A stretch of DNA of 64,000 bases from Paucibacter sp. TC2R-5 (lineage in GTDB: Bacteria > Pseudomonadota > Gammaproteobacteria > Burkholderiales > Burkholderiaceae_C). Shown one piece after another: positions 1 to 64,000 of this stretch (the first letter of the stretch is position 1; each line of letters opens with the position of its first letter). Under the pieces are notes generated by a model. The model did no database searches, was not told the DNA's origin, and saw nothing but the letters and a program-made list of their open reading frames with translations. The stretch spans positions 248,001 through 312,000 of the forward strand of contig NZ_JAJIRQ010000007.1 of NCBI RefSeq assembly GCF_025717605.1, written 5' to 3'. The position numbers and the translations under genes are program-made.

Positions 1-2392
1 GATAGGGGTCGTTGAGCACATAGACATCGCCCGGTGCCATCTGTGGGTTGCGTGCGATCACCGTGTGAATCGACTCGCTCATCGAGCCCAGATGCACGGG
101 GATATGCGGCGCATTGGCGATCAAATCACCGGCGGCGCTGAACAGCGCGCAAGAGAAGTCCAACCGCTCCTTGATATTGACCGAGTGCGCCGTGTTCTGC
201 AGGCGCAGGCCCATCTGCTCGGCGATGTTCATAAAGAGATTGTTGAAGATCTCCAACATCACCGGATCGGCCTGCGTGCCGATGGCGAAGGCCTGCGCAC
301 GCGGCAGCACACGGCAAATTTCAAGCCGGCCATCGGCCATCAGGCGCGCCTGCCAGCCGGGGTCGATGACGGTGGTGGCATTGCGTTCGGCCAGAATGGC
401 CGGGCCATCCAGCTGCGCGCCGGCTTGCAAACGCTCGCGCACAAACAGCGGCGCGGCGCGCCAGCCGGCTGACTTGTCATCAGCGGGGCAATACATGCTC
501 AACTCGGCAGCGGGCTGAGGCCGGTGCGGCTCGGGTTCGACCGGGCTCTCGGCCTGCACCAGCGCCTCACCGGCCGCAATGCACTCGACGGTGACGGCTT
601 CGATGACAAGCTCGCGGCCCGGCATCAAATAAGCAAAACGCTGGCGGTAGGCGGCCTCAAATGCCGCGCGCAGCTCGCTCGTGCTGCTGCCTTCAAGCAA
701 GTCGCAACTCAGCGCGGTGTCGGTGCCTTGATAGCGCAGATGCAAGCGCATGGCGCTGCGCAGCGAAGCCAGGGCCGCGCCCTGCGCCAGCAGTTCGGCC
801 CGGCCTGCCTCGGCCAATACACCTGCCTGTGCCCTCGCTGCAGCGAGGCCGGCCGCATCAAGGCTCAGCTCGACCGAGGCTTCGCGCATCGCCATGCGAT
901 CGGCCAGGCCCATACCGTAGGCGCTCAAGACGCCGGCGAAGGGATGAACGAGTACGCGGCTCATGCCCAGCGCATCGGCGACCAGGCAAGCGGCCTGACC
1001 GCCGGCGCCGCCAAAGCATTGCAAGGTGTACTCCGTAACATCAAGCCCGCGCGCCACCGAGATGCGCTTGACCGCATTGGCCATGCTGCCCACCGCGATC
1101 TGCAAGGCGCCGCTGGCGACCTCTTCGGGCGCGACAGCTCGGCCAAAGGCGCGCGACATGTCGGCCGCCATGGCTGCAAAGCGCTGCGCAGCGGCACTAC
1201 GGTCCAGTGGCTGATCCGCCTGCGGTCCGAACAACTTGGGAAAAAAGTCCGGCTGTATGCGACCCAACATGACGTTGGCATCGGTCGTCGCCAAGGGGCC
1301 GCCACGTCGATAACTGGCCGGCCCAGGATTGGCGCCGGCCGACTCAGGCCCAACGCGCAAGCGCGCACCGTCAAAGCTGATCACGCTGCCGCCGCCTGCT
1401 GCCACCGTGTGAATGCTCAGCATCGGCGCACGCATGCGCACACCGGCGACTTCGGTGTCCAAGGTCTGCTCGAACTCGCCATTGAAATGGCTGACGTCGG
1501 TTGACGTGCCGCCCATATCAAAGCCGATCAGCTTGCTGTGGCCGGCGGCCAAGCCGGTGCGCACCATGCCCACGATGCCGCCGGCCGGGCCCGACAGAAT
1601 GGCGTCCTTGCCTTGAAAGTGATGCGCCTCGGTCAGGCCGCCCGAGCTTTGCATAAAGAGCAGGCTGACGCCCGGCATCTGCGCGGCGACCTGCTCGACA
1701 TAACGCCTCAAAATAGGTGACAGATACGCATCAACAACGGTGGTATCGCCGCGCGGCACCAGCTTCATCAAAGGGCTGACCCGGTGCGAGACCGAAATCT
1801 GAGTGAAGCCGATCTGCTGCGCCAAGGCTTTGGCCCGCAATTCATGAGCGGGGTAGCGATAGGCATGCATGAAGACGATGGCACAGGCGCGCAGGCCATC
1901 GTCAAACGCACGCTGCAGTTCCAGGCGCAGCGCGCCTTCGTCCAGCGGCTGCACGATGTCGCCCTGGGCGCCGTAGCGCTCCTGCGCCTCGATCACACGG
2001 CTGTAGAGCAGCTCCGGCAGCACGATTTGCCGCGCAAACAGCTGCGGCCGCGCCTGCGTGGCGATGCGCAGCGCATCACGAAAACCGCGTGTAGTGACCA
2101 AGAGCGTTGGGTCGCCCTTGCGCTCCAGCAAGGCGTTGGTGGCGACCGTCGTGCCCATCTTGACGCAGTCCACCAGGTCCGGCGTGATGGCCACGCCCGG
2201 CTTGAGCCCCAGCAAACGGCGAATGCCCTCGACCGCCGCGTCCTTGTACTGCTCTGGGTTCTCGGACAGCAGCTTCAGCGTATGCAGCACCCCACCCGGT
2301 GCGCGGCCCACCAAGTCGGTAAACGTGCCGCCCCGGTCGATCCAAAACTGCCAACGATCGGAGCTGCTGGGCGCGACTTGAGGCTTCATCAT
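1..2392 (-). CDS. 5-oxoprolinase / HyuA-HyuB fusion hydantoinase (partial, runs off left edge)
   Basis: The family hydrolyses 5-oxo-L-proline (or related cyclic amides) at the expense of ATP in the cytoplasm. Only about the first 797 residues are in the window; full-length fused members have roughly 1,200. Residues ~18-26 contain DRGGTFTD, the HyuA nucleotide-binding signature, and a second glycine motif, FDMGGTSTD, lies near residue 289. Close to the left edge the same frame passes into HyuB-type sequence ([13 protein letters not shown], then [10 protein letters not shown]), so the two subunits are fused in one chain. The start is an ATGATG pair at 2392-2387 with no strong ribosome site. The next gene upstream on the same strand ends at 2481. 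Substrate assignment is by family; a hydantoinase of other specificity is possible. Confidence 0.88.
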
Positions 2393-2457
2393 CTACAAAC
2401 TCAAACTGGGGTCAGGTTCATTTAATTCGAAAGCTGCGCGCGGTGCGCCGCCTTGGT

Positions 2458-2487
2458 CGGTCAAACTCGGTCAAACTCGGTCAAACG
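2458..2487. repeat. Short tandem repeat, 3 x 10 bp
   Basis: Three adjacent copies of CGGTCAAACT (the last ending in G instead of T) lie at 2458-2467, 2468-2477 and 2478-2487. The third copy carries the TGA stop codon of the minus-strand methyltransferase, so each upstream copy also carries a TGA in a related frame. It separates that gene from the oxoprolinase. No hairpin or T-tract accompanies it, so I do not call it a terminator. Confidence 0.7.
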
Positions 2488-3680
2488 GCGGCGAGGCGCC
2501 ACAGCGAGGTCAGCTCGGCCGAGCGAGCTTTGAAGAGCGGGTCCTGCTTGTCGCTGGCGCGTGCATGTTGAGGCTTGACGTCGCTGCGGTCGACGACGCG
2601 CAAGCCGGCTGCTGCTACCCAGCCCAACATCTCCTCGCGCGTGCGCAGCCCCAAATGCTCGGCCAGGTCGGACATGATCAACCAGCCCTCGCCTCCCGGC
2701 AGCAGTCGGCTCGCCAGCCCATTCAGAAAGCCCCGCAACATGCGGCTGTCGGGGTCGTACACGGCATGCTCAAGTGGCGAGTTAGGCCGCCAAGGCAGCC
2801 AAGGTGGGTTGCAGACGATCAAATGGGCTTGGCGCTGATCTTGCGGATACAAATCGACCTGCTGCAACTCGACACGTGTGGCCACGCCCAGCGCTTCGAG
2901 ATTGTCGCGCGCGCAAGCCAGGGCGCGCGGGTCTTGGTCGGTCGCCACGACATGGTTGACGCCGCGTTTGGCCAGGATCGCCGCCAGCACGCCGGTGCCG
3001 GTGCCGATGTCAAAGGCGACGCCGGCCTTGCCGCTGCTCTTCAAGCTGGCCGGCAGCGCTGCGTGTGCGACCAGGTCCAGGTACTCGCCGCGCAGTGGGG
3101 AGAAGACGCCGTAATGCGGCGTGATGGCGGCCCTCAACGCGCCCACATGCACGCCCTTCTTGCGCCACTCATGCGCGCCGATCAGGCCTTGCAGCTCACG
3201 CAAGGAAGCGACGTAATGCTCGGCCACCTCGCCACGCGCCTGCGCGCCGGCCTCACGCACATCGGGCGCGCGGCGCAGCGGTACGCCATGGTCGGCATCA
3301 AAAGGCAGCAAAAGCATATTGAGCACCCGCGAGCGCAAGGCCTGGGCTTTGCGTTGGGCGACGAACACCTCATGCGCCGAGGCGGCAGGCTGGCCGGGCT
3401 TGGCCAATTTGGCGGCCTTGGCTGCAGCGCGTTCGGCCTTGGACTCAACCCGGCGCTCCATCGCTTGCATCAGCAAGCGTGCGTTCTGAAAGTCACCGCA
3501 CCACAGCAGGCCTATGCCTTCGCAAGCCCATTTGTAAGCGGTGTCAGCGTCGACGGTGTCGTCCACCACATAGACTCGCTTGGGAGCTGGCAGTCCTGCC
3601 ATGGAGCGCCAGCAAGCACTGAGGGCCTGACCCTCGTTACCTATCCAGCTGATTTGGTTTGCGTCGTCTTGTGTATGCAT
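2481..3680 (-). CDS. Class I SAM-dependent methyltransferase, NPPW type
   Basis: A 399-residue cytoplasmic protein with a Rossmann methyltransferase domain in its second half. Motif I is FDIGTGTG at residues 223-230, an acidic ATDQD follows at 246-250, and the NPPW catalytic loop is at 291-294. NPPY/NPPW loops are found in methyltransferases that modify exocyclic amino groups of nucleobases or the glutamine amide of release factors (RsmC, RlmG, PrmC lineages). The N-terminal ~190 residues have no family I can name; they include a lysine/alanine-rich helical stretch (78-97) that might bind nucleic acid. The target (rRNA, DNA or protein) cannot be decided from the sequence. Confidence 0.8.
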   Translation of the reverse strand: MHTQDDANQISWIGNEGQALSACWRSMAGLPAPKRVYVVDDTVDADTAYKWACEGIGLLWCGDFQNARLLMQAMERRVESKAERAAAKAAKLAKPGQPAASAHEVFVAQRKAQALRSRVLNMLLLPFDADHGVPLRRAPDVREAGAQARGEVAEHYVASLRELQGLIGAHEWRKKGVHVGALRAAITPHYGVFSPLRGEYLDLVAHAALPASLKSSGKAGVAFDIGTGTGVLAAILAKRGVNHVVATDQDPRALACARDNLEALGVATRVELQQVDLYPQDQRQAHLIVCNPPWLPWRPNSPLEHAVYDPDSRMLRGFLNGLASRLLPGGEGWLIMSDLAEHLGLRTREEMLGWVAAAGLRVVDRSDVKPQHARASDKQDPLFKARSAELTSLWRLAAV

Positions 3681-3774
3681 GCCGTATTCTCGGTCGGATT
3701 GGTCGCAGCAGGATCTGCTCTGTCAGCGACGCCTTCATCAACATGCCCAAACCAAGCCACAAAGACGAGCGCGA

Positions 3775-4458
3775 TCAAATCACGCTGGCGCCTATATTGA
3801 TCAGCAGCGCCAACACCAGGGTGTTGAACAAATAGGCCAGGATGCAGTGCAAGGTGCCGAGTCGGCGCATGGACTTGGACACAAAAGCGACGTCGGCGGT
3901 TTGCCCTGAGGTGCCGATAACGGCGGCGAAGTAGAAGAAATCGAAGTAGTCGGGTGGCTCATCGCCCGGAAACTGCAGGCCCGGCGGCTGGGCGCTTGCT
4001 TCGCCACGCGCCAAATTGCCGTAATAGCCATGCGCATAGTGCAGCGTGAACATGACTTGAACGAAAGCCCAGGACGACAGCACCGTCAGCCCCGCCAAAG
4101 CGATGTGCGCCGCTTTCAAAAAGCCATGCAACTCCTTCACCAAAGCCAGGTCGCCGGCAATGGCCGCCAAGCTGGCCACGGTGGACACCACCACGAAAGT
4201 GAGGATCACCGCCTGGCCTTCGTCCTGCTGCTGCGCACGCCGGCGCATGCTGTGCGGGGTGGAGCGCGCCATCATCACGGCCGCCAAAAATACATACAAG
4301 AGCGCGCCGCAGTTCCAGGCCAGCAGCCAGCGGGTGATCGCGTGATTTGCGCCGACGGCGGGCGCCAACAGGCCCACCGCCAGCGCTACACAGATGGCGA
4401 TCAGCAACCTCACCTTCGAGCGGATGATGCGCAGCACAGCTGTTTGTGTCGAAGCCAT
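3775..4458 (-). CDS. DUF1345 family inner-membrane protein
   Basis: A 227-residue polytopic membrane protein of the DUF1345 family, function unknown. Hydrophobic segments are visible at about residues 18-38, 43-62, 83-103, 115-135 and 201-225. Characteristic features are the HYAHGYY stretch after the fourth segment, the acidic/aromatic DYFDFFYFA, and GTSGQTADV in the loop before the last segment. The family's conserved GTSxQTAD element is intact, so the protein appears complete. It sits between the methyltransferase (start 3680) and the terminator of ssb, so it needs its own promoter in 4459-4601. Confidence 0.85.
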   Translation of the reverse strand: MASTQTAVLRIIRSKVRLLIAICVALAVGLLAPAVGANHAITRWLLAWNCGALLYVFLAAVMMARSTPHSMRRRAQQQDEGQAVILTFVVVSTVASLAAIAGDLALVKELHGFLKAAHIALAGLTVLSSWAFVQVMFTLHYAHGYYGNLARGEASAQPPGLQFPGDEPPDYFDFFYFAAVIGTSGQTADVAFVSKSMRRLGTLHCILAYLFNTLVLALLINIGASVI

Positions 4459-4601
4459 CAGGTACTTCTTTCTATGCGCCGGCGCTTAGCAAGCGTCGCC
4501 GTCATTGTGCGATCGGGCACTTATCGAGTGCCGGTCAGCCCGCGTTGCAAATGCTTGCTCAGCCCGCGTCTGTACAGCCACGAACGAAACGCTGGGCGAG
4601 G

Positions 4602-4641
4602 AAAAAAACAAAGCCCACCTCCTCTCGGAGACGGGCTTTGT
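4602..4641 (-). terminator. Rho-independent terminator of ssb
   Basis: On the minus strand, 27 bases past the ssb stop codon, ACAAAGCCC (4641-4633) pairs perfectly with GGGCTTTGT (4616-4608), followed by a run of seven T (4608-4602). The loop is about 16 bases and includes a small internal CTCCGAGAG. Stem and U-tract are those of a classical intrinsic terminator oriented for ssb. Confidence 0.9.
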
Positions 4642-4667
4642 ATGAACAAAAACCAGCGAACTAGGTT

Positions 4668-5231
4668 TTAGAAGGGAATATCGTCGTCCATATCATCGAA
4701 GCCCGTGGCCGATCGTGGTGCCGGTGCCGCAGCGCGAGGTGCAGGCGCTGGCGCACGCGGAGCCGGTGCGCGGGCCGCAGGGGCACGAGCGGGCTCGCCA
4801 TATTCATCGCCACCGCCGTAGCCACCGCCGCCGCCAGCACCACCACGGGCTTGTCCGCCGCCGTAGCCACCGCCGCCGCCTTCGTCGCCGCCACTGTCAC
4901 GGCCGCCGAGCAATTGCATTTCGTTTGCAATGATCTCGGTCGTGTAAACGTCCTTGCCTTCTTTGTCGGTCCACTTGCGGGTGCGCAGGCGCCCCTCTAC
5001 GTAGAGCGGCTTGCCCTTCTTGCAGTACTGGCCAACGATTTCGGCCAACTTGTCATTGAAGACCACCCGATGCCATTCGGTCTCTTCCTGCTTCTCGCCC
5101 GACTCGCGGTTCTTCCAGCTGCGCGTGGTGGCCAGGCTGATCGTGCAGAAGGCTACGCCGCTGGGGTTGTAGCGCAACTCGGGGTCTTTGCCCAGGTTGC
5201 CGATGATGATGACTTTATTGACCGAGGCCAT
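4668..5231 (-). CDS. ssb: Single-stranded DNA-binding protein
   Basis: SSB coats single-stranded DNA as a tetramer and recruits replication and repair enzymes through its C-terminal tip. This 187-residue protein starts MASVNKVIIIGNLG, has the OB fold over about residues 1-110 (WHRVVFNDKLAEI and YVEGRLRTRKW are typical), then a low-complexity linker of Gly-rich and Ala/Pro/Arg-rich repeats (~112-175) and the acidic tip DDMDDDIPF, which is the partner-binding signal. The linker is long but usual for Burkholderiales. The gene is transcribed alone: terminator 27 bases downstream, divergent kinase gene upstream. Confidence 0.97.
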   Translation of the reverse strand: MASVNKVIIIGNLGKDPELRYNPSGVAFCTISLATTRSWKNRESGEKQEETEWHRVVFNDKLAEIVGQYCKKGKPLYVEGRLRTRKWTDKEGKDVYTTEIIANEMQLLGGRDSGGDEGGGGGYGGGQARGGAGGGGGYGGGDEYGEPARAPAARAPAPRAPAPAPRAAAPAPRSATGFDDMDDDIPF

Positions 5232-5307
5232 GATGGGCTTTCTTTCTTGCTAGCACTTGCGGATGTCCAGAGCGAGGATTATGCCGCTGCCGCCAAGTCT
5301 CGACCAA

Positions 5308-5345
5308 GGCTTATCCCCAGGCGCCTCCACGCCAGCGGATAAGCC
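5308..5345. repeat. Inverted repeat in the ssb / kinase divergent region
   Basis: GGCTTATCC (5308-5316) and its exact inverse GGATAAGCC (5337-5345) lie in the 206-base region between the divergent ssb and kinase genes. Arm centres are 29 bases apart, close to three helical turns, which would suit a looping or dimeric regulator site; it could equally form an RNA hairpin. No regulator can be assigned. Confidence 0.5.
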
Positions 5346-5437
5346 GCCAACACCGGCGCGCCGCAAACCAAACCCCGGTTCTTGCATCTGATCGCCGGCC
5401 CGGGCGCAAAGCCGGGTCGCCTGCCTAAGATGGCGCC

Positions 5438-6553
5438 ATGGACACACTCATCAACAAGCCAAAAGCCAGCGCCGGCAGCGAACGGCGCCGCTTTTGGCTG
5501 GCCTATGCAGGCATCTGCCTGGTGAGCTGGCTGCTCTTTGTCTTGGCAGGCACCGATTACAAAAAAGGCGCCTGGGAGGTTTGGTCGGCCGTTTACGAGG
5601 CCAGCCTGACTTTATGGGCGCCGATGCTGCTGGGCGTGGCGGTGCTCCCCTGGGTGCGGCATCTGCACCGTGCGCAGCGCGGTCTACTGGCCTTGCTGGG
5701 CCTGCATGCGCTGGCCGCGCTGCTTTTCAGCGCGCTCTGGCTGGCAGCTGATTTTGTTCTTGCCAGCCTGCTGTTCGGCCCTGAGCATGCCCATGCCATG
5801 CTGATGCAAGCGGCGCTGTGGCGCGGCATCAGCGGCGTGTTCGTCTATGTGCCGCTGGCCACCGGCTTCACGGCGGTGTTGAGCTCGGCCCAGGCGCGGG
5901 CCAGCGCGCTGGCGGCAGCGCAGGCCGAGAGCGCCTTGGCGCGAGCCGAGTTGGCGGCCATCAGCGGCAAGCTCAACCCACATTTTTTGTTCAACACCTT
6001 GAACTCGCTGATCGCACTGACACGCAAGGACGCCAAGGCCGCAGAGAGTGCGCTGATGCATTTCTCGGACATGTTGCGTTATGTGCTGGACAGCAAGCGC
6101 GACGCGGCAGATCGCGTCAGCCTACGCGAGGAGCTGGATTTTGTGCGCGACTACCTGGCGCTGGAGAGCTTGCGTTTGGGCGCCCGCCTGCGCCAAACCT
6201 GGGACATCGACCCCGCCACCCTGGACGACGACATCCCGCCCCTGACGCTGCAGCCCCTGGTGGAGAACTGCATCGTGCATGGCATCGCGCCCAAGGTCGG
6301 CGGCGGCACCATCAGCATCAGTGCGCGCCGCGACGCGCTGACCCATGGCCTGGCACTCACGGTACAAGACGACGGCGCCGGCTGCGAGCTCGCTTTGCTG
6401 CATCCGAGCCCCGCCGAAAACCCGCGCCAGGGCATTGGCCTGGGCGCACTGCGCCGCCGCTTCGCCCTAGATTACGAGGGCCGCGCCCGGCTGCAAACAC
6501 ACACCGCTCCCGGCGCGGGCTTTCGCGTCGATATCTGGATACCCCCAATATGA
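5438..6553 (+). CDS. LytS/YehU-type sensor histidine kinase
   Basis: A 371-residue inner-membrane sensor kinase. Four hydrophobic segments occupy roughly residues 20-145, followed by a short coiled coil (~150-176) and a His_kinase domain of the LytS family with phospho-acceptor His182 in LNPHFLFNTLNSL. The ATP-binding domain shows the N-box QPLVENCIVHG (Asn277) and a glycine box DDGAGC near 317. There is no extracytoplasmic sensor domain, so the signal is probably perceived in or near the membrane. The stop codon overlaps the start of the response-regulator gene by four bases, indicating a coupled two-component pair. Confidence 0.92.
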   Translation: MDTLINKPKASAGSERRRFWLAYAGICLVSWLLFVLAGTDYKKGAWEVWSAVYEASLTLWAPMLLGVAVLPWVRHLHRAQRGLLALLGLHALAALLFSALWLAADFVLASLLFGPEHAHAMLMQAALWRGISGVFVYVPLATGFTAVLSSAQARASALAAAQAESALARAELAAISGKLNPHFLFNTLNSLIALTRKDAKAAESALMHFSDMLRYVLDSKRDAADRVSLREELDFVRDYLALESLRLGARLRQTWDIDPATLDDDIPPLTLQPLVENCIVHGIAPKVGGGTISISARRDALTHGLALTVQDDGAGCELALLHPSPAENPRQGIGLGALRRRFALDYEGRARLQTHTAPGAGFRVDIWIPPI

Positions 6554-7317
6554 GTACACGTATCACCACTTTGATTGCAGAAGACGAGCCGCTCGCCAGC
6601 GAGGCGCTGGCCGAATGGGTGGCGCAGCTGCCGCATTTGGAGCTGGTCAGCAGCTGTGCCGATGGCCTCAGCGCTTTGGCCGAGATCCGCCGCCTGCAGC
6701 CCGCACTGATCTTCATGGACATCAATATGCCCGGCATGACGGGTTTGCAGGTCCTGCGCACGCTGGCCGAGAACCAGGACGGCAACCAGGCCCGCGTGAT
6801 CTTCACCACCGCCTATGACGAACACGCCTTGGCCGCTTTCGAGCTGCACGCGGCCGACTATTTGCTCAAGCCCTTCACGCAAGAGCGCTTCAATGAGGCG
6901 GTTGAACATGCGCTGCGTTCCGTCGTTAGCAGCGATTCAAACAGCAGCACGGTGGAGGCCGCAGCGGCCGCAGCCGCCGAAGATAACAGTCCCCTCACTC
7001 GCATTCTGGTGCGCGACCAAGGCAAGATCTTTCCGCTGCAAGTGGACGCGATCGAGTACCTGCGCTCCGACATCAAATACACGGCCGTGGCCAGCGCCGG
7101 CAAGCAATATCTGGTGCGCCTGCCCATCACTTCTTTCGAGCAGCGCCTGGACCCTCAGCGCTTCTTGAAACTTCAGCGCAGCTGCATCGTCAATCTCGAT
7201 TTTGTCGTCTCAATGACGCCAGACGAGAACTCGCAATTGATCGTGCAGATGCAAGACGGCTCCCGCTTCACCGCCAACCGGGATGTCTCCAAAAAACTTC
7301 GGGAGCAATCGATATGA
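6550..7317 (+). CDS. LytTR-family response regulator
   Basis: A 255-residue DNA-binding regulator, cognate partner of the kinase it overlaps. The receiver domain spans about residues 5-120, with acidic pocket EDE (11-13), phospho-acceptor Asp57 in FMDINMPG, and YLLKPF carrying the conserved Lys. An Asp/Ser/Ala-rich linker (~127-145) leads to a LytTR domain (~150-250; IEYLRSDIKYT and FLKLQRSCIVNLDFV are typical). LytTR proteins bind paired direct repeats in promoters. The start ATG lies inside the last codons of the kinase gene, and the stop overlaps the next gene by four bases, so the three are translated together. Confidence 0.93.
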   Translation: MSTRITTLIAEDEPLASEALAEWVAQLPHLELVSSCADGLSALAEIRRLQPALIFMDINMPGMTGLQVLRTLAENQDGNQARVIFTTAYDEHALAAFELHAADYLLKPFTQERFNEAVEHALRSVVSSDSNSSTVEAAAAAAAEDNSPLTRILVRDQGKIFPLQVDAIEYLRSDIKYTAVASAGKQYLVRLPITSFEQRLDPQRFLKLQRSCIVNLDFVVSMTPDENSQLIVQMQDGSRFTANRDVSKKLREQSI

Positions 7318-8144
7318 GCAAACTTCAAATGACCATCGCCTGTATGGCCCTTGTAGCCATGACGGCAGGCAGCGCTTGCGCGCAAACGAGCTCCAAGCCT
7401 GCCCTCAGGCAAGGCCTAGAGGGCCGGGTCTATGCGCCGGGGCCGTTCGAGCGCATCGAGCTGGCCGGCTCGGCCAATGTGCGCTTGCTGCAGGGCGAGA
7501 CAGACGAGGTCTTTATCGCCGGCGATGCTCAAGAGCAAGAAGGCGTGTCGGTCACACTGAACCAAGGGAAGCTGGATTTCCGCAGCAACACGGGCTGGAA
7601 GATGTGGCCCGGCAAGCGCCTGCAGATCGAGGTGACGATGCGGCAATTGCAAGAGTTGGTGCTGTCCGGGGCCAGCGACCTGCACGCGCCCGCCAGGTTC
7701 TCGGCCGGCCCTTTGAACATCAAGCTTTCCGGTGCAGGCTCGGCCCGCTTTGATGATTTGCACGCCGAGCGGCTGGACTTCAGCATCTCCGGCGCCGGCG
7801 AAGGTTTCTTGCGCGGCCAGGTCAATCTGCTGGATTTGAAGATTTCGGGCAAAGGCAGGCTGGCCGCCGAAGACCTGCGCGCGCACGCCGCCAACGTCAA
7901 GATCAGCGGTGTCGGCAACGCCGACCTGTGGGTCAGCGAAAAGCTGAATCTGGATGTTTCCGGCGTCGGGCAAATTGCCTACTGGGGCCAGCCCAATGTC
8001 ACGCGCACCACCTCGGGCATTGCCAAGGTGTTGTCGCGCGGAGACCGGCGTGCGCCACCCGTGCCGCCCGCTCCACCTGCTGCGCCGGCGACTCCTTCCG
8101 TGCCCGCGCTGCCGGCCTTGCCTCAGCGCTCGCCGTCCCAGTAA
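7314..8144 (+). CDS. Exported GIN-domain (DUF2807) protein
   Basis: A 276-residue protein with a signal peptide (cleavage after about GSACA, residue 22) and a head-GIN/DUF2807 beta-helix domain (~residues 35-235) marked by repeated ISGxG-type turns (KLSGAGSARF, ISGAGEGF, ISGKGRL, ISGVGNAD). The last 35 residues are Pro/Ala-rich. The domain's role is unknown; it is periplasmic or cell-surface by signal peptide. It is translationally coupled to the LytTR regulator (ATGA at 7314-7317), so it is probably the operon's output or an envelope-stress sensor accessory. Its 3' end overlaps the convergent cupin gene by 22 bases. Confidence 0.88.
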   Translation: MSKLQMTIACMALVAMTAGSACAQTSSKPALRQGLEGRVYAPGPFERIELAGSANVRLLQGETDEVFIAGDAQEQEGVSVTLNQGKLDFRSNTGWKMWPGKRLQIEVTMRQLQELVLSGASDLHAPARFSAGPLNIKLSGAGSARFDDLHAERLDFSISGAGEGFLRGQVNLLDLKISGKGRLAAEDLRAHAANVKISGVGNADLWVSEKLNLDVSGVGQIAYWGQPNVTRTTSGIAKVLSRGDRRAPPVPPAPPAAPATPSVPALPALPQRSPSQ

Positions 8145-8644
8145 TCCAGCGTGTTGTCGCGCCGCTGTATGAAGGCGGGGCCTTTGGAGAAGACCGCGAT
8201 CTTGCCGGAGTCAGGGTACTCGCAGACCTCGGGGCGGTCTTGGGTGCTGATGGACAAATACTTCAGCTCGGCATCCGAGGTATTGATGATGTGATGCGGG
8301 AACTCGGGCCCACAAGGAATGCAGATCACGTCGCCGGCCTTGATGGGCAGCATTTCCCCGGCCACCCGCAAGGTGCCCGAGCCCTCCAGCACGATGAACA
8401 TTTCTTCTTGGCTGTGGTGGAAGTGATAGGGGCAGCTCTGCTTGCCGGGCGGCACGGTATCGACGCCGCAGCCGAGCTTGCGCGCGACGGTGCCCTCGGT
8501 CACCCCGCCGACCATGCTGTCATAGACCGGCTCGCGTAAAAAGCGCTCGCGCGGGATCTCCAAGAAGTTGCGAATCAGTTTTTGGCGCAGCTCGGCGGAT
8601 TTGCCCGCGCTGCTTGCGGGTGACTCTTCAATCGGCGTGCTCAT
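8123..8644 (-). CDS. Cupin-domain protein
   Basis: A 173-residue single-domain cupin. Cupin motif 1 is [17 protein letters not shown] (metal-binding His-x-His and Glu), and motif 2 is [10 protein letters not shown]. The start is set at 8644, not the in-frame ATG six codons upstream, because GAGGAGA is placed eight bases before it. The C-terminal tail ends in LDYWDGER. Members bind a divalent metal and may be isomerases, dioxygenases or sugar-binding regulators; nothing here decides which. It is divergent from recQ with only 29 bases between starts and converges on the GIN gene. Confidence 0.85.
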
Positions 8645-8673
8645 TCGGTTTCTCCTCGACAATGGGGCGACTC

Positions 8674-10542
8674 ATGAGCCAGCTTACGCAAAAATCCCCT
8701 CCCCTGAACATCTTGCAAGAGGTGTTTGGCTACCCAGTTTTCCGCGGGGCCCAAGAACAGATCGTCAATCACGTCTGCGCCAGCGGTGACGCGCTGGTCC
8801 TGATGCCCACCGGCGGCGGCAAAAGCCTGTGCTACCAGATCCCGGCCATCGCCCGCCACCGCGCCGGCCGGGGCGTCAGCATCGTCGTCAGCCCTTTGAT
8901 CGCCTTGATGCATGACCAGGTCGGCGCGCTGGAAGAAGCCGGCGTGCACGCCGCCTTCCTGAACTCGAGCTTGTCGGGCGAGCAGGCGGCCCATGTCGAA
9001 CGCGAGATGATGAGTGGGCGCCTGGTGATGCTGTACGCCGCGCCCGAACGCATCACCAACCCGCGTTTTTTGGCCCAAATGGACTCGCTCTATGAGCGCG
9101 GATTGCTGAGCTTGTTCGCCATCGACGAAGCGCATTGCGTCAGCCAATGGGGCCATGACTTCCGCAGCGAATACCTGGCACTCAGCCTGCTGCACGAACG
9201 CTACCCCGAGGTTCCGCGCATTGCCTTGACGGCGACCGCCGATGACCTGACCCGCGCCGACATCATCGAGCGACTGCGCCTGGAAGAAGCGCAGATCTTC
9301 ATCTCCTCGTTTGACCGCCCGAACATCCGCTACGCCATCGTCGAAAAAGACAAGCCACGCGAACAATTGCTGCGCTTCATCCGCGATGAGCATGAAGATG
9401 ATGCGGGCATCGTCTATTGCCAGAGCCGCAAAAAGGTTGAAGAAACCGCTGCCTGGCTGGAGAGCGAGGGCCTGAAGGCGCTGCCCTATCACGCCGGCCT
9501 AGACGTGGCGGTGCGCCAGCGCCACCAGGACCGCTTCTTGCGCGAAGACAGCGTCGTGATGGTGGCGACGATCGCTTTCGGCATGGGTATTGACAAACCC
9601 GATGTGCGCTTTGTTGCCCATCTGGATCTGCCCAAGAACATCGAGAGCTATTACCAGGAGACCGGCCGCGCGGGCCGCGACGGCGCGCCGGCCGAGGCCT
9701 GGATGGCCTACGGCCTGGCCGATGTGGTGAATCAGCGCCGCATGATCGACGAAAGCCCGGCCGGCGAAGAATTCAAAAAAGGCCAGCGCGGCAAGCTCGA
9801 TGCGCTGCTGGCACTGGCCGAGGCGACCGACTGCCGGCGCGTGCGGCTGCTGAGTTACTTCGGCGAAGCCAGTCAACCTTGCGGAAACTGCGATAACTGT
9901 TTGCATCCGCCCGCCACCTGGGACGGCACCGACGCTTCACGCAAACTACTCAGCTGCATCTACCGTTTTCATCAGAACGGCGGCCAGCGTTTCGGGGCCG
10001 GCCATTTGATCGACGTGTTGCGCGGCAAGGTGACGGACAAGGTCACGCAATACGGCCATCAGACCCTCAGCACCTGGGCGGTCGGCGCCGACCTGCCCGA
10101 GCAGCAATGGCGCGCCGTGCTGCGTCAGCTGATCTCGCTGGGCCATGTGGTGGCCGAGGGCGAATACATGACGCTGGCCCTGGCCGACAGCGCCCGCGCG
10201 GTCTTGAAGGGCGAGGTGCAACTGCTTCTGCGCGTGCCGACGGTGGCGCCGAAAAAAGGCCGATTGGCTCGCGGCAGCGGCAAGCCAGCAACGTCAAACC
10301 GTAGCGCAGCGCCGATCGAGTTGGATGAGGACGCTCAACTCCGCTTCGATCAACTCAAGGCCTGGCGTGCCGAAGTCGCCAAGGAGCACAGCTTGCCCGC
10401 CTATGTGATCTTCCAGAACGTGACGCTGGCCGAAATGGCCAAGCAGCATCCACAAACCCTGGATGAGTTGGCACAAATCAGCGGCGTCGGCGCGAAGAAG
10501 CTGGAAGCCTATGGCGAGCAGATTCTGCGCGTGCTGGAGTAG
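8674..10542 (+). CDS. recQ: ATP-dependent DNA helicase RecQ
   Basis: A 3'-5' DNA helicase of recombination and repair, 622 residues from this start. Motif I is TGGGKS (46-51), motif II is DEAH (151-154) followed by [10 protein letters not shown], and the QxxGRAGRDG motif VI is present. The zinc-binding region has [12 protein letters not shown] and CGNCDNC, then the winged-helix RQC domain and a C-terminal HRDC domain (~540-622, ending [13 protein letters not shown]). ATG 8674 has GGGGCG five bases before it; ATG 8662 (four codons longer) is the alternative. It ends two bases from the convergent DUF1501 gene. Confidence 0.96.
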
Positions 10543-10544
10543 GC

Positions 10545-12080
10545 CTAGGCCATAAAGCCGAGATCCCGCTTGCCTGCGTCGAAGTTCTTCAGGTTCGGAA
10601 AGATGTCGGCCAGATTGCCGTCGCTGACGCCCATCCAGCGACCCAGCGTCGCGCCGAGCTGTTCGACCGAAGTCTCCGGCAGCAGCGCACCATTGCCGAG
10701 TTGATTCGGGCTGCTCTCGAAGTCATTGTTCTTGGCGTTCTTAGCGCCGACGACTGGGAACTTGCCGTAGAACTCGCGCCCCTTGACCGCGCCGCCCATG
10801 ACGAAATGGTGGCTGCCCCAGCCATGGTCGGTGCCGTCGCCATTGCTGGTGAAGGTGCGGCCGAAGTCGCTGGCGGTGAAGGTGGTGACGTTGTTGCGCA
10901 AGCCCATCGCGCCCAGCGTGTTGTCAAAGTAGCTGAGCGCGTGTGAGAGCTTGGCCATCAAGTCGGCTTGGGCGCGATTCTGTCCATCATGCGTATCAAA
11001 GCCGCCCAGGCTGACGAAGAAAACTTGCCGGCCCGCACCCAAGGCACTGCGCGCGCCCATGGTGCGCGCCACCACCTGCAGCTGCTGGGCTAATGAGTTA
11101 GTTGACTTGGTGCCGGTCAGGGGATTGTCATATTGCAAGAGCGGATCGGCAGCGCCATTGGCCAGACCGGCCGTGCCATAGGGGGCACTATTGGCGGGCG
11201 GCAAGGCGCTGCCTATCAAGGCCTCGGCCACCAGCGAGCGATTGACCACGGTCGCATGATCACGTGCTATCAGGTCGTTGCTGCGGCCGCCGCGCATCAC
11301 GGTGCGCATGCGCTCCAGCGCTGCGGTGGAGCCAAACAGACTGGTGTCGCTGCCGCCAATGCGGATGGCACCTCGTGTGCTGATCTGGTACTGCAGCGCT
11401 TGCTTGCCGCTCAAGAACACCGCATTGCCGCCGGCCGAGACGGCACTGAAGAGGGGCTGGCTATTGCCCGCCATCAAGAGGTCGGCAAAGCGACCGCCCC
11501 AACCCACCGTCGCGCCTTCGGGCGTCAGTGACTGCCAAGTGGATTGCTGGTCATTGTGCGAATACAAGCCGGCTGGCCGCGCGAAAGTGACGATCTTCAA
11601 ATCTGCTTTGCTGGTGGGGCGCACCAGCGGGCCGATATTGGGCAGCACCGCCAACCGCCCTGCGGCAAACAAATCACGCACACCGCTCATGCTGGGATGC
11701 AGGGCAAAAGTGCGGCCTTGCGATGTGATGGGGTTGATCGCCAGCACGCCGCCGAGCCGTTCGGGCGAACCTGCGCCGGCACCCATTTGCGCCGGGGTGC
11801 CCGGCGCCAACAGCGCGATCGACTCGGGCGCTTGATTGCGCACCTGGCTGTAGGCGGCCCAGGATTCGGCATCGGTCGGCAAGACCATATTGAAGGCGTC
11901 ATTGCCGCCGAATAGAAAGACGCAAACCAGCGCCTTGTAGTCACCGGCGGTCTGCGCGCTGGCATTGCCAAAGGCAGCCAAATTCATCGCCATGGGCGCA
12001 GCGGCGCCCAGGCCGGCTAAACGAGCCGCTTGGGCCAGGAAGGCGCGGCGGGAGGCGGGGGAATTGAAGTTGGTTTTCAT
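10545..12080 (-). CDS. DUF1501 family, Tat-exported protein
   Basis: A 511-residue protein with a twin-arginine signal (SRRAFLAQAARLAGLG, residues 10-25; cleavage near residue 43 after NASA) and a DUF1501 domain with alkaline-phosphatase/sulfatase-like features: VFLFGGNDAFNM near the mature N terminus, FDTHDGQNRAQ and TDHGWGSHHFVMGG toward the C terminus, with conserved Asp/His probably binding metal. The family is found next to DUF1800 proteins in many environmental bacteria, as here, where the DUF1800 gene lies 63 bases upstream on the same strand. Function unknown; the pair is periplasmic by signals. Confidence 0.88.
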   Translation of the reverse strand: MKTNFNSPASRRAFLAQAARLAGLGAAAPMAMNLAAFGNASAQTAGDYKALVCVFLFGGNDAFNMVLPTDAESWAAYSQVRNQAPESIALLAPGTPAQMGAGAGSPERLGGVLAINPITSQGRTFALHPSMSGVRDLFAAGRLAVLPNIGPLVRPTSKADLKIVTFARPAGLYSHNDQQSTWQSLTPEGATVGWGGRFADLLMAGNSQPLFSAVSAGGNAVFLSGKQALQYQISTRGAIRIGGSDTSLFGSTAALERMRTVMRGGRSNDLIARDHATVVNRSLVAEALIGSALPPANSAPYGTAGLANGAADPLLQYDNPLTGTKSTNSLAQQLQVVARTMGARSALGAGRQVFFVSLGGFDTHDGQNRAQADLMAKLSHALSYFDNTLGAMGLRNNVTTFTASDFGRTFTSNGDGTDHGWGSHHFVMGGAVKGREFYGKFPVVGAKNAKNNDFESSPNQLGNGALLPETSVEQLGATLGRWMGVSDGNLADIFPNLKNFDAGKRDLGFMA

Positions 12081-12143
12081 AAGTGCCTTAGTCAGTTGGG
12101 GTCAGAGCATGGCGCTGCGCGCCAAGGTCTTACCCGCAAGTCA

Positions 12144-13949
12144 TTATTTTTGAACCAGGTACTCAGGCGACACCAGCGCCAGATAGACGCCCAATTTGGC
12201 GCGGTTCAACAACTGGTCATCGACGGTTTTTTTGTTGCTGGCGTCGGCCTTCAGCGCATCGAGCTTGACCGATTCGACCGCTGCCACCATCTCGGCCTTG
12301 AGCGCTGCATTGCTGCGGCCCCCAAGCAGTTGCTTGCTGACTTGCTCAACCAGTTCGCTAGGCTTGGCCGCCAGGGCAATCAAGGCAGTCAGATCGAATT
12401 GCACGTCATTGCGGGCGGCCTTCCAGTCCAGGCCGCGTTGCCCAAAGCCGCCGGCCACGCCGCCTTTGATGAAGTTGGCGTAACCCGCCACCGAGGTCTC
12501 CTGCACCAATTGCAACTCGGGCATGGTCAGCTTGGCGGCGCCGCTTTCACTGCCCGGCGCAATGAAACCGGGACGGTAAAAATTGAACACCGAGGGCGAG
12601 CGCAACGGTGATTGACCGAGCTGGGTGGCTGGGTCGTCGGTAGCGCCGATCAACCACGCACCGCTGTCACTGCTGGCGCCGAGTGCGCGCAGTGCCGCCG
12701 TTAGTCGTAACACCGGCTCTTGCAGCTTGCCGTAGCTTGGCTGCGCGGCCAAGCCGGCGTCACGGGCTTCGCTGTCCAGCAAGATCGCCTTGACCATCGC
12801 CTTCATATCGCCGGCGCCGAAGGCCTTGGACACCCGCGCCACATAGTCGGGGCTGGGGTTGCTGGTGACGAGGCGCTGAATCATCTGACGGCCGATGAAG
12901 GGGCCGACATTGGCGTGCAAGGCCAAGGCATCAAGGCCGGCCTTCAGGCTGGCCGCCGGGTCGGCCTTGACCTGCGCGGCCACGACCTTGCCCAGAAATT
13001 TCTTCTCGCTGAGCGAATGGAACTGGCTATAGCCCTGCATGGGTTTGAACGCGCGATCGGCCTCGCAATAGTCGGGGCACCAGCCCCAGAAGCGCCCGTC
13101 GGCGGTATCGGGGCCATCCCAACTCAGACCGGTGAAAACCTTGGCCATGCCGGCGATATCGTCCGCCGTGTAGCTGGGCTTGGGCGCACCGGCTTCGAGC
13201 TTGGGCGAGCCGTCGGCGTTCAGCTCGATCAGGCCGATCGAGAACAACTGCATCACCTCACGGGCGAAGTTTTCATCCGGTACCCGGCCGGTCTTGGCGT
13301 CTTCTTTCTGGTTCTTCAGATGCGATAGATACAAGCCCATGGCCGGGTGCGTGGCCACCTGCTCCAGCAGCACGCGGTAGTTGCCGAAGGCATTGGCGGA
13401 CAAGGTATCCAGATACGAAGCCACGGCGCGCGGCTGGTTGCCCACATTGTCTTGCGCCATCGACACCACCATGATTTGGGACAGCGCGTAAGCGACGCGC
13501 TGTCGCAATTGGTCATCGCCGGTGATGGCGACCTTGTAGAAGGAGTCCAGCACTTCGCGGCTGCCGGCCGAGTCGGTGGCTTTCAGCGCTTTCACGGCTG
13601 CATCGGACGCATCCCAATTCAGCCGGTGCATGCTGGCAGGCTTGGCGAGTTGCTCATCCAGCCAAGGCTCATAACCTTTATCCATGACGGCAGCGATGCT
13701 GGCCTCGGTCGGACCGAAGCTGGCCTGCATCAAAAAGCGCATCGCCTCCTCGCGGCTGCCTGGTTTGACGACCGTAGGCGCAGGGGTTGAGGGGCTGGCA
13801 GGGTTGGAACTTGGGCCGGCGGTGTCACCAGCCGCACCGCCCGAGCCGCCGCAGGCGCTCAAACCCGCCACCAAGGCCAACGCCGCCAGCCAAGCCAGAC
13901 TGCGGCCCGCCATCGCGGGCATTGCCAAACACAAAGGAAAATCGCGCAT
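12144..13949 (-). CDS. DUF1800 family lipoprotein
   Basis: A 601-residue protein with a type II signal peptide; the lipobox LSAC places lipidated Cys33 before a Gly/Ser/Pro linker (33-65). The DUF1800 domain follows (AMRFLMQASFGPTEASIAAV near its start; DENFAREVMQLFSIGLIELN and a C-terminal FNFYRPGF element). No catalytic activity is established for the family. It is the upstream partner of the Tat-exported DUF1501 protein, and the two are almost always adjacent in other genomes, suggesting a shared periplasmic or surface role. Confidence 0.88.
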   Translation of the reverse strand: MRDFPLCLAMPAMAGRSLAWLAALALVAGLSACGGSGGAAGDTAGPSSNPASPSTPAPTVVKPGSREEAMRFLMQASFGPTEASIAAVMDKGYEPWLDEQLAKPASMHRLNWDASDAAVKALKATDSAGSREVLDSFYKVAITGDDQLRQRVAYALSQIMVVSMAQDNVGNQPRAVASYLDTLSANAFGNYRVLLEQVATHPAMGLYLSHLKNQKEDAKTGRVPDENFAREVMQLFSIGLIELNADGSPKLEAGAPKPSYTADDIAGMAKVFTGLSWDGPDTADGRFWGWCPDYCEADRAFKPMQGYSQFHSLSEKKFLGKVVAAQVKADPAASLKAGLDALALHANVGPFIGRQMIQRLVTSNPSPDYVARVSKAFGAGDMKAMVKAILLDSEARDAGLAAQPSYGKLQEPVLRLTAALRALGASSDSGAWLIGATDDPATQLGQSPLRSPSVFNFYRPGFIAPGSESGAAKLTMPELQLVQETSVAGYANFIKGGVAGGFGQRGLDWKAARNDVQFDLTALIALAAKPSELVEQVSKQLLGGRSNAALKAEMVAAVESVKLDALKADASNKKTVDDQLLNRAKLGVYLALVSPEYLVQK

Positions 13950-14130
13950 ACATCAAGCTCCAAACTGCGAGCGCAGGCCGAAGGGCTGCGCGATGGAGCG
14001 AACTGTAGGGAGCGGACGGCGTCTCAGGTCTGCGAGAAACGCAAGAGATGTAAGTGCGTGTTGCCAGGAGGGCCGCCACCAGCACGGGCCAGGCCTTGGC
14101 GTGAAAAACTACCGCTCTAGGTCTTTTTGT

Positions 14131-14598
14131 CTAGCCGCCTACCGGCAAGGCCGTGCGGCTGACCACCTGCTGCAGCACAAAGCTCGAGTGCACGCCGGTG
14201 ACGCCTTGAATGCGCGTGAGCTTGCCGAGCAGCAGGCTCTGGAAATGATCCATATCGCGCACCACCAGCTTGAGCTGATAGTCGGCCGCCTGACCGGTGA
14301 TCAGCAAGCATTCCAACACCTCGGGCAAGACCTGCACCGCGGCTTCGAAGTTGGCGAAGCGCTCCGGCGTGTGCAGGTCCATTGAGATATGCACCAGGGC
14401 CATCAGGCTCAGGCCCAATTTTTTAGCATCGAGTTGCGCCCGGTAGCCGGTGATCAAGCCGCTGTCTTCCAAGGCGCGCACACGGCGCAAGCAGGGCGAG
14501 GGCGACAGGCCGACACGCTCGGCCAACTCCTGGTTATTGATGCGGCCGTCTTGCTGCAAGAGCTCAAGAATCTGGCGATCAATACGGTCTAATTCCAT
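14131..14598 (-). CDS. Lrp/AsnC family transcriptional regulator
   Basis: A 155-residue regulator with an N-terminal helix-turn-helix (DRIDRQILELLQQDG, then LAERVGLSPSPCLRRVRALE) over residues 1-60 and a C-terminal AsnC/RAM ligand-binding domain (~70-150; the TGxxDYQL-like GQAADYQLKLVVRDMD is present). Such proteins sense amino acids as octamers and bend DNA. No amino-acid gene is adjacent, so the target is unclear; AT-rich repeated sites immediately upstream suggest at least autoregulation. Function by family only. Confidence 0.93.
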   Translation of the reverse strand: MELDRIDRQILELLQQDGRINNQELAERVGLSPSPCLRRVRALEDSGLITGYRAQLDAKKLGLSLMALVHISMDLHTPERFANFEAAVQVLPEVLECLLITGQAADYQLKLVVRDMDHFQSLLLGKLTRIQGVTGVHSSFVLQQVVSRTALPVGG

Positions 14599-14625
14599 GA
14601 CTCACGCCTTGCATAGCTTCGATGG

Positions 14626-14726
14626 CGCAATTTTCTGCCAATTCGTAAGAAAATCTGGCCATCTTCGCAATTTTCTGCCGGCAGCTCTTGCCTACACTGA
14701 ATGCATTGGTTCTACAGACCAATGCA
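14626..14726 (-). promoter_or_regulatory. Candidate Lrp operator region upstream of the lrp-type gene
   Basis: CGCAATTTTCTGCC occurs twice in direct orientation (14626-14639 and 14666-14679), exactly 40 bases apart, with an inverted, imperfect copy (AAGAAAATCTGG, 14647-14658) between them. Further upstream, TGCATTGGT (14702-14710) faces its exact inverse ACCAATGCA (14718-14726). AT-rich repeats phased by whole helical turns are the usual pattern bound by Lrp/AsnC octamers, and these lie 28-128 bases before the start of such a gene. Binding is inferred. Confidence 0.5.
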
Positions 14727-14773
14727 ACACAGGCAGGCCACACCGCCTTGTCCTTCAGCCCCGGCAATCAGCA

Positions 14774-14804
14774 AAGCCCCAGGCACCACAAGTGCCTGGG
14801 GCTT
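14774..14804 (-). terminator. Hairpin terminator after the MscS-type gene
   Basis: AAGCCCCAGGCAC (14774-14786) is perfectly complementary to GTGCCTGGGGCTT (14792-14804), giving a 13-base stem with a 5-base loop, 11 bases downstream of the channel gene's stop codon on the minus strand. The following minus-strand sequence is only weakly T-rich (TTTGCTGATT), so termination may be incomplete or the hairpin may stabilise the transcript end. It is the only such structure at the end of the halogenase operon. Confidence 0.7.
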
Positions 14805-14815
14805 CGGCTTTAGGG

Positions 14816-17347
14816 CTAAGCGGCGGCATCGGGCAGCACGCCTTTCAGGCTGTCCGCCTTGTGTATATGCAACTCGCGCTGCGGCAGCGGGACGACGATA
14901 TTGGCCTCGGCAAAGGCGTCGCGGATGCGCATGGCAAAGGCGCTGCGCACCGCCACCCAGTCGGCCTGTTGGGTGGTCCAGGCACGCACATTGAAGGTCA
15001 GGGCGCCCGGCGTCAGCCCGGTCAGCAAGGCCGAAGGCGGCGGGAAGGAGGCGACGCCGTCCAGGTCTTGCGCAATGCCGATCAGCATCGCAATCGTCTG
15101 CTGCGGGCTGACCTCATAGCCGGTGCTGACGTCGATATTGATGCGCCGGCTGTTGCCGGTCAGCGTCCAGTTGACCAGCTTGTCCGCCAGAATCATGCCG
15201 TTGGGTAAAACGACATCGGCGCCTTCGAATGTCGTCAAGGTGGTGGCGCGCAAACCGATATCGCGCACCGTGGCCGTCAGGCCAGCCACGTCCACCACAT
15301 CGCCGGGCCGGATCGGCCGTTCGAACATCAAAATCAAGCCGGCGACAAAGTTGCGCACCACATCTTGCAGGCCCAAGCCGATACCGATGCCGAGCGCGCC
15401 GAACACAATCGCCAGCTCACCAACCTTGAAGCCGGCGGCCGCCAGCGCAGTCAACAAACCAAAGATCAGCACGCAGTAGTAGCTGATCGTCGAGACACTC
15501 TGCCCCACGCCAAGCGGCAGTTTGAGCGCCGGCAGCACATCCTCGGCCAGCAGCGTGCGCAGCGTACGCGCCACCCAGAACGAGGCCCAGGTGGCGACCA
15601 CAAAGGCCACCACACTGCCCAGGCTGAGCGTCAATCCGCCCAGTGCCACCTGAAATGTCAGCGCCGCCATCAGCATGTCGTACAAAGGCCGGTAGATGCG
15701 GAAGTCCTGCAAGGCATAAACCACCCAGCCCAGCAGCAAGAGGATGCGCCCCAAGCGCACGACCACAGGCACCAAGGTACCCGCATGACGCTTGCTCAGC
15801 TGTGCCAGCTTGGGCCGAGCCAACAAGACTTGCAACAAAGCCACCAGCACCGATGCACCGGCGTACAAGGCCAGCGCCGCATAACTGCTGTCCAGCACGG
15901 CGCCGGTCAACATGGTGGTCAAGGAGATATTGCCCAGCACATTGGACAGGGCGGAGGCCAAGAGCACGGCACAAGCCAAGAGCAAGAGCCCGGCCGGCAG
16001 CCATTTGGGGACCTGATTGGCCGGCTGCACGGCGCTCGCCCCGGAATTGAGCGGGCCTTCGTCCGCCGGCTCGCCTTGCGCCACGGCGGGCTCGCGCAGC
16101 GCCCGCCAACCCAAGATCCCCAGCGTCAAGAGCATCAACAGATTCAGGGCCAGCAAACCGAAGCGGTAGACCAGCAAGCTGCCGACAAACAGCGAGGCCA
16201 CGACATTGAAGAAATAGAACACCGCGCTCAGATAAGCCCAGGGGCCTACGGCCGGCGGGATGCGCCGCTGCAACAACACCAGCACCGGCACCCAAGCCAG
16301 CAGCATCACCATCTGCTGCCGCATGATGGGGCCATGCAGGTCGTAGACCATCGCGCCCAAGGCCACCAAGACCAGCCAAGCCGCCAAAGGCCGAGACAGG
16401 ATCTGCATGGACAGCTCCGAGGCCTGCCCGTCCCTGACCATCTGCCGGGCGCGGCGCTTGAGCCAAAACATCATGGGCAGCAGCGCCAGCGCCGACAAGA
16501 CCAGGACCGGCAGCAGCTTGGCGCTGCTGGCATCGTGATCGCGGGCGAAGCCGCGCTCGATCTCCAGGCTGCTGCGCAGGCCGACACTGACCGGCTCGGC
16601 CACCTCGTCGGAGGCGGCCGCCTGCCACAGAGGCGGCGCATCGATCACCAGCAAGCGGCGGTCGAGATCCTCGATACGGGTCTGCACCGCATTGACCATA
16701 TTGTGGACATGGGTCGCCAAGGCACTGGCGGTGCGGCCTCGCTCCAAGAGCTTGGCCAAGGGGCCGGCCAGATCGACCTCGCCCTGCTGTGCCAACGCGA
16801 TCAATTCGTCCACGCGCTGCACCAAGGCAGGCGCCGAGTCGGCCGCGCTGACCCGGGTGGCTTGCCAGACATTGCGCCGCGCGGCCAGATCGGCTGCGTC
16901 TTCGGAGCGGCTTTGCAGAACGCGAGCGAGCTCGGCCCGGCTGCGGGCAATCTCCCGCTCATGTAACTGCCAATGTCGGTGCAAGCTCTCGAGCCGGCGC
17001 ACCGACAGCAAGGCCAGCGCGCTGCTGCTGGATTTGTCGGTCAGCTGCTTGATGGACTCGGCCCGCTCGGCCAGCGACTGCTCCAGCCGGCGCCCCGCAT
17101 CGGCGCTGTTGGCGCGCCGCACCACGGTGACGATCAGCTGCTCATCGGCATCGGCGCGGGCCGGAATATCCGCCGGCGCAATCACCTCGTGGCGGCTCTC
17201 GGCGGCGGCCGCAGTACCGGCGGGCGGCGCCTGGGCAAAGCCGGGCGAGATGGCGCCCAATGCCAGCAGCAAACTCAGGCCCAGCAGCCAGCCGTAAGGC
17301 CCCGACCGCTTGAACCAAGCCCTCCTAGATTCGATCTTCTTGATCAT
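14816..17347 (-). CDS. Large MscS-family mechanosensitive channel
   Basis: An 843-residue membrane protein. It has a signal peptide (cleavage near GFAQA), a periplasmic alpha-helical region to about residue 250, then about ten hydrophobic segments and a C-terminal MscS domain: pore helix and beta domain include GIGIGLGLQDVVRNFVAG, IRPGDVVDV and VVLPNGMILADKLVNWT. Length and layout resemble the MscK/YbdG-like larger members that release solutes on hypo-osmotic shock. The start MIKKIES at 17347 is preferred to one 25 codons upstream because it begins a proper signal peptide and avoids overlapping the halogenase gene. It begins 43 bases after that gene, so it is probably the last gene of the receptor-halogenase operon. 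Confidence 0.9.
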   Translation of the reverse strand: MIKKIESRRAWFKRSGPYGWLLGLSLLLALGAISPGFAQAPPAGTAAAAESRHEVIAPADIPARADADEQLIVTVVRRANSADAGRRLEQSLAERAESIKQLTDKSSSSALALLSVRRLESLHRHWQLHEREIARSRAELARVLQSRSEDAADLAARRNVWQATRVSAADSAPALVQRVDELIALAQQGEVDLAGPLAKLLERGRTASALATHVHNMVNAVQTRIEDLDRRLLVIDAPPLWQAAASDEVAEPVSVGLRSSLEIERGFARDHDASSAKLLPVLVLSALALLPMMFWLKRRARQMVRDGQASELSMQILSRPLAAWLVLVALGAMVYDLHGPIMRQQMVMLLAWVPVLVLLQRRIPPAVGPWAYLSAVFYFFNVVASLFVGSLLVYRFGLLALNLLMLLTLGILGWRALREPAVAQGEPADEGPLNSGASAVQPANQVPKWLPAGLLLLACAVLLASALSNVLGNISLTTMLTGAVLDSSYAALALYAGASVLVALLQVLLARPKLAQLSKRHAGTLVPVVVRLGRILLLLGWVVYALQDFRIYRPLYDMLMAALTFQVALGGLTLSLGSVVAFVVATWASFWVARTLRTLLAEDVLPALKLPLGVGQSVSTISYYCVLIFGLLTALAAAGFKVGELAIVFGALGIGIGLGLQDVVRNFVAGLILMFERPIRPGDVVDVAGLTATVRDIGLRATTLTTFEGADVVLPNGMILADKLVNWTLTGNSRRINIDVSTGYEVSPQQTIAMLIGIAQDLDGVASFPPPSALLTGLTPGALTFNVRAWTTQQADWVAVRSAFAMRIRDAFAEANIVVPLPQRELHIHKADSLKGVLPDAAA

Positions 17348-17390
17348 GCAACATCCATTGGCGCCACCCCGGCGCAGCTGCATTGTGCCG

Positions 17391-18878
17391 TCAGCCGGCC
17401 ACCCTGCAATAGGACTCGACATAGGCCTGATGGGCCGGCAGCTGCACGACGGTTTGATCGACCTGCTGGCGAATGCTATTCAGGAAACGCGCCAACTCGG
17501 CGTCGCCCATCAGATCAGCCACTTGGTGATGCTGTTGCGGCAAGATACCCTGTCCCAACATCACCTGTATCCAGGAGTTCTCGGCGAATAGCTCGTTAGG
17601 CACACGGAATACTCTTGCGGTCTCGCGGAACAAATCAATCCGGTGACGCAGCGAGGCGGGGATGTCCATCTCGCGGCAGTGGCGCCAAAAGGCGCTGTCC
17701 TGGCGCTGGGTGACGTGATAGTGCAAGACGATGAAGTCGCGAATATGCTCAATCTCGTTGCGGCTTTGCTGGTTGTATTCAGCAATGTCCGCAGGGCAGA
17801 TGCCCTTAGCCGGAAACATCTGCAACAGGCGCGTGATGCCGCGCTGAATCAGGTGGATGCTGGTGGACTCCAGAGGCTCTAAAAAGCCACTGGACAAGCC
17901 GATGGCGACGCAGTTGGCGCGCCAGGTTTGATGGCGCTGACCGGGCTGAAAGCGCAGCACGCGCGGCTGCGTCAAAGCCTCGCCCTCCACGTTTGCCAGC
18001 AGCGCCTGCTTTGCCTGCTCATCGTCAATGTGTTTGCTGGCATAGACCATGCCGTTGCCCACTCGGTGCTGCAGCGGAATGCGCCACTGCCAACCGGCGG
18101 CATGTGCGATCGAGCGTGTGTAGGGCAAAGCCGGGCCGGTCGACGCGGTCTGCAGCGCCACCGCGCTGTCGCAGGCCAGCCAATGCGACCAGTCTTCATA
18201 GCCGACCTTCAGCGCCTCGCCGATCAAGAGACCGCGAAAGCCGGTGCAGTCGATGAACAAATCGCCCTCGATCAGCGCGCCGGAATCCAGCCGCAGCCCG
18301 GCGATGTTCTCGCCCGCCAGCGCCACTTCGGTGATCTTGCCCTCGATGCGCTGCACGCCAAAACCCTCGCTGAACTTGCGCAGATACTTGGCGTACAGCG
18401 TCGCGTCCAGATGGAAGGCGTAGTTCATGCCGGCGCGCGGCAAATGCGCGAACTTGCTTTGCTGCGCCGCCTTCAGCTCCAGACAATAGTCGCCATACTC
18501 GCCGGCCAATCCGCGCTCGCGGCCTTTGAGCCAGAAATGCTGAAAGCCAGCCGTCCAATGGTCTTTGCCGGTCAAGCCAAAGGAGTGGATGTAGTCCTGC
18601 CCCCGGTCGCGCCAGTTTTCAAAGCTGATGCCGAGCTTGAAGGTCGCCTGGGTGGCGGCCATGAATTCCTGCTCATTGATCTCCAGCAGGCTGTGAAAGG
18701 TCAGCAAGGTCGGAATCGTCGCCTCGCCGACACCGACGGTGCCGATCTCATCGGACTCGATCAGCTTGATGTCGAGCAACTTCCCCAAGGTCTTGGACAA
18801 GGCGGCCGCCACCATCCAGCCGGCCGTGCCGCCGCCGGCGATGACGATGCGTTTGATCGGTTTGCGTTCGCTGCTCAT
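17391..18878 (-). CDS. Flavin-dependent tryptophan-halogenase family protein (first copy)
   Basis: A 495-residue FAD-dependent enzyme of the tryptophan-halogenase family, which uses reduced flavin, oxygen and halide to halogenate an aromatic substrate. The FAD site is GGGTAGW (15-21); catalytic Lys81 lies in ATFKLG (PrnA Lys79 position); the diagnostic WxWxIP is intact as WQWRIP (263-268); EPLES with Glu337 matches the active-site Glu/Ser. It starts four bases inside the end of sapC. Halogenases of this type beside SapC and TonB-dependent receptors occur in Xanthomonas, Caulobacter and Brevundimonas, where the natural substrate is mostly unknown. Halogenation is likely chemically possible, but free tryptophan need not be the substrate; no flavin reductase gene is nearby. 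Confidence 0.9.
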   Translation of the reverse strand: MSSERKPIKRIVIAGGGTAGWMVAAALSKTLGKLLDIKLIESDEIGTVGVGEATIPTLLTFHSLLEINEQEFMAATQATFKLGISFENWRDRGQDYIHSFGLTGKDHWTAGFQHFWLKGRERGLAGEYGDYCLELKAAQQSKFAHLPRAGMNYAFHLDATLYAKYLRKFSEGFGVQRIEGKITEVALAGENIAGLRLDSGALIEGDLFIDCTGFRGLLIGEALKVGYEDWSHWLACDSAVALQTASTGPALPYTRSIAHAAGWQWRIPLQHRVGNGMVYASKHIDDEQAKQALLANVEGEALTQPRVLRFQPGQRHQTWRANCVAIGLSSGFLEPLESTSIHLIQRGITRLLQMFPAKGICPADIAEYNQQSRNEIEHIRDFIVLHYHVTQRQDSAFWRHCREMDIPASLRHRIDLFRETARVFRVPNELFAENSWIQVMLGQGILPQQHHQVADLMGDAELARFLNSIRQQVDQTVVQLPAHQAYVESYCRVAG

Positions 18879-19570
18879 ACTTGGTTCTGCCGGTCAATCA
18901 ATGTGCGCAGCTGCGACAGCGACGCCACCGCCATATAGATCGCCTGCAGATGGCCGGCGCGCGCCAAAGCCTCCAGCGCGCTGCCGGGCAAACCGGCCAG
19001 ACGCTCCTCGTTGATTGTGTAAAAGCCGGCCAGACGATTTTGTGAGCCGTCGTTCAGCTCGACATCCAGCACAAAGGATTCCAGCAGCTCATGCGCCTGC
19101 AGCGCCTGGATGAAGGCGGGCGTGGCGTCCAAGCCTTGATGCAGGGCCAGCAAGACCGAGTTGATGCGCTGCAGGTAGTCACTGCTGCCACCATGCGGCA
19201 AGAACAGCGCCTCGCCTTCGCTGCGGCTCAGGCGCGGGCTGTCCAGATCGATATGCACCAGCAATTCCTGGCCCGAGCGGCCAATCAAAAAGGGCTGGCG
19301 CTCTAGCGAGAGCGGCAAATAGGCCGCATCCCAGCGTCCGTCGCGCAAGAACAAGTTCTGGCCGGCTTGCAGCCCCAGCAAGGCAATCGGCTCGAAGCCT
19401 GTGCCCTCGGCCGTCTTGCGAAACACGATCGGGTAATGCGCCTGGATGCTGCGAAACTCATCCGGGAAGGTCAGCGCGAACATCTGCCCATCGCCTAACT
19501 CGGCAGCACGACGGTTGATGACGCGAAGGTCTTGGTGGTCGACGTTATTCAGTAAAACAGAATTGGCCAT
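18875..19570 (-). CDS. SapC family protein
   Basis: A 231-residue protein of the SapC family (named after a Campylobacter S-layer-associated protein; biochemical role unknown). It begins MANSVLLNNVDHQDLRVINR and contains FPDEFRSIQAHYPIVFRK, both typical of the family's N-terminal half, followed by PFLIGRSGQELLVHIDLDSPRL. No signal peptide or membrane segment is visible, so it appears cytoplasmic. It lies between two halogenase genes: 24 bases after the one upstream and overlapping the next by four. Its constant association with halogenase and receptor genes suggests a shared pathway. Confidence 0.9.
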   Translation of the reverse strand: MANSVLLNNVDHQDLRVINRRAAELGDGQMFALTFPDEFRSIQAHYPIVFRKTAEGTGFEPIALLGLQAGQNLFLRDGRWDAAYLPLSLERQPFLIGRSGQELLVHIDLDSPRLSRSEGEALFLPHGGSSDYLQRINSVLLALHQGLDATPAFIQALQAHELLESFVLDVELNDGSQNRLAGFYTINEERLAGLPGSALEALARAGHLQAIYMAVASLSQLRTLIDRQNQV

Positions 19571-19594
19571 GAGGATTGACTCGGGAAGAGGGGT

Positions 19595-21139
19595 TCAGAT
19601 GCTGTGCAAGCCATGCTGCTGGATATGGGCTATCAGCGCCCGGTTGCTGGGTAGAGCCCCCAGCATCCGGCGCGTCAATTGGGCGGTTTCGGAAAAGAAG
19701 CCGGCGGCCTTTTGCGCATTGGCCGCATCTTCGCTGCGCCGCGCGCCAGCGCTTGGCAAGGGCCGAAAGCCCATGCCGTAGAGCACGTATTGATAACTGG
19801 CCGAGGGGAACATTTCCTCGATGCGGTGGAAGTCGTGCCGCGAGGGCGGGCGGTGCTGCCATTGCGCCAGCAGCTCTTGCAGCCGCGGCGGCGTGCTCGC
19901 GGCCTGTTCGCGCCAATAAGCGCTGTCGCGGCGCTGGCTCAAGACGTAATGCAGTTTCAGAAAATCGATCACCCGCTCCCAGCGGTAAGTAAAGGCATCG
20001 TTGAAGCGCTGGGCGGCAATGTCCATCAGCGCCCGGTTGGCCGGCATTTCTTCACTCACCAAGGTGGCCGACAACTCAACCAGCGCCAGCGCAGAAGCCT
20101 CCAGCGGCTCGATAAAGCCGGCCGAGAGGCCAATGGCGACACAGTTCTTGTGCCAAAACTTGGCCCGGTAGCCGGGCTTGAAGCTCAGCTTGCGGGCGGC
20201 CAGGTGCTCGGCAGCTCCGCCGGTCTTGGTCACATACGCGCGCAGCTCGATTTCAGCCGCCTCGTCCGAGCAGTGCGCGCTCGAATAGACATAGCCAATG
20301 CCGCGCCGCGTCTGCAGGCCGATGTCCCAGATCCAGCCGCAGCTTTGCGCCGTCGAAATGGTCTGCGAGGCAATCGGGCTGTCCACCTGCGCGTAGGGCA
20401 CTTGCAAGGCCAGCGCGCTGTCATTGAACAAGACATCTTGCTGCGACAGCAAGGGCACACCGAAGTGCTGGCCGAGCAGCAGCGAAGCCATGCCGCTGCA
20501 GTCAATGAACAAATCAGCGCTCAGCGCTCCATGCACCTGGGTCTGCAGCGAGGCGATATCGCCATTGGCGTGTGAGTTGACGCCCACCATGTGGTCTTGC
20601 ACATGTTTGACGCCAAGCTTTTCCAGGCAATGTCGGCGCAGAAGGTGACCGAATTTGACCGCGTCGAAGTGATAGCCGTAATTGGCCACTGCCGCGAACT
20701 CCGGCGTGGCCGCCTGCTTGGGCGCCAGACCGGCCGCGCAAAGATGGGGCTGAAAGCTCATCAGTTCCGCAAACGGGACATTCGCGTGCTGCTGCAGCCA
20801 GGCCGCCACCAGATTCGCTTCGGTATAGCCTTGCGGCAGTACAAAGGGATGAGCGTACTGGTCGTCGGCACGGCCATTAACCCAGCCGACGAATTTGGAG
20901 CCTTGCTTGAACGTAGCCTCGCACTCGCGCACCAAGTCGGTCTCGCTGATGCCGATTTTGTGCAACGTGTCGCGCATGGTCGGCCAAGTGCCCTCGCCGA
21001 CACCGATGGCCGGCACATCGGGCGACTCCAGCAGCGTTACCTGCAGGCCCACCCCATGTTCGGCCGCGATCAAGGCGGCGCTCAGCCAACCGGCCGAGCC
21101 CCCGCCCAAAATCACGATCTGTTTGATCACCTCGGTCAT
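19595..21139 (-). CDS. Flavin-dependent halogenase family protein (second copy, divergent motifs)
   Basis: A 514-residue paralogue of the neighbouring halogenase with low identity. The FAD motif GGGSAGW (12-18) and catalytic Lys78 (ATFKQG) are kept. The WxWxIP signature reads WIWDIG (269-274), so the proline is lost, and the active-site stretch is EPLEAS (Glu347, Ala348) where the first copy and PrnA have EPLEST. These changes suggest altered substrate or a flavoprotein no longer acting as a standard halogenase. The gene starts nine bases after the receptor gene ends and is followed by sapC after 24 bases, firmly in the operon. Confidence 0.88.
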   Translation of the reverse strand: MTEVIKQIVILGGGSAGWLSAALIAAEHGVGLQVTLLESPDVPAIGVGEGTWPTMRDTLHKIGISETDLVRECEATFKQGSKFVGWVNGRADDQYAHPFVLPQGYTEANLVAAWLQQHANVPFAELMSFQPHLCAAGLAPKQAATPEFAAVANYGYHFDAVKFGHLLRRHCLEKLGVKHVQDHMVGVNSHANGDIASLQTQVHGALSADLFIDCSGMASLLLGQHFGVPLLSQQDVLFNDSALALQVPYAQVDSPIASQTISTAQSCGWIWDIGLQTRRGIGYVYSSAHCSDEAAEIELRAYVTKTGGAAEHLAARKLSFKPGYRAKFWHKNCVAIGLSAGFIEPLEASALALVELSATLVSEEMPANRALMDIAAQRFNDAFTYRWERVIDFLKLHYVLSQRRDSAYWREQAASTPPRLQELLAQWQHRPPSRHDFHRIEEMFPSASYQYVLYGMGFRPLPSAGARRSEDAANAQKAAGFFSETAQLTRRMLGALPSNRALIAHIQQHGLHSI

Positions 21140-21148
21140 CTCGCCCTG

Positions 21149-24100
21149 TCAAAAGGTGTAGCGCGCTCCGAACATATATCGTGGGCCTGTCTGTGTGGCG
21201 TACAGCAGCTGATCCTTGTTGCGGCCGTGCAAACGCTGTACGCCGTCATTGAGGTTGATCACCTCGGCCTGCAGGCTCAGTTTCTCGGTCAGCTTGTAGC
21301 CAATATTGACGTCGACCTGACCATAGGCATCGGTATAGACCGGGTTGGGCAAGCCGGTGCCGTCGAAACGCGAGGTCAGGAATTCATCCCGCCAGTTATA
21401 GGCCACACGCACCGACCATTTGTCGTTCTCGTAGAAACCGACCAAGTTGGCCGAGTCGCTCAAGCCCTCCAAGGCAAACTGCTCGCCGCGGTTCTTGTTG
21501 TCGTACTTGAGCCCCGAGGTGACATAGGTGTAGTTGGCCGAGACGCCGAAGCCACTCTTGCCGAACATATGCTGGACGTTGAACTCCAGGCCGTTGAGGC
21601 TGTCCTTGCGCTGATTGGCCGGCGTGGTGATGGCGAAGGTGGCGATCGGGTCGCTGGCCTGGCCGGGGATCACGCCGGTCTGATTGCCATTGGCATCATC
21701 CTTGCCTCGCACCACCCCGCCCTGGCCGTTCTTGTTCAGGAAGATGTAGTTGCGGATGCAGGTGATGTCGGACGTGACGCAGCCCTTGGCGATCGCCTCC
21801 TTGAAGAAGGCGCCGCCGGCCGGCGTGCGCAGATTGAAAGGCGTGCCCTGGGTCGTCGTCGTGCCGATGAAGTTCTCGATGTTCTTCTTGAAATAGCCCA
21901 ACGACAAGAAGCTGGCCTTGCCGTAGTACCACTCGCCGGACAAATCGAAGTTCTTGGACTTCAAGGGCTTCAACGCCGGGTTGCCCTGCGCGCCGGTGCC
22001 GCCGTCGATACGGGCCAGCTGGTTCAGCGTCTGCCCGCCCTGGATATCACCCCAGCCGGGGCGGCCGATTGTTTCGCTGTAGCTGGCGCGTGCCTTGACG
22101 TCGCGGGTCACGTCCACGTCCACGTCCACGCTGGGCAGGAAGTATTTATAGCTGCCTTCCAGCGTGGTGTAGCCAGGAGCACCAAACTGCACCGAGAACT
22201 CGTTATTGGCCACCCAATTGATGCCGGTGGCGGTGGGCACCAGAGCGGTGGCCGTCACATCGGTTTTCTCGTAACGCACACCGAAAGCGGCATTGACCGG
22301 CATGCCTAACTCCCAGCTGGTGCTGTACTGCAAAAAGCCGCTCTGGGTCTTTTCTTGCACCTTGCGGTCGGTCGTGAACTGGTTAGAGGCACGGTAGAGC
22401 GAATCGTCGCCGGCGGCCTTGGCGGCCAGGGCGCGCACCGTCTCGAAGTCGAAGGTGAAGAACTGGTTGAACAGCGCCGGGCTGTCATGGCCGCTCATTT
22501 GCTTGAAATAGGGGCTGATGGTGTCAGCGCGCCAGACATTGTCCGGATAGTCGGCGGCATTGGTGGCGCCACCCCAGGTGTCGCGCTGCACATTGGAGAA
22601 GGCCGAGCGGTTGTCGACCTTGTTCAGGCTCATGCCGAAGTCCAGACGAGATTCGTCCGAGAGCTTGTAATTGCCGGTCAACTGCCCTTGGTCGATGGAC
22701 GACTTCATATAGCTGTTGCGGAACGATGAGCCCGTCACCATCATCTTGGATGCGTCGATATTGCCGCCGGCCACGCTCAGGACCGGGAACTTCTGGGTGA
22801 AGTCCACGGCCGTGGTGCCACGCGTGAAGCTGGCGGTGCCCAGGCTGGAGTTGGAGCCGTAAGGGCTGTCGGCACCGGATGTCGCCGTCGAATGGTGGGC
22901 ATCAAATTCCAAGGTGAGCTTGTTGCTCGCCTTCCAGGCCAAGTTGAAGCCGGTGGAGTTGTTCTCGTTCTTGGTCGCGTATTGCGCGCCGCCCATGGAC
23001 AAGTCGCTGGTGGCCGGAACGATAGTTTCCGAATAGATCTTGGGGCTGCTGACCGGGCCGCTGTTCCAGCTGCTGGACGAGGGGCCGAAGTTGAACCAGA
23101 CCGACAACTCGTTGCGCTTGGTCTGGATCTTGTTCTGGGAGTAGGTGTAGTCCAGCGTGGCGGTCAGGTCATTGATGGGCTTGTATTGCAGCGTCACCTG
23201 CCCGTTCGTGCGTTGGCGCTGAATGCCGTTGACCGAATAGGCAAAGTTCTGCGGCACCGAATAGATATCGGTGGGGCCAGGGCGATTGATGATGTTCTCG
23301 GAGCCTGGCGTGCCGGGCTGGGGGATGGTGCCCCAGTTGTTCTCATCGCCGGCAAAGGGCCGCCAGCCATTGGCCACCGCCGCCTGGTTGTAACCCAGAT
23401 TGCGTTCCTGATAGCTGCCGCTGATGGCGATGCCGAACTTGCCATCGGCGAAGGTGTTGCTGTAGATGCCCGAGACTTCAGGCGTGACTTCGCTGCCTTG
23501 CAGCGGGTCGGGCAGGCGGCCGTTGGAGGTGTCATGCACGCCCTTGACGCCGAGGCTGGCGCGCAGGCCGGGGTTGTCCAGCGGCCGGGCGGTCTTGATA
23601 TTGATGGTGGCGCCGATGCCACCGGCCGGCGACGCGGCACGGCTGGTCTTGAAGACCTCGATGCCGGCGATCGACTCCGAGGCCAGGTTGGCGAAGTCAA
23701 AGGCCCGCGAGTTCGAGGCCGAGGTGTCGGCGATGCTGGAGGCGGGCATTTGCCGGCCGTTCAAGAGCACCAAGTTGAAGTCGGGGCCGACGCCGCGCAC
23801 GGTGACCTTGGAGCCTTCGCCGATCGAGCGGTCGATCGACACGCCACTGATGCGCTGCAAGGACTCGGCCAGATTGGTGTCGGGGAACTTGCCGATGTCT
23901 TCGGCCACGATGCCGTCGACCACGCCTTGCGCATTGCGCTTGAGGTTCATCGAGGAGCCCAGACTGCCGCGAATGCCGGTAACGACGACCGCCTCCAGCA
24001 CATTCGCGGCTGCCGGCTGTTCACTCGCTGGCGGCGTTGCTTGTTGTGCATGGGCGCCGCCCATGCCGGCCACGCAAAGCCCGCAGGCCAGGGCCAGCTT

Positions 24101-24160
24101 GCTCATTTGAAACACAGGGCCGACAGCTTGGCTGGCCCGCTGGACTGGGGTGTTGATCAT
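21149..24160 (-). CDS. TonB-dependent receptor, large Xanthomonas/Caulobacter type
   Basis: A 1003-residue outer-membrane transporter. The start at 24160 is chosen because GGAGAC stands five bases before it and a signal peptide follows (cleavage near GGAHA). The mature N terminus carries a TonB-box-like EAVVVTGIRGSL, then the plug (DIGKFPDTNLAESLQRISGVSIDR; VTVRGVGPDFNLVLLNGRQM) and a 22-strand-type barrel ending in YMFGARYTF with the terminal aromatic. This subfamily typically imports carbohydrates and stands beside SapC/halogenase genes. A LacI-type palindrome lies 103 bases upstream. Together with adjacent glucokinase and GH30, a glucoside or beta-glucan fragment is the likely cargo. Confidence 0.93.
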   Translation of the reverse strand: MINTPVQRASQAVGPVFQMSKLALACGLCVAGMGGAHAQQATPPASEQPAAANVLEAVVVTGIRGSLGSSMNLKRNAQGVVDGIVAEDIGKFPDTNLAESLQRISGVSIDRSIGEGSKVTVRGVGPDFNLVLLNGRQMPASSIADTSASNSRAFDFANLASESIAGIEVFKTSRAASPAGGIGATINIKTARPLDNPGLRASLGVKGVHDTSNGRLPDPLQGSEVTPEVSGIYSNTFADGKFGIAISGSYQERNLGYNQAAVANGWRPFAGDENNWGTIPQPGTPGSENIINRPGPTDIYSVPQNFAYSVNGIQRQRTNGQVTLQYKPINDLTATLDYTYSQNKIQTKRNELSVWFNFGPSSSSWNSGPVSSPKIYSETIVPATSDLSMGGAQYATKNENNSTGFNLAWKASNKLTLEFDAHHSTATSGADSPYGSNSSLGTASFTRGTTAVDFTQKFPVLSVAGGNIDASKMMVTGSSFRNSYMKSSIDQGQLTGNYKLSDESRLDFGMSLNKVDNRSAFSNVQRDTWGGATNAADYPDNVWRADTISPYFKQMSGHDSPALFNQFFTFDFETVRALAAKAAGDDSLYRASNQFTTDRKVQEKTQSGFLQYSTSWELGMPVNAAFGVRYEKTDVTATALVPTATGINWVANNEFSVQFGAPGYTTLEGSYKYFLPSVDVDVDVTRDVKARASYSETIGRPGWGDIQGGQTLNQLARIDGGTGAQGNPALKPLKSKNFDLSGEWYYGKASFLSLGYFKKNIENFIGTTTTQGTPFNLRTPAGGAFFKEAIAKGCVTSDITCIRNYIFLNKNGQGGVVRGKDDANGNQTGVIPGQASDPIATFAITTPANQRKDSLNGLEFNVQHMFGKSGFGVSANYTYVTSGLKYDNKNRGEQFALEGLSDSANLVGFYENDKWSVRVAYNWRDEFLTSRFDGTGLPNPVYTDAYGQVDVNIGYKLTEKLSLQAEVINLNDGVQRLHGRNKDQLLYATQTGPRYMFGARYTF

Positions 24161-24262
24161 GTTTGTCTCCGTTCGTAGTTTTCTAGAGGCCACATTCATT
24201 CGATGGGCCTATCGGCAAGCTGGGCTCGCCCACTTTTTTGAATCGTCATTTTCAGGACGTTT

Positions 24263-24276
24263 TGAAAGCGCTTTCA
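24263..24276. promoter_or_regulatory. LacI-type operator upstream of the receptor operon
   Basis: TGAAAGCGCTTTCA is a perfect 14-base palindrome with the central CG typical of LacI-family operators. It lies in the 198-base gap between glk and the receptor gene, 103 bases upstream of the receptor start. An identical copy lies at 25440-25453. No LacI-type gene is present in the window. Confidence 0.8.
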
Positions 24277-24358
24277 CAACCATACTGATTTTTGCCTTTG
24301 GGTGAATCTAGGGAACTCCCTTGCTTTGTTGTTTTTCCGAGCTTTGGGCTTGCAGCGC

Positions 24359-25375
24359 TCAGCCGAGCGCTGCCGCATCCAAGGCGCGCGAGGCGCCGAT
24401 CAAGGCAGGCGACACCGCCGCGTCGATGACAAAGGTAGGCACGGCCGCGAGGTAGTTGGCGAAGCGCCCTTTGGCCTCAAAGCGCTCTCGAAAGCGTGAG
24501 GCCGCCAGTTCCGGCAATAAGCGCGGCACGACGCCGCCGCCGACATAGACGCCGCCACGGGCACCGTAGGTCAGCGCCAGATTGCCGGCAAAGCTGCCCA
24601 GGAAACGAAAAAACAAATCCAGCGCAGCCAAGCAATCCGGATCGCGCTGCTCGCGTGCGGCGGCAATCAGCGCTTGGGGGCTGGTCAGGGGCGCCGGCCG
24701 GCCGGCCAATTGCGCCGCGGCCTGATAGAGATTGAGCAGGCCAGGCCCGGACAAAGCCCGCTCCGCCGAAGCGTGACCGAAGCGCTGGCGCAAGCAGTTG
24801 ACGACGGCCGCCTCTTGCTCATCGATAGCCGCCAGGCTGGCGTGACCGCCCTCGCCGCTGATCGGCGCGTAACTTCCATTGCCGCCCTGGCTGGCAATGC
24901 CAGCAACTCCAACAGGCAAAAGCCCCGCCACACCGAGGCCGGTGCCTGCGCCCAAGACCGCCAAGGCCTCGCCCGCCACCGCGCTACCGCCGCCAATTTG
25001 GCGCAATTGCTCGGGCCGCAGTGCCGGCAAGGAAAGCGCCAGCGCGGTGAAGTCGTTCAGCACCGCCAGGCGCTGCACGCCCAAGCTCTGCTTGAGCTGG
25101 GCAATCGAGAAGGACCAATGGTGATTGGTCATGCGCACCGTGTCGCCGACGATGGGGTTGGCGATGCCGATCGCGCAGGCACGCGGGCGCGGCTTGCCCT
25201 GCTCCGCCAGGTATCTGGCGATCGCCTCTTGCAGCGAGGCCTGCTCCGCGCACTTGTAACTGACGATGTCTGCGACCGCGCCGTCAGCATCCTCGCCCCA
25301 GGCGAAGCGGGCATGAGTGCCGCCCACATCGCCAAGCAGACGCGGATACAAAGACGCGGAGGCATTCAGGCTCAT
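24359..25375 (-). CDS. glk: Glucokinase
   Basis: Cytoplasmic ATP-dependent phosphorylation of glucose to glucose-6-phosphate. The 338-residue protein belongs to the bacterial Glk family: LLGDVGGTHARFAW (phosphate 1 motif, residues 13-26), NHHWSFS, VLNDFTALALSLP (catalytic Asp in NDF), LGAGTGLGVAGL, and the SGEGGHASLA motif. Length is normal for the family (about 320-340). It is divergent from GH30 with the palindromic operator between them, and lies upstream of the receptor operon on the same strand, so it is probably induced with glucoside uptake to phosphorylate the released glucose. Confidence 0.95.
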   Translation of the reverse strand: MSLNASASLYPRLLGDVGGTHARFAWGEDADGAVADIVSYKCAEQASLQEAIARYLAEQGKPRPRACAIGIANPIVGDTVRMTNHHWSFSIAQLKQSLGVQRLAVLNDFTALALSLPALRPEQLRQIGGGSAVAGEALAVLGAGTGLGVAGLLPVGVAGIASQGGNGSYAPISGEGGHASLAAIDEQEAAVVNCLRQRFGHASAERALSGPGLLNLYQAAAQLAGRPAPLTSPQALIAAAREQRDPDCLAALDLFFRFLGSFAGNLALTYGARGGVYVGGGVVPRLLPELAASRFRERFEAKGRFANYLAAVPTFVIDAAVSPALIGASRALDAAALG

Positions 25376-25406
25376 GAGATCCTTTGCGAAGCAAATTTCG
25401 GAACAC

Positions 25407-25453
25407 TTGACGGCAGCCGCCGCAATGCCACAATCGTAATGAAAGCGCTTTCA
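25407..25453 (+). promoter_or_regulatory. GH30 promoter with second LacI-type operator
   Basis: The perfect palindrome TGAAAGCGCTTTCA at 25440-25453 is identical to the one before the receptor operon. A weak sigma70-like promoter can be read just upstream for the plus strand: TTGACG at 25407-25412 and CACAAT at 25429-25434, 16 bases apart, which would put the palindrome over the transcription start, the usual position for a repressor. It also lies 65 bases upstream of glk and could control both genes. Confidence 0.65.
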
Positions 25454-25548
25454 TGAAGCAAGCACTGGTTTTCCCTGGTGTGCAAAAACAGCGCCCACAT
25501 GTCCCGACACCTGTTCACCTTTCCCCTAACCTCAGAACATCCAGCGCC

Positions 25549-26961
25549 ATGCCCGCACTCAAACCCGGCCTTTCAAACTCCTTGCCAGAACCCTTGCAGC
25601 TACGCTGCGTGCTGAGCACGGCCGACGGCCAACGCCGGCTCGCCGAACAAGCGCCGCTGTTGCTGCAAGGCCCAGCCGGCGCCAATTCGGCGCACAGCGA
25701 CTTGCCCAGCGTGATGGTCCACAGCGGGCGGCGCTTTCAAACCCTGCTGGGCTTTGGCGGCGCCTTCACCGAAGCCGCGGCCGTCACCTGGAGCGCGCTG
25801 CCCGAACCCGAGCGCGCCGCGCTACTGCGCCAATACTTTGATGCCGACAGCGGTCACGGCTACACGCTGTGCCGGCTGCATATGAACAGCTGCGACTTCG
25901 CGCTGGGCAACTACGCCCATGCGGCGGTGGCCGGTGATGTGCTGCTGGAGCATTTCAATATCGAGCGCGATCGCAAGGCGCTGCTGCCCATGATCAAGGC
26001 GGCACAGGCGCTTGCGCAGCAGGCGGGGTCGGCATCTATCCGTTTGCTGGCCTCGCCCTGGAGCCCAGCGCCCTGGATGAAGAGCAACGGGCAGATGAAC
26101 CAGGGCGGCGAGTTGCTGCCCGAATATGCCGCCGTCTGGGCTCAATGTTATGTTCGCTTCATCCAGGCCTATGCGGCCGAGGGGGTGCCGATCTGGGGTC
26201 TGACGGTACAGAACGAACCGGCCGCCACGCAACGCTGGGATTCCTGCATCTACAGCGCCGAGCAAGAGCGCGATTTTGTACGCGACCATCTCGGGCCCGC
26301 CTTGGCCGCGGCCGGCCTGGGCCACATCAAGATCATCGTCTGGGACCATAACCGCGACCTGATGGTGGAGCGCGCGGCAGCCGTCTACAGCGACCCCGAG
26401 GCGGCCCAATATGTGTGGGGCTGCGGCTTCCACTGGTATGGCGAAGACCATTTCGAGCATGTTCAGCTGCTGCACGACGCCTGGCCTGACAAGGCGCTGC
26501 TTTTCACCGAAGGCTGCCAGGAAGGCGGGCCACACCTCGGCTCCGCCGCTCTGGGGGAACGTTATGCCCGCAACATCATCAAGGACCTGAACCGCTGGAC
26601 GGTCGGCTGGATCGACTGGAACCTGCTGCTGGATGAAACCGGCGGCCCGAACCATGTCGGCAATTTGTGCAGCGCGCCCATCATGGCCAATCGGCAGACC
26701 GGCGAGTTGATGCCGCAAAGCTCCTATGACTATCTCGGCCATTTCGCCCGCTTCATCAAGCCGGGCGCGCAGCGGCTGCTGTGCGCGGCCAGCAAGCAAG
26801 ACCTGGAGGTCACGGCCTTCATCAACCCTGACGGCAGCAAGGTACTGGTCGCACTTAACCGCAGCGAGGCCGATATTCACTACACGCTCAAATTGGACGC
26901 CAGGCAATGCCAGGCACTGGCGCAGGCGCGCTCGATCAGCAGCTTTGTACTTGCGGCTTGA
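25549..26961 (+). CDS. Glycoside hydrolase family 30 (glucosylceramidase-like)
   Basis: A 470-residue retaining beta-glycosidase of family GH30. The (beta/alpha)8 domain begins FQTLLGFGGAFTEAAA and has acid/base Glu223 in VQNEP and nucleophile Glu321 in LFTEGC; SPWSPAPWMKSN and a small C-terminal beta domain (FALNRSE-like VALNRSEADIHYTL) complete the fold. GH30 members cleave beta-1,6- or beta-1,3-glucosidic or glucosylceramide bonds. The start at 25549 is preferred to ATG 25453, which overlaps the operator and adds an ordinary 32-residue extension. Neither start gives a signal peptide, so the enzyme is probably cytoplasmic and acts on an imported glycoside, feeding glucose to the divergent glk. 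Confidence 0.9.
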   Translation: MPALKPGLSNSLPEPLQLRCVLSTADGQRRLAEQAPLLLQGPAGANSAHSDLPSVMVHSGRRFQTLLGFGGAFTEAAAVTWSALPEPERAALLRQYFDADSGHGYTLCRLHMNSCDFALGNYAHAAVAGDVLLEHFNIERDRKALLPMIKAAQALAQQAGSASIRLLASPWSPAPWMKSNGQMNQGGELLPEYAAVWAQCYVRFIQAYAAEGVPIWGLTVQNEPAATQRWDSCIYSAEQERDFVRDHLGPALAAAGLGHIKIIVWDHNRDLMVERAAAVYSDPEAAQYVWGCGFHWYGEDHFEHVQLLHDAWPDKALLFTEGCQEGGPHLGSAALGERYARNIIKDLNRWTVGWIDWNLLLDETGGPNHVGNLCSAPIMANRQTGELMPQSSYDYLGHFARFIKPGAQRLLCAASKQDLEVTAFINPDGSKVLVALNRSEADIHYTLKLDARQCQALAQARSISSFVLAA

Positions 26962-26978
26962 AGGTCGGGCGGGCTGAC

Positions 26979-27743
26979 TCAGCCGCTCGCCTTTTCTTGG
27001 TGGGCCCGCAAGGCCTGCTCAAAGCGTGCCACCGTGGGACTTATCAGCGGTCGGCAAAGCAGCCGAAGCAGCCAGTTAGGCAGCCAGCGGCCGCGCTCCT
27101 CCGCTGCCGCCCTGGCGCGTGGGTGCTCCATGAAGCGGTAGGCGCTGGGTCGGTAGCCGACGCTGCTACGGCGGAATTCAATGCGGTCAAGATGCTTGAT
27201 GTTCTTGTAGCCGTAATGCGCCGGCGCCAGCAAACGCAGCGGCGCGCCATGGTCCAGCCTCAAGGCCTCGCCGTTCAGGCAGTCGGCAAGCAGCACATCG
27301 TCGGCCAACAGATCTTCCAGCGCCATGCAGCTGCGCGCTCCATCCTGGCCGCGCAGGATCACAAAGTCTGCGCCGCTCACGGGCCCGGCTTTGGGCAAAA
27401 CCAATTGCTGATAGAAGTCGCGAAAGCGCACGCCGCCCCAGCGCAGGCCTTTGTGAGTCCAGGTCGTGACGCAATGAAAATCAGCGATCAGCTCAAGGCG
27501 CGGTAAGCCTTGCAGCTCCGCCAAACCGATCTCAATCGGCACTCGGACCTCGCCCAGGATCTGCAGCCTGATGGTGTCGACCTGCGCCGGAAAGCGGGTC
27601 GCGAATTGCGTCAAGCCAAAGCGCGGAAAGCTGTCGCGCTCGCGCTGGCCCGGGGGCAGATCGGCATTGCTGCTGTTCATGGCTTCGCTCGGTGAGTTCG
27701 TTTGCTCAGCCAATGAAAGTCGGCCGGCTGCTCGCAAATTCAT
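26979..27743 (-). CDS. Molybdopterin-binding domain oxidoreductase (sulfite-oxidase fold)
   Basis: A 254-residue protein with an Oxidored_molyb domain (~residues 55-195). Cys91 in ADFHCVTTWTHKGLRWGG occupies the molybdenum-ligand position, and the domain ends with LRLLAPAHYGYKNIKHLDRIEF, close to the consensus for MsrP/YedY-like enzymes. No Tat or Sec signal is visible, unlike periplasmic MsrP, and there is no dimerisation domain, so it is a minimal cytoplasmic form. The start overlaps the stop of the upstream hydrolase gene (ATGA), supporting ATG 27743 over an internal Met22. It is the last gene of the TetR operon; substrate unknown. Confidence 0.85.
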   Translation of the reverse strand: MNLRAAGRLSLAEQTNSPSEAMNSSNADLPPGQRERDSFPRFGLTQFATRFPAQVDTIRLQILGEVRVPIEIGLAELQGLPRLELIADFHCVTTWTHKGLRWGGVRFRDFYQQLVLPKAGPVSGADFVILRGQDGARSCMALEDLLADDVLLADCLNGEALRLDHGAPLRLLAPAHYGYKNIKHLDRIEFRRSSVGYRPSAYRFMEHPRARAAAEERGRWLPNWLLRLLCRPLISPTVARFEQALRAHQEKASG

Positions 27744-28591
27744 AGACCGACGCTTTTCAGCGTCTGCACAAAATGATCGATGATCATCTGCTTGATCTCG
27801 GGCGCGGTTTCTTTGCTGAAGCCATGGTCGGTCGGATAGGATTTATGGACCGCCGAGTACTTGAAATCATGTGCTTTCAAGTAGGACATGATGTCTCGCG
27901 TCATCGGCGTGCCGGGCCAGATTTGATCGTTTTCGGCTGAGATCAGCAGCATGGGGCCGCCGATTTTTTCAAACGAAAAAGTGGCTTGTCTGACCTTCTC
28001 GCTGTCTTGCAGCGCCTTCTCGAAGCGCTGGATTTGGGTGGCGTTTTCCAAGTCCGGCAAATCCATTGCGGGGATGTCCTTGCCTTGATAGGTCCAGGCC
28101 GATTGAGAAGTCGTCATGCCGGACCAGGCCACTTTGCTCGGCGTCGTGATGACGACGGATTTGATACGCGGGTCCAAGATCGCCAACAAGAAGCCGGCTT
28201 CCGAGCCGCGTGAACCACTGACGACGCCGATGCGCGTGGCGTCGATTTCCTTGACTGTTTCGGCGTAGTCAATCGCGCTGATGAAATACTCCATCGGTAT
28301 ATGGTCCAGCGTCGCCGGCAAGCCAGGCTCGGTCTTGAAGTAAACGAGGCCGATCACCGCAATGCCGTTGGAGGCCATCATCTGCCCATTGGCTTCGGCA
28401 AAACCCCAGCTCGGGTCCGAGCCACCGAAGCCAATCACGGCCGGCACCTTCTCGGTGGTTTTCGGCAAATACAGCCGGGCGGCCAGGTTTTTGTAGTTGA
28501 CGGTTTTAACTTCGTACTCAAAAGTTCCGGCAAAGCAGTTGCCGAATGCCAGCGTGAGGCTGACCAAAAGCAGGAGGAAACGAGAAGACAT
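27740..28591 (-). CDS. Exported alpha/beta hydrolase, acyl-CoA thioesterase/BAAT C-terminal type
   Basis: A 283-residue protein with a Sec signal peptide (cleavage near CFAG, residue ~21) and an alpha/beta-hydrolase domain like the C-terminal domain of BAAT acyl-CoA thioesterases. The nucleophile elbow is SGSRGSEAG (~residues 127-135), the acid is likely in SAENDQIWPG, and the His in YPTDHGFSKE. Exported location makes a CoA thioester an unlikely substrate; ester or peptide hydrolysis is more plausible. It is 12 bases after the DUF6463 gene and overlaps the oxidoreductase gene by four bases. Confidence 0.82.
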   Translation of the reverse strand: MSSRFLLLLVSLTLAFGNCFAGTFEYEVKTVNYKNLAARLYLPKTTEKVPAVIGFGGSDPSWGFAEANGQMMASNGIAVIGLVYFKTEPGLPATLDHIPMEYFISAIDYAETVKEIDATRIGVVSGSRGSEAGFLLAILDPRIKSVVITTPSKVAWSGMTTSQSAWTYQGKDIPAMDLPDLENATQIQRFEKALQDSEKVRQATFSFEKIGGPMLLISAENDQIWPGTPMTRDIMSYLKAHDFKYSAVHKSYPTDHGFSKETAPEIKQMIIDHFVQTLKSVGL

Positions 28592-28603
28592 AGGCCTTGG
28601 TCC

Positions 28604-29008
28604 TTAGATGGAATCGATGGCGCGAACGCTTGAGCGCCTCAGCATTGCGAAGCCGGCCGGCAACGCCAGCCAGAAGCCCGAACTCGGCATCAGCACCAGG
28701 CCCAGCAAGCTGAGCACCAACACGCCCCAGCCCAGGCGGCGCAAGGAGCGAGCGTCGCCACGGCGCTCCAAGGGTGTGATCGCCAAGGCCAGCAAGGCCA
28801 GCAGCGCGCCGAACAGCACAAACCAGACGGTCGCCGCCGTCAGCGGGTCTTGCCCCACGGTGTTGAAAAAACCGCGTTGCATGATGTTCACCAGCGGGCG
28901 CTGGAAAACGAAGAGCGCGAACAAGGTATGCAGCGCGGCCACGGCCATCAGCCAATGACCGATCCAAATTCGCTGAGTTGGCAGGGGCGTGAGGCGTGTG
29001 TTGTTCAT
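28604..29008 (-). CDS. DUF6463 family small membrane protein
   Basis: A 134-residue inner-membrane protein with four hydrophobic segments (about 18-36, 60-80, 92-108, 112-124). The N-terminal WIGHWLMAVAALHTLFALFVF and TAATVWFVLFGALLALLAL resemble DUF6463 proteins, whose function is unknown. It starts three bases after the DUF4345 gene ends and is 12 bases before the hydrolase gene, so it is an internal gene of the TetR operon. Confidence 0.75.
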   Translation of the reverse strand: MNNTRLTPLPTQRIWIGHWLMAVAALHTLFALFVFQRPLVNIMQRGFFNTVGQDPLTAATVWFVLFGALLALLALAITPLERRGDARSLRRLGWGVLVLSLLGLVLMPSSGFWLALPAGFAMLRRSSVRAIDSI

Positions 29009-29011
29009 GGT

Positions 29012-29407
29012 TTATTCGGTATGTGCGGCGGCCACACGCGTTTGCCAGAGCACAAACAGCGGCGCGCCAATGATTTCAAGAGCGGTGAAAGCGACAAAGG
29101 GCAGCGGCGGCCAGCCGGCATAAAGCAGCGACAGCAGCCGCCCGACGCCACCCAGAAAAATCATGCCCCAGAGGGCGCGGAACAAGACGGTCTGGGTGTC
29201 GATGCGGGGCACCATCCAAAGCACCGCGAGGCCCAGCCCGCACCAGACCCCACTGAGAAAGCGCAGATTGCTGTCCAGCAGGCTGTTGGCGGGCAGGCCC
29301 GCTGCGGCGTAGAGCGGGTCGGCAAGCCCGGCCATGCCGACCAGGCCGGTGAGCAAGGGAACCAGCCCCAGCAGGGCGGTGGCGATTTGCAGGTTTCGTT
29401 TACTCAT
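29012..29407 (-). CDS. DUF4345 family membrane protein
   Basis: A 131-residue protein with four hydrophobic helices (about 8-26, 45-66, 76-94, 100-121). The pattern of DSNLRFLSGVWCGLGLAVLW followed by RALWGMIFLGGVGRLLS is that of DUF4345, a small membrane family of unknown function often adjacent to TetR regulators. It overlaps the end of the ABC1 kinase gene by four bases, indicating translational coupling. Confidence 0.82.
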   Translation of the reverse strand: MSKRNLQIATALLGLVPLLTGLVGMAGLADPLYAAAGLPANSLLDSNLRFLSGVWCGLGLAVLWMVPRIDTQTVLFRALWGMIFLGGVGRLLSLLYAGWPPLPFVAFTALEIIGAPLFVLWQTRVAAAHTE

Positions 29408-30750
29408 GGCGTCGGTGCTTTAGTGCTTGGGCCTATCCACTGGTTGCTGGTGCGCACGCGCGCGCCGAGTGACTTGAGCATCAACACCAGACCGAGGTAG
29501 GCGCGGTCAAAGTAGGGCAACTCGGGTGTCACCGACTGCAGCATGCGGACCGCCAGCCGTTGCTGCGCAGGGTCGGGCCTCGGCATCACCGGATGCTGGC
29601 CGAAGTCATAGACGGCCACAGCAAAGGGCGCGGTCTGCCAGGCCAGGGTCTCTGCCAGCGCAGGCATCAGCTGTTCGCGGAAATCGGCCTTGCTCAAACT
29701 GGCTGCGATCAAGCCCAGTTCCAAATAGATCTGCTGCAGCTGATCCAAGTCGCAGGGCTGACACAGCATGGCCGACCAGGCCCCGCTGATACCGGCACAG
29801 AATTTCTCGCCAAGCTGCTTGGTACAGCCAAAGTCCAGCAGCCCAAGCCGCCCCTCGGCCATGAAGAGATAGTTGCCCGGATGCGGGTCCGCTTGCAAGC
29901 GACGCAGCTCGAACAGGCTGAACAAAAAGGTATCGAACAGTAGTTGGCCAAAATGATCACGCTCGGCTTGGCTGGGCCCGGTCGCTAACCATTCATTCAG
30001 ATGCATGCCGGGCAGGCGCTGCATCGTCAGCACCCGTTTGCTGCTCAGGTGCGCGAAGGTCTGCGGCAGCACCAGCCCAGGCCGCCCGGCCAAGGCCTGC
30101 GCGAACCAGTGCAATTGCTCGGCTTCGCGGTGATAGTCCAGCTCTTCGGCCAGCTTGGCTTCGATGTCGACCAGCACACGCTCAACGATGTCGGCCTTGG
30201 GCAGGCTGTCCGAGCCGCGCGCAAAGGTCTGCAACAAGGTGCGCAACATCGCCATATCGCTGCCGATGGAGGCGGCCATGCCGGGATATTGCAGCTTGAC
30301 GGCGACTGCCTCGCCGCTCGCCAAGGTCGCGCCGTGCACTTGCCCCAAGCTGGCGGCGGCAAAGGCGACCGGCTCGAAATGCGCGAATAGTTCATCCGGC
30401 CCCTGACCAAACTCCTGGCGCAGCAGCTTGATCACCAAGGCCCGGTTCAGCGGCGTGACCTGGTAATGCGCTTTGGCCAATTCCTCACGCACGCCGTCGG
30501 GTAAGAAGCCCAACTCCAGGCTGAGCAGTTGCGAGGCCTTCAGGGCCGTTCCCTTGAGCTGATTCAAGGCCGCAAACAAGATGCGGCCCAGCTTGGCCTG
30601 ATGGGCGGTGCGAGCTTGTTCGGCCTGTGCTTCGGAGCGGGTCAGCGCCTGCACATGGTGGCTCAGCTGAGCCGCACCGGCGCGGGCCACCGCCAGCCCG
30701 GCAATCGCGCCGCGGGCCAGGCGGCCGGTGCGTGGCGCTTTAGTGGACAT
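29404..30750 (-). CDS. ABC1/UbiB (AarF) family atypical kinase
   Basis: A 448-residue protein kinase-like ATPase. Family landmarks are present: the Ala-rich nucleotide loop FAAASLGQVHGA, the Lys in VAVKLQYPG, LDYHREAEQ, the catalytic DPHPGNYLF and metal-binding LLDFG. The N-terminal KxGQ element that UbiB/ADCK proteins use reads KASQ (71-74), so its glycine is replaced. UbiB members support ubiquinone biosynthesis or lipid handling, but this copy sits in a TetR operon and probably is not the housekeeping ubiB. The start lies 11 bases inside the end of the DUF2867 gene. Confidence 0.9.
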   Translation of the reverse strand: MSTKAPRTGRLARGAIAGLAVARAGAAQLSHHVQALTRSEAQAEQARTAHQAKLGRILFAALNQLKGTALKASQLLSLELGFLPDGVREELAKAHYQVTPLNRALVIKLLRQEFGQGPDELFAHFEPVAFAAASLGQVHGATLASGEAVAVKLQYPGMAASIGSDMAMLRTLLQTFARGSDSLPKADIVERVLVDIEAKLAEELDYHREAEQLHWFAQALAGRPGLVLPQTFAHLSSKRVLTMQRLPGMHLNEWLATGPSQAERDHFGQLLFDTFLFSLFELRRLQADPHPGNYLFMAEGRLGLLDFGCTKQLGEKFCAGISGAWSAMLCQPCDLDQLQQIYLELGLIAASLSKADFREQLMPALAETLAWQTAPFAVAVYDFGQHPVMPRPDPAQQRLAVRMLQSVTPELPYFDRAYLGLVLMLKSLGARVRTSNQWIGPSTKAPTP

Positions 30751-31249
30751 GGCCGAGCCGCCTCAACATCATCGGCACGATCAAGCCATGCACCGGGCCA
30801 ACGACGCTCATGTAAACGCGGCCGAGCCGGTTGTGGATGTGCACCACGGTGCTGATCTGCAATTCATCCTGCCCCAGCCTGAACAGCGAGACCTGCACAT
30901 GCAGATGCTTGTCGCGGTCCTCCAGAATGACTTCGTTGAAGTCCGCGTATTGCAGCGTGAAGATGCCGACCCGGTCACCGGGCCGGTAGCTGGAGGCCGG
31001 CTTGCGCGGATCACCGACGGCCATCGCGCCGAGGTTCTTCAGCCCGACCCAGCGCACCGCCTGGTTGCGCAGCGCCATCAAGAAGTCCATCCAGGCCGGC
31101 GTGCGTGCGCTCAGCGCGAGAAACTGCGCCAAGGCGCTGGCTTCGGGTTCGATGCTGGCGAAGCGATAGCTGTCCGAGAAATCCGCACCCGGCTCGGCCC
31201 GCAAGATGCGGCTGCCGGCGGGCAAGGGGCACAAGACTACTTTTCTCAT
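30740..31249 (-). CDS. DUF2867-like protein
   Basis: A 169-residue soluble protein. The sequence FTLQYADFNEVILEDRDKHLHVQVSLF followed by STVVHIHNRLGRVYMSVVGPVHGLIVPMMLRRL matches the DUF2867 pattern, a family thought to be START-like in fold and of unknown function; in larger proteins it follows an NAD-binding domain. The start ATG at 31249 overlaps the preceding stop by four bases; the open frame extends upstream but only antisense-like sequence is found there. It is part of the TetR operon. Confidence 0.75.
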   Translation of the reverse strand: MRKVVLCPLPAGSRILRAEPGADFSDSYRFASIEPEASALAQFLALSARTPAWMDFLMALRNQAVRWVGLKNLGAMAVGDPRKPASSYRPGDRVGIFTLQYADFNEVILEDRDKHLHVQVSLFRLGQDELQISTVVHIHNRLGRVYMSVVGPVHGLIVPMMLRRLGHVH

Positions 31250-31689
31250 AGTCGGCTCCAGACCTGGATCAGGCCAATCAGGTGAACGAGGCCGAAAGCG
31301 CCACAGATCAAGGAGCTCCAAATCCAGAATGGCGTCACTTGCGCAGGCGCCAGCAGCCACAGCGGCAAGGGCGCCAAGCCGCGCAGCAGGTAGACGCCGG
31401 TGATGGCAATCAGCGCCGCCTTGATCCACGGCAGCCCAGCCGCCAAAGCCCAACCGGCGCCGGCCAGCGCGTAGGCGCTCCAGACCGAAAGCAGCAAGGC
31501 AATGCCGGCGGTGATGAGGGCCGGATAGCTGCGACCCGCTTCAGCCATCCGTGCCATCGCTTCGCCGGCACCGAAAAAGCGGTACCAGGCGCCGCCGCCA
31601 AAAATAATGCACACATGCAGCAAGGCCGCGATGGCGCTCAGGCCGGCACCCAGCAGCAGCCAGTGGTTGTAGCTGGCCACGCTGCTCAT
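31246..31689 (-). CDS. Small four-helix membrane protein of unknown function
   Basis: A 147-residue protein with four hydrophobic segments (about 9-27, 55-77, 80-98, 118-142). I do not recognise a named family. HVCIIFGGGAWYRFFGAGE in the first loop is distinctive, with a conserved-looking His at the end of helix 1. The start ATG at 31689 overlaps the stop of tetR by four bases (ATGA), and its own stop overlaps the next start in the same way, so it is translated as part of the operon. Its position directly behind the regulator suggests it may be the immediate target function. Confidence 0.75.
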   Translation of the reverse strand: MSSVASYNHWLLLGAGLSAIAALLHVCIIFGGGAWYRFFGAGEAMARMAEAGRSYPALITAGIALLLSVWSAYALAGAGWALAAGLPWIKAALIAITGVYLLRGLAPLPLWLLAPAQVTPFWIWSSLICGAFGLVHLIGLIQVWSRL

Positions 31690-32420
31690 GCCGCACCTCG
31701 GGCCAAACCGCTGCGCGCCAGCTTGAGCAAGTCGAGCAGGCCATTGCCATCGCGCAGCAAGCGCGTCAACTGGCTGCGCAGCAAGAAGCCGCCCAGGTCC
31801 AAAGCCTTGTTGACGATGCCGCTGTGCAAGGCCAGCACCAGCAGATCCAGACTCAGATCGATCATCTGTGTGGTGTTGGCAAACTCGTCGGAGTCGTCGC
31901 GCAGCCAATAGGCGGTGATGGCATAGACGCTGTCGGCCAGCAGTGCCGCCAAGCTGGGCTTGAAGCCGCAAGCCGCGATTTCGCCCTTCTCCTCGGCCTG
32001 TTCCAGCATGTCCGCAAAGGCCTGTTTGAGCAGCGTTTTGCCGGGCAAGTCTTCACCCATCAGCAGCAAAGGCGCGCCCGCCACCAACTTGTGGGCCAAG
32101 GCCACGAACTCGCGATCGGCCAAAAACTGCTCCAGCAAGGCGTCGATCAACAACTGCATGCGCTCTTGCAAGCTGAAGGCGGCCAAACCCTTGGTTTTGC
32201 CGATCTGCACCAAGGCATCCGCGACAGCCTGCTCAAAGTAGGCCAGCACCAGCTTCTCCTTGCTGGGGAAGTATTTGTAAATCGTCGCATCGCCCAGTTC
32301 GGCGGCACGCGCGATCTGCTTCATCGTCGTGCCCTCGAAGCCCTGGCTCGTCATCAGGTCCACCGCAGTCTGAATGACTTGCCGGCGGTTCTTCTCGGTT
32401 TGGGACTTGGTGATGCGCAT
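31686..32420 (-). CDS. TetR/AcrR family transcriptional regulator
   Basis: A 244-residue repressor-type regulator. The N-terminal TetR helix-turn-helix occupies about residues 10-60 (RRQVIQTAVDLMTSQGFEGTTMKQIARAAELGDATIYKYFPSKEKLVLAYFE is standard; YKYFPSKEKL is the family hallmark). The C-terminal ligand domain has no recognisable specificity. It is the first gene of an eight-gene operon, with two palindromes over its own promoter, so autorepression relieved by an unknown ligand is likely. Confidence 0.92.
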   Translation of the reverse strand: MRITKSQTEKNRRQVIQTAVDLMTSQGFEGTTMKQIARAAELGDATIYKYFPSKEKLVLAYFEQAVADALVQIGKTKGLAAFSLQERMQLLIDALLEQFLADREFVALAHKLVAGAPLLLMGEDLPGKTLLKQAFADMLEQAEEKGEIAACGFKPSLAALLADSVYAITAYWLRDDSDEFANTTQMIDLSLDLLVLALHSGIVNKALDLGGFLLRSQLTRLLRDGNGLLDLLKLARSGLARGAA

Positions 32421-32431
32421 ATGTTTACCAA

Positions 32432-32474
32432 CTATCGTTTAATAGATTATTTTTCACATCTATTGAATAGTCAA
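32432..32474 (-). promoter_or_regulatory. Promoter and candidate TetR operators of the eight-gene operon
   Basis: On the minus strand TTGACT (32474-32469) and AATAAT (32451-32446) are separated by exactly 17 bases, a near-consensus sigma70 promoter in an unusually AT-rich patch. The palindrome CTATTGAATAG (32460-32470) overlaps the -35 box and spacer, and CTAT-N6-ATAG (32432-32445) covers the expected transcription start, 12 bases before the tetR ATG. This is the usual position for autoregulatory TetR operators. Confidence 0.7.
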
Positions 32475-32690
32475 TATCTTTTTAAAGAACAAAGCAAGGC
32501 CACAAGACACCCGCACGTCGCCGCCACTGGCGAGACGGCCGCGGGTTAATGCTGATGATGATGGGGGTGCAAAAGCGGGCTCAAAAGCGCTTGAAGCGGC
32601 TTGGCCTTCACTACACTGCAGCCGAGCCGGCGTGAATACGCCACATGCGGCCGCCGCGCCGCTGGACAGTGAATCAAGTCGGTCGCCACG

Positions 32691-34868
32691 ATGTCGATAG
32701 CAAGGGCAATGAGCAGCGTCAACTCCGCAGGCAAACAAGCGGCACGGTCACCCGTGGGCCGGCGGCTGGGCCCTGCATATTGCGCGCACCGGCTTTTGAT
32801 CTGCTGCCTGAGCTTGGCGCTGCTGGGTCTGGGCTTGAGCGCTTGCAAACCCGAGCCCTTGGTCGAGCCGGCGCCTGCCAGCTCGGCCGCACCAGCTGCC
32901 GACACAGACAGAGCCCCCGCCACCGGCGCAAGCGACGCGAGCGTGATGAAAGAGCTGGCACGCATCGAACGCGGCGGGCTGGTCAAGCCGGTCGAGAGCG
33001 AACGAGATCTGCTCGCCTTGCAAGCCCGCGTCAAGCCGGGCAGCGCGGAGCTGCTGGAGCTGCTGATACTGCGCAGCAACCTGGCCATCAATCGGCGCGA
33101 CACGGCGAGCGCCGAATCCCACATGAAGCTCATGCGCGAGTGGCCGAATCCGCGCCTCGCGGCGGAAGCCAAGCTGGCGCAGCATGTGCTGCGTGCGCGC
33201 TTGTTGGCGCAATCGGGTCAGCTGGAGTTGGCCAAAAAGGAGCTGTCCGATCTGAACAGCTACACGGCCGGCCCGACCTCGGCGCTGCGGCGCGCCTACA
33301 GCCTGCTGGGCGCCCTGCAATCGGACACCGGCAACGCCGATGCGGCCTTGCTGAACCTGCACCAGGCACTCAAGCTGGCCGAGAAAACCGGCGAGGCCTG
33401 GCGCCGGGTGGATCTGCTCGGCAGCCTGGCCAACACCTATGTAGAGGCCCAACAGCTGGAGCGTGCCGAGCAAACCATCAACGAGGCCTTGCGGGAAGCC
33501 GAACGTGACCCCGACACTTACATGCTGCTCAATGTGCAGACCATGCGCGGCATCATCTACGCCGAGCTGGGCAAGCACGCTTTGGCCCAGCGCGCCAAGC
33601 AAGAAGCCCTGGCTCATGCGCGGCGCTCCGGCGTCGAGGACTTGCTCTCACTGGCCCTGGCCAATTACGCCGATTACCACCTCAAGCAGGGCAATTACAC
33701 CGAGGCCTTGCGCTTGGCCGAGGAAGCCTTGCCGCTGGCAATGAAGACCCAGGACCTGTCCTCTCAAGCCGTGGCGCTGGCCAATATGGGCCTGGCCAAA
33801 ATTGCGCTCAAGCGCGTTGAAGAAGGCAAGCGTGACGCCTTGGCAGGCATCGCCATCGACGCAAAGCGCGGCGCCAACAGCGGCGCCTCGATTGGTTGGC
33901 AAGAGCTGGGTGCCTATCTGGAAAAAGCCGGTGATCTGCCCGGGGCCGCCGATGCGTATCACCGCTACCGCAAGCTGATCGATCAGTCGCTGCGCGCCGA
34001 CACCCGCAAGGCCGTGCTTGAGGCGCAGGCCCGCTATGACGACGAACGCCGCGCCCAAGAGCTGGAACTCCTGAACCGCGATATGAACTTGAAGGCCGAG
34101 CAGTTGCGCGAGCGCGATCTGCGCCTCAAGCTATGGGCGGCGCTGGGCGGCTGCGTGCTCTTGTCCGGCGTGCTGCTGGGCCTGGCCTATCAGCGCATTC
34201 GCAAAACCAATCTTGCGCTGGCCAGCAGCAATGCCGCGCTGCGCGTGCAGGGGGAGCGCGACCCGCTGACCGGCCTGTCGAACCGGCGTCATTTCCAGGC
34301 CGCCATCAAGCGTCTGGCCGACCAAGGCCGGCTCAGCGGCACGGTATTTCTGATCGATATCGACCACTTCAAGCGCATCAATGACGGCTACGGCCATGCC
34401 GCCGGTGACAGCGTCTTGATCGAGATTGCCAAGCGCCTGCGCAGCACACTCAGGGACGAGGACTTGGTCGTACGTTGGGGCGGCGAGGAATTCTTGATCG
34501 TGGTCGACACCCGGGACGCCGCCTATGCCGGCACTTTGGCGCAGCGCCTGCTGGACCATATCGGCAGCGAGCCCGTCAGCCACGGCGGACAAAGCATTCC
34601 CATCACCGCCTCGATCGGCTTCGCCAGCTTCCCCATCGCACCGCAAGGCCTGGCGCTGAGTTGGGAGCGTGCCATCGATTTGGTCGACACCGTGATGTAT
34701 ATGGCCAAGGCCCATGGCCGCAACAAGGCCTATGGCATCCAATCCATCGCCGCCGAGGACGAAGCCAACCTGCTGCTGCTGGCGGCCCACATGGAGGCGG
34801 CCTGGCATGAGGGCAGCGTGCAACTGCTCGCCTTGCAAGGCCCCGAACCGGTGTCGCCGCCGACATGA
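32691..34868 (+). CDS. TPR-containing diguanylate cyclase (first copy)
   Basis: A 725-residue predicted c-di-GMP synthase. The N terminus has a hydrophobic segment ending in a lipobox-like LGLSAC (Cys52), so it may be lipidated; tetratricopeptide-like helical repeats span about 130-440 in the periplasm, a single membrane helix (~481-500) follows, and a cytoplasmic GGDEF domain begins at RDPLTGLSNRRHF. The active site is GGEEF (597-601), preceded five residues upstream by RDED, a match to the RxxD inhibitory site, so product feedback is expected. The next gene, of the same architecture, overlaps by four bases. Confidence 0.9.
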   Translation: MSIARAMSSVNSAGKQAARSPVGRRLGPAYCAHRLLICCLSLALLGLGLSACKPEPLVEPAPASSAAPAADTDRAPATGASDASVMKELARIERGGLVKPVESERDLLALQARVKPGSAELLELLILRSNLAINRRDTASAESHMKLMREWPNPRLAAEAKLAQHVLRARLLAQSGQLELAKKELSDLNSYTAGPTSALRRAYSLLGALQSDTGNADAALLNLHQALKLAEKTGEAWRRVDLLGSLANTYVEAQQLERAEQTINEALREAERDPDTYMLLNVQTMRGIIYAELGKHALAQRAKQEALAHARRSGVEDLLSLALANYADYHLKQGNYTEALRLAEEALPLAMKTQDLSSQAVALANMGLAKIALKRVEEGKRDALAGIAIDAKRGANSGASIGWQELGAYLEKAGDLPGAADAYHRYRKLIDQSLRADTRKAVLEAQARYDDERRAQELELLNRDMNLKAEQLRERDLRLKLWAALGGCVLLSGVLLGLAYQRIRKTNLALASSNAALRVQGERDPLTGLSNRRHFQAAIKRLADQGRLSGTVFLIDIDHFKRINDGYGHAAGDSVLIEIAKRLRSTLRDEDLVVRWGGEEFLIVVDTRDAAYAGTLAQRLLDHIGSEPVSHGGQSIPITASIGFASFPIAPQGLALSWERAIDLVDTVMYMAKAHGRNKAYGIQSIAAEDEANLLLLAAHMEAAWHEGSVQLLALQGPEPVSPPT

Positions 34869-36943
34869 CAGCGCTGCGTCTCTACAGCGCCAAACGCTGG
34901 ATTTACACGGGTTTGTGGCTGATCTGCACGCTCGCTGGCAGCGCCCATGCCCTTGAAGGCGACGCCGGCACCAATGCCGGAGGCACAGCGGCCTTCAATC
35001 CCGCCTTGGACAATCAACTCGCCCGCCTGCAACGCATCGCCTACGACAAGCCGGCCCTGGCCCTGCAAATCTTGCAGAAATTGCGGCTGGATCCGGCGCA
35101 CGCGGCCCACAGCCAGCAACTGCTGCTGGCCGAAGGTCGCATGCAAGCTGCGGCCGGCAATGACACCGCCGTCGAGGCCATCGCCATCAATTTGAGCCAG
35201 TATCCAAACAGCCAGGCCCAGGTCAGTCTCTTGCGCGCACTGCACGCCGACCAGGGTGGCCGCAGCCTGCAAGCCGCCGAGCATGCCGAAAAAGCGCTGG
35301 CCGGCCTGGAGCCGGCATGCCGGCTGGGCCAGGGGGGGGCCAATCGCATGCCGAGCATGCCCAAAGACTGCGACTTCCGCAGCGCTTGGGCGGCCTTGCG
35401 TGTGTTGGTACGCAAGCAGCAAAACGAAGGCGTTTTGACCCTGGCCGAGGCCTCCGCCCGGCAAGCCCTTGCTCTGGCAGAGGCGGGCAAGGACAACTAT
35501 TTACGCGCGTTGAGCATGGGTCACTTGGCCATGCTCGGCCACTATTTGGGCCAAGCAGACGAAACAAATCGCTGGCTGGCGCAGGGCCAGAAAGCGGCCG
35601 AGGGCGATGTGCTGGCCATGGCGCATATGAAGAGTTTTGAATCGGCGCTGGCCTCGCGCTCGGGTCGTCCGGCCGATCAATTGCGCGCCTTGGAGGAGGG
35701 CTTGGCCTTAGCCACCCAAGCCGATGCACCGCGCTTGATGGCCCAGATGCAGATTGGCTTGTCCGACGTCTATGTGCAGTTGCAACAGCCCCAAAAAGCC
35801 GCCACGGCGGCCGAGTTGGCCTTGCCGCAACTGCATGCACTGGGAGATCAGCGACTGGAACGGGCGGCCCGCCACAACCTCGCCCTGGCCCTGATCCAAG
35901 CGCGTCAATTTGAGCGCGCCCGCCGCGAGCTGACGCTCTTGGCCGAGATGCGCCAGGACTGGAGCGACCACGCCGTCTTGATCGAAGAGCTGCGTGAAGA
36001 AGGCGAAGCCTGGGCCGCAGCCGGCCAGGCCAAAGAGGCCCTGGCCAACTTCCACGCCGAACGCAGCCTGAGCGCGGAGCTGGTCGCCCTGAACCGCGAA
36101 GCGTCGCTGAAACAGTTGAAAGTCAAATACGACAGCGAACGCAAGCAGGCCGACCTGGATCTGCTGATCCGCGACAAGACCCTGGTCGACAAGCAGCTCG
36201 CTAACCGCCAGCTTGCACAGCAGGTCGGTCTGGCCGTGGCGGCCTTGCTGGCGCTGTCGATCGGCCTGGCGGCGGTGATGGTCAAGCGGGTGCGCGAGGC
36301 CAACCGGCTGCTGAAGGCCAACGAGGCCTTGCTGCGCGCGCAAAGCGAGCGTGACCCGCTGACCGACCTGGCCAACCGCCGCCATTTCCTCGCCGTGATG
36401 GCCCAGCAAGCGCCGGCCGAGTTCAATGGCGCGCTCTTGATGATAGACATCGATCACTTCAAGCATGTCAACGACCAGCATGGCCACGGCATCGGCGATG
36501 TGGTGATCTGCGAGGTGGCGCGTCGCCTCAGCCATGCGGTGCGGGCCGAAGATCTGGTGGTGCGCTGGGGCGGCGAGGAGTTTTTGGTCTTTGCCCCCGG
36601 CGTCAGCCTGGCCGATCTTTCTCACCTGGCCGAACGCATTCTGCGCGGCGTCGGCGGCCAGCCCATCAACACCGACAGCGGCCCGCTGCGGGTGACGGTG
36701 TCTATCGGTTTTGCGCATTTCCCCTTGCCACCGTCCAAGCTTGCCCTGCAGTGGGAGCAGGCCGTCAACTGGGCCGATATGGCGCTCTACACCGCCAAGT
36801 CACGCGGCCGCAACCGCGCGATGGGCATCGCCACCGTGGACGCGCGCGACAGCGATGCCTTGATGCAGATCGAGGCCGATTTCGACGCGGCCTGCTCCTC
36901 GGAGCGGGTCAGCCTCCTGCAGGTCTTGGGGCCACCGGCCTGA
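34865..36943 (+). CDS. TPR-containing diguanylate cyclase (second copy)
   Basis: A 692-residue paralogue of the preceding protein with the same layout: signal sequence (cleavage near SAHA, residue ~30), periplasmic TPR-like helices to about residue 430, one membrane helix (~453-473), and a GGDEF domain starting at RDPLTDLANRRHF. The active site GGEEF (569-573) and RAED inhibitory-site match are intact. The TPR halves are much less alike than the GGDEF halves, suggesting duplication followed by divergence of sensing. Start and upstream stop share ATGA. The SulP transporter starts 12 bases after its stop. Confidence 0.9.
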   Translation: MTALRLYSAKRWIYTGLWLICTLAGSAHALEGDAGTNAGGTAAFNPALDNQLARLQRIAYDKPALALQILQKLRLDPAHAAHSQQLLLAEGRMQAAAGNDTAVEAIAINLSQYPNSQAQVSLLRALHADQGGRSLQAAEHAEKALAGLEPACRLGQGGANRMPSMPKDCDFRSAWAALRVLVRKQQNEGVLTLAEASARQALALAEAGKDNYLRALSMGHLAMLGHYLGQADETNRWLAQGQKAAEGDVLAMAHMKSFESALASRSGRPADQLRALEEGLALATQADAPRLMAQMQIGLSDVYVQLQQPQKAATAAELALPQLHALGDQRLERAARHNLALALIQARQFERARRELTLLAEMRQDWSDHAVLIEELREEGEAWAAAGQAKEALANFHAERSLSAELVALNREASLKQLKVKYDSERKQADLDLLIRDKTLVDKQLANRQLAQQVGLAVAALLALSIGLAAVMVKRVREANRLLKANEALLRAQSERDPLTDLANRRHFLAVMAQQAPAEFNGALLMIDIDHFKHVNDQHGHGIGDVVICEVARRLSHAVRAEDLVVRWGGEEFLVFAPGVSLADLSHLAERILRGVGGQPINTDSGPLRVTVSIGFAHFPLPPSKLALQWEQAVNWADMALYTAKSRGRNRAMGIATVDARDSDALMQIEADFDAACSSERVSLLQVLGPPA

Positions 36944-36954
36944 CGCACAAGGCG

Positions 36955-38613
36955 ATGAAGTTTTCTTTTCATTACGGTCGCGAACTTGCGCAGGCCGACA
37001 TCTTGGCCGCTTTGGTGGTCGCGGTCTTGCTGATCCCGCAATGCCTGGCCTATGCGATGTTGGCTGGGCTGCCGCCACAGATCGGCCTTTATGCCAGCTT
37101 GTTGCCACTGCTGGCTTATGCCGCCTTAGGCTCAAGCCCGGTGCTGGGCGTGGGCCCGGTGGCGGTGCTGGCGCTGATGATTGCGCAGGCGCTGGGCGGC
37201 TTGCCCGCCGGCGTCAGCCCCAGCGATGGGGCACTGGTCTTGGCGGCCGAAGTCGGCTTGATTTTGGCGCTGGCGGCTTTTTTGCGCCTGGACGCACTGG
37301 CCTCGCTGCTGTCGGTGCCGGTGTTGCATGGCTTCGAGACCGGCGCAACCTTGGCGATTGCGCTGAGCCAATTGCCGGTCTTGCTGGGCAGCACGGCCAA
37401 GGGCTTTGACTTGCCGGCCGTGCTCATCAGCCTCCTGCAAGGCGCGCGACCCTGGCATGGCGCGACCGCCTTGCTGGGCGGCCTGAGCGTCGCCCTGCTG
37501 CTGACCGGGCGGCGCATCTTGAGCCCGGTGCTGGCCCGTTTGGCCCCGCTTTTGCTGCTGCTGACTGCGATGGCTTTGGCCTATTGGAGCCAGGCGCAGA
37601 CCCATGGCGTGGCCTTGCTGGGCCAGCTGCCGCCCTTGGCGCTGCCGCTGGGCGCCCCGCCGCTGGACGCACAGCTGTGGGCCTTGATGCTGCCCCATGC
37701 GCTGCTCTTGGCCTTGATGGCCTATGTCTCAAGCTTGGTGGTGGCCGAGTCGCTGGGGCGGCGGCGCGTCACCTTGGGCGACGCTCGCGTCAACCCGGCG
37801 GCCGAGTTGCGCGGCCTGGCCGGCGCCAACCTGGTGGCGGCCTTCAGCGGCGGCATGCCGGTGGCCGGCAGCTTTTCGCGCAGCGTGCTCACGCATGAGG
37901 CGGGCGGGCGCACCCGCATGACCGGCGTCTACATCGCCGCGCTGATGGGCTTGGCGCTGCTGCTGCTGGCCGAGCCGCTGGCCTGGTTGCCCAAATCGGT
38001 GCTGGCCGCCACCATCATGGTGGCCGTGCTCTCGGGGCTGAAGTGGCAACCCTATGTAGAAGCTTGGGCCTATGCGCGCAGCGAGGCCGTGCTGATGTGC
38101 GCGGTAACGCTGATCGTGCTGTGCTGGAGCGTGGCGGCCGGCTTAGGCCTGGGCGTGTTGGGCGCTATCGCCCTCTTGCTCAAGCGCAGCGCGCGGCCTC
38201 ATGTGGCCTTGCTCGGGCGCGTACCGGGCACCGAGCATTACCGCAATGTCGAGCGCTATGCGGTCGAATGCCAGTCTGATGTGATGGGCTTGCGCATCGA
38301 CGAGAGCCTTTTGTTTACCAACGCACGCAGCCTGGCCGATGTGGTGCAAGGGCATTTGAGCAAGTTCCCCGATGTGCGGCGGGTGGTGATCATGATGTCG
38401 CCGGTCAACAGCATAGACTTCAGCGGCCTGGAAGCTCTGCGCGAGTTGCATGCCAGCCTCAAGCGCCAGGGGCTGCGGCTGGATCTCTCCGAGGTCAAGG
38501 GCCCGGTATTGGACCTGCTCAAGGCCAGCGACTGGACGCGCTGGTTCGACGGGCAGTTATTCCTGAGTCATCATCAAGGCATGATGAGTAGCGAGGACTG
38601 GGTCAGCCCCTGA
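36955..38613 (+). CDS. SulP family anion transporter
   Basis: A 552-residue inner-membrane transporter of the SulP/SLC26 family. About eleven to fourteen helices span residues 10-420, with the family signature near the N terminus (LIPQCLAYAMLAGLPPQIGLYASLLP), PVAGSFSRSVL midway, and a C-terminal STAS domain (~430-540; MMSPVNSIDFSGLEAL). SulP proteins move sulfate, bicarbonate or dicarboxylates with sodium or protons. The start at 36955 is the first methionine with proper N-terminal family sequence, 12 bases after the cyclase stop. It overlaps the convergent antiporter gene by 11 bases. Confidence 0.93.
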   Translation: MKFSFHYGRELAQADILAALVVAVLLIPQCLAYAMLAGLPPQIGLYASLLPLLAYAALGSSPVLGVGPVAVLALMIAQALGGLPAGVSPSDGALVLAAEVGLILALAAFLRLDALASLLSVPVLHGFETGATLAIALSQLPVLLGSTAKGFDLPAVLISLLQGARPWHGATALLGGLSVALLLTGRRILSPVLARLAPLLLLLTAMALAYWSQAQTHGVALLGQLPPLALPLGAPPLDAQLWALMLPHALLLALMAYVSSLVVAESLGRRRVTLGDARVNPAAELRGLAGANLVAAFSGGMPVAGSFSRSVLTHEAGGRTRMTGVYIAALMGLALLLLAEPLAWLPKSVLAATIMVAVLSGLKWQPYVEAWAYARSEAVLMCAVTLIVLCWSVAAGLGLGVLGAIALLLKRSARPHVALLGRVPGTEHYRNVERYAVECQSDVMGLRIDESLLFTNARSLADVVQGHLSKFPDVRRVVIMMSPVNSIDFSGLEALRELHASLKRQGLRLDLSEVKGPVLDLLKASDWTRWFDGQLFLSHHQGMMSSEDWVSP

Positions 38614-40600
38614 GCAGTTTTTCCTCGGCCAAAGCCAAAGCCTCGGGCACACCCGACAACACCAGGGTGTCACCGGCATTCAGCAAGAGCTGATCATCCG
38701 CAGCCACCACCGCGCCATTGGCGCGCCGCACCGACACCACCGACACATCGCCTGCATGCAGGGCCAGCAAGCCCAGCGCTTGATGCACATAGGCGCTGCT
38801 GGCGGGCAGCGTGACGGTGCGCAGACGCGCGTGATGGCGCTCCTCGGCGGTGTCGTCATCGGCGCCGTGAAAGTAGCCGCGCAGCAAGCCGTAACGGGCA
38901 TCCCGCGCGTCACGAGTGAGGCGGATCACCCGCCGCATCGGCACGCCGACCAGCGCCAGCGCGTGGCTGGCCAGCATCAGCGAACCTTCAATCGCCTCGG
39001 GCACCACCTCGGTAGCACCGGCCGCGCGCAGGCGCTCCAGGTCACGGTCGTCTATCGTGCGCACGATCACCGGCACCTGCGGCGCATGTTGCTGTACCAG
39101 GTGCAAGATCTTCAGCGCCGAGGGCGTGTCGGGGTAGCTGATCACCACCGCACTGGAACGCGCCAGACCCGCCGCCATCAGGCTTTGCAGGCGCGCCGCG
39201 TCGCCGAATACAACGCTCTGGCCGGCCGCAGCCGCCTGGCGGACTCGGTCGGGGTCGAGGTCCAACGCCATATAGGGGATGTTCTCGCCCTCCAGCAGCC
39301 GCGCCAGATTCTGGCCGCTGCGCCCATAGCCGCAAATGATCACATGGCTCTCGGCCTTGAAGGCCTTCTTGGCAATCGTGGTCAGTTGCAGCGACTGCAT
39401 CATCCAGTCGCTGCTGGACAGCTTCATCACGATGCGGTTGCTGTACATGATCAGGAATGGCGAGGCCAACATCGACAGCACCATGCCGGCCAAGACCGGG
39501 CTGATGTATTGCGGCGCCACCAGCTGATGCTGGGCGCCCAGCGTCAAGATCACAAAGCCAAACTCACCCGCCTGCGCCAAATAAATACCGGTGCGCAGCG
39601 CCACACCGGTGGGCGCCTTGAAAAGCCAGGCCAGGCCCGCGATCAGGCCGAACTTGACCAGCACCGGCAAGACACTCAGCAGCAGCACCAACCACCATTG
39701 ATCGACCAAGATGTGCCAGTCCAGCTTCATACCGATGGTGATGAAAAACAGACCCAGCAAGACATCGTGGAAGGGCCGGATATCGGTTTCCACCTGGTGC
39801 TTGTATTCGGTCTCGGCGATCAGCATGCCGGCCACAAAAGCACCCAGCGCCAGCGACAAGCCCATATGCTCGGTCAACCAGGCCAGGCCCAGCGTGACCA
39901 GCAGCAGATTGAGCATGAACAGCTCATCACTCTTGTGACTGGCGACCCGGGTCAGCCACCAGCGCATCACTTTTTGCCCGCCGACCAACAAAATCGTCAG
40001 CAGCAGCACCGCCTTGAAAGTAGCCCAGATCAGAGATTCGGCCATTTCGGCGCCGCCGCTGTTCAGCGCCGGGATCATCACCAGCAAGGGCACGACGGCC
40101 AGATCCTGGAAGATCAGCACCCCGATCACGCGCCGGCCATGCTCGCTCTCCAGTTCCAGTCGCTCGGCCATCAGCCTAGCCACGATGGCCGTGCTGCTCA
40201 TCGCCATCGCTGCGCCCAGCACCAGCGCGCCCTTCCAGTCCAGGCCCAAGCTGCCGCCCAGCGCGCTAAAGGCCCAGGTCAACAAACCCTGCAGGCCGAC
40301 TGTGCCCACGATGCTGATGACGACTTGCCACAGGCCCAGACCGAACACCAGCCTCCTCATGCTGTAGAGCTTGGGCAGATTGAACTCCAGCCCGATCACG
40401 AACATCAAGAACACCACGCCGAATTCGGCCAGATAGCGGATGCTGGCGGTGTCGCCGGCCAGCGCCAGCGCGTTCGGCCCGACCAGCACGCCGACGACCA
40501 AATAGCCCAGCATCGGCGGCAATTTCAGCTGGCGACAGACCACCACGCCCAGCACCGAGGCGACGAGGTAGAGCAGGGCAAGATCGAGCGAGGTGAGCAT
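38603..40600 (-). CDS. KefB/KefC-type monovalent cation:proton antiporter
   Basis: A 665-residue CPA2 antiporter. Twelve or so helices (~5-390) include FGVVFLMFVIGLEFNLPKL and FQDLAVVPLL, followed by a TrkA-N/RCK domain starting HVIICGYGRSGQNLARLLE (~415-540) and a TrkA-C domain (~575-660). These proteins exchange potassium or sodium for protons under control of bound nucleotide or glutathione adducts. The start at 40600 is the Met where family similarity begins; the frame is open further upstream without recognisable sequence. No kefF-like ancillary gene is adjacent. Confidence 0.93.
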   Translation of the reverse strand: MLTSLDLALLYLVASVLGVVVCRQLKLPPMLGYLVVGVLVGPNALALAGDTASIRYLAEFGVVFLMFVIGLEFNLPKLYSMRRLVFGLGLWQVVISIVGTVGLQGLLTWAFSALGGSLGLDWKGALVLGAAMAMSSTAIVARLMAERLELESEHGRRVIGVLIFQDLAVVPLLVMIPALNSGGAEMAESLIWATFKAVLLLTILLVGGQKVMRWWLTRVASHKSDELFMLNLLLVTLGLAWLTEHMGLSLALGAFVAGMLIAETEYKHQVETDIRPFHDVLLGLFFITIGMKLDWHILVDQWWLVLLLSVLPVLVKFGLIAGLAWLFKAPTGVALRTGIYLAQAGEFGFVILTLGAQHQLVAPQYISPVLAGMVLSMLASPFLIMYSNRIVMKLSSSDWMMQSLQLTTIAKKAFKAESHVIICGYGRSGQNLARLLEGENIPYMALDLDPDRVRQAAAAGQSVVFGDAARLQSLMAAGLARSSAVVISYPDTPSALKILHLVQQHAPQVPVIVRTIDDRDLERLRAAGATEVVPEAIEGSLMLASHALALVGVPMRRVIRLTRDARDARYGLLRGYFHGADDDTAEERHHARLRTVTLPASSAYVHQALGLLALHAGDVSVVSVRRANGAVVAADDQLLLNAGDTLVLSGVPEALALAEEKLLRG

Positions 40601-40628
40601 GACCCCGATGTTAAGCGGCGGGGCAGGT

Positions 40629-40889
40629 TTACTTGGGTGCCAAGCCCAGATCGTCGAGTCGTAACAACAACTCGGTACGGCGCTCACGCGCCACCTCACG
40701 CCAATCAAGATCGTCTTGCGCGCCGATCAGCGCGTAGAGCAGATTCATGCTGGCGCCCGGCCATTGGCGCTTGAGCCGGGCGTAGAGCTCGACGGCATCC
40801 TGCGCGCGCAACTCACTCAGGCTGTGCACACCCTGGGCAGCCAGTTGCGCCCGGCTCTTGGGGCCAAGACCGCGCATCGGCGACGGCAT
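40629..40889 (-). CDS. TfoX C-terminal-domain protein
   Basis: An 86-residue helix-hairpin-helix-type protein matching the C-terminal domain of TfoX/Sxy (MRGLGPKSRAQLAAQGVHSLSELRAQDAVELYARLK, then MNLLYALIGAQDDLDWREV). In Gammaproteobacteria the full protein activates competence genes with CRP; stand-alone C-terminal forms are common and of unknown role. ATG 40889 is chosen; 40877 is an alternative. It lies 13 bases after the VOC gene and 28 before the antiporter, possibly one operon. Confidence 0.85.
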   Translation of the reverse strand: MPSPMRGLGPKSRAQLAAQGVHSLSELRAQDAVELYARLKRQWPGASMNLLYALIGAQDDLDWREVARERRTELLLRLDDLGLAPK

Positions 40890-40902
40890 AGGCTTCACTG
40901 GT

Positions 40903-41292
40903 TCAGGCCATCGCCGTGCAAAGCTCCACCAGCGTGCCGTCCGGGCAGCGCACATAGGCGACCGTCTGCCCCCAGGGTTTAGTCAGCGGGGGCGTCAAAG
41001 CTTGCGCGCCGGCCTTGACGGCACGCTCGAAAGCGGCCGCGACGTCGTCGGTGACCAAGCCAATCTCCATCCCCAAGGGCAGCTTGCTCGCACCAGCGGC
41101 GATGTAGTCGCCGCCCATGCTGTCGCGCGCCGTCGCGTGGTCCACAAAGGCCAAGGCCGTGGCGCCGGTCTCAAGCTCGCCATAGCTGCCCGACTCATGC
41201 AAGAAGCGCGTAGGCAGAGCAAACGCAGCCTCGAAAAAAGCCAAGGACGCCGCTACATCAGCGACATAAACAATCGTGTATGCGAATTTCAT
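40903..41292 (-). CDS. VOC/glyoxalase-family protein
   Basis: A 129-residue protein of the vicinal oxygen chelate superfamily with paired beta-alpha-beta modules: YTIVYVADVAASLAFFEAAFALP at the N terminus and the C-terminal PWGQTVAYVRCPDGTLVELCT. Glu in the C-terminal VEL is a usual metal ligand. Substrate cannot be assigned; members include glyoxalases, dioxygenases and drug-binding proteins. It is divergent from the M16 peptidase gene. Confidence 0.88.
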   Translation of the reverse strand: MKFAYTIVYVADVAASLAFFEAAFALPTRFLHESGSYGELETGATALAFVDHATARDSMGGDYIAAGASKLPLGMEIGLVTDDVAAAFERAVKAGAQALTPPLTKPWGQTVAYVRCPDGTLVELCTAMA

Positions 41293-41393
41293 CAAGCACT
41301 CCGGTTCGGCAAGGCCACGAGTTTGCCAGCCGCCTGCTGACAGCGGCATGTCAGCAGCGCAGATATGCTTGCCAGCATGAAAGTAGTCTTGCA

Positions 41394-42797
41394 ATGAAGG
41401 GCCCGATTTCTTGGCCACGCCGGCGCCTGCTGCTGGCCGGGGCCGGCATGGCCGCGTTCCATAGCCTGGGCGCCCCGGCGAGCCCGGTGCAGCTTGCCCC
41501 ACTGACCCTGCGGCGGCGCGTACTGGCCAATGGCCTGGAGTTCATCGCCCTGCCGAATGCGGGTACCGGTACCGGCGCCACGGTCAGCGTGCAGGTCTGG
41601 TACCGGGTCGGCTCCAAGGATGATCCGGTCGGCCGCAGCGGCTTTGCGCATCTGTTTGAGCACATGATGTTCAAAAGCACCCGCCATATGGCTAACGAGC
41701 AATTCGACCGCATGACGGAGGATGTCGGCGGCAGCAACAATGCCTTCACCACCGAGGACTCGACCGCCTACCACTGCGTCGTGCCGGCCAATCACCTCGA
41801 ACCCGTTTTGTGGGCCGAGGCCGAGCGCATGTCCAACCTTACCGTGGATCAGGCCAACTTTGACAGCGAGCGTGCCGTCGTCAAAGAGGAGTACCGGCAA
41901 AACGTGCTGAGTGAGCCCTACGGCCAACTCTTCAATGCGGTGCCCAGCTTTGGCTACCAGACACACCCCTACCGGCGCCCTGTCAGCGGCAATATCGAGG
42001 AGTTGGACGCCGCCACTCTGGCCGATGTGAGCGAATTCCACGCCAACTACTACCGCCCGGACAATGCCGTCTTGCTTGTTGCCGGGGCCTTCGATGCGCG
42101 CCAGCTTGACGAGGCTGTAAACCATTACTTCGGCAGCATCCCCAGGCCCAGCCGGCCAATCCCGCGCAACAACGTTGTTGAAGCGCGCCGGGTGCTTGAT
42201 CAAACCTACCGGCTGCCGGCCAGCCAAGCACCGCAGCCGGCCGCCCTATTGATTTGGCAAGGGCCGCGCGCCGACAGCCCGGACGCCATCGTCTGGCAGG
42301 TCGCTCAAGCGCTGCTGTCGCAGGGAGAGTCGGCGCGTTTGAGCAAGGGGCTGGTCTACAACAGGCAAGTGGCGCAGAGCGCAGGCTTCGAGGCCCAGCT
42401 CAATGCCGAAGCCGGCTTGTTGGTCGCCCATGCGGTGGCGGCAGGAGGCACAAGCGCCGCCGCACTGGTGGCGCCGCTGGCGCGTGAGGTGCAGCGCCTG
42501 GCCGAGGAGCCGGTTGCAGAGCGCGAGTTGAACAAGGTCAAGACGCAGTTGATGACCGCCGCCCTGATCAAGCGCCAGACCGCGCAGGGGCTGGCCGAGC
42601 TGGCGGGCATGGCGGCGATGCTGCGCGCGGATGCTGCTGCTGCCGAACGCGACTTGGCCGCCTTGCAGGCCGTCAGCGCCGCCGATGTGCAGCGGGTGGT
42701 GCGGCGCGACGTGCAACAAGCGGCACGCGTCACACTGCTGTATGGGCCGCCAGCAAGCAGCAAACCGGCGCTCAAGCCAAGGCGGGGGCGGGCATGA
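41394..42797 (+). CDS. M16 family zinc metallopeptidase, active-type subunit
   Basis: A 467-residue peptidase homologue with an N-terminal signal (PRRRLLLAGAGMAAFHSLGAPA; the arginine run resembles a Tat signal). The inverted zinc motif HLFEH (86-90) is intact, and the second Glu ligand lies in the downstream ERAVVKEEYRQN. M16 peptidases form clam-shaped two-half chambers that degrade short peptides; this protein supplies the catalytic half. The start at 41394 gives a proper signal; upstream in-frame sequence lies over the divergent VOC gene. Its stop shares ATGA with the next gene, whose product is the zinc-motif-lacking partner. Confidence 0.92.
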   Translation: MKGPISWPRRRLLLAGAGMAAFHSLGAPASPVQLAPLTLRRRVLANGLEFIALPNAGTGTGATVSVQVWYRVGSKDDPVGRSGFAHLFEHMMFKSTRHMANEQFDRMTEDVGGSNNAFTTEDSTAYHCVVPANHLEPVLWAEAERMSNLTVDQANFDSERAVVKEEYRQNVLSEPYGQLFNAVPSFGYQTHPYRRPVSGNIEELDAATLADVSEFHANYYRPDNAVLLVAGAFDARQLDEAVNHYFGSIPRPSRPIPRNNVVEARRVLDQTYRLPASQAPQPAALLIWQGPRADSPDAIVWQVAQALLSQGESARLSKGLVYNRQVAQSAGFEAQLNAEAGLLVAHAVAAGGTSAAALVAPLAREVQRLAEEPVAERELNKVKTQLMTAALIKRQTAQGLAELAGMAAMLRADAAAAERDLAALQAVSAADVQRVVRRDVQQAARVTLLYGPPASSKPALKPRRGRA

Positions 42798-44359
42798 GTC
42801 GGCGCGCTTGGCCACCGATGCGCTTGTTGATGCGCTTGTTGATGCGGTTGTTTTGGCCCTTGCTGTTTTTGGCGCTATGCCGGCCGCTGCTCGCACAGGA
42901 GGCCGGGTTCGACCTCCCCCCCGAGCCGACGCCAGCGCTGCCCCTGCAACTGCCGGTGTTTGCACAGGCCGCGCTGCCCAACGGCATGCGCTTGGTGGTG
43001 ATCGAGCGCCGCGGCCTGCCCTTGGTGACGGCGATGTTGAGCGTGCAGGCCGGCAGCCTGGCCGACCCGCCGGGCAAAAGCGGTCTGGCGGAGCTGAGCT
43101 TTGGCGTGCTCGGCAAAGGCGCCCGGCGCGGCGGCGTCAAGGCCGACGCCACGGCGCTGGCCAATGCGGCCGATGCCCTGGGCAGCGGTCTGGAGATCAG
43201 CACCGGCGCGCAGGCCAGCCGCCTGAGCATGACGGTGATGAGCATGCACCTGAGCGAAAGCCTGAGCTTGCTGGCCGATGTACTGCGTGCACCGACCCTG
43301 CCGGCGCAGGAAGTCAACAGCAGCCGCCTGCAGTTGCAGCAGGCCATCAAGCAAGAGGCATCCGACCCGATGGCCCTGGCGACGCAGCTGGCTTGGCGCC
43401 TTTACTGGGGCGACAGCCCGCCCGGGCGCCTCAGCAGCATGCAGTCGCTGGCGCGCATCAAGCGCGAGGATGTGCTGACTTTTTGCCGTGAAAAGTTGCG
43501 CCCGGAGCGCACGACGCTGGTGTTGGCGGGCGATGTCGATCTGGCCCAAGGCTTGGCGCTGGCCGAGCGCTACTTTGGCAGTTGGGGCCTGCAACATCCA
43601 CATGCGGCGGCCCCTCTGCCGCCGCAAGGCAGCCACCCAAGCAGACCCGCGCCCGATGGCGCTCCGGCTCCGCTCGGCCCGCCGATCTTGCTGGTCGACC
43701 TGCCGGGCAGCGGCCAGAGCGCGGTCTTGCTGTTTGCGCCCTTCCCGGCTCAGCGCAACCGCGACGGCGAGCCCGCCCGCGCGCGCACCGCCGCGCTGGC
43801 CAGCGCGGTGCTGGGCAGCGGCTATTCCTCACGCGCCAATCAACAGGTGCGAATCAAACGTGGTCTGAGCTACGGGGCCTATAGCAGCGCCGAATCGCTG
43901 CCGGCCGGCGGCATGCTGCTGCTGAGCACCCAGACCAAGCACATCAACGCGGCCGAGGCCGCGCAACTGCTGCACAGTGAGTTGTTGGGGCTGGCCCATG
44001 AGGCGGTGCCCGCGGAAGAGTTGCTGGCGCGCCAAAACGGGCTGCTCGGCGACTTTGCTCGCCAGCTGGAAACCACCCAGTCGCTCGCCAGCTTGGCCGC
44101 CGAACAGCTCGAGCGCGGTGAGACGCTGGCCGAGCTGGCCGACTACGCCGACCAACTCAAACGCGTCAGCGCAGCGCAGGTGCAGGCCTTCGCGCAGCAC
44201 TATTGGCCCGCGTCGGCCCTGCGCCTGGTGATCGTGGCGGACCTCAAACAGGCCGGTGCCGGCCTGCGCCAGCAGTACCCGCAGGCCTGGTTGATTCCGG
44301 CCGCCGAGCTGGATCTGGCCGCGCAGAAGCTGCGCCGCCCGCCGACTCGGCTAAAATGA
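42794..44359 (+). CDS. M16 family peptidase-like, inactive-type subunit
   Basis: A 521-residue partner of the preceding M16 protein. It has a signal sequence (cleavage after LLAQ, ~residue 36) and two M16 domains, but the position of HxxEH reads GLAELSFG, so the zinc ligands are absent. The R/Y substrate-clamp motif is kept in RIKRGLSYGAY. Active/inactive M16 pairs form heterodimers, as in mitochondrial processing peptidase. Near the start the DNA repeats ATGCGCTTGTTG (42818-42829 and 42830-42841, with a third imperfect copy), giving MRLLMRLLMRLF in the signal's n-region. Coupled to the upstream gene by a 4-base overlap. Confidence 0.9.
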   Translation: MSRRAWPPMRLLMRLLMRLFWPLLFLALCRPLLAQEAGFDLPPEPTPALPLQLPVFAQAALPNGMRLVVIERRGLPLVTAMLSVQAGSLADPPGKSGLAELSFGVLGKGARRGGVKADATALANAADALGSGLEISTGAQASRLSMTVMSMHLSESLSLLADVLRAPTLPAQEVNSSRLQLQQAIKQEASDPMALATQLAWRLYWGDSPPGRLSSMQSLARIKREDVLTFCREKLRPERTTLVLAGDVDLAQGLALAERYFGSWGLQHPHAAAPLPPQGSHPSRPAPDGAPAPLGPPILLVDLPGSGQSAVLLFAPFPAQRNRDGEPARARTAALASAVLGSGYSSRANQQVRIKRGLSYGAYSSAESLPAGGMLLLSTQTKHINAAEAAQLLHSELLGLAHEAVPAEELLARQNGLLGDFARQLETTQSLASLAAEQLERGETLAELADYADQLKRVSAAQVQAFAQHYWPASALRLVIVADLKQAGAGLRQQYPQAWLIPAAELDLAAQKLRRPPTRLK

Positions 44360-44360
44360 C

Positions 44361-44475
44361 GTCGTCATTGGGGAGTAGCCGCAGCACTTTGTGCCGGCCC
44401 GCGTCAACATACTTGATCCTTATGATCATGGCGCCGGCAGTAAAAACCTTACCTGGCAAGACCTTTGACCACCTG
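44361..44475 (+). promoter_or_regulatory. yybP-ykoY manganese riboswitch
   Basis: The conserved core elements of this Mn2+-sensing aptamer are present in order and spacing: GGGGAGTAGCC (44370-44380), CGTCAACATACT (44402-44413), GGCGCCGG (44430-44437) and GCAAGACCTTTGACC (44456-44470). P1 can form between 44364-44371 and 44462-44469. Downstream, TTGACCACC (44465-44473) can instead pair with GGTGGTCAA (44500-44508), and GCGGCCGGC (44486-44494) with GCCGGCCGC (44521-44529), the latter ending one base before the ribosome site. These competing helices form a plausible expression platform. The regulated gene is a GDT1-family manganese exporter, the expected partner. Confidence 0.9.
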
Positions 44476-44541
44476 CACCTGCTTTGCGGCCGGCGTTTGG
44501 GTGGTCAATGGTTCATCAAAGCCGGCCGCTAAGGAAACACT

Positions 44542-45123
44542 TTGGAAGCATTTCTCATCTCCACCGGCGTTGTCGCCCTGGCCGAAATCGGTGACAAGAC
44601 CCAGTTGCTGGCCTTTTTGTTGGCCGCCCGCTTCCGCAAACCGCTGCCGATCTGCCTGGGCATTTTGGTCGCCACCATTGCCAACCACGCCTTTGCCGGC
44701 GCTTTAGGCGCCTGGATCACGTCTCAGGTCAGCCCCATGACAATGCGCTGGGTCTTGGGCCTGGGCTTTCTGGCGATGGCGGTCTGGACGCTGATTCCCG
44801 ACAAGATTGACGAAGAGGTCGAAGGCGGAGGCAAGCTCAAGCTGGGTGTCTTCGGCACGACCGTGGTGGCCTTTTTCATGGCCGAGATGGGCGACAAAAC
44901 GCAGATCGCCACTGTGGCCTTGGCCGCTCAGTTCAATGCCTTCATCGCCGTGGTCGCGGGCACGACCTTGGGCATGATGATCGCGAATGTGCCGGCAGTA
45001 TTCCTGGGCGACAAAATGGCCGGGCGCATCCCGGTACGTTTGGTGCACGGCGTCGCCGCGCTGATCTTTGCCGCCATCGGCGTAGCCACCTTGGCCGGCT
45101 TGGGCCAAGGGCTGGGCTTCTGA
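44542..45123 (+). CDS. GDT1/TMEM165 (UPF0016) family manganese exporter
   Basis: A 193-residue inner-membrane transporter with six helices in two homologous halves, each carrying the ExGDKT cation motif: EIGDKTQ (~residues 15-21) and EMGDKTQ (~115-121). Bacterial members export Mn2+ (MneA-type). The start codon is TTG at 44542, with AAGGAA five bases upstream; no ATG in the right frame fits. The gene follows a manganese riboswitch, so it is expected to be switched on when cytoplasmic Mn2+ is high. Confidence 0.93.
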   Translation: MEAFLISTGVVALAEIGDKTQLLAFLLAARFRKPLPICLGILVATIANHAFAGALGAWITSQVSPMTMRWVLGLGFLAMAVWTLIPDKIDEEVEGGGKLKLGVFGTTVVAFFMAEMGDKTQIATVALAAQFNAFIAVVAGTTLGMMIANVPAVFLGDKMAGRIPVRLVHGVAALIFAAIGVATLAGLGQGLGF

Positions 45124-45296
45124 GTTTGTTGTCAATCATCGCTATGCGGCAGCGTCATTTGCTGTTTCAATCACTCTGAACCCGTCGGCGCGCAGCCCTC
45201 AAGTTTTGCGCGCCGCGGTCGATGTCCTGAGAGCTTGCATCGCCAGCGCGGGCTACTCGCTCAGTGAATTGTTCAGTCGGCAAGGGGAACTAAAAG

Positions 45297-46451
45297 ATGT
45301 CAGAGACTTCACGCGTGCTGCTCGTCGACGATGACGAACTGACCCTGCAAATGCTCGAAGCCACGCTGGAGGACGATTACCAGATCAGCAGCGTCACCAG
45401 TGGCGCCGAGGCGCTGGCCCGTTGTGCGGCCGAAACCTTTGATTTGATCGTGCTCGACGTCGACATGCCGGGGCTGGATGGCTACGAAACCTGCCGCCAG
45501 CTCAAGGCCAATCCGGACAGCGCCGAGATCCCGGTGATTTTTCATTCGGCCCGCACCAGCATTGATGAGCGCCTGCAGGGTTATGCCGCTGGCGGCGCCG
45601 ACTATCTGCCCAAGCCCTTCGATGCGGGTGAGTTGATCGCCAAGATTGGCTTGGTGCTGGGCAACCGCGCCAAGCAGCGTGAATTGAGCGGGCAACTGGA
45701 GGAGACCATGAACGCGGTCTTGTCCACCGCCGACATGATGGGCGAGGCCGGTGTGGTGCTGGAGTTCCAGCGCCAGCTCGGCACCTGCGCCTCTTATCCC
45801 GACGTGGCGCAGGCGATATTCGAGGCCCTGCAACGCTACGGCCTCGAAGGCTGCGTGCGCATACAAGGCCGGGCCGAGCTGTTTGCCAGCAACGGCCGCG
45901 GGCCCTGCAGCGCCTTGGAGAACTCCATCCTCGACCATTTGATCAGTCAAAAGGAAGGCCAACGGATTCGCCCCTTGGGCCCGCATACCGGCTTCGCCTA
46001 TGGCTCGGTGGTGCTGTTTGTGCGCAATCTGCGCATGGACCGTGGCGACAGCACGATGGAGCGCAGCGAGTCGGAGCGCATGGGGCGCGCAATCGACAAT
46101 GTGGCGATGCTGGTCGAAGGCGCGATCGTGCGCGTGGCGGCACTCGACACCGAATTAGCCAGCCGTGACTTGGCCGATGTGCGCCATCTGGTCAGCATGA
46201 CGCGCGGCGCCTTGACCGACATTTCCGCGCGCAGCCAAGCCCAGCGCATGGAGATTCAGCGCGCGTTCGAGGAACTGACCGAAGAGGTGGAGCTCAGCTT
46301 CGTCAAGCTGGGCCTGACCGACGATCAAGAAAACTTCCTGAGCAACATCATCAAGAAGCAAGCCGCCAAGGTGATGGGCTCCTTGGACCAGAGCCAAGAA
46401 GTCGAACAGTTTCTCGGCCGGGTGATTCACAAGCTGAATCAACACGGTTGA
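45297..46451 (+). CDS. Response regulator with uncharacterised output domain
   Basis: A 384-residue protein with an N-terminal receiver domain (1-125): acidic DDD (11-13), phospho-acceptor Asp54 in VLDVDMPG, and the KPF Lys in YLPKPFDAGEL. The C-terminal ~250 residues have no DNA-binding, GGDEF or HD-GYP motif; a coiled coil (~125-150), a mixed alpha/beta region and a helical end (~300-384) rich in Glu/Gln are visible. It is preceded by AAGGGGA eight bases before the ATG, and lies 26 bases before a hybrid kinase gene with an AGGAGG site, so the two are an operon and probable phosphorelay. Confidence 0.88.
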   Translation: MSETSRVLLVDDDELTLQMLEATLEDDYQISSVTSGAEALARCAAETFDLIVLDVDMPGLDGYETCRQLKANPDSAEIPVIFHSARTSIDERLQGYAAGGADYLPKPFDAGELIAKIGLVLGNRAKQRELSGQLEETMNAVLSTADMMGEAGVVLEFQRQLGTCASYPDVAQAIFEALQRYGLEGCVRIQGRAELFASNGRGPCSALENSILDHLISQKEGQRIRPLGPHTGFAYGSVVLFVRNLRMDRGDSTMERSESERMGRAIDNVAMLVEGAIVRVAALDTELASRDLADVRHLVSMTRGALTDISARSQAQRMEIQRAFEELTEEVELSFVKLGLTDDQENFLSNIIKKQAAKVMGSLDQSQEVEQFLGRVIHKLNQHG

Positions 46452-46477
46452 GGCCGCAAGCCTAGGAGGCACAGGCA

Positions 46478-49400
46478 ATGGCCGGGCCAATTGACGAAAC
46501 CGTTGAATTGCCCGACGGCCTGCCCGTCGATCAACGCTTTCGGAGTCTGGGTGATCTGAATAGCAAGTTAGTCGAGCAGATCTCGCGCAGCGCCTATGCG
46601 CTTTTGGGGATGATGATGGCGGCCGCCACGCTGCATCTGCTGGCCAACGCCCTGCAGACGGACCAAAGCTGGTCGGAGCGCTGGGTCAATATGCGTACCG
46701 CCGGCAGTATTTGGGCGCTGTCGCTTGTTGCCTTCGGCCTGGCGCGCCTGTTTGGCATCCGCACGGCGGCAGCGTTTTTCAGCTGGTCAACGATGCTGGT
46801 CTTGTTCGGATCGGCCACGCTGTCGGGTTTGGGACTACAAGCGCCAGGCTTGGTCGGCGTGATGGCCTTGCTGGTTGTCATGGGCCTGTTGGTCGGCACC
46901 GGTTCCGCAAAATTGGCCACGGCCTTGGCCGTACTCGGCTACCTGGCCCTGTGGCAACTCGAGGCACAAGGCTGGATCACGGGCGCTGCGGCCGAGCCTT
47001 CCGGCATGATGCCCTCCTCCGCCAGCCACGCGGTGGTCTACATCGCCACCAGCATCATTCTGGGCTGGTTGGTGGCGCGTTACAGCGCCCTGTTTTGGGA
47101 CGTCACCTCTTCCCTGGAAGGCTCACGCCGCTTGCTGGCCGAGACCGTGCGTGCGCAACAGCTGGCCGCGCAAGACCTGCGTGACAGCGAGGAACGCCTG
47201 CGCATCCTGCTCGACAGCTCGCTCACCTGCATACAGATTCTCGAAGGCGACAGCGGCGCGCTGCGCTTCGCTAACGCGCAGACGCTGCGGGCCTATGGTT
47301 GCGCAAGAGTGCTGGAACTGGATTTCAGTCTGATTTGCCCCGGCGAGCCCTATTCCAAAGACCGGCTGATGCAGCGCGTGCGCCGCGCGGTGGATGAGGG
47401 GGCTCAATACTTCGAATGGCAGTCCAAGCGGCTCGATGGCGCGCCGGTCTGGTGGGACATCAAGATGGAGCGCCTGCTGCTGGGCGAAGAGTCCTGTGTG
47501 GTGGTCTTCGGCCATGACATCACCGCCCGGGTGCGCGCCGAGGCTGAGCTGCGCATCAGCCGCACCCGCTTGGAAGACGAGGTGCGCGAGCGCACGACCG
47601 AACTGGTGACCGAGAAGCTGTTGATCCAAAGCATTCTCGAAGCGCTGCCCATCACGCTCAGCATTCGCGACCTGCAGGGCCGCTACACGCTCGTCAATCG
47701 CAGCTTCGAGCGCGCCACTGGCATGCAAAGGCAAGCGGTCTTGGGCAATACAGCGCGCGACATCTTCCCCGCCGCGATTGCCGCCGAGATCGCCGACACC
47801 GACGCCCGCCTGATGGCCGGAGCAGGCAGTTTGACCGTCGAGCGGCAGATGGGCGAGGCCAAGGTCGGCGGCAATGACTACTTGATCACCACCGTGCCGC
47901 TGCTGGACGCGCAGGAGCGACCGATCGCGGTGCTCAATCTTGGCACCGAGATCAGCTCCTTGAAACGCCTGCAACGCGAGCTCAGTCTGGCCAAAGACGA
48001 GGCGGAGCGCCTGGCGCTGGCCAAGAGTGACTTCTTGGCCAATATGAGCCACGAAATCCGCACCCCCTTGAACGCGGTCCTGGGTCTGGCCCAGCTGGGC
48101 ATCGGGCGCAGCGCCGACCCGGTGGCGGCGCGCAGCGGCTTTGAGCGCATCGTGCGTTCGGGCCGGCATTTGCTCGGCGTCATCAACGACATCCTGGACT
48201 ACTCCAAGGTCGAAAGCGGCAAGCTCGATATCGAGAACCTGCCCTGCAATCTCAGCCATTTGGTCAAAGAAGTGCTGGAGTTGGTGTCCGAGCGCGCCGA
48301 CGCCAAGAACCTGCGCCTGCGCGTCGAGTACAAGGCGACCCAGGACTGGGTGATGCTGGACACCTTGCGGGCGACCCAGATTCTTGTCAACTTGCTGTCT
48401 AACGCGATCAAGTTCACCGACAAAGGCCGCGTGGTGCTGAGCGTCGAGCAAGGCGAGGGGCGCTTGCTGTTTGCCGTCACAGACACCGGCGTCGGGCTCT
48501 CGCCCGAGCAGCAATCCCGCGTCTTCACCGCGTTCGAGCAAGCCGATTCCTCCACCACGCGCAAATTCGGCGGCACCGGCCTGGGGCTGAGCATCAGCAG
48601 CCAGCTGGCAACGGCCATGGGCGGCAGCATCACGGTGAGCAGTGAGTTAGGCGTTGGATCTTGCTTCACCCTGGACCTGCCTTGCATACATGCCAAGCCC
48701 GAGCCGGCCGCAGCCGCGCCCGAGCCCACGACGACACCAGAGTCAGGGCCCGGGCCTGCGGACCCTGGCGCCAGCATCAGTTTCAGCGCCAGCGCCGACT
48801 CACGCGCCGAGATTGACGCCGGCAAAGCAATGCCGCTGCGCGGCTTGCGTCTCTTGATCACCGATGATGTGGACATCAATCGTGAGATTTTGCAAGACAT
48901 GTTGAGCGCCTTGGGCGCCGACGTGGTGAGCGCCGACGGTGGCGCGCAGGCGCTGCTGCATCTGCGTGAAGTTGGGCCCGGCGGCTTTGATCTGGTGCTG
49001 ATGGACGTGCAGATGCCAGACATGGACGGCTATGAAGCAACCCGACTGATTCACCAGCTAGCACCCAAACTCAAGGTGCTGGCGCTGACGGCACACGCCC
49101 TGCCCGAGGAGCGGCGGCGCTGCCTGGCCGCCGGCATGGTCGCCCATGTGACCAAACCGATCGACCAGGCCGAGTTGCTGCGGGTGCTGTTGGCGCAATC
49201 AGAAGGCCTGCCCAGGCGCGCCGCTGACGATGCGCAAGTGCACTCGCCAATTACGGCACCAATTACGCCACCAATTTCGGCACCCATCGCTGCCCCCCCG
49301 CCGGCAAACAGTCGTGCCACCCCATGGCCCCAGCTGGCAGGCACCGACTTTGCCGCCGCGCTGACCCGTTGTGCCGGTCGACAGGAGCTCTTGGCCAAAC

Positions 49401-49690
49401 TGCTGGGCACCTTTGCCAAGCAATACGCGCAGCACCAAACCCTGTTCGAAGAAGCCCAGGCCACCGGCCTGCCGGCGCTGTGCAGTGCGGCGCACCGGCT
49501 CAAAGGTCTGGCCGGCAATTTGGGCCTGATCAGCTTGGCCGAACGGGCGACTGCCCTCGAAACCGCGAGCGGCGCTCAAGGCGACACCGACCAAATACCG
49601 GCCGCGCTGAGGGACATGAACGCCGAACTCGTGGCCATCGTCGTGGTGATTGCCGCTTGGCATCGGCGTTATACCCAAGCGTCAGACTGA
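46478..49690 (+). CDS. Hybrid sensor histidine kinase with PAS, receiver and HPt domains
   Basis: A 1070-residue membrane kinase. About six hydrophobic segments span residues 35-200, followed by two PAS-like domains (~240-350 and ~385-500), a HisKA domain with His525 in MSHEIRTPLN, and a catalytic domain (LLSNAIKFTDKG N-box; GTGLGLSIS). A Pro/Ala linker leads to a receiver domain with Asp843 in LMDVQMPDMDG, and the C terminus is an HPt domain with His1006 in AAHRLKGLAGNLG. Phosphate can thus pass His-Asp-His to the response regulator encoded 26 bases upstream. No chemotaxis or known sensory gene is adjacent, so the signal is unknown. Confidence 0.94.
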   Translation: MAGPIDETVELPDGLPVDQRFRSLGDLNSKLVEQISRSAYALLGMMMAAATLHLLANALQTDQSWSERWVNMRTAGSIWALSLVAFGLARLFGIRTAAAFFSWSTMLVLFGSATLSGLGLQAPGLVGVMALLVVMGLLVGTGSAKLATALAVLGYLALWQLEAQGWITGAAAEPSGMMPSSASHAVVYIATSIILGWLVARYSALFWDVTSSLEGSRRLLAETVRAQQLAAQDLRDSEERLRILLDSSLTCIQILEGDSGALRFANAQTLRAYGCARVLELDFSLICPGEPYSKDRLMQRVRRAVDEGAQYFEWQSKRLDGAPVWWDIKMERLLLGEESCVVVFGHDITARVRAEAELRISRTRLEDEVRERTTELVTEKLLIQSILEALPITLSIRDLQGRYTLVNRSFERATGMQRQAVLGNTARDIFPAAIAAEIADTDARLMAGAGSLTVERQMGEAKVGGNDYLITTVPLLDAQERPIAVLNLGTEISSLKRLQRELSLAKDEAERLALAKSDFLANMSHEIRTPLNAVLGLAQLGIGRSADPVAARSGFERIVRSGRHLLGVINDILDYSKVESGKLDIENLPCNLSHLVKEVLELVSERADAKNLRLRVEYKATQDWVMLDTLRATQILVNLLSNAIKFTDKGRVVLSVEQGEGRLLFAVTDTGVGLSPEQQSRVFTAFEQADSSTTRKFGGTGLGLSISSQLATAMGGSITVSSELGVGSCFTLDLPCIHAKPEPAAAAPEPTTTPESGPGPADPGASISFSASADSRAEIDAGKAMPLRGLRLLITDDVDINREILQDMLSALGADVVSADGGAQALLHLREVGPGGFDLVLMDVQMPDMDGYEATRLIHQLAPKLKVLALTAHALPEERRRCLAAGMVAHVTKPIDQAELLRVLLAQSEGLPRRAADDAQVHSPITAPITPPISAPIAAPPPANSRATPWPQLAGTDFAAALTRCAGRQELLAKLLGTFAKQYAQHQTLFEEAQATGLPALCSAAHRLKGLAGNLGLISLAERATALETASGAQGDTDQIPAALRDMNAELVAIVVVIAAWHRRYTQASD

Positions 49691-49943
49691 CTCCGTCCAG
49701 AGCTCGGCCTGCGCTCGAGGCGGCCTGCCCGCCAGAAATCTGGCCTAGGGAGCAGTGCCCAAAGTCACCGACTTCATCCAAGTTCGATGCGAAAAGGCAA
49801 CTCGAAGGGTTTGTACCGGTGCTCAGTGCTTGGAGCCGGCTGAAGAATGCACGCACCGCACTTTACGGTCCGGACCCAAGCACCGCTTGGCCCACAGAGG
49901 CCATCGGCAACGCACTAACACCATCTATAAACAGGAGTGCTCG

Positions 49944-52682
49944 ATGTTAAAAACAACCCGACTTAGCGCCGCCCTCGCATTGATATATGCAGGCGGATTG
50001 GCCATCACCGGCTCAGCCGCGATGGCTCAGGAAAGCCTTGAACGCGTCTCGGTGACCGGCTCGTCGATCAAGCGCCTGGACGCCGAAACCGCGCTGCCGG
50101 TGACCGTGATCACCCGCGCGCAAATCGAAGCCTCGGGCGCCACCAATACCGAAGACCTGCTGCGCCGCGTGTCGGCCAATTCGGCAATGGTCTCCGACAC
50201 CGGTCAAGGTACTGGCTACGGCACCTCGAACGCCAATTTGCGCGGCCTGGGCCCTAATTCCACATTGGTTTTGCTGAACGGCCGGCGTCTGGCCAACCAC
50301 CCCTTCGGCAATATCGGCGGCGCAGCGTCGGTCGACCTGAACAGCATCCCCTTCGCCGCGATCGAGCGGATTGAAGTTCTGCGCGATGGCGCCTCGGCCG
50401 TGTACGGTAGCGACGCGGTCGCCGGCGTGATCAACTTCATCACCCGCAAGGACTATCGCAATGGCGAAGTGTCGGTGCGCTACGGCAATACCGAAGCCGG
50501 CATCGGCGGCACCGAGAAGGGCGCCACCGTGGCGGTCGGTTTTGGCGATATGGCCAGCGACGGTTTCAACATTTTGCTGACCGGCAATGTGCAGAAAAAC
50601 AGCCGCGTCAAGTCGATTGATCAGGCTTTCTACAACCGCGGCGTTGATCAGATACCCGGCTCGAGCCCACCATCGTCGAGCGCACCTTTCCCGGGCTATA
50701 TCGAAGGCCTGATCGGGCCCGGCGCTTACCCCGAGTATCCCGATCCACGCTTTACCCAGTGCGGAGAGCCAACCTCCTTTGTCGTGGTGCGCAGCCCATC
50801 GCCTAACGGCCTAGAGCGCCGGACCTGCCGCTTTATTTACGCGGCCACTCTGGACAATATGCCCGATCAGGACAAGTACGACGCCTTCGGTCGCCTGACT
50901 TACAACCTGAGCAAGGATCACCAACTCTTTGTTGAGGGCTCCTACGCCTCCAACCACGGCATCGGCCGAGTTGCCCCGACGCCAATTCGCGAGGGCTTTG
51001 GTCCCTTCAACGCCGAGAAGTTTGCGTTTGAACCGGTCTTGATGCCGGTCACCAGCAAGTACTACCCGCGTGATATTTTGACCAAGCTGGGCTACACCGT
51101 GCCCGCCACCGGCATGGAAGGCATCGCGCTGCGCGCCATCCCCGCCGGCAACCGCATCAGCGACAACACCAACACGCAAGCTCGTTTTGTGATTGGCTCC
51201 AGCGGCGTGCTGGGCGGCTGGGACTATGACACCGGCTTCAACTATGCCCAAGCCAAGGGCCTGCTCGACTACAAGGGCTATATCAACGAAGACCGCTTCT
51301 TGAAGGCGCTGGCGACCGGCAACCTGAACCCCTTCGGCCCGGGCGATGCTGCCAGCGACGCGCTGTGGAAGTCGGCCGCGATGGAAGGCAAGATGCGTGA
51401 GTCCAAGAGCACCGTCACCGCCTTTGACTTCAAGGTCAGCAAGGAATTGATGGCAATGGCAGGCGGCAATATGGGCCTGGCCACCGGATTTGACGTGCGC
51501 CGCGAAGAGGCTGACGACAAGCCGCTGAACGCCGAGTACGCAGCGGGCAAACATATTGGTGGCGAGGGCACAGTGCCCCACACCACGGCATCGCGCGATC
51601 TGGCCGCTGTGTTTGCCGAGTTGAACATGCCGTTTGCCAAGGGTTGGGAAGCCGGTCTGGCGGCCCGTTATGACCATTACAGCGACTTCGGCTCAACCTT
51701 CAACCCGCGCGCATCCTTGCGCTTCCAGCCGACCAAGGCCTTGATGCTGCGTACCGCTTACGGCACCGGCTTCCGTGCGCCGACGCTGTGGGACGTCAAC
51801 TCGCCACCGTCGTTCTCGAACACCGCTGACTCGGTGACCGATCCGGCCTGCCCGGATCCAGCCGAATTGGGTGGACGCTGCAATACGCAGGTGCCGACCA
51901 AGTCTTCCGCTTCCTCAAGCCTGAAGCCAGAAACCAGCAAGCAATTCTCTGCCGGCCTGGTGTTCGAGCCGGCCAAGGAAGTGTCCTTGACGCTGGACTA
52001 CTGGAACATCAACAAGAAGGACACGATCGGCGTGATCGCCGCCGACACCTTGCTGACGACACCCGATTTGCTGAAGAAATTCGGCAGCCGCGTCAAACGC
52101 AATGCAGCCGGCTTCATCTTGTTTGTTGAGACCCCGGTGGACAATCTGGGTGACTTGAAGATGTCGGGCTTCGACGTTGATGTGCGTGGCCGTATCGCTT
52201 TGAGCGAAGGCAGCGGTCGCATCAACCTGGGTCTTGCCGGCTCCTATGTCGCCAACTACGACGCGCAAAAGTACACGGGCGGTGCAACCGGCAAATTTGC
52301 CGGCACCGGCGGCGACAGCACGATTGCTCCAGTCCCGCGCTGGCAGCACACGCTGAGCGCCGAATGGGCCTACAACACCTTCAGCTTCATGGTCGAAAAC
52401 GTCTACACCCGCGGCTGGACCGAGTCGGCTGCTTCGGTGGGCGCCAATGTGGGGGTTGAAGTAGCACACCGTGTCAGCAATAGCGACCGCTTCAATATGT
52501 CGGCGGCCTACAAGGGCATCAAAAACGTGACCGCTCGTCTGGGCGTTCGCAATGTGTTTGATTCCGAGCCGCCTTACACGGCCTCTTCGTCCTATGGTTC
52601 GCACGCAGCGGGCTACGCGGCTTCGTTCACCGACCCACGTGGACGTTTCTGGTACGGCAGCCTGGCCTATCAGTTCAAGTAA
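49944..52682 (+). CDS. TonB-dependent receptor (second)
   Basis: A 912-residue outer-membrane transporter. CAGGAG lies six bases before the ATG, and a signal peptide is cleaved near AMAQ (residue ~30). A TonB-box-like ERVSVTGS precedes the plug (TNTEDLLRRVSANSAM; NLRGLGPNSTLVLLNGRRLANH; SAVYGSDAVAGVINFIT). The barrel ends YGSLAYQFK, with an extra Lys after the terminal Phe. Two Cys in an extracellular-type loop (~residue 272 and 293) could form a disulfide. No transport partner is adjacent, so its cargo is unknown. An intrinsic terminator follows. Confidence 0.93.
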   Translation: MLKTTRLSAALALIYAGGLAITGSAAMAQESLERVSVTGSSIKRLDAETALPVTVITRAQIEASGATNTEDLLRRVSANSAMVSDTGQGTGYGTSNANLRGLGPNSTLVLLNGRRLANHPFGNIGGAASVDLNSIPFAAIERIEVLRDGASAVYGSDAVAGVINFITRKDYRNGEVSVRYGNTEAGIGGTEKGATVAVGFGDMASDGFNILLTGNVQKNSRVKSIDQAFYNRGVDQIPGSSPPSSSAPFPGYIEGLIGPGAYPEYPDPRFTQCGEPTSFVVVRSPSPNGLERRTCRFIYAATLDNMPDQDKYDAFGRLTYNLSKDHQLFVEGSYASNHGIGRVAPTPIREGFGPFNAEKFAFEPVLMPVTSKYYPRDILTKLGYTVPATGMEGIALRAIPAGNRISDNTNTQARFVIGSSGVLGGWDYDTGFNYAQAKGLLDYKGYINEDRFLKALATGNLNPFGPGDAASDALWKSAAMEGKMRESKSTVTAFDFKVSKELMAMAGGNMGLATGFDVRREEADDKPLNAEYAAGKHIGGEGTVPHTTASRDLAAVFAELNMPFAKGWEAGLAARYDHYSDFGSTFNPRASLRFQPTKALMLRTAYGTGFRAPTLWDVNSPPSFSNTADSVTDPACPDPAELGGRCNTQVPTKSSASSSLKPETSKQFSAGLVFEPAKEVSLTLDYWNINKKDTIGVIAADTLLTTPDLLKKFGSRVKRNAAGFILFVETPVDNLGDLKMSGFDVDVRGRIALSEGSGRINLGLAGSYVANYDAQKYTGGATGKFAGTGGDSTIAPVPRWQHTLSAEWAYNTFSFMVENVYTRGWTESAASVGANVGVEVAHRVSNSDRFNMSAAYKGIKNVTARLGVRNVFDSEPPYTASSSYGSHAAGYAASFTDPRGRFWYGSLAYQFK

Positions 52683-52704
52683 TCGGCATTTAGCTTGACC
52701 CCCA

Positions 52705-52738
52705 AGCCCCGGCGGATTGCTCCGCCGGGGCTTTTTTT
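52705..52738 (+). terminator. Rho-independent terminator after the second TonB receptor
   Basis: AGCCCCGGCGGA (52705-52716) and TCCGCCGGGGCT (52721-52732) form a perfect 12-base stem with a 4-base loop, followed by seven T (52732-52738). It ends the receptor transcript and lies 12 bases before the end of the convergent glpK gene; the stem could serve glpK too, though the minus-strand side has no comparable T-run. Confidence 0.93.
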
Positions 52739-52749
52739 GTGCTTGCGCT

Positions 52750-54243
52750 TCAAGTCGCGCAAGCCTGCCTGACCGCGCGCTCCCAGTTCGCCATCAATTC
52801 TTGAGCGCGTTCGCGTGGCAGGGTCGGACGGAACACCCGCTCGGCCTGCCAATGGCCTTCGAGTTCCTTCAAGTCCCGGTAGACACCGCAGCTCAGCCCG
52901 GCCAGATAGGCGGCGCCCAATGCGGTGGTCTCGATCACACGCGGGCGCACGACCGGAATACCAAGCAGATCGGCTTGAAATTGCATCAAGAGGTTGTTGA
53001 CGCAGGCGCCGCCGTCGACGCGCAACTCGCTCACCGCGGCACCGCCCCCCGCCACCGCATCCAGGCTCATGGCCTGCAGCAGGGCCGCGCTCTGGAAGGC
53101 AATGCTCTCCAGCGCAGCGCGCGCAATATGAGCCAGCGTCGAGCCCCTGGTCAGGCCGACAATGGCGCCGCGTGCCTCAGCCCTCCAATAGGGTGCGCCC
53201 AGGCCGGTGAAGGCAGGCACAAACATCACGCCGCCGGCATCGGGCACGCTCTCGGCCAGGCTCTGCACCTCGCCACTGCCTTTAATCGCCTGCAAGCCGT
53301 CGCGCAGCCATTGCACCACCGCACCACCGATGAAGACGCTGCCCTCTAGCGCGAACTCCGGTGTAGTGCCGATCTGCGCCGCGCTGGTCGTGATCAAACC
53401 ATTGGCCGAGTTTTGGAACTGCCCTCCGCTGTGCATCAGCATGAAGCAGCCCGTGCCATAGGTGTTTTTGGCCATGCCGGCCTTGAAGCAGGCTTGGCCA
53501 AATAGCGCCGCCTGCTGATCGCCGGCAATGCCGCCGATGAGGATCTCGCCGCCCAGATGTTCGGCGGCCACGACGCCAAACTGATGCGAAGACGGATGCA
53601 CCTCGGGCAGCACCGAGGGCGGAATATCCAGCGCAGCCAGTAACTCCTCATCCCACCGGCTTGTGCGAACATTGAACAGCATGGTGCGCGAGGCATTGCT
53701 GACGTCGGTGGCGTGTACCGCGCCATTCGTCAGCTGCCAGACCAACCAACAGTCGATGGTGCCAAAGGCCAGTTCGCCGCGCTCGGCCTGGGCGCGCGCG
53801 CCCGGCACATGATCGAGCAGCCATTTCAATTTGCTCGCTGAGAAATAGGCGTCAATCACCAAACCGGTCTTGCGCTGCACCAGCGGGGTCAGGCCTTGCT
53901 CGCGCAGCGCGGCGCAGGTCGGCTCGGCGCGGCGGTCTTGCCAGACCAAGGCGTGATGGATAGGCAGGCCGGTTTTGCGGTTCCACAGCACCGTGGTTTC
54001 ACGTTGGTTGGTGATGCCCAGCGCCTTGATGTCGGCGGCGTGCAGGCCAGCCTTGGCGAGCGCCTCGCGGGCAGTGGCGAGCTGACCCTGCCAAATTTCC
54101 ATCGCGTCGTGCTCGACCTGACCCGGCTGCGGGAATATCTGCCGCAACTCGCGCTGCGCCATCGCGACGATCTGGCCCTCGTCGTCAAAGACGATGGCGC
54201 GTGAACTGGAGGTACCTTGGTCGAGCGCGAGCAGATAAGTCAT
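52750..54243 (-). CDS. glpK: Glycerol kinase
   Basis: Phosphorylates glycerol to sn-glycerol-3-phosphate with ATP. The 497-residue protein is a standard FGGY kinase: [18 protein letters not shown] at the N terminus, [17 protein letters not shown] (substrate Arg/Glu), the VWQDRRA motif, [14 protein letters not shown] and [14 protein letters not shown]. Length is normal (about 495-505). It is divergent from glpD with only 23 bases between the start codons, so their promoters must overlap or lie inside the opposite gene. No glycerol facilitator gene or GlpR-type regulator is in the window. Confidence 0.97.
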
Positions 54244-54266
54244 CGATGTTGCCTTAGAGTAGGGCG

Positions 54267-55808
54267 ATGGAAGAACATTTTGACGTATTGGTGGTGGGCG
54301 GCGGCATCAACGGCGCCGGCATTGCACGCGACTTGGCCGGGCGTGGCTGGAAGGTCATGCTGGCCGAAGCCTCGGACTTCGCCGCCCATACCTCGTCGAG
54401 CAGCACCAAGCTGATTCACGGTGGCCTGCGCTACCTGGAGTATTACGAGTTCTCGCTGGTGCGCAAGGCGCTGCAAGAACGAGAGGTCTTGCTCAAGAGT
54501 GCGCCGCACATCATCTGGCCGCTGCGCTTTGTGATGCCGCATGACGCCGCCATGCGGCCGGCCTGGGTGGTGCGCCTCGGGCTCTTCCTCTACGACCACC
54601 TGGCCCGCCGCGAGGTGCTGCCCGGCTCCTGTGGTGTCAATCTGCGCAGCTCCAAGCTGGGCGAGCCCTTGAAGGCGCAGTACCAGCGCGGCTTCATCTA
54701 CTCGGATGGCTGGGTCGATGACGCACGGCTGGTGCTGCTGAATGCGCTGGATGCGCGCGACAAAGGCGCGAAGTTGCTGACACGCAGCCCGGTCACCTCG
54801 GTGCAGCGCGACGCGCAAGGCTGGACCGCCCAGATTGCCACGCCTGAGGGTGGGCGCCAGGTGTGCGCCCGCGCCTTGATCAATGCCGCCGGCCCCTGGG
54901 CCGAGAGTTTTCTGCGCCAGGTGGCCAAGCCGGCGCGGGGCGAGGCCTTGGCGACCAAGCATCTCCGCCTGGTCAAAGGCAGCCACATCATCGTCAAGCG
55001 CTGCTTCGAGCATGACCATGCCTATATTTTTCAGAACCCGGACAAGCGCATCGTCTTTGCCATCCCCTATGAAGGCGATTACACGCTGATCGGTACCACC
55101 GATGTAGAGCTGGCACCCACCGCGCTGGACGGCTTCGCCAAGGCCAGCATTGATGCCAACGAGACGGCCTATCTGTGTGAACAAGCAAGCCGCTACTTCA
55201 CGCGGCCCGTGACGCCGTCCGATGTGGTGTGGAGTTATGCGGGTGTGCGCCCGCTGCTGGACGATGCCTCGGGCGACCCCTCTGCGGTCACGCGCGACTA
55301 TCTGCTGGAGACGAATACCGAAGCCGCGCCACTCCTGAGTGTCTGGGGCGGCAAGATCACCACCTTTCGCAAGCTGGCCGAGGATGCGGCCGACTTGATC
55401 GGCGAGATGTTGGGCGACAAACGCGCGGCCTGGACCGAAAAGAGCTATTTGCCCGGCGGCGATCTGCGCGAATGGATAGGCGCGCCTATTCGCCCGGACA
55501 GCGACTTTGAGCGTTTTGTGGCCGTCGTCGAGCAACGTTACGACTTTCTCGGCCACAAGCTGGCGCGGCGCCTGGCCCGGGCCTATGGCTCAAGGCTTGA
55601 CCGCGTGCTGGGCACGGCGGCCCGCCTCAGTGACTTGGGGCAAGAGCTGGCGCCGGGCCTGTACGCGATAGAGCTGCGCTATCTACAGCGCGAAGAATGG
55701 GCGATGAGCGCGGACGATGTGCTGTGGCGCCGCTCCAAGCTGGGCCTGCATTACAGCGAGGCCGAGCGGGCTGGGGTGGCCGCCTGGTTCCAGCTGAATC
55801 CACGCTAG
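54267..55808 (+). CDS. glpD: Glycerol-3-phosphate dehydrogenase, aerobic type
   Basis: FAD-dependent membrane-associated enzyme that oxidises glycerol-3-phosphate to dihydroxyacetone phosphate and feeds electrons to quinone. The 513-residue protein has the FAD dinucleotide-binding fold [21 protein letters not shown] (6-26), the glpD signature [20 protein letters not shown], and a C-terminal DAO_C domain ([11 protein letters not shown] near 490). It completes the glycerol pathway with the divergent glpK. The start is the first Met with FAD-fold spacing; AGTAGGG stands two bases before it, a poor distance. Confidence 0.97.
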
Positions 55809-55870
55809 GAGCCCAGGCGGCAGCAGGCCTTAAAACTGAGCTCGGCCCCGGCCAGGGCTTTGGTGTCGAA

Positions 55871-56278
55871 TCACTTGACCTCGATTTGCCCGGTCAAGCG
55901 GGCCCCGATCAAGGACCAGCTGAGGCCAACGCCCAAAAGAATACCCAGAGCCCCCAGGCTCAGCCAGGCCATATTGCCGTTGCCCTCGGGGTCTATCCAC
56001 TTCAGATCGACCAACTCCCACACCAGACTCGCCAACAAGGCGCCGCCGAGCAGCGCTCCAAGCAAACCGAGCGACACATAAGCGGTACGCAAGCAGACTA
56101 CCCAGCCGATCAGCAAGAGCACACCAGCAATGGCTTTGGGCGCATTGAACTCGGGTGGCGGCGCTGTCAGCCAGTGATAGAAGGAATGGCCCGACGGGTT
56201 GTAGCTGACCATGACCAAAGCCATGCCCAAAGCAATCCGAATGCCAATTCCTAACCACGAGATACCACGCTCAGCCAT
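55871..56278 (-). CDS. DUF6524 family membrane protein
   Basis: A 135-residue inner-membrane protein with four helices (about 8-25, 48-65, 68-88, 104-123). Opening RGISWLGIGIRIALGMALVMVSYNPSGHSFYHWL closely fits the DUF6524 pattern, a family of unknown function. It is transcribed alone, converging with glpD; an AT-rich patch upstream (56285-56325) could hold its promoter. Confidence 0.82.
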   Translation of the reverse strand: MAERGISWLGIGIRIALGMALVMVSYNPSGHSFYHWLTAPPPEFNAPKAIAGVLLLIGWVVCLRTAYVSLGLLGALLGGALLASLVWELVDLKWIDPEGNGNMAWLSLGALGILLGVGLSWSLIGARLTGQIEVK

Positions 56279-56360
56279 TTTTATCTGCCCTCAATTGAAT
56301 TGAATGGCGCAAATGATAAGGCCTTGTGCTGGGCAATCGGCCACTTTTGCGCCCATCAAA

Positions 56361-56414
56361 CGCTACTCGAAGTAGCGTATTTCGGCACTCCCTCGCCGGG
56401 CACCCAAAGTGCCC
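56361..56414. repeat. Two short inverted repeats upstream of the third TonB receptor
   Basis: CGCTACT (56361-56367) and AGTAGCG (56371-56377) form a 7-base stem with a 3-base loop; 20 bases further, GGGCAC (56398-56403) and GTGCCC (56409-56414) form a 6-base stem. Both lie within 100 bases of the receptor start and could be operators or leader hairpins. No regulator is assigned. Confidence 0.45.
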
Positions 56415-56460
56415 CTAACCCAGGCAGACTGCGGCAACTTTTGAGTTCTTGAGGGAATCT

Positions 56461-58530
56461 ATGTACAGCCGCAGCAGTTCGCAACACCAGCACAGGGCCG
56501 GCCTTCGCGCCGCGCCGCGCCGCCAATACCTGCCCCTGGCCATTTGGGCTATCTGGGGCAGCAGCCTCGCCCCCTTGGGCTCGGCCCACGCAAGCGAAGA
56601 AGGTGCCAAGAAGGATGAGCCCGAGCAGTTGGCGCCGGTGATCGTTCAATCCAACCGGGTGCCGGTCAGCAAGACGGTCATGAGCGGCGAAGAGCTGGGC
56701 CGGGTGGCCGGCACCAGCGGCGACCCCATGCGCGCGCTGCAAAGCTTGCCCGGCGTGGTGGCCACCAGCGACAGCAATGCCGCGCCAGCCATTCGCGGCT
56801 CGCGCCCCGGCGACAACGCCTACTACATAGACTTTCTGCCGGTCGGCTATGTCTACCATTTAGGCGGTTATTTGAGTACCGTGCATCCGGAGCTGGTCAA
56901 GCAATTTGAGCTCTACACCGGCGCCTTTGGGCCAGAGTTCGACGATGTGCATGGTGGCATCGTCGACATCAGCTTGCGCCAACCGCGCAATGACCGCCTG
57001 GGCGGGCAGATCCGCGTCGGCGCGCTGGGGGCGGATGTCTTGGTCGAAGGCCCGGTGACCGACAACCAGAGCTTCTACTTCGCCGCCAAAAAGAGCTATA
57101 TCGACCTACTGATACGCGGCAAGCAGACCGACAAAGACAGCGGTGTGATCTACACCATGCCCAAGTTTCACGACTACCAGGGCAAGTACAGCTGGCGCCT
57201 CAACGAGAGCAATACGCTGAGCTTTCACGCCACCGGCGCGCAAGACCAGATCAAATTCACGGTGCCGGCCGATACCGATATGGCCATCCAGGACCCGGCC
57301 CTGGCCGGTGACTCCAAGTCCAAGGAGTCCAGCAACACGCAGGCGGTGGTGTGGGACAACAAACTGAATGCGCGCGTCAGCAACAAGCTGGCTGTCGGCC
57401 ATATGGATTCGCACAGCAAAGGCAAGTTTGGCTCTGCAGCGGATGCCGACGTCAAGGTCGATAACTTCTTCGTACGCGACCAGCTACGCCTGCGCCTGGG
57501 CGAAGACCACGATGTGGCCCTGGGCACGATTTTGTTCGCGCAGAAATACAAGCTCGACCTTGATCTGCTCGACGCGCGCTGCACCGAGTTCGATCCGGCT
57601 TGTGACTTGACCAGTGCCGAGCGCAAAAAGTTCAAAGACGAGCTGAAGGTCAATTACGCGATCTTCTATGCCAAGGACCGCTGGCAGCTCACGCCGGAGC
57701 TGGCCGCCACCGCCGGCCTGCATTTCACGCGCGATGGCTATTTGAACCGCAACTACACCGAGCCGCGCCTGGGCCTGGAATGGCGGGCCTTCAAAAACAC
57801 CACCTTCAATATGGGCTGGGGAAAACATAACCAATTCCCCGATGGCCTGCAGGTCTTGCAGAACTTCGGCAACCCCAAGCTCGGCCATATGCAGGCCACC
57901 CATTCGGTGCTGGGCGTCAGCCAGGCTTTGGCCGATGGCTGGTCGGTCAAGACCGAGGTCTACCAGAAGAAGTTCGACAACTTCGTGATCGCCGACCCGA
58001 CGCTGAATTACATCAACGGCGGCAGCGGCGACGCCAGCGGCGTCGAGCTGTTCATCAAGAAGGATGCCCTCGCCAACTCCAAGCTGTCGGGCTGGCTCTC
58101 GGTCAGCCTGGCGAAGGCGCGCCGCCAAAACGACGTGACCGGCCAAGAGTTCAAGTTCGAATATGACCAGCCGGTCGTAGTCAATCTGGTGGGCAATTAC
58201 AAGTACTCGGACAAATGGCAGTTTGGCGCCAAGTGGAGCTATCACAGCGGCAACTTGTTCACCCCGGTGGTCGGCACCGGGACTCATCCGGATGGGCGCG
58301 TCAAGCCCATTTATGGCGAGCTGAACTCCGAGCGCCTGCCTAACTATCACCGCTTGGACCTGCGCGTCGACCAGGTCGTCTCGCCGACCCTGAGCTTCTA
58401 CTACGAGCTGCTCAATGCCTACGCGCAGAAGAACATCTCGGGCTACACCTATACGGCCGACTACAAAAAGCGCAGAGCCAATGTCGAACTCGGGATCACG
58501 CCCAATGTCGGGCTGGATTACAAGTTCTGA
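56461..58530 (+). CDS. TonB-dependent receptor (third)
   Basis: A 689-residue outer-membrane receptor. The ATG at 56461 has GAGGGA five bases upstream; a signal sequence is cleaved near AHAS (residue ~45). The N terminus shows a TonB-box-like APVIVQSNRVPVS, followed by the plug (MRALQSLPGVVATSDSNAAPAIRGSRPGDNAYYID) and a barrel ending VGLDYKF with the terminal Phe. It belongs to a group lacking the long extracellular loops of the other two receptors and resembles colicin/ferric-type plugs only in general form. Cargo is unknown; ureE follows in convergent orientation six bases after its stop. Confidence 0.92.
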   Translation: MYSRSSSQHQHRAGLRAAPRRQYLPLAIWAIWGSSLAPLGSAHASEEGAKKDEPEQLAPVIVQSNRVPVSKTVMSGEELGRVAGTSGDPMRALQSLPGVVATSDSNAAPAIRGSRPGDNAYYIDFLPVGYVYHLGGYLSTVHPELVKQFELYTGAFGPEFDDVHGGIVDISLRQPRNDRLGGQIRVGALGADVLVEGPVTDNQSFYFAAKKSYIDLLIRGKQTDKDSGVIYTMPKFHDYQGKYSWRLNESNTLSFHATGAQDQIKFTVPADTDMAIQDPALAGDSKSKESSNTQAVVWDNKLNARVSNKLAVGHMDSHSKGKFGSAADADVKVDNFFVRDQLRLRLGEDHDVALGTILFAQKYKLDLDLLDARCTEFDPACDLTSAERKKFKDELKVNYAIFYAKDRWQLTPELAATAGLHFTRDGYLNRNYTEPRLGLEWRAFKNTTFNMGWGKHNQFPDGLQVLQNFGNPKLGHMQATHSVLGVSQALADGWSVKTEVYQKKFDNFVIADPTLNYINGGSGDASGVELFIKKDALANSKLSGWLSVSLAKARRQNDVTGQEFKFEYDQPVVVNLVGNYKYSDKWQFGAKWSYHSGNLFTPVVGTGTHPDGRVKPIYGELNSERLPNYHRLDLRVDQVVSPTLSFYYELLNAYAQKNISGYTYTADYKKRRANVELGITPNVGLDYKF

Positions 58531-58536
58531 GCTGCT

Positions 58537-59088
58537 TCAATGCCCGTGATTGCAGCCCGGGCCATGCACATGCCCGGCATGGCCATGGTCGTGATCGTGG
58601 TCGTGTGAATGCCCATGCTGGTGCGCGATCACCTCGGGCAGCTGGCTGAGCAAGGGCAGCGGGTCGAACGGCGCCTCCAGCGGCGCCAAGGCAAAGTCTT
58701 GGCGCTCCAGCCACTGCGCTAACTCGGGATCTCCCGGCAAGCGCAGATGGTCGTCGGCGGCCTCCATATGCACGTGCATTTCGCCCAGTTGATGGGTCAG
58801 CCGAAACAAGTCGGCCAGGCTTTGCTTGGCCGACGCGCGCACCTCCAGCAAGGCCTCTGGCGCCGCTTCGACACGCAGGAGCGAGCCATCTTCGGCCACC
58901 AGCACATCGCCATCGCGCAAGGTCGTGCCGACGGGAAGGCGCAAGCCCAGCTCGGCGCCTTGGCCGTCGCTCAAGTTGGCTTCGTGATGTTGGCGAGCGG
59001 CAAAAGGCAGCGATAACACGCCGGCACGCTTGAGCAAAACCGGCGCCAGCCCGGCGCCTTGAGGAAGCAATTTATTGATGATCAGCAT
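58537..59088 (-). CDS. ureE: Urease accessory protein UreE (orphan)
   Basis: UreE delivers nickel to apo-urease. This 183-residue protein has the N-terminal UreE domain (LIINKLLPQ; LRDGDVLVAEDGSLLRVEA), the C-terminal metal-binding domain with MHVHMEAADDHLRLPGDPELAQWLERQDFAL, and a His-rich nickel-binding tail (HQHGHSHDHDHDHGHAGHVHGPGCNHGH region). All key parts are present and length is normal. No urease structural or other ure genes are in the window, so it is either far from its operon or serves another nickel or zinc protein. The start at 59088 is the Met at which family similarity begins. Confidence 0.92.
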   Translation of the reverse strand: MLIINKLLPQGAGLAPVLLKRAGVLSLPFAARQHHEANLSDGQGAELGLRLPVGTTLRDGDVLVAEDGSLLRVEAAPEALLEVRASAKQSLADLFRLTHQLGEMHVHMEAADDHLRLPGDPELAQWLERQDFALAPLEAPFDPLPLLSQLPEVIAHQHGHSHDHDHDHGHAGHVHGPGCNHGH

Positions 59089-59098
59089 AGGGATGGTT

Positions 59099-60061
59099 CT
59101 AAGGTTGAGGCGTGACAAGGGTCTGGGGAGAGACTGTACGGCATTCGTCGGGCCAAGGCGCGCCCAGCTGAATGCTGCGGATCAAGGTCCGCAGCGCCTG
59201 CTGGTACTGCTGCGGGAACTCGCTATGCAGCCGGCTGTGCGAACCCTCAGGGAATTCGATCCAGCAGTTGCTGGCCTTGGGCGCCGCGTCACGCAGCCGC
59301 CTGCCCAGCACGACAGGCACGGTCGTATCGGCCGTGCCGTGCAGCATCAGGAGCGGCGCGTCGACGCGCCCTATCTTGGCCAGGGAGTCAAACTCCAAGC
59401 GGGTGATGGCCGCGCCGATCTTGCCCAGGGTGCCGGCCTCGGCCGCCACATCCGGCAAGCGGGTGAAGGTCGATTCCAGCACCAGCGCACCATAGTCCGC
59501 GCCCTGCTGCAAGGAGCTGGCCAGCGTCACCGCCACCGCCCCGCCCATCGAATGACCAAACACCACACGTTTGCTCGGATCCGCTTGCCGCTTGAGCATT
59601 TCCGCCCATGCCATGCGCACATCGGCATTGATGCTGGCCTCCGACGGAATGATCGGCGTGCTGTCGCCCCAGCCCCGGTAATCGACCGCAACAATGGCAA
59701 AGCCCGCGTCCCGCAATGCTTCGATCTTGGGCAAATTGCCGTAAAGACTGCGCAGCGTGCCATGCAGATAAAGCAGTGTCGGCGCGGCTGGGTCGGGGTG
59801 CGGCAACCACCAAAGTGCCAGCAGCTGCGATCTGCCGTCCTCGGACAGCACCGGCTGCAAAAAGCGCTGGTCACCGGCGCGCAAGCCGACGCCGTCCTCG
59901 GCATAGGCCACGGGCCGCCCCGGCGAGGGACGTAGCGCCAATTCGCGCTCCTTGACACTCCACCAGGCACATCCGCTCAGGCTGCTCATCAGTGCCAGCC
60001 CCAACAGCGACGCGCCGAGCCTGCGCCATATGAAATTTGTTTCAGCGAGAATGCGCGCCAT
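59099..60061 (-). CDS. Alpha/beta hydrolase lipoprotein
   Basis: A 320-residue alpha/beta hydrolase. From Met at 60061 a type II signal with lipobox LSGC (Cys ~30) is seen, so it is likely a lipoprotein facing the periplasm. LLYLHGTLRSLYGNL carries the oxyanion HG, the nucleophile Ser is in GHSMGG, the acid in GTADTTVP and the catalytic His in EGSHSRLH. It resembles BEM46-type serine hydrolases. The start codon overlaps that of the divergent beta-barrel gene by two bases, and ureE begins 11 bases after its end. Confidence 0.85.
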   Translation of the reverse strand: MARILAETNFIWRRLGASLLGLALMSSLSGCAWWSVKERELALRPSPGRPVAYAEDGVGLRAGDQRFLQPVLSEDGRSQLLALWWLPHPDPAAPTLLYLHGTLRSLYGNLPKIEALRDAGFAIVAVDYRGWGDSTPIIPSEASINADVRMAWAEMLKRQADPSKRVVFGHSMGGAVAVTLASSLQQGADYGALVLESTFTRLPDVAAEAGTLGKIGAAITRLEFDSLAKIGRVDAPLLMLHGTADTTVPVVLGRRLRDAAPKASNCWIEFPEGSHSRLHSEFPQQYQQALRTLIRSIQLGAPWPDECRTVSPQTLVTPQP

Positions 60062-60584
60062 GATTCGTCTGCCCAAAATATCCGCCCTCAAGCTTTTAAC
60101 ACCCTTGATCATCGCCGCCTCGACACTGGCCCTGCCCTTGTCGGCGCGCGCCGAGGGCATGTTCGACCTGGCCGGGCCAGGACATTGGCGTCTTGCGGTG
60201 TCGCCCTATAGCTTGCATTTCACGTACAACGAAAAACATCGTTATGTGTGGGCCATAGGCATGGAGCGTCAGGCCGACGACGGCTGGTTGTGGGGCGGAT
60301 CGTATTTCAGCAACTCCTTCGGCCAGCCCAGTGGCTATGTCTATATTGGCAAACGCTACACCGACCTGTTCACCAGCCAGCCGCAGCTGTTTGCGCAATG
60401 GTCGGCCGGCGTGCTCTACGGCTACAAGGGCGAATTCCAACATAAAGTGCCCTTCAACCATGGTGGATTCTCGCCCGGCGCGCTGTTCTCGCTCGGCTGG
60501 GCCTTCAATAAGGAAACGGCAGCGCAGGTCAATCTGTTGGGCAACTCCGGCCTGATGCTGCAGTTCTCCTACGATTTCCACTGA
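60060..60584 (+). CDS. Small exported protein, predicted beta-barrel
   Basis: A 174-residue protein with a signal peptide (cleavage near SARA, residue ~28). The mature part has alternating hydrophobic/aromatic strands (WRLAVSPYSLHF, YVWAIGMERQ, GWLWGGSYFSNSFGQP, QLFAQWSAGVLYGY, GFSPGALFSLGWAF, GLMLQFSYDF) and ends in an aromatic-terminal strand, the form of an eight-stranded outer-membrane barrel. Related Burkholderiales proteins have no established function. Divergent start overlaps that of the lipoprotein hydrolase; its end overlaps the convergent gene by 16 bases. Confidence 0.75.
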   Translation: MIRLPKISALKLLTPLIIAASTLALPLSARAEGMFDLAGPGHWRLAVSPYSLHFTYNEKHRYVWAIGMERQADDGWLWGGSYFSNSFGQPSGYVYIGKRYTDLFTSQPQLFAQWSAGVLYGYKGEFQHKVPFNHGGFSPGALFSLGWAFNKETAAQVNLLGNSGLMLQFSYDFH

Positions 60585-61339
60585 TCGGAATCGGCCTGCC
60601 ATTTCAACCAAGCCGCGCGCACCTGCTCAAACGCAGGCAGTAGCTGGCCCCAAGCCTGTTCGTCGAAGCCCATAGGGCGGCGCAACAGCGAGCCGCGCAG
60701 GAGCGACATTGCGGCACCCCGGCAGGCCAGGACAATGCAGTTGCCGCTGGCCTCCAGCCCGACCCGCAGCAACTGCGGCCCAAAGCACTGTCGCAGGCGC
60801 GCCAGATGCAAGGCGTAATCGATGTGGCCGCTGTGCAGATTGAGGACCAGCACGCCCTGCTCTTGCAAGGCGTCAAAGCAATCCTCATAAAACCGCTGTG
60901 AGCACAAGGCCGGTGGCGTGCCGCCCAGATCGAAACCGTCCACCATCAAGACATCCAACTGCCCCTGCACTTGCTGCACATAGTGCGCGCCATCAGCGCA
61001 GTGAACCTGAAAGCGCTCGCCGTCTGCCGGCACCTGGAAGCGCTCACGCAGCGCGATCACATGCGGATTGATCTCGGCCACCTCGATGCGGCTGGCCGGC
61101 AAATGGCGAAAGCAGAATTTCGCCAAGGAACCACCGCCCAGGCCCACCATGCCTATGCGCTGAGGCGCCGGCAGAAACAGCAGAAAACCCATCATCAAGG
61201 CGGTGTAGTCGAGCTCCAGCGCGTCCGGCCGGCTCGCATCCATGCGACTCTGGATCGAGGCGAAGGAAAAATGCAGGCTGGTCGACACGGGCGTCTCCAG
61301 CACAAAGGGTTGGCAATGATCGGCAGGCGTATCTGGCAT
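60569..61339 (-). CDS. Spermidine-synthase-like methyltransferase-fold protein
   Basis: A 256-residue protein with the aminopropyltransferase/spermidine-synthase Rossmann fold: MVGLGGGSLAKFCFRHLP (SAM-binding glycine loop), IEVAEINPHVI (acidic residue), LDVLMVDGFD and a following FYEDCFDAL. The N-terminal beta domain of true spermidine synthases is short here, so it may not be a polyamine enzyme. ATG 61339 is chosen because similarity begins there; 61357 and 61366 are alternatives. It diverges from kdsD by about 85 bases. Confidence 0.8.
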   Translation of the reverse strand: MPDTPADHCQPFVLETPVSTSLHFSFASIQSRMDASRPDALELDYTALMMGFLLFLPAPQRIGMVGLGGGSLAKFCFRHLPASRIEVAEINPHVIALRERFQVPADGERFQVHCADGAHYVQQVQGQLDVLMVDGFDLGGTPPALCSQRFYEDCFDALQEQGVLVLNLHSGHIDYALHLARLRQCFGPQLLRVGLEASGNCIVLACRGAAMSLLRGSLLRRPMGFDEQAWGQLLPAFEQVRAAWLKWQADSDQWKS

Positions 61340-61424
61340 GGCGCTAGCGTAAAGCATTGACGGCATGCCGATGCGGCACAGGGCTTCGCCTGCTTGCTGG
61401 CACCCCCTCGATATACTTCGAGCC

Positions 61425-62414
61425 ATGACGCAAGCCCCTCCTTTCGACCCGTCCCGCGCCGTTGACATCGCCCGCAAGGCCTTGTTGATCGAATCTCGGG
61501 CCTTGCAAGACTTGGCGCCGCGCTTGGGCGATGCCTTCGCAATGGCTGTGCAAGCGATGCTGAGCTGCAGCGGCCGCGTCGCCGTGATGGGCATGGGCAA
61601 GAGCGGCCATGTCGGGCGCAAGATCGTCGCCACCTTGGCGTCAACCGGCACACCCGCGCTATTCGTTCACCCGGCCGAAGCCAGCCACGGCGATCTCGGC
61701 ATGGTGGCACCCCATGATGTCGTGCTGGCGCTGTCGAACTCGGGCGAGAGCGATGAGTTGAACGTCGTCTTGCCGGTGCTCAAGCGGCTCGGCGTGACGA
61801 TTGTGGCGATGACGGGCAAGGCCGAGTCCAGCTTGGCGCGCCACGCCAATATCGTGCTGGACAGCGCCGTCGCTGAGGAAGCCTGCCCACTCAACCTCGC
61901 CCCCACCGCCAGCACCACCGCGCAAATGGCCTTGGGCGATGCGCTTGCCGTGGCCTTGCTGGATGCGCGCGGCTTCAAGGCCGAGGACTTCGCCCGCTCG
62001 CACCCGGGCGGCGCGCTTGGCCGCAAGCTGCTGACCCATGTCCGCGACCTGATGCGGGTGGGCACAGATTTGCCGCGCGTAGCAGCCGACACGCAATTCA
62101 CCGACCTGATGCGCGAGATGTCGGCCAAGGCCTTGGGTGTGGCCATCATGGTGGACGCCGACGCGCGGGTACAAGGCATCTTCACCGACGGGGACCTGCG
62201 CCGCCTGGTTGAGAAGGGTCAGGACTTGCGCGGCCTGACCGCCGCCGACGTCTGCTCGAAGAACCCACGCACGGTCGCAGCGGAAGCCTTGGCGGTCGAT
62301 GCGGCCGACCTGATGGAAGCCGCACGCATCACCGTGGTCTTGGTGGTCGACGCCGAACAGCGCTTGCAAGGTGCCATCACCATCAATGATTTGATGCGCG
62401 CAAAGGTGATCTGA
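61425..62414 (+). CDS. kdsD: D-arabinose-5-phosphate isomerase (KpsF/GutQ family)
   Basis: Converts ribulose-5-phosphate to arabinose-5-phosphate for Kdo synthesis in LPS. The 329-residue protein has an N-terminal SIS domain (VAVMGMGKSGHVGRKIVATLASTGTP; LSNSGESDELNV) and two C-terminal CBS domains (~210-329). The start ATG is followed by a Lys-free TQAPPFD; the stop TGA shares A with the kdsC start (TGATG). It is the first gene of a coupled LPS operon. Confidence 0.95.
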   Translation: MTQAPPFDPSRAVDIARKALLIESRALQDLAPRLGDAFAMAVQAMLSCSGRVAVMGMGKSGHVGRKIVATLASTGTPALFVHPAEASHGDLGMVAPHDVVLALSNSGESDELNVVLPVLKRLGVTIVAMTGKAESSLARHANIVLDSAVAEEACPLNLAPTASTTAQMALGDALAVALLDARGFKAEDFARSHPGGALGRKLLTHVRDLMRVGTDLPRVAADTQFTDLMREMSAKALGVAIMVDADARVQGIFTDGDLRRLVEKGQDLRGLTAADVCSKNPRTVAAEALAVDAADLMEAARITVVLVVDAEQRLQGAITINDLMRAKVI

Positions 62415-62998
62415 TGATGTTGAATGCGGCTTTGAAATTTGCCCCGGAGCTTTTGCTATTGGCCCAAGGCACGGGCTTAGGTCTGAAGGCTGCGATCTTC
62501 GATGTGGACGGCGTGCTGACCGATGGCCGCATCTATATCGGCGAGCAGGGGGAGAGCTTCAAGGCTTTCTCGACGCTGGACGGCCATGGCCTGAAGCTGC
62601 TGGCGCAGGCCGGCATCACGCCCATCATCATCACCGGGCGAGATTCCCCCGCCGTGCGTCGCCGCGTCGCCGATCTGGGCTTGCAATATGCAGCTTATGG
62701 CGCCAAGGACAAATACGCGGTGGCGCAGCCCATCCTCGACCAACTCGGTTTGCAATGGGCCGAGGTGGCGGCGATGGGCGACGATTGGCCGGATCTGCCG
62801 CTCATGACCCGGGTCGGCTTTGCCTGCGCGCCGGCGCAAGCTCATGCCGAGGTCAAGGCGGTCGCGCATTACGTCACTCAAGCCGCAGGCGGCCATGGCG
62901 CGGCGCGCGAGTGCTGTGACTTGATGTTGCAAGCCTGTGGGCGCTACCAGCTATTACTGAACAGTCAGTTGGACACGCTGGATGGGGGCCGGAGCTGA
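62414..62998 (+). CDS. kdsC: 3-deoxy-D-manno-octulosonate 8-phosphate phosphatase
   Basis: HAD-superfamily phosphatase that releases Kdo from Kdo-8-phosphate. The 194-residue protein has the nucleophile motif FDVDGVLTDG, FKAFSTLDGHGL, motif II as ITGRDSP, and the C-terminal GDDWPDLPLM metal site. It starts on the last base of kdsD and ends sharing a base with lptC. Order kdsD-kdsC-lptC is standard in Burkholderiales LPS gene sets. Confidence 0.95.
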   Translation: MMLNAALKFAPELLLLAQGTGLGLKAAIFDVDGVLTDGRIYIGEQGESFKAFSTLDGHGLKLLAQAGITPIIITGRDSPAVRRRVADLGLQYAAYGAKDKYAVAQPILDQLGLQWAEVAAMGDDWPDLPLMTRVGFACAPAQAHAEVKAVAHYVTQAAGGHGAARECCDLMLQACGRYQLLLNSQLDTLDGGRS

Positions 62999-63735
62999 TG
63001 CCGGGAGGCTCGCCCCTCTTGCCTGGATCGACGCCTGTTGCGGCGCCTCGCCTGGCACCGCCGCTGGCTTCCAGCCGGCCGCGCTTGGCCAAGACCTGGG
63101 TGTGGCGCTTGCAGTCCTTTTTGGCCAATTTTTTGCCGCTCTTGCTGATGGCCGCGCTGGCCAGCGGCACTTGGTGGCTGCTCAAAAACACGCCCTCGCC
63201 GGGCGGCGTGGATGCGCTGCCGCCGCCTCGCCACGAGCCAGATTACCAGATGATGAATTTCGATCTGCAAAGAGTCGGTCCCGACGGACTGATGCGCGTG
63301 CGCATCGAGGGGCGAGAGCTGCGTCACTACCCCGATACCGACACGCTGGAGATTGACGGCATCAGCCTGCGCAGCTTCGGCAGCGATGGCGGTCTGACGC
63401 TGGCAACCGCCAATCGCGCCATCAGCAATAGCGATGGCAGCGAGGTGCAGCTGCTCGGCGGCGTGCATGTGCAGCGCTTCGATCCGGTGTCGGCGGACAA
63501 ATCGGCCAGCGGCCCCAAACTAGAGGTACGCGGCGAATTTTTGCAAGCTTTTGCTAACACCGAGATTCTGCGCTCCCATCTACCCGTGCAGCTGAACTAT
63601 GCCGGCGCGGAGATCAAAGCGCAGAGTTTCGAGTTCGAGTATTTGACCAGCCGCCTGAGTTTTGGCGGCCGCACGCAAGCCCGCTTCGAAGCGGCCGATT
63701 CCAGCAAGGCAGGCAAAAAGGCGAAAACTCCATGA
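62998..63735 (+). CDS. lptC: LPS export system protein LptC
   Basis: LptC bridges the inner-membrane LptBFG exporter to periplasmic LptA in LPS transport. The 245-residue protein has a long Pro-rich N terminus, one membrane helix (FLPLLLMAALASGTWWLL, ~42-60) and a beta-jellyroll periplasmic domain (NFDLQRVGPDGLMRVRIEGRELRHYPDTDTLEID). Overlaps the kdsC stop by one base and the SDR start by four. lptA/lptB are not immediately downstream. Confidence 0.92.
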   Translation: MPGGSPLLPGSTPVAAPRLAPPLASSRPRLAKTWVWRLQSFLANFLPLLLMAALASGTWWLLKNTPSPGGVDALPPPRHEPDYQMMNFDLQRVGPDGLMRVRIEGRELRHYPDTDTLEIDGISLRSFGSDGGLTLATANRAISNSDGSEVQLLGGVHVQRFDPVSADKSASGPKLEVRGEFLQAFANTEILRSHLPVQLNYAGAEIKAQSFEFEYLTSRLSFGGRTQARFEAADSSKAGKKAKTP

Positions 63736-64000
63736 CGGGCTTGGTCTACATCACCGGTGCGTCCAGCGGCATTGGGCAGGCGCTTGCGCTGCAGTATTAC
63801 CGTGCCGGTTGGCGCTTGGCCCTGGTGGCCCGGCGCACGACGGAGTTGCAAACTTGGGCGCAGGCGCAAGAACTGAGCACTGACCGTTTTGCGATCTACG
63901 GCGCCGATGTTTGCGATATCGCCGCCATCACCGGAGCGGGCCAGGCCTGCATCACGGCCCAGGGTTTGCCGGACGTGGTGATCGCCAACGCCGGCATCAG
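63732..64000 (+). CDS. Short-chain dehydrogenase/reductase (partial, runs off right edge)
   Basis: N-terminal 89 residues of an SDR-family NAD(P)-dependent oxidoreductase. The cofactor motif TGASSGIG (residues 8-15) and the NAG motif (IANAGIS) after the beta4 strand are seen; ARRTTEL suggests NADP preference. The catalytic Ser-Tyr-Lys lies beyond the window. It starts with ATGA shared with the lptC stop, so it is cotranscribed with LPS genes; its substrate cannot be told. Confidence 0.88.
   Translation, partial: MTGLVYITGASSGIGQALALQYYRAGWRLALVARRTTELQTWAQAQELSTDRFAIYGADVCDIAAITGAGQACITAQGLPDVVIANAGI

Follow-up and report, generated by a model that had tools for sequence, protein, structure and literature searches.

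A conserved receptor, halogenase and SapC cassette in Paucibacter sp. TC2R-5 that lacks its usual Cupin_8 gene and probably belongs to a beta-glucan regulon

In a 64,000-nucleotide stretch of DNA from Paucibacter sp. TC2R-5 (hereafter, the window), a TonB-dependent receptor (TBDR), a flavin-dependent halogenase (HalB), its halogenase-like homologue (HalA) and a SapC protein are encoded side by side, and this receptor/halogenase/SapC set is a real, conserved and widespread cassette. The unusual feature of the copy in the window is a gene that is missing, Cupin_8, and not a gene that has been added. Taken together, gene order and a rare palindrome suggest that the window operon is tied to a beta-glucan/beta-glucoside regulon which is split in this genome, and we consider it highly probable that the operon is a LacI-controlled beta-glucan uptake cassette.

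Open reading frames and family calls place five genes on the minus strand of the window, in the order receptor, HalA, SapC, HalB and MscS-type channel (Table 1). The original prediction described a close packing, with 9 and 24 bases between genes and one overlap of 4 bases, and the coordinates of the reading frames agree. The further gap of 43 bases that it gave between HalB and the channel is correct if the channel begins at the ATG at 17347; the longest frame, beginning at 17422, overlaps HalB by 32 bases instead. The receptor frame can be extended to 24199, and its start is most likely the second ATG, at 24160, which follows the sequence GGAGAC. The hairpin beyond the channel, which had been read as a terminator, does fold strongly, but it has no clear run of T and was not listed by the terminator scan; its role as a terminator is uncertain.

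Table 1. Genes, sites and boundaries in and around the receptor operon (positions are those of the window)
Feature	Position	Strand	Evidence or remark
TonB-dependent receptor (TBDR), TonB-Xanth-Caul type	21149..24160	-	TIGR01782, 664 bits
HalA, flavin-dependent halogenase-like	19595..21139	-	Pfam Trp_halogenase, 403 bits
SapC (PF07277)	18875..19570	-	241 bits
SapC/HalB overlap, 4 bases	18875..18878	-	usual position of Cupin_8 in relatives
HalB, flavin-dependent halogenase	17391..18878	-	Pfam Trp_halogenase, 649 bits
MscS-type channel	14816..17347	-	longest frame extendable to 17422
Block edge	17391..17398		homology with G007 (L154) restarts at 17398
Palindrome TGAAAGCGCTTTCA, LacI-type, putative operator	24263..24276		~100 bases 5' of receptor start 24160
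Palindrome TGAAAGCGCTTTCA, second copy	25440..25453		between the divergent glk and GH30
Glucokinase glk	24359..25375	-	family calls
GH30 glycoside hydrolase	25453..26961	+	best NCBIfam match endo-1,6-beta-glucanase (240 bits, below the family cut-off of 700)
Hairpin 3' of channel, putative terminator	~14774..14804	-	fold z -5.6

Scanning 84,980 species genomes with HalB yielded at least 589 stretches encoding a relative, and we analysed the best 80 of these, reading their gene order by phmmer. These 80 loci represent, among other groups, Burkholderiales, Lysobacteraceae, Steroidobacter and Alteromonadaceae; the set does not reach more distant forms. The commonest order is TBDR-HalA-SapC-Cupin_8-HalB, found in its pure form in 53 loci, and HalB is accompanied by Cupin_8 in 79/80, by SapC in 77/80, by the receptor in 74/80 and by HalA in 60/80. 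Receptor, SapC and HalB follow the conserved order in the window too. Six loci have no receptor: four of them (L012, L016, L023 and L041) are contig ends, and the remaining two lack an adjacent one, L009 having a GH1 gene immediately 5' of HalA and L042 another gene 5' of Cupin_8. HalA is absent from 20 loci; only L012 among them is cut by a contig end, so 19 are long enough to show it. Thus, the association of receptor, halogenase and SapC is recurrent, as had been predicted, and its order is kept in the best 80 of the at least 589 loci. The pair of paralogous halogenases, which had been singled out as the unusual part, is present in three quarters of them (60/80). Co-occurrence in related genomes, named in advance as a check on the predicted operon, was found strongly for receptor, halogenase and SapC but not for the channel. 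We found no mention of the association in the literature, of which few subscription papers were covered, and this is weak evidence of novelty.

Receptors and halogenases were also found close together across 18 genomes of the genus. By raw count among the matches listed, 59 of 80 Trp_halogenase matches (E <= 1e-30, a few being fragments) have a TIGR01782 receptor no more than 6 kb away. Conversely, 50 of 115 receptors among the matches listed have a halogenase within the same distance; this denominator leaves out matches that missed the family cut-off, both rows of a single split match and the unlisted rest.

Cupin_8 (~335 aa) precedes HalB in all but one of the best 80 loci. The sole exception is L008, from Paucibacter sp. 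B2R-40, which is the closest relative of the window and lacks the gene as the window does; the 4-base overlap of SapC and HalB is identical in the two. The only Cupin_8 gene in the genome studied here belongs to a second, complete cluster, located on the same contig as the window. In the HalB tree (support 93/83, a grouping that is not starred) and in a quick HalA tree (support 91), the window and L008 group with L014 as their sister. L014 carries Cupin_8, and the gene has therefore probably been lost in the lineage of the window. An assembly gap was considered as another cause of the absence and judged less likely than loss, given the same overlap in L008 and the placement beside L014. The original prediction did not include the missing gene.

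A channel lies 3' of HalB in L008 alone among the best 80 of the at least 589 loci, at least 1.4 kb of sequence being available on that side in 79 of the 80 (L067 has only 498 bases); L079 has a weak 25-bit channel match 2.4 kb away. Within the genus, an orthologue of the channel is present in 3 of 18 genomes (G000, G009 and G007, G009 and L008 being apparently the same genome), and the other 15 hold distant homologues only. In G007 the channel is followed by Lrp, DUF1800 and DUF1501, in the order seen in the window, in a region without the receptor/halogenase block. Homology between G007 and the window restarts within the final codons of the window's HalB, then continues through the channel and these three genes; the opposite flank matches as well, and two unrelated genes stand in place of the block that runs from an esterase (27740) to HalB. 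Since G007 keeps this neighbourhood without the cassette, the channel appears to be a neighbour of the cassette and not a part of it. At E <= 1e-50 eight of 399 family genomes have a channel homologue, six of them outside the genus; in the five of these six that were examined, neither a receptor nor a HalB match lies beside the channel, although in one of the five, L160, the contig ends just before it.

It had been proposed that all five genes work together with the channel as the functional last gene, and in such a unit the channel would release or balance an imported or modified compound. Window and L008 do share the common strand and the 43-base gap, and no promoter-like site was found by a scan between HalB and the channel, a result that says little about co-transcription because the scan found none 5' of the receptor either. 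Against the single occurrence in 80 loci, the channel neighbourhood of G007 and the loci outside the genus, we judge a five-gene functional unit to be very improbable, and the channel is not conserved behind HalB. From these comparisons, the channel at the end of the cassette looks like a chance neighbour.

The window contains two copies of the LacI-type palindrome TGAAAGCGCTTTCA, a site absent from the original prediction. Within the window a count of two is modest, with 0.34 expected at up to two mismatches and 3 of 100 shuffles reaching two. In the whole 5.1-Mb genome there are four perfect copies and none of the reversed control, and all four lie near glucan genes: at the receptor operon, between glk and GH30, 5' of a binding-protein gene (assigned by similarity) with GH16 downstream, and, at C12:672717, between a LacI gene (C12:672821-673882) and an operon encoding a binding protein, GH1 and an ABC ATPase, with permeases recognized by eye. 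Relatives of this LacI gene accompany the palindrome and a receptor in six of ten loci compared. Separate LacI, GH1, glk and GH5 genes belong to the second cluster, together with three GACAACGYTGTC sites. In the best 80 loci, 22 of the 74 receptor starts have exact TGAAAGCGCTTTCA nearby, compared with 11 of 1369 windows drawn at random from these loci. By manual count, 13 other receptor starts have TGGAAACGTTTCCA, 7 have TGACAACGCTGTCA and 3 have TGACAGCGCTGTCA, the control windows covering exact TGAAAGCGCTTTCA only.

The 18 genus genomes together hold 52 copies of TGAAAGCGCTTTCA, and, as read from the listings, a copy lies just 5' of 11 of their 15 module-type receptors. In G004, G008, G013 and G014 the genome's only copy sits at the promoter of a module-type receptor; LacI, a binding protein, GH1 and GH16 are encoded beside that receptor, glk lies directly 3' of HalB, and the cassettes are without HalA. 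G012, G015, G016 and G017 hold 4 to 7 copies, yet the set includes no module-type receptor from them; the palindrome therefore has further genes to serve and is not a private operator of the cassette. No copy occurs in G001 or G003. Because copies lie beside glucan genes here, and beside LacI, GH1, GH16 and glk in genus-mates, the module looks like a beta-glucan uptake cassette, and glk would belong to the same regulon as the receptor operon. The proposed tie of one operon-like block to glk and GH30 is thus upheld through a shared rare palindrome, although not with the channel as a functional member.

We also surveyed one gene on each side of the 80 loci, chosen by codon composition (75 upstream and 78 downstream). 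The first upstream neighbours (n = 75 loci) include LacI in 12 cases, GH16 in 11 and GH3 in 4. In 7/75 loci this upstream position is taken by a glutathione S-transferase; such neighbours would suit small-molecule chemistry. Transferases aside, no aromatic-catabolism family was found among the 25 listed of 64 and of 101 first-neighbour families, and the same listed families include no biosynthetic genes. Of the imported compound, predicted to be aromatic or glycosylated, the glycan half is probably right, as judged from glk, GH30 and the palindrome; the aromatic half finds little counterpart in neighbours and a regulon made up mainly of beta-glucan genes, the transferases notwithstanding. Tryptophan halogenases are best known from secondary-metabolite biosynthetic clusters, and the TonB-type receptor would fit a cluster whose product, a halogenated secondary metabolite or a siderophore, is made by the cell and then taken up again. 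However, the module is surrounded by glucan enzymes, a glucokinase and LacI-type palindromes, and we give a biosynthetic cluster of this kind hardly any credence.

Similar to the CUT loci of xanthomonads (PMC1790865), the regulon combines a TBDR with a LacI-family repressor, an inner-membrane sugar transporter and carbohydrate enzymes. The linkage of a TBDR to carbohydrate enzymes that marks those loci is found here in the adjoining glk and GH30, and in the LacI, GH1, GH16 and glk genes of G004, G008, G013 and G014; a predicted repressor with putative operators is likewise found, in the sites at 24263 and 25440 and the LacI gene beside the copy at C12:672717. In contrast to the CUT loci, whose description does not mention halogenase, SapC or cupin in its main text, two halogenases and SapC are part of the receptor operon here, and the genes of the regulon lie at two separate loci of the genome. 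BglR-type regulons also place LacI regulators over beta-glucoside genes (PMC4052901), but halogenase, SapC and TonB are absent from the main text of that report. In the halogenase literature that we searched, TonB and SapC do not appear in the main text, unlike in the cassette described here.

The solved chain nearest to HalB is Xcc4156 (6y1w, 762 bits), further matches being 9luq (562 bits) and BrvH (6frl, 478 bits). In the alignment HalB has GxGxxG, Lys81 and WQWRIP (WxWxIP) all intact, its catalytic Lys is aligned in 83/83 rows, and halogenase activity is predicted for it on this likeness to Xcc4156 and BrvH. For HalA the nearest solved chain is 2pyx (558 bits), which we take to be a halogenase-like structure from Shewanella frigidimarina and for which we know of no function. 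HalA keeps the FAD motif GxGxxG and Lys78, which are present in 59/60 and 60/60 rows of its alignment, respectively. Its WxWxIP position reads WIWDIG; in the HalA class the last residue is G (WxWxIG) in 58/60 rows. The predicted model of SapC is confident (pLDDT 94.9), and no solved relative of the protein was found. No signal peptide was seen by eye in HalA, SapC or HalB, so all three should be cytoplasmic. A second halogenase gene lies alongside that of BrvH, as in the cassette, according to the available text of its report (PMC5945002).

We propose that the sugar would release a LacI repressor from TGAAAGCGCTTTCA and so allow joint production of the receptor, HalA, SapC and HalB. The receptor would pass beta-glucan oligosaccharides across the outer membrane, GH30, GH16 and GH1 enzymes would cleave them, and glucokinase, together with an importer of the ABC or MFS type, would complete the route. 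HalA and HalB would act as cytoplasmic FAD-dependent halogenases or hydroxylases, which, with SapC and normally also the Cupin_8 protein, would oxidise an aromatic group; the Cupin_8 protein of the second cluster may act in trans. A peptide or protein is somewhat more likely to be the target than a small molecule, because glucan breakdown has no aromatic step and because an open active site is reported for an enzyme of the HalB class (PMC7336383). In the available text of the same report, Xcc4156 is described as an indole brominase whose native substrate was not known to the authors, who suggested a peptide. The explanation as a whole, combining a glucan cassette, halogenases acting on a peptide or protein, loss of Cupin_8 and an unrelated channel, we put forward tentatively, as falling just short of probable.

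Within the same glucan regulon, the halogenases may instead act on a small aromatic, either the aglycone of a plant aryl-beta-glucoside or a free indole, in detoxification or signalling. The nearest studied relatives brominate indole or its derivatives (BrvH, PMC5945002; Xcc4156, PMC7336383), the GH1 genes of the regulon are compatible with aryl-glucosides as well, the catalytic Lys is present in all aligned rows of both halogenases, and the glutathione S-transferases upstream point the same way. However, the authors of the BrvH study, in the text available, doubt that indole is the native substrate in view of the low activity (PMC5945002), and the listed neighbour families contain, beyond the transferases, none for aromatic catabolism. 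We regard a small aromatic substrate as a serious possibility, but on balance a doubtful one.

Returning to a protein target, a direct test of this idea, through a tryptophan signature in the receptor, came out negative. In a first alignment, Trp368, Trp422 and Trp542 were invariant in 75 module-type receptors, and the signature was found in 4/4 two-gene receptor/halogenase units and rarely (1 or 2) in 17 unlinked receptors. We rejected these residues as a signature of halogenase linkage when a new alignment of 108 genus receptors revealed other linked receptors without them; in it the four two-gene units keep Trp at 422 only. Outside the genus, one of six module-type receptors (L304) is without enzymes nearby, and the same genome holds a full cluster (L302). 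We consider it unlikely, though conceivable, that the halogenases, the oxygenase-like Cupin_8 protein and SapC carry out a sugar-induced protein modification, in which residues of a protein expressed with them, possibly the receptor during its synthesis, would be oxidised or halogenated so as to tune nutrient uptake.

The channel is no longer counted as a member of the system. Gene order and the rare shared palindrome would place halogenases of the Xcc4156/BrvH class in beta-glucan uptake regulons. Such a placement suggests the growth condition and the products to look for, and it makes the question of their native substrate testable by knock-out and mass spectrometry.

The window's genome (G000) carries a second cluster (locus L155), and this one is complete, in the order TBDR-HalA-SapC-Cupin_8-HalB. 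It is accompanied by GH1, glucokinase, MFS and GH5 genes and by a LacI gene of its own, and its palindrome, GACAACGYTGTC, which occurs at three sites, differs from that of the window receptor. In genus-mates, a single halogenase directly follows the receptor at four loci (L183, L184, L185 and L187); these units are apparently a minimal two-gene form of the receptor/halogenase association. At another locus, L009, a GH1 beta-glucosidase gene occupies the receptor's place.

The predicted SapC model was confident (pLDDT 94.9), yet neither Foldseek nor a second look matched it to the PDB; the modeled fold may be an unrecognised one. In G007, the genus-mate keeping the channel neighbourhood without the cassette, the DUF1501/DUF1800 pair beside the Lrp-like gene is kept together with the channel.

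Coordinates of the features discussed
Feature	Location	Remark
DUF1501 + DUF1800 pair	window 10545-13949	adjoins small Lrp-like gene
Small Lrp-like gene	window 14131-14598	named by eye
SapC	window 18875-19570	
L155 cluster locus	G000:C43:15001-34999	
GH1 beta-glucosidase	L009:319-1698	directly before HalA
DUF6445	L157:10906-11610	adjoins lone HalA-like gene and receptor in opposed orientation

Among the 78 loci scanned downstream of HalB, the first gene encodes DUF6445 in two and a TonB C-terminal domain protein in nine, the latter suggesting that some cassettes have a dedicated TonB of their own.
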